A DNA stretch of 11,491 bases from Thermoplasmatota archaeon (GTDB lineage: Archaea > Thermoplasmatota > Thermoplasmata > RBG-16-68-12 > JAGMCJ01): the NCBI GenBank assembly GCA_022848825.1, contig JAJISH010000411.1, positions 1-11,491 of the forward strand. Reading direction: 5' to 3'. Each line of letters starts with the position of its first letter. Position 1 is the stretch's first letter. The notes beneath the pieces were generated by a model, which searched no databases, was not told the DNA's origin, and was given only the letters and a program-made list of their open reading frames with translations. Of the stretch, positions 1 through 11,491 are shown piece by piece. A program made the translations under genes and the position numbers.

Positions 1-116
1 TTAGCGAAGTAGGTGAAGTCTTTCGATGCGAGATCTGCGGGAACGTCGTCGAGGTCAAGGAAGCCGGTGGCGGAGAACTCGTCTGCTGCGGCCAGGCTAT
101 GGTGAAGGTCGAATAG
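1..116 (+). CDS. Desulforedoxin-like iron protein, 5' end cut by the window
   Basis: The reading frame is open from base 3 to the TAG at 114-116 and shows 37 residues. They contain CEIC early, then GGGELVCCG, then MVKVE at the end. The CxxC...CC spacing with the Gly-rich turn is the desulforedoxin iron site, in which four Cys bind a rubredoxin-like Fe. The visible part aligns with nearly the whole of a stand-alone desulforedoxin of about 36 residues. Translation stops where a desulfoferrodoxin would run on into its superoxide reductase domain, so this is not a complete desulfoferrodoxin. What lies upstream is unseen: the gene may be a small redox protein missing only a few residues, or the C-terminal domain of a larger oxidative-stress protein. 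It ends 3 bp from the stop of the convergent flavoprotein gene. The domain call is firm; the full architecture is not. Confidence 0.85.
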
Positions 117-119
117 CGA

Positions 120-713
120 CTATTCCGTCCGGCCTGCTGGCGCGGCGATTCTGACGCCGATCTCAAATGCCCTGGCCATGGTCTCCTCGTCGTCCTTGAC
201 GCCGCCCCTGACCTCGTCCGTTTGACCGTAGAGGATGTTGTCAACAAGCTCGATGTTCGCCCACTTGAAGAACGCCTTCACGGTCGTCAGGATGGGCGTG
301 AAGTCCCTGTCCTGCCCGCCGACCGCGATGAAGACTCCCTTGTTCCGGCTCTTCTTCCTTCTCTCAAAACCATACGTGCCGTCCTCACGCCTCACGTAGG
401 GCATCAGACAGTTGCAGCGGTCAATCATCAGCTTCGTTTGCGCGCTCACGGTGTCGAAGTACAAAGGAGAACCCAGGACGATGACGTCGCACGAGTCCAG
501 AGCGTCATAGATGACCTTCATATCATCGTCGAAGAGGCAGTACTCGGGATCGGGGTCCTTCTCGCAGTCCTGGCAGGGCCTTATCTTCAGGTCGTTCAGA
601 AATATCTTCTCGGTCTCCGCCCCCTCGCTCCTGGCGCCCTCCAGAACTCGCGACACGAGCAGGTCCACGCTCCCCTTCTTGACCGGACTGCCGACGATCC
701 CACAGACCCTCAT
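120..713 (-). CDS. Flavodoxin-fold NAD(P)H-dependent FMN reductase / iron-sulfur flavoprotein-like
   Basis: A 197-residue protein with the flavodoxin-like fold of the NADPH-dependent FMN reductase family. GSPVKKGSVDLL at residues 8-19 is the FMN phosphate-binding loop. GSPLYFDTVSAQTKLMIDR, near residues 81-100, is the second family signature at the flavin and dimer interface. Between them Cys47, Cys50 and Cys59 form a C-x2-C-x8-C group followed by DDDM, the place where iron-sulfur flavoproteins carry a cluster-binding Cys motif. The fourth Cys of the classic motif is not in the usual place, so cluster binding is uncertain. The family moves electrons in anaerobes, often alongside small iron proteins, and a desulforedoxin gene lies tail to tail with this one. 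The ATG is supported by GAAGGTG five bases upstream. The physiological substrate cannot be told from the sequence. Confidence 0.85.
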   Translation of the reverse strand: MRVCGIVGSPVKKGSVDLLVSRVLEGARSEGAETEKIFLNDLKIRPCQDCEKDPDPEYCLFDDDMKVIYDALDSCDVIVLGSPLYFDTVSAQTKLMIDRCNCLMPYVRREDGTYGFERRKKSRNKGVFIAVGGQDRDFTPILTTVKAFFKWANIELVDNILYGQTDEVRGGVKDDEETMARAFEIGVRIAAPAGRTE

Positions 714-780
714 TCTGCCACCTTCTGCAATCTAGGGAATCAGCGGTGCGAGAAAAGACTTATGGGTCTCCAAGGGATCA

Positions 781-801
781 ACGGCCCGGGAAGGGGGCCG
801 T
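781..801 (-). terminator. GC-rich hairpin downstream of the zinc-finger/membrane operon, possible terminator
   Basis: A perfect 7-bp inverted repeat, ACGGCCC at 781-787 and GGGCCGT at 795-801, encloses a 7-base loop. It lies 14 bases past the stop of the membrane protein gene on the minus strand, in the gap before the flavoprotein gene. No T-run follows directly; a pyrimidine stretch (TCTTTTCTC on the minus strand) comes about 25 bases later. Archaeal termination relies mainly on T-runs, so this may instead be an mRNA end-stabilising structure. Confidence 0.35.
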
Positions 802-815
802 AGGCCGTCGCCGAC

Positions 816-1196
816 CTACTCCTTCTTCCCAAGTCCCATGTCCTCGAGGTTCGCTCGAAGGACGTCACCCAATCCGACGGGCATCAGGGACAGCATACGA
901 AGGATGCCTAACAGGGCAATGGTAATGCCGAAAAGCACCGTCGCAATGCCTACAAGCTTCAGCGTCAGGATCGTGGGTTTCATCTCCTCGATGGCCGCCA
1001 GATCCTTCGCCAGGTCGGAACCCGCCAGCGCGCTGTCCCTGTCTGCCTTCGAGTTGTTCGCGAAGTAGTCCTCCTGCATGGGGACGAGCACCGTCTGCTC
1101 CATGATCAGGGCTGTCCAGGCCATGCCGACGCCGATGACGGCGAACAGTATGGCGATCAAGGTTACCTTTCTCACCATCTTGACCGGTGGATCCAT
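816..1196 (-). CDS. Small two-helix membrane protein of unknown function
   Basis: A 126-residue protein I do not recognise as a named family. It has two clear hydrophobic segments: residues about 10-32 (TLIAILFAVIGVGMAWTALI) and about 75-100 (containing LVGIATVLFGITIALLGIL). Basic residues before the first helix and an Arg after the second suggest both ends are cytoplasmic, with the roughly 45-residue acidic stretch between them outside. No catalytic motif is visible. The ATG follows TAGGAGGCG by five bases, and the TAG of that ribosome binding site is the stop codon of the upstream zinc-finger gene, so the two are almost certainly co-transcribed and translationally coupled (11-base gap). A role as membrane partner or anchor of the zinc-finger protein is inference. 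Confidence 0.75.
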   Translation of the reverse strand: MDPPVKMVRKVTLIAILFAVIGVGMAWTALIMEQTVLVPMQEDYFANNSKADRDSALAGSDLAKDLAAIEEMKPTILTLKLVGIATVLFGITIALLGILRMLSLMPVGLGDVLRANLEDMGLGKKE

Positions 1197-1207
1197 CTCG
1201 TCGCCTC

Positions 1208-1717
1208 CTACGCCAGCATCTGGCCGAACTTCTTCCGGACCATCTTTCGCTTGAGGAAGAAGTAGTCCTCCGTCGATTTCATGACGGCCTGCTTCTCCAT
1301 CATCTTGCGCTCGTGCGGCCAGTCCTTCATGATCTCGGCGAAGACGGTCATAAGCGTGTTGCGGTGCTCCTTCGGGATTTCCATCATGATGTCGGTCCTA
1401 GCCTTCACGACCTTCATCCTGGCATCCTCGGAGATATCACCAAGAGCGTTGAGAAGGTCGGCTATCGCCGCCTCCCGCTCCGCCTCGGGCATTCCCAGGA
1501 ACTTGCGCATCCTCGAGCCCAGAAGTTGCTTTCTCTCGTCCAGGGGCTTGGAGGCCAAATCCTCCAGGAACCCCAGTTGCACATTCAGCTTCTCAGCGGC
1601 CTCCGCGTATTCCTTACATTCGGGACACGCTGCGAAGTGCTCTTCGTAGGAACGGACGTCCCCACCAGCACACTCCTCGCAGGCGCTGAGCATTTCATCT
1701 AGTTGTTGTGACGTCAA
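1208..1717 (-). CDS. Cytoplasmic zinc-finger protein with anti-sigma-like HxxxCxxC motif
   Basis: A 169-residue protein with an N-terminal Cys/His cluster: Cys13-x2-Cys16, then His27-x3-Cys31-x2-Cys34. The H-x3-C-x2-C half is the hallmark of the zf-HC2 / ZAS zinc-binding anti-sigma fold. The rest (about 40-169) is charged and looks almost wholly helical, with no membrane segment and a basic C-terminus (FLKRKMVRKKFG). The start is TTG: GGAGGTG sits five bases upstream, far better than anything before the internal ATG at residue 9. The next gene encodes a two-helix membrane protein, so the pair resembles an anti-sigma factor split into soluble and membrane parts. Archaea lack bacterial sigma factors, so the partner must be different. 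It could be a redox or metal-sensing regulator or just a zinc-stabilised adaptor; function is unknown. Confidence 0.75.
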   Translation of the reverse strand: MTSQQLDEMLSACEECAGGDVRSYEEHFAACPECKEYAEAAEKLNVQLGFLEDLASKPLDERKQLLGSRMRKFLGMPEAEREAAIADLLNALGDISEDARMKVVKARTDIMMEIPKEHRNTLMTVFAEIMKDWPHERKMMEKQAVMKSTEDYFFLKRKMVRKKFGQMLA

Positions 1718-1847
1718 AATTACACCTCCGATAATAGTCTACACTCGGGGGCATATCAACTGTCGTTTGTCCCCTGCGAGGGTGACAGCTGCAAAAGAAT
1801 AATGTTATGAGCGACTATCACTTGGCAATAGCAGGAGAAGTGGTCGC
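1718..1847. promoter_or_regulatory. Divergent promoter region between the zinc-finger operon and the SHMT-GcvT fusion
   Basis: This 130-bp gap separates two divergent transcription units. For the plus gene the best TATA-like stretch is the AT-rich 1793-1810 (AAAAGAATAATGTTATGA), which would place a transcription start near 1825-1830 and a short leader. For the minus operon the candidate is TTGATATG (minus strand, about 1752-1759), again giving a short leader. A near-perfect inverted pair, TAATAGTC (1732-1739) and GACTATCA (1813-1820), 7 of 8 matching, sits one copy near each gene start and might be operator half-sites. All of these calls are by eye and weak; only the divergent arrangement is certain. 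Confidence 0.4.
1723..1729 (-). promoter_or_regulatory. Ribosome binding site deciding the TTG start of the zinc-finger gene
   Basis: Read on the minus strand this is GGAGGTG, a perfect match to the archaeal/bacterial anti-Shine-Dalgarno, followed by TAATT and then TTG. The same five-base spacing occurs before the ATG starts at 713 and 1196, which fixes the TTG as the start. Confidence 0.8.
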
Positions 1848-4800
1848 ATGGCCAAGAGAACATACGCGGATCTGGTCTTCAACGCTCGCCTCGAGGATAT
1901 CGACAAGGAGGTCGCTGACCTCATAGGCTTCGAGGAGGAGAGGCAGGATAGGAAGCTCATAATGATCGCATCCGAGAGCTATTGTCCCAGCCCGGTGAGG
2001 GAGGCGGTCGCGTCCGCCTTCGCGAACCTCTACGCCGAGGGGCATCCATCGGTCAGGATGGACAAGGAGGCCAGGGGGCTGGCAACGGACTACGAGCACC
2101 AGATGACGCACCAGCGCAGGTTCGCGGACAGGAGGTACTACAAGGGCTGTGAGTACGTCAACGTCATGGAGAACCTGGCGGAGAAGAGACTGGCGGAGAT
2201 CTTCGCGACGGACGAGATATCCGCGGACGAGATCTTCACGAACGTCCAGCCGCTCTCGGGCGCTATCGCCAATAACGCCGTCTACAGCGCCTTCCTCGAG
2301 CCCGGTGACACGGTCATGGGGATGGCGCTCAACGCGGGCGGGCATCTCACGCACGGGAGCGAGGTGAACCGCTCAGGGCGGTACTACAACATAATCCCGT
2401 ACTACCCGGACGACAGGACTGGCAAGTTCGATTTCAAGGAGCTGAAGAGGCTCGCCAAGGAGCACAGACCGAAACTTGTCATCGCGGGGTACAGCGCCTA
2501 CCCGTGGAATATCAACTGGAAGAAGTTCAGGGAGGTCGCCGACGCGGCTGGCGGGGCGATTCTCCTCGCGGACATGGCGCACGTCGCAGGCCTCATCGTT
2601 GGCGGGCAGTTCAACAACCCCATCGGATACGCGGACGTGGTCATGTTCACGACCCAGAAGTCGATCTGCGGTCCCCGCGGGGCGGTCCTCATGACGACGG
2701 ACAAGGAGAAGGCGAAGGCGCTGGACCGGGCCGTCTTCCCGGGCGAGCAGAGCGGGCCGCACCTGAACAACGTCATCGCGAAGGCCGTGTGCTTCGAGAT
2801 AGCCAAGACGCCCGAGTTCAGGGAGCTGACGAGGAGGATCGTGGAGAACGCGAAGCATCTGGTGAGCTCGTTCAAGAAGCTCGGTCTTACCGTCGCCTAT
2901 GGCGGGACGGACAGCCACCTGCTTCTGATCGACCTGAGGGACGTCAAGACGAAGACCGGCTACCCGCTCACGGGCGAGATAGTCGCCCGCATCATGGAGC
3001 TCTGTGGAATCGTCATCAACAAGAACACGATCCCGTACGATGAGAACGCCATACACCCGAGCGCGATACGCTTCGGCACGACTTGGGTCACCCAGCGGGG
3101 GTTCGGAAAGAGTCAAATGGAGAAGATCGCCGCCTTGTCTCACAGGATACTGACGAACATCCAGCCCTTCCACTACGTCGGACGGGAGAAGGACGTAGGC
3201 AGGGGGAAGATCGAGCTCAGGATACTCGAAGAGGTCAGGCGGGAGGTCGACGAGCTTGTCCGGGAGGCGAGGAGCGAGGTGCCCGCGCCGAGGCATGGAT
3301 ATCCGCACTATGGCACCGGCGAAGGTGAGGACCTCGAGAGTCCTCTTGAGGAGATTCACAAGGAGTCCCGCGCCAAGATGAGGAGGGTCGGCGGGTGGAG
3401 GATTCCTGCCGTCTATCACACGCTGAAGAAGGACATCGAGAAGACCAAGGACTCCGCGGGAGTCTTGGACGCGTCTGCCTACGGCCTCCTAGAGGTTCGC
3501 GGCTGGCGGGCGAGGCCATTCCTCGACGAGGTCTGCACAGGTCCCATTCGCGACATGGAAGTGGGAATGAGCCAGAGGACTCTCGTCCTGGACAAGGACG
3601 GCAGGATAATCGACGACGTGGTCGTGATGAGAGGGCCGCCTGACAGGGTCGGAAGGGACCGCTACATCGTCGTGACCAATCCCCAGAACGCAGACAGGAT
3701 CAAGCTCTGGTTCCGAGCGCTGTCCGATTCCTACGTGATTTTCGATGACGACCTCTTCAGAAAGGTTCAAGGACCCGTCATAGTCGGAGACCTCAGGCGG
3801 GAGGGCAAGACGAGCATCTTGCTCCACGGTCACAGCAGCCTGAGGGTTCTGAGGAAACTGGCTCCAGAGCTCAAGAAGTGGGACGGCAAGGGTCTCGTGA
3901 AGGTTTCGATGGGCAAGAACCGGGTCGTGATCGGATGGGCCGGGTTCCACGAGAAGTGTGAGAGGTTCCACATCATCGTTGACAGGAAGAAGAGCGTGCA
4001 CGTCTGGAAAGCGATTCTGGACGCGGGCAAGAGAATGGGGATCGGCCCGATCGGATATGACGCAGAACTGGATACGCGGAAGAGGCGCTACCTCCCGATC
4101 TACGGCAAGAGGAAGACACACGGGAGTGAGATAGTGCGCAGGCGGAAGGATTTCATGGACATCTCGAAACCCTATTTCGTGGGTCAAAGAGATTTCCTGC
4201 GGAAGAGGTCCCGCAAGAAGATGTACATGTACGAGCCAGAGGACATTCCGCCGAGGAGGAGCTGCCTGTACGAAGAGCACCTCAAGCTGGCCAAAAGGAC
4301 ATCCATGAAGCCCTTCGCGGGATGGGAGATGCCCATCCTCTACACGAGCATCGCCGACGAGCACAGGGCGGTCCGCGAGACCGCTGGGCTCTTCGATGTG
4401 AGCCACATGGGCGTCATCAGCGTTCAGGGGAGAGACGCCACCGACTTCCTGGATGCCGTAACGACGAACTACGTCAGATGGCTCAAGCCCTGCGAATCAC
4501 ACTATTCCTACGTGCTGGACATTGGCGGGCATGTCCTGGATGACATCTTCATCTACAAGATCGACGAGGAGGACTACATGATCGTCGCCAACGCCGTCAA
4601 CGCAGAGAAGGTATTTGCCTGGCTTCAGGCCGTCAGCACCGGTGAGTACCTCCTCAGCAGGGAACACCCGTCCGTGGACGTCAGCGGAGACGTGAGCGTG
4701 AGGGACCTCAAGGACCCCTCGAGCGGGAGGGACCGGCGGGTGGATATCGCGCTCCAAGGACCCAGTTCCCGCGAGACAATCATGGAGCTGATCAAGGACG

Positions 4801-5495
4801 AAAGGCTGAGGCGGAGGTTCTGGTCGCTGGCAAGGTTCGAGCTCATGAAGCTGAGGCTGGGCAACGTTCCGTTGATAATCTCCCGCTCGGGATATACCGG
4901 CGAGGAGTATGGTTACGAGCTCTTCGTGCACCCGAAGAATGCTCCGAAGCTGTGGAATCAGATCCTGGAAAAGGGAAAGCCCTACGGCGTGAAGCCAGCG
5001 GGCCTGGGAGCGAGGGACTCCACCCGGACAGAGGCGGGATTCCCGCTGTGGGGGAACGAGCTCGCGGGCGAGCACGATCTCTTCCCGACAGAGGCGGGAT
5101 ATGGGACCTTCGTCAAGCTGCACAAGTCCTTTTTCGTCGGTAGGCAGAGAGCGGTCGAGAAGGCCAGGAACCGCGAGAGAGAGATCATCCGCTACCGGAT
5201 GAACAAGAAGGGAATTCGCGTTGTCAGGCCCGGTGCCTTTGTCGTGAGCGGTCAGGACAGGATCATCGGGGAGGTGACGAGCAGCGTCGTCATCGAGGGA
5301 AGGCAGCTTGGCTTGGCTCTGGTGCCGAGAGAGCATGCGCTCGAGGACGCAGAGATTGGAATGGTCATCCCGCCAAGGGGAGTGAAAGCCTCAGGGAAGG
5401 AGATGCAGAGACTCGTGGACTCAGGCTCCGCGACGGTCGAAAGGGCGAGGACACTCCCCAGACTGCTGATCGCGGAAGAGGGTCAAGAAGAGTAG
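1848..5495 (+). CDS. Fusion of serine hydroxymethyltransferase with two GcvT (aminomethyltransferase) folds
   Basis: A 1215-residue three-part protein. Residues 1-445 are a PLP-dependent SHMT (serine + tetrahydrofolate to glycine + methylene-tetrahydrofolate). Lys271 in TTQKSICGPRG is the PLP lysine. Asp242 and His245 (DMAHVAG), His166 (GGHLTHG), Glu64 and Arg408 (IRFGT) also match catalytic positions, so it looks active. A roughly 26-residue insert lies at about 68-95, before Tyr97-Tyr98. A charged helical linker covers about 445-497. Residues about 500-800 form a GcvT-like fold that keeps IIDD (589-590) but has DASAYG instead of DVSHMG and lacks the GARDxxRxEAG motif. Residues 806-1205 form a full GcvT: FAGWEMP, DVSHMG, VLDD (Asp898-899), GARDSTRTEAG, PTEAGYG and a C-terminal barrel. 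A stand-alone GcvT is about 370 residues and an SHMT about 420. The frame is uninterrupted, so this is one chain. The start is ATG with GGAG 10 bases upstream. Confidence 0.9.
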   Translation: MAKRTYADLVFNARLEDIDKEVADLIGFEEERQDRKLIMIASESYCPSPVREAVASAFANLYAEGHPSVRMDKEARGLATDYEHQMTHQRRFADRRYYKGCEYVNVMENLAEKRLAEIFATDEISADEIFTNVQPLSGAIANNAVYSAFLEPGDTVMGMALNAGGHLTHGSEVNRSGRYYNIIPYYPDDRTGKFDFKELKRLAKEHRPKLVIAGYSAYPWNINWKKFREVADAAGGAILLADMAHVAGLIVGGQFNNPIGYADVVMFTTQKSICGPRGAVLMTTDKEKAKALDRAVFPGEQSGPHLNNVIAKAVCFEIAKTPEFRELTRRIVENAKHLVSSFKKLGLTVAYGGTDSHLLLIDLRDVKTKTGYPLTGEIVARIMELCGIVINKNTIPYDENAIHPSAIRFGTTWVTQRGFGKSQMEKIAALSHRILTNIQPFHYVGREKDVGRGKIELRILEEVRREVDELVREARSEVPAPRHGYPHYGTGEGEDLESPLEEIHKESRAKMRRVGGWRIPAVYHTLKKDIEKTKDSAGVLDASAYGLLEVRGWRARPFLDEVCTGPIRDMEVGMSQRTLVLDKDGRIIDDVVVMRGPPDRVGRDRYIVVTNPQNADRIKLWFRALSDSYVIFDDDLFRKVQGPVIVGDLRREGKTSILLHGHSSLRVLRKLAPELKKWDGKGLVKVSMGKNRVVIGWAGFHEKCERFHIIVDRKKSVHVWKAILDAGKRMGIGPIGYDAELDTRKRRYLPIYGKRKTHGSEIVRRRKDFMDISKPYFVGQRDFLRKRSRKKMYMYEPEDIPPRRSCLYEEHLKLAKRTSMKPFAGWEMPILYTSIADEHRAVRETAGLFDVSHMGVISVQGRDATDFLDAVTTNYVRWLKPCESHYSYVLDIGGHVLDDIFIYKIDEEDYMIVANAVNAEKVFAWLQAVSTGEYLLSREHPSVDVSGDVSVRDLKDPSSGRDRRVDIALQGPSSRETIMELIKDERLRRRFWSLARFELMKLRLGNVPLIISRSGYTGEEYGYELFVHPKNAPKLWNQILEKGKPYGVKPAGLGARDSTRTEAGFPLWGNELAGEHDLFPTEAGYGTFVKLHKSFFVGRQRAVEKARNREREIIRYRMNKKGIRVVRPGAFVVSGQDRIIGEVTSSVVIEGRQLGLALVPREHALEDAEIGMVIPPRGVKASGKEMQRLVDSGSATVERARTLPRLLIAEEGQEE

Positions 5496-5496
5496 C

Positions 5497-6054
5497 TCAC
5501 TCCGAGTGCAGCTCGTTCATGTTGCGGAAGCAACCCGCTGAGATGAGCCCCTGCTCGATCCATTCGTCAATGATGGGGAACGACGTCTTCTCCACTCGGC
5601 CAAAAAGCTCGGATATCTTGAGCGTCCCGCTCGCCAGCATCTCTTCGACCAGTGGCATCTGGCTTTTCGAATACAACGAGCAAAGCGGTTCCAAGTGCCC
5701 GTTCCTCCATCTCGGAACGACGAGCTCATTCTCACCATGATCGAGCAGAAGATCCAGTATCCGCGGGTCGAGGTCTGGCATGTCGCACGCGAGGACAAAG
5801 ACCCGCTCGTATCTCGCGTTCTTCAGGGCGGAGTAGATCCCGCCCAACGGACCCTTCTCGCTCACTAGATCCCCTCTGATGTCCGCATCAGTGCCCGAGA
5901 ACTCGCCCTGAAGGAAGACATCGTCCGAGAGCCTTTGGAACTTCTCGTAGCATATGTCGAAGAGTGGCTTTCCATCAACTTCGAAGAGCTGTTTGGCCCG
6001 CCCGAAACGGGAGGAGTTCCCGCCAGTGAGAATCGCTACCGAGACATCCGTCAG
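5497..6054 (-). CDS. mobA: Molybdenum cofactor guanylyltransferase, probable CTG start
   Basis: About 185 residues of a MobA-type nucleotidyltransferase, which joins GMP from GTP to molybdopterin to make the dinucleotide cofactor of formate dehydrogenase-type enzymes. Counting from CTG as residue 1, LTGGNSSRFGRAK (9-21) is the GTP-binding loop with its conserved Lys21. GPLGG lies at 68-72, the metal-binding CDMP at 90-93, and GHLEPLCSLY further on. Length fits the family. The usual Asp before the loop Lys is Ala here. No ATG, GTG or TTG exists in frame before the GTP loop. The first such codon is the GTG at 5863-5865, which would delete the active site. The CTG at 6052-6054 gives the natural-looking start TDVSVAILTGG, and GGGTG lies five bases upstream. 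It follows fdhD by four bases in one operon and converges on the SHMT fusion with a 1-bp gap. Confidence 0.85.
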   Translation of the reverse strand: MTDVSVAILTGGNSSRFGRAKQLFEVDGKPLFDICYEKFQRLSDDVFLQGEFSGTDADIRGDLVSEKGPLGGIYSALKNARYERVFVLACDMPDLDPRILDLLLDHGENELVVPRWRNGHLEPLCSLYSKSQMPLVEEMLASGTLKISELFGRVEKTSFPIIDEWIEQGLISAGCFRNMNELHSE

Positions 6055-6058
6055 ACGA

Positions 6059-6838
6059 TCACCCGAAGTCGATGTACTTCTCCCCGCAATACAGGTTGAA
6101 CCGCTTTCCCCGAGCGAATCCGATTACCCCCATGTCATACGCATTCGCGAGTTCTATCGCCTCAAGCAACGGGGCGCTCCTGGACATTGCTAACGGGATC
6201 CCGGCCCTGAGGCACTTCCAAACCATGTTCGACGTGATCCTGCCCGTGACGAAGAGAGCCTTGTCCGCGAAAGTGCCGCCGTTGAGGAATGTGGAGCCGA
6301 TGACCTTGTCAACCGCGTTGTGGCGGCTCACATCGAAGGCCGTGGCGATGAGGTTCATCTTCTCATCGAACAGGAAAGCGTAGTGGTAGGCACCGGTCTG
6401 CTTGTAGACGTCCACTCGGTCTGCGGTTTTACTGCGTACGAGCGGGACGTCGGAAGCCTTGATCCTGAGCGGGGAGTCCATCTTCGCGATTCTATCGCCG
6501 ATTCTCTTCTGGACATCCGAGGGAGCCGTGCAGTCCGTCCAGAGTATGTTGTAGTTCCTCCTGTAGGAGATGTCCGGGTCCAGGTCGATGGAGACATCCA
6601 CGCGGAAGCTCCCGTCCTTCTCCCTTTCCGAGTATGTCTTGATCTCAGAGGGCTCATCGATGAAGCCTTCTGAGAAGAGGTTACCATAAACGAAGTCCTT
6701 GATGTCATGAGGTGAGATGATCGTGTCAAAGCCGATCTTGTCCTCGATCTCCAGATGGAGGAACGTCTCTTCGGCGACCAGGTCATCCACTTCTTCGAGG
6801 GCGCCGTCCTTCCATCTCTTGATCCTGATCTTCCTCAT
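6059..6838 (-). CDS. fdhD: FdhD-type sulfur carrier for formate dehydrogenase maturation
   Basis: A 259-residue protein matching FdhD, which passes sulfur from a cysteine desulfurase to the Mo/W-bis-MGD cofactor and thereby activates formate dehydrogenases. Family motifs in order: GNLFSEGFI (about 52-60), FDVSRHNAVDKVIG (family form usually has DVGRHNAVDK), GRITSNMVWK, GIPLAMSRSAP, AIELANAYDMGVIGFARG and the C-terminal FNLYCG. The sulfur-carrying loop, CxxC in the E. coli protein, reads WTDCTAP here with only Cys103, so persulfide transfer would rest on one Cys. Length is normal. The start is ATG at 6838; upstream ATGs are out of frame or lead to stops. The TATA box lies so close that the mRNA should be leaderless or nearly so, which fits the poor ribosome binding site. 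mobA follows in the operon. No formate dehydrogenase subunit gene is in the window. Confidence 0.88.
   Translation of the reverse strand: MRKIRIKRWKDGALEEVDDLVAEETFLHLEIEDKIGFDTIISPHDIKDFVYGNLFSEGFIDEPSEIKTYSEREKDGSFRVDVSIDLDPDISYRRNYNILWTDCTAPSDVQKRIGDRIAKMDSPLRIKASDVPLVRSKTADRVDVYKQTGAYHYAFLFDEKMNLIATAFDVSRHNAVDKVIGSTFLNGGTFADKALFVTGRITSNMVWKCLRAGIPLAMSRSAPLLEAIELANAYDMGVIGFARGKRFNLYCGEKYIDFG
6060..6064 (-). promoter_or_regulatory. Ribosome binding site of mobA embedded in the fdhD stop
   Basis: Minus-strand GGGTG overlaps the last Gly codon and TGA stop of fdhD and lies five bases before the proposed CTG start. This GGTG-N5-start spacing equals that of the starts at 713 and 1717. It implies termination-coupled translation of mobA. 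Confidence 0.5.
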
Positions 6839-6862
6839 CCGTCATGTCATCGGCTGGATTGG

Positions 6863-6870
6863 TAAATAAA
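6863..6870 (-). promoter_or_regulatory. TATA box of the fdhD-mobA operon
   Basis: Minus-strand TTTATTTA, in the context CAAGGTTTATTTACC, is the clearest archaeal TATA box in the window. Its upstream end lies about 32 bases before the fdhD ATG. With the usual 24-26 bases from TATA centre to transcription start, initiation falls at or within a few bases of the ATG. Confidence 0.65.
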
Positions 6871-6960
6871 CCTTGTTCAGGAGACGGAACAGTCCCCAAG
6901 AAGCGACCGGAAGTGGTCACTTTTCGTTCACTTCTTACCGCTCAAACCTAACCCTGTGAC

Positions 6961-6981
6961 CATCCTCATTACAGGATGAGG
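6961..6981. other. Two overlapping, mutually exclusive 6-bp hairpins
   Basis: CATCCT (6961-6966) pairs with AGGATG (6973-6978), and the overlapping CCTCAT (6964-6969) pairs with ATGAGG (6976-6981); each has a six-base loop and both cannot form together. The segment is followed by GTGATTGAAAC, which resembles the end of many CRISPR repeats, but no second copy exists in the window. The surrounding 6881-7017 otherwise holds no gene I can support, only weak imperfect repeats such as GAAGTG...CACTTC near 6910-6935. Confidence 0.35.
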
Positions 6982-7017
6982 TGATTGAAACGTCCGGAAG
7001 AACCATAAGAAGCGCAA

Positions 7018-7201
7018 CCCCCCGCAGGGGAACTGGGTCGTCCACGCCTGGAACGGTGAGGCACGCTCGGAACGAGGCGGGGAACGGAGGCGCTGACTGG
7101 CTGGCTGCCCGAGGCCTCCGCCCCCAGTAGGAAGGGGTCATACGGGGCGGACAGGCCCGTCCCATGAATGCAGCAATCGAGCTGGACCCCTTTCTGCATT
7201 C
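7018..7201. ncRNA. Candidate structured noncoding RNA, strand and family unknown
   Basis: A GC-rich stretch without a credible protein gene, packed with self-complementary segments. In order: CCCC-GCA-GGGG (7020-7030); GCCT/AGGC (7046-7049, 7059-7062); CTCG-GAA-CGAG (7066-7076); GGAGGC with GCCTCC (7086-7091, 7114-7119), continued past an internal loop by GGGG with CCCC (7079-7082, 7121-7124); GGGGCGG/CCGTCCC with one G-U (7144-7150, 7157-7163); AAGGGGTC with GACCCCTT (7132-7139, 7185-7192); and GAATGCAG with CTGCATTC (7166-7173, 7194-7201). The last two pairs interleave as an H-type pseudoknot. GGAAC recurs at 7029, 7050, 7069 and 7081. I find no RNase P universal core, SRP GGAA-GGAGCAG loop, tRNA or C/D box. 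Either strand could be transcribed. High GC makes chance pairing easier, but two 8-bp perfect helices in 70 bases are notable. Confidence 0.4.
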
Positions 7202-7228
7202 TCTGCTTTCACTTATCTCCCCCCCCGC

Positions 7229-7241
7229 AAGCCTTTAAGTC
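7229..7241 (+). promoter_or_regulatory. TATA-like promoter element of the VOC gene
   Basis: AAGCCTTTAAGTC contains a TTTAAG core about 45 bases before the ATG at 7277, so transcription would begin near 7258-7262 with a leader of about 15-20 bases that still includes GGGGG (7266-7270) as a ribosome binding site. The core is nearly palindromic and could also serve the minus strand. A run of eight C lies just upstream (7219-7226). Confidence 0.45.
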
Positions 7242-7276
7242 TCGTATTCACTTGGGGCGGTCATAGGGGGCTGATT

Positions 7277-7657
7277 ATGACAGAAGAACCTAAACATGGA
7301 AGCTTCACCCACATAGAAATCCCTGTGAAGGACAAGGAGAAGAGCAAGGAGTTCTACGGTGAGATCTTCGGATGGAAGTTTGAGGACGTGCCTGAGATGG
7401 ACTACACGCTTTTCCACGCGCCGACACCGCCGCACGGCGGCCTCTTCGTCCCGGAGGAGGGGCAACCCACTTTTGGAGTGCTGAACCATATCAATGTGGA
7501 CTCGGTCGACGAGACCTCGAAGAAGATCGAGGAGCTGGGCGGGAAGATGCTCGTGCCCAAGACGGAAGTCCCCAACATAGGCTGGTTCGCGGTCTTCCAG
7601 GATCCGGACGGGGCTGTTCAGGCGCTCTTCGAGAGCTTGCCCAAGCCTCAGGAATAG
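7277..7657 (+). CDS. VOC-superfamily (glyoxalase/bleomycin-resistance fold) protein
   Basis: A 126-residue single-domain protein with the paired beta-alpha-beta-beta-beta modules of the vicinal oxygen chelate superfamily, closest to the small 'lactoylglutathione lyase-related' group. FTHIEIPVKDKEKSKEFYGE at the start, followed by IFGW, is the first module signature. GGLF ends the first half. HINVD (His71), the GGKMLVPKTEVP segment and FAVFQDPDG then form the second module, with Glu119 in ALFE. His12 and Glu119 lie at usual metal-ligand positions; His71 could also contribute, so metal binding is likely but the reaction is unknown. Members include isomerases, dioxygenases and binding proteins, and nothing nearby points to a substrate. 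The ATG is preceded by AGGGGGC. It stands alone and converges on the surface protein gene with a 19-bp gap. Confidence 0.85.
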   Translation: MTEEPKHGSFTHIEIPVKDKEKSKEFYGEIFGWKFEDVPEMDYTLFHAPTPPHGGLFVPEEGQPTFGVLNHINVDSVDETSKKIEELGGKMLVPKTEVPNIGWFAVFQDPDGAVQALFESLPKPQE

Positions 7658-7676
7658 TCCTTGTTGGTCTCCGGGC

Positions 7677-10600
7677 TCAGTGGCGGCGAAAAACAGTGCC
7701 CATTGGAGCGATTAGCGAAACAAGCGCGAGTGCTAGCAGGCTGAGAATATCGATTTGCTGAGCGGCCTGAAGTCCAGCGACTTGAGCGGGATCCGGCTCC
7801 GAGGTTGATGCGCCCTGATTCTCTGGCGGGAGGGATTTGGTGCCCTCATTGCCCGCCGAATCCTTCGGGTCCTCCGGGTTCTCCGCTCGATTAGTCACGG
7901 TCCATGTTCCCGACGCAGAGGCCTCGATCCAGTAGCCATTGCCCGCCGTCATCGTCTCGATGTCGTTCGCGACCCTGAGGAAGTAAGGTGGGGAGAATGC
8001 GTTGAAGATCTCCACTCTAATCGCCCCTGAATCAGACTTCAGGTCTGCGATCGTGTAGTCTGTGTCGAATGACGGAAAGCCAACAAGGTTCCATCCCTTC
8101 GCAAGGTTCACGAGGGTAGTGGTAGGAACCCTTCCTGCCACGGTCAGATTGGAGCGGCTCACGACCTCGACCCAGATGCCCATGTTCGTGCCGATCTGTT
8201 CCAGCGTGCAGTAGTTCTTCTGCGTGGAGTAGCTCTTCCAGCTTCCTGCGTAGTAGTAGCGCGCGGTGTCGAAACTCAGCGTCCTCAATACGGCATCAAC
8301 GGAATCGTCCTTCTGCTCCAGCGGGATGGAGACCAGCTTCCAGCCTGGCATTAGGTTCTTGACGTACTTCCCCGCCTGTGCCGAGTACGGCGCCGAGTTG
8401 TTCGCGAAGTCGACCGCTCTTACCTGGTAGAAGTAGAAGCTGGAGTCGCCTTCGCCCCCGTTCGCATGAACGAAGAAGTCCGTGTCCGCCGGTGTTGAGC
8501 CGAGAAGCACGTAGCTAGTCCCTGTAGAATCATATGTCGTTCCATAGTACACGTCGTACCGCTCGACACCAGATTCGAGGTCCGTGGCGAACGTCCAAGT
8601 GATGTTGACATCCCGCCATCCGACACCTTCAAGGACTGCCCATGCGTCGTCCAGTGTTGTAGGCGGGCTCGCATCAATGTAGAACGGTCCCACATGATAG
8701 GCGTCGGGAGCCCAGTTGCCCGCCACATCCCTTGTCCTCACGTGGAAGTGCCAATCGCTGCCTGTGCCGAGGGGTGGGCTCGTCGTGCTGGGGCTCGTCG
8801 AGTCCAGGCTCGTGTCTGGGAGCGTCGCAGGCGACTGTGTCCAATCGAACGAGTAGCCATAGACGCCGCTCGTCGCGTCCCACGCACCGGTCCAGGTGAA
8901 GTCTATGGCATCGTCACTTGACCAAGTCCCCACACCATGACTCGATGTGAAGCCATCGGGATTGTGTGGGTCAGTGGCGTCCTTGCTGAAGGTGCCAGTC
9001 CTCGTCATCTCGAAGTTGCCGACGTTGTCCACAGAGTAGTAATCCACTGTATAGTTACCATCACTCACGACATCCGGCGGAGAGAAGTACACCGTCCATG
9101 GTGCACCGTTGATCCTGTAAGTCGTCACGTCCACGCCGCTGTGATTGTCTGAGGGTGTTAGAGCGATGCTGACATCGGACAAGAACCAACCGAAGTCACC
9201 GACTGTTCCAGTGAATGCATGAGTGGTCCAAGGATCCTCAACGTCGATGTAGAACGGTCCCACGTGATAGGCGTCGGGAGCCCAGTTCCCGGCGTTGTCC
9301 ACCGTCCTGATGTGGAAATGCCAGTTGTCGCCCGGACCCAGTGGGAAGCTCGTTGTGTTGGTCAGGACCGATGTTATCACGCTCATGGGGAGAGTGTCGG
9401 AAAACCTCGACCACGTGTAAGAGTACCCGTAGACGCCGCTCAAAGGATCGGAAGCCCCGGACCATTCGATGAATATCCTGTCATCGCCGGACCATACGAA
9501 TTTCTGATGACTGGAGCTGTAGCTGTCCGGATTGTCTGGCGGGGCGGTATCAATGTAGAATGGTCCCACGTGGTAGGCGCCCACCGCCCAGTTGCCAGCT
9601 TTGTCCATGGTTCTTATGTGGACATACCAGCTGTTGCCATCGAGCAGGGCGTAGCTCGTTGACTCGAAGTCCGCAGTATCCATGGTCGGCCCGGGGACGG
9701 AAATCGGACTCATTGTCCATTCTACCGCGAACCCGCCGATTCCGCTGATATTGTCCCAGGCTCCTGACCACCTTATCCAGACAGTATCGTCATTTGACCA
9801 TCCCATCAGGCTGTGCGAACTGGTGTAGCTGTTGGGATTCATAGGCAATGAGTAGTCAACCGTCACTCTGGCGGAATCTTCGGTGAAGCTGGCTCCGAAG
9901 TACGCCCTCGCGTATATGGTGTGCCAACCCTCCAGCAAGGACGACGTGTCCCACTCGTAGTACCAGTCGGCGGTCCCGTTGGCGAGTATCCAGGAGCTGT
10001 CGTCAACCTTCACGTAGACCTGATCGATTGCGCCATGGCCGAGCAATATGACATCGTCCAAGTACGCACCTTCCCTTGTGCCGCTCGTATCGCTGTGGAA
10101 GTGGAATCCGATCTCGGTGGCGGTCGTCGGGATCGAGACGGACGAGCCCATCCATCCGTTGCTGTTTCCAGTATGCGGATCCACGTAATGCCATGTCCCG
10201 TCGTAGTATGTCACGTAGACGTAGTCAACGCCGTCCTCGGAGTCCAACCAGTAGTTGTACGCGATGGTGGCAGAGTCGTACCCGCTCAGGTCGACGTCTT
10301 GTTGCATGTAGGCGTCCATATCATTGTCGTAAAGCCGCCTCACATCGTTGGGGATTCCGCCAATGACCTCGACGTCATCGACCTGCATGTATTGGTCGTA
10401 AGTGCCGTGATAGAGGAACGCGAGATGGACGGAGGGGTCTCCTGCCGCCACGGAGAGGTCGATGTACTGGATCCCCTGCGTCGTGGACGTCCAAGTCCGA
10501 AGTCCAGTGAACGCAGGGTAGTTCGCGCTTGTCGAGTACAGCACGCTCGCGTACTCGTCCCCGTCACCATGCTGATAGTCCAAATAGAACGTGAGGTTGA

Positions 10601-11491
10601 GCGAGGACTGAGAGCTGGCATCGAAGCCCGTGCTCATCTGGAGCCATTCCGTGATGTCAGTGCCCGCTCCTGCGCCGGAGCTGTCGCACTCCGCGATGTA
10701 GTCGCTTCCCGATTCCAGCTTCATTTCCCACCGGTGCGAGTCCGGTCCGACGCTGAGGGTCGTCCAATCCAGCGGTATGGATCCGCCGTTGTCGAAATCC
10801 TCGGTCTGAACGGTCTCGAAGTATTCTCCGAATGCCGCGGACCACACGCTCGTCACACCATCGTAGTACGTGGTGTTCGTCAAGCCCCAGTAATCCTCAC
10901 CTCCAGAACTCGTGCTGTCGCCCACGACCCAGGTGCCGGGCCACGAGCCCTCGAAGTCCTCTCTGAGAACGACCGTCCACATCGGGTTCGTCGCCAGTCC
11001 AGAGATGTTCACGAGGCCGTTGATGTTGTCGCCATCAAGAGGGTTCAACATCCTCATGCCTGGATAAAAGGAGACAGTCACGGTCCCCGGCGTGTCCTCG
11101 GGCGTGTCAGGGGATTCGTCCGAAACACGCGTGTAGACGCCTGGACTGTAGCCGCCCTCGTAAAGCTCAATCTTGTAGGATGTTATCGTCGAGTAGTCTG
11201 TCCCCGCACCGACGCTGAGGAAGAAGAGGTTGTGCCCGTTCCTCCACTCGTTCTTGAAATCGGTGTAGTCCAGCGCCATGAATGCCGGGAAGTCGTGGTT
11301 CCCTCCCCTCCACCAGGGTGATCTGGTGGCGGCGGGGTCGTTGATCGGACCGATGCCGAGGGTCACGGGAGCGTTTCTGCCGCCCTGGGGGTCCATGTTC
11401 ACGACGCCGAGCAGGGACGGCTCGTAGCTGATCCTGTCGCGGAATCTGATGGCTACGTTTGGAAGCTCGTCCGCCGCCTCGTAGGTCTTCC
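7677..11491 (-). CDS. Large modular cell-surface protein with C-terminal membrane anchor, 5' end outside the window
   Basis: The frame is open from the window edge to the TGA at 7677-7679, about 1,270 residues. A GTG at 11400-11402 is an internal Val, not a start: the same frame continues upstream (EPSLLGVVNMDPQGG). Order from the N-terminal side: a beta-rich region of unknown type (to about 11050); a jelly-roll adhesin-like domain opening at VLREDFEGSWPG, apparently with a second such domain (EDFDNGGSIPLDW to VDDVEVIGG) inserted in it; a short Ig-like stretch; three related modules ending in HVGPFYID with a different Ig-like domain between the second and third; a fibronectin-like domain; paired GWKLVSIPL / GWNLVGFPS segments; a Pro/Glu/Ser-rich linker; and a final hydrophobic helix (ILSLLALALVSLIAPMGTVF) before RRH. 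It is Trp/Tyr/Asp-rich with few Cys, as in archaeal surface proteins. A missing N-terminal part could carry a signal peptide or an enzyme domain. Confidence 0.85.
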   Translation of the reverse strand, partial: KTYEAADELPNVAIRFRDRISYEPSLLGVVNMDPQGGRNAPVTLGIGPINDPAATRSPWWRGGNHDFPAFMALDYTDFKNEWRNGHNLFFLSVGAGTDYSTITSYKIELYEGGYSPGVYTRVSDESPDTPEDTPGTVTVSFYPGMRMLNPLDGDNINGLVNISGLATNPMWTVVLREDFEGSWPGTWVVGDSTSSGGEDYWGLTNTTYYDGVTSVWSAAFGEYFETVQTEDFDNGGSIPLDWTTLSVGPDSHRWEMKLESGSDYIAECDSSGAGAGTDITEWLQMSTGFDASSQSSLNLTFYLDYQHGDGDEYASVLYSTSANYPAFTGLRTWTSTTQGIQYIDLSVAAGDPSVHLAFLYHGTYDQYMQVDDVEVIGGIPNDVRRLYDNDMDAYMQQDVDLSGYDSATIAYNYWLDSEDGVDYVYVTYYDGTWHYVDPHTGNSNGWMGSSVSIPTTATEIGFHFHSDTSGTREGAYLDDVILLGHGAIDQVYVKVDDSSWILANGTADWYYEWDTSSLLEGWHTIYARAYFGASFTEDSARVTVDYSLPMNPNSYTSSHSLMGWSNDDTVWIRWSGAWDNISGIGGFAVEWTMSPISVPGPTMDTADFESTSYALLDGNSWYVHIRTMDKAGNWAVGAYHVGPFYIDTAPPDNPDSYSSSHQKFVWSGDDRIFIEWSGASDPLSGVYGYSYTWSRFSDTLPMSVITSVLTNTTSFPLGPGDNWHFHIRTVDNAGNWAPDAYHVGPFYIDVEDPWTTHAFTGTVGDFGWFLSDVSIALTPSDNHSGVDVTTYRINGAPWTVYFSPPDVVSDGNYTVDYYSVDNVGNFEMTRTGTFSKDATDPHNPDGFTSSHGVGTWSSDDAIDFTWTGAWDATSGVYGYSFDWTQSPATLPDTSLDSTSPSTTSPPLGTGSDWHFHVRTRDVAGNWAPDAYHVGPFYIDASPPTTLDDAWAVLEGVGWRDVNITWTFATDLESGVERYDVYYGTTYDSTGTSYVLLGSTPADTDFFVHANGGEGDSSFYFYQVRAVDFANNSAPYSAQAGKYVKNLMPGWKLVSIPLEQKDDSVDAVLRTLSFDTARYYYAGSWKSYSTQKNYCTLEQIGTNMGIWVEVVSRSNLTVAGRVPTTTLVNLAKGWNLVGFPSFDTDYTIADLKSDSGAIRVEIFNAFSPPYFLRVANDIETMTAGNGYWIEASASGTWTVTNRAENPEDPKDSAGNEGTKSLPPENQGASTSEPDPAQVAGLQAAQQIDILSLLALALVSLIAPMGTVFRRH
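8673..9843 (-). repeat. Three related ~295-bp module repeats within the surface protein gene
   Basis: Modules lie at about 9843-9550, 9537-9243 and 8967-8673, read on the minus strand. Each starts NPxS/GxxSSH, has a WSxDD...W(S/T)GA segment and ends in AGNWAxxAYHVGPFYID. The last 48 bases (9549-9596, 9243-9290, 8673-8720) are strongly conserved at DNA level; the second and third copies differ at only a few positions. A dissimilar Ig-like domain (about 9240-8970) separates them. This points to fairly recent duplication or gene conversion. Confidence 0.8.

Follow-up and report, generated by a model that had tools for sequence, protein, structure and literature searches.

Serine hydroxymethyltransferase (SHMT) and the T-protein of glycine cleavage (GcvT) share methylene-tetrahydrofolate (methylene-THF), and whether this intermediate is handed over from one enzyme to the other or travels by diffusion is an old question in one-carbon metabolism. 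In the parts of the open-access literature covered by our search, PMC12421819 among them, no natural SHMT-GcvT fusion is described; most subscription papers and all bioRxiv preprints lie outside that body of text. Here we describe such a fusion, encoded in a window of 11,491 nucleotides that makes up the whole analysed stretch of a Thermoplasmatota contig. It belongs to a coherent fusion family that is apparently undescribed, and both of its activities are already known.

Gene and domain organization

The gene is one open frame without internal stops. Pfam recognizes SHMT (381.7 bits) and GCV_T (340.2 bits, across two stretches) on the chain, in the order complete SHMT, GcvT-like middle domain (GcvT1), and complete GcvT (GcvT2). 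The sequence-only reading of the window had proposed an SHMT with two GcvT folds on a single frame. That architecture stands, with the correction that the two folds, both present, are unequal, since GcvT2 is complete and GcvT1 is altered at most of its active-site positions. The features are as follows:

1848..5495, + strand: SHMT-GcvT1-GcvT2 fusion gene, 1215 codons (open frame, Pfam, protein matches)
1848..3263, + strand: residues 1-472, the SHMT part; fold complete, with the Escherichia coli GlyA residue at 17 of 20 compared positions
2049..2126, + strand: insert of 26 residues (68-93) in the active-site loop of SHMT, located by comparing the distance from the YAEG motif to RYY
2658..2660, + strand: codon of the PLP lysine K271 (E. 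coli K229), invariant in 119/119 chains
3339..4247, + strand: GcvT1, residues 498-800; GcvT fold, 6 of 10 active-site positions changed
3468..3797, + strand: GcvT1 portion, about residues 541-650, that can also be recognized in shortened and split members (profile positions ~46-155)
4248..5438, + strand: GcvT2, residues 801-1197; complete aminomethyltransferase fold, active-site positions intact
4539..4544, + strand: codons of D898-D899, the conserved GcvT Asp pair, 100% in 119 family members
4623..4754, + strand: enlarged GcvT2 loop, residues 926-969 (44 residues; 23-25 in the separate GcvTs compared)

The source genome (G000) is a fragmentary bin of 453 contigs and 89% completeness, and an assembly join between the domains had been named as a possible flaw. 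None was found. Genus-mates, recorded as Thermoplasmata archaea, encode this chain with 85-98% identity, and there it lies on other contigs (in G002 the gene is cut by the contig end). Among the 120 matches listed of 2353, the protein itself included, 119 are 1137-1282 aa long and contain both Pfam families; the remaining one (P0018) is a 694-aa piece. This shared full-length make-up excludes an artefact of contig joining. A predicted structure covers residues 1-1200 of 1215, with pLDDT below 50 in places in the insert region; it came with no inter-domain error, and the relative facing of the parts is not settled by the model. Fold searches returned SHMT chains only, so they barely tested the GcvT parts.

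Active sites of the three domains

The SHMT fold spans its whole domain, and only A139, Q270, and S302 differ from E. coli GlyA at the 20 positions compared. The PLP lysine and 14 others of these positions are invariant in 119/119 chains. K271, the PLP lysine, and E64, Y62, Y98, D242, H245, R277, and R408, among the catalytic residues around it, are unchanged in all 119, and H228 is Gln in 15 of them, the protein studied here included. The SHMT part thus looks catalytic, as had been supposed from the sequence. For 25 of 26 fusions, YAEG and RYY are separated by 30 residues; for 19 of 22 other SHMTs, by 4. The motif pattern has no match in fusion L100 or in the SHMTs L150, L002, and L175. The insert is not a general trait of long SHMTs, being absent from SHMTs of 511-532 aa (L168-L170).

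GcvT2 likewise looks catalytic, judging by its conserved active-site residues, the Asp pair among them, whose roles we presume to be those of other GcvTs. Its closest solved relative is Thermotoga maritima GcvT (1woo, E 9.5e-59). Alone, it scores 217.2 and 283.2 bits, just below the NCBI GcvT cut-offs of 235.85 and 300; the whole chain reaches 288.3 and 363.3 bits, but these values are sums of two stretches. Lower matches are to trimethylamine N-oxide (TMAO) demethylase (146.8 bits) and sarcosine oxidase (136.4 bits). The stretch corresponding to W124-to-Q148 of E. coli GcvT is 43-45 residues long in 9/9 fused GcvT2s compared; E. coli GcvT itself and six separate GcvTs have 23-25 there.

GcvT1 alone scores 85.3 bits against a GcvT model with a cut-off of 300. 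It retains D589, D590, N611, and R744 (E. coli D97, D98, N114, and R228), and the changed positions are, in E. coli numbering, Y85, Y189, E196, R224, D225, and E230. The GcvT1 domains form one fast-evolving group. Across the family, H51, Y85, Y102, Y189, T190, G191, and D225 are changed in more than half of 119 members; D97 is kept in 96, D98 in 93, N114 in 90, R224 in 104, and R228 in 103. Several GcvT1 residues are invariant in 75/75 full-length chains. It is doubtful that GcvT1 is a second working enzyme, but because this protein and most members retain the Asp pair, N611, and R744, some activity is possible. GcvT1 is probably a duplicated T-protein that has given up the standard reaction and would be retained for structure or docking, a role in which the SHMT insert and the enlarged GcvT2 loop perhaps take part.

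Distribution and phylogeny

The sequence-only reading knew of no characterized enzyme of this three-part make-up. Many chains with one SHMT and two GcvT domains were found, so the arrangement is that of a family and is not peculiar to one genome. Names among the matches listed include Thermoplasmata, Methanomassiliicoccales, Anaerolineae, Chloroflexi, Aerophobetes, and one '[Eubacterium] cellulosolvens'. Where these matches are named, they are called either GcvT or SHMT alone; annotation matters here because such names cover only one half of the chain. Profile scans of open reading frames gave full chains of ~1120-1290 aa and shorter Chloroflexota chains of ~1040-1140 aa with GcvT1 recognized at profile positions ~46-155 only; in many Chloroflexota, only ~110 profile positions of this domain are still recognizable. 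Split forms pair an SHMT carrying half of GcvT1 (586-606 aa) with a GcvT on its own (415-431 aa). The halves lie on different contigs in G325 and G100 and side by side in G215 and G350, the SHMT of G350 being cut by the contig end. With at most two candidates scored per genome, fusion-type sequences occur in at least ~62 of 301 sampled Chloroflexota (counted by eye), and fusions with a recognizable GcvT occur in 7 of 292 sampled Thermoplasmatota; in G372, additionally, only the SHMT was recognized.

A tree of 48 sampled rows, built after removal of the insert, places 30 fusion SHMTs in a single clade (100/100) next to bacterial GlyA and far from the SHMT type native to Thermoplasmatota. The Thermoplasmatota fusions are nested within this clade, among fusions that include bacterial ones. 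A separate Thermoplasmatota SHMT (L140, G480) likewise falls on the bacterial side of the tree. The gene probably came to Thermoplasmatota from bacteria and displaced native archaeal enzymes; some of the nearest branches hold chains whose host is unknown, which makes bacterial transfer likely rather than proven. A viral origin was rejected, as patterns derived from the fusion protein gave no relative among viral contigs.

Two Thermoplasmatota genomes (G367 and G378) encode an 888-aa chain with the order reversed, GcvT-SHMT. At least 120 such chains of 873-911 aa (P0122-P0241) are present among 6567 matches of all kinds, with names that include Thermoplasmata, Dehalococcoidia, Chloroflexota, and Thermodesulfobacteriota. 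The insert-free tree left this fusion out. In a tree that held two rows of it, its SHMT lies apart from the fusion clade, and its branch is so long that its exact place is unsure. The reverse-order chain appears to be a separate fusion, and SHMT and GcvT would then have been joined more than once.

Replacement of separate SHMT and GcvT

We compared the source genome and 60 relatives within Thermoplasmata (61 genomes), of which 12 have the fusion (G000-G006, G014, G016, G018, G050, and G060; in pieces in G002 and G018). Counting matches of ~147 bits or more as canonical SHMT (a divergent SHMT paralogue in fusion genomes stays at or below 130 bits), a separate canonical SHMT is present in 0/12 fusion genomes versus 46/49 others (Fisher p 2.6e-10, kinship ignored). 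No separate GcvT was found in the 12 fusion genomes, where all matches are the fusion, its pieces, or the divergent SHMT paralogue. In the source genome itself, for which a search for separate glyA and gcvT had been proposed, neither a separate canonical SHMT nor a separate GcvT was found at 89% completeness.

The pattern recurs in 36 hand-picked Chloroflexota, comprising 25 of the ~62 with the fusion and 11 without, read with a line at ~140 bits. Here a separate SHMT occurs in 1/25 fusion genomes versus 11/11 others, and a separate GcvT in 3/25 (G168, G216, and G272) versus 10/11. Below 140 bits, fusion genomes have an SHMT-like match of 100.8 bits (G082), GcvT-like matches of 94.8 (G068) and 84.8 bits (G109), and further matches of 50-86 bits; the weak GcvT-like matches are those of G068, G109, G073, G228, G061, and G086. 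The exceptions G370 and G144 carry both the fusion and a separate SHMT. For six of the Thermoplasmatota whose fused GcvT2 was read (G400, G399, G370, G373, G394, and G437), the search for a separate GcvT covered at most two candidates each.

The active-site positions were read in 40 fused GcvT2s, from 24 of the 25 Chloroflexota (G061 twice; G109 and the second fusion copies of G074 and G255 left out) and 15 from Thermoplasmatota. All ten positions are kept in 36, one (G240) runs off its locus, and three have lost D97, N114, Y189, R224, D225, R228, and E230 (7/10). These three belong to G168, G216, and G272, whose separate GcvTs retain the seven residues that the fused GcvT2s lost. The three cases may represent one event. 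Together, the gene inventories indicate that the fused chain replaces the usual separate SHMT and GcvT.

Pathway genes and genomic context

The source genome carries GcvH (C37, with the ESVKA motif that we take as typical of GcvH), GcvPA (C72, cut by the contig end), and formate-THF ligase, together with partial FolD and lipoate-ligase-like genes, each cut by a contig end. The partners that the sequence-only reading had wanted checked (gcvH, gcvP, and lipoate genes) are therefore represented, and nothing above the cut-off was found for GcvPB in this fragmentary genome. Across the 12 fusion genomes, GcvP is present in 12/12, GcvH in 10/12 (not found in G002 and G003), formate-THF ligase in 12/12, and FolD above the cut-off in 11/12. 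This set suits THF as the cofactor; formate-THF ligase is also present in 38/49 genomes without the fusion.

The neighbouring fdhD-mobA genes are transcribed from the opposite strand, towards the fusion, so they share no operon with it. An fdhD gene is near the fusion in 4/19 neighbourhoods (G001, G004, G005, and G016), all of close kin. These genes were rejected as operon partners on both grounds, and the hint of formate metabolism earlier drawn from them is weak. A conserved link to gcvH or gcvP was also rejected: gcvH adjoins the fusion in 1/19 neighbourhoods (G400, where it starts 16 bases after the fusion), and gcvP is near it in 0/19. HdrA2-like genes come after the fusion in two genomes (G050 and G060), which are too few to build on.

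Proposed function and alternatives

Taken from its sequence, the chain combines both active sites with a degenerate middle domain and stands in place of the separate enzymes. With a probability of roughly 75%, we consider it a bifunctional folate enzyme that provides the cell with its sole canonical SHMT and its sole GcvT, as far as a genome 89% complete can tell. The SHMT site would interconvert serine and glycine with THF and methylene-THF, a turnover expected from its family, and the GcvT2 site would swap this methylene-THF for the aminomethyl group carried by lipoylated GcvH; GcvP and GcvH, both separate proteins, are its presumed partners. In one direction the joint reaction would yield serine, CO2, and NH3 from two glycines; run backwards, it would feed the reductive glycine route. 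Because the chain is real, its SHMT and GcvT2 look catalytic, and the pathway genes are present (GcvH, GcvPA, formate-THF ligase, and a FolD piece in the source genome), a link between SHMT and glycine cleavage through methylene-THF, as first suggested from the sequence, is the best reading.

How the two sites cooperate is less certain. Channelling of methylene-THF is plausible but speculative. In its full form, in which GcvT1, the insert, and the GcvT2 loop bridge the PLP site to the GcvT site so that no methylene-THF is set free, and the same solution arose again as the reverse fusion, we hold it tentatively, well short of an even chance. The chain could instead be an expression convenience, two ordinary enzymes made at equal dose with no channelling while GcvT1 decays by drift, and we place this close to, though below, an even chance. 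The fast evolution of GcvT1, its shortening in many bacteria, and the split forms (on different contigs in G325 and G100, adjacent in G215 and G350) count in its favour. Yet a piece of GcvT1 is still recognizable even in the shortened and split forms, several of its residues never vary in the 75 full-length chains, and the 26-residue insert and the enlarged loop accompany the fusion, all of which argue against mere convenience.

It is improbable that GcvT2 is a folate-dependent demethylase of the dimethylglycine, sarcosine, TMAO, or dimethylsulfoniopropionate (DMSP) type that passes methyl groups of small amines to serine. The TMAO demethylase and sarcosine oxidase matches point that way, but GcvT models score highest for this domain (283.2 and 217.2 bits), the 12 fusion genomes have no other GcvT and yet encode GcvP in every case and GcvH in 10, and among the Chloroflexota GcvT2s that were read, decay is confined to genomes with a separate GcvT. 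That the chain is a product of assembly or binning is hardly credible: the source bin has 453 contigs, and the single-contig assembly of G018 has the gene in two places, but the same make-up recurs in 119 of the 120 matches listed and in genus-mates at 85-98% identity.

The family offers direct test material for the question of hand-over, with a fusion that replaces the separate enzymes, fusions in either domain order, and three cases in which one site was lost in nature. It is also relevant to engineered reductive glycine pathways. If the sites do channel, serine, glycine, CO2, and ammonia would interconvert without free methylene-THF.

Comparison with known enzymes

The fusion resembles SHMT (GlyA, PF00464) in fold, PLP lysine, and 17 of the 20 compared positions, and differs from it in the 26-residue insert between YAEG and RYY, the C-terminal fusion, and a separate clade (100/100 in 48 sampled rows). 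With GcvT (T-protein, PF01571; nearest solved structure 1woo), it shares the conserved active-site positions of GcvT2; its own traits are a loop of 44 rather than 23-25 residues, the fused state, and the degenerate second copy in front. Also close is the reverse-order GcvT-SHMT chain (~890 aa; L150), called GcvT or aminomethyltransferase where it is named. Both activities are expected on one chain in either case, but the reverse-order fusion has the opposite order, a single GcvT, and an SHMT from another branch (two rows tested).

Variation within the fusion family

The positions at which the SHMT domain of the SHMT-GcvT-GcvT fusion differs from the E. coli enzyme include these two:
window 2655-2657, Q270 (Gln), position of E. 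coli H228
window 2751-2753, S302 (Ser), position of E. coli G262

These changes co-occur in the family comparison, with both carried by the same 15 of the 119 full-length chains among the matches listed, and these 15 chains, the window's own among them, are the nearest matches. The genome also encodes a divergent SHMT paralogue, which is present in many relatives, both fusion-bearing and fusion-free:
L002 (own genome) 698-1966, -, divergent SHMT paralogue, ~430 aa

In one relative (G018), the fusion gene sits at two sites of a single-contig assembly (L144 and L145), the N-terminal SHMT piece being distant from the remainder, which reflects either a rearrangement or an assembly fault. Another genome (G372, locus L078) has an 838-aa frame in which a fusion-type SHMT is followed by ~400 residues without a GcvT recognisable by profile scan.

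Neighboring genes

In two relatives (G050 and G060), ORFs of an HdrA2-like family start 21-22 bases 3' of the fusion; domains were read from a scan of the L098 copy:
L098 12082-14445, +, HdrA2-like protein with MvhD-type (FlpD) domain
L099 5854-8208, -, ORF of the same family

Other genes of the window itself include:
5497-6051, -, mobA, open for 184 codons
7677-11402, -, large protein of 1241 aa, Ig-like match, hydrophobic C-terminus

The mobA frame opens with ACG, where the 184-aa copy of a genus-mate has ATG, and was therefore only 122 aa in the ORF list. The 1241-aa protein is perhaps a surface protein.

Reverse-order fusions

Fusions of the opposite order, GcvT-SHMT, comprise at least 120 chains of 873-911 aa among the protein search matches listed, where any names they bear are GcvT or aminomethyltransferase:
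L150 1011-3677, +, GcvT-SHMT, 888 aa
L151 1165-3831, -, GcvT-SHMT, 888 aa
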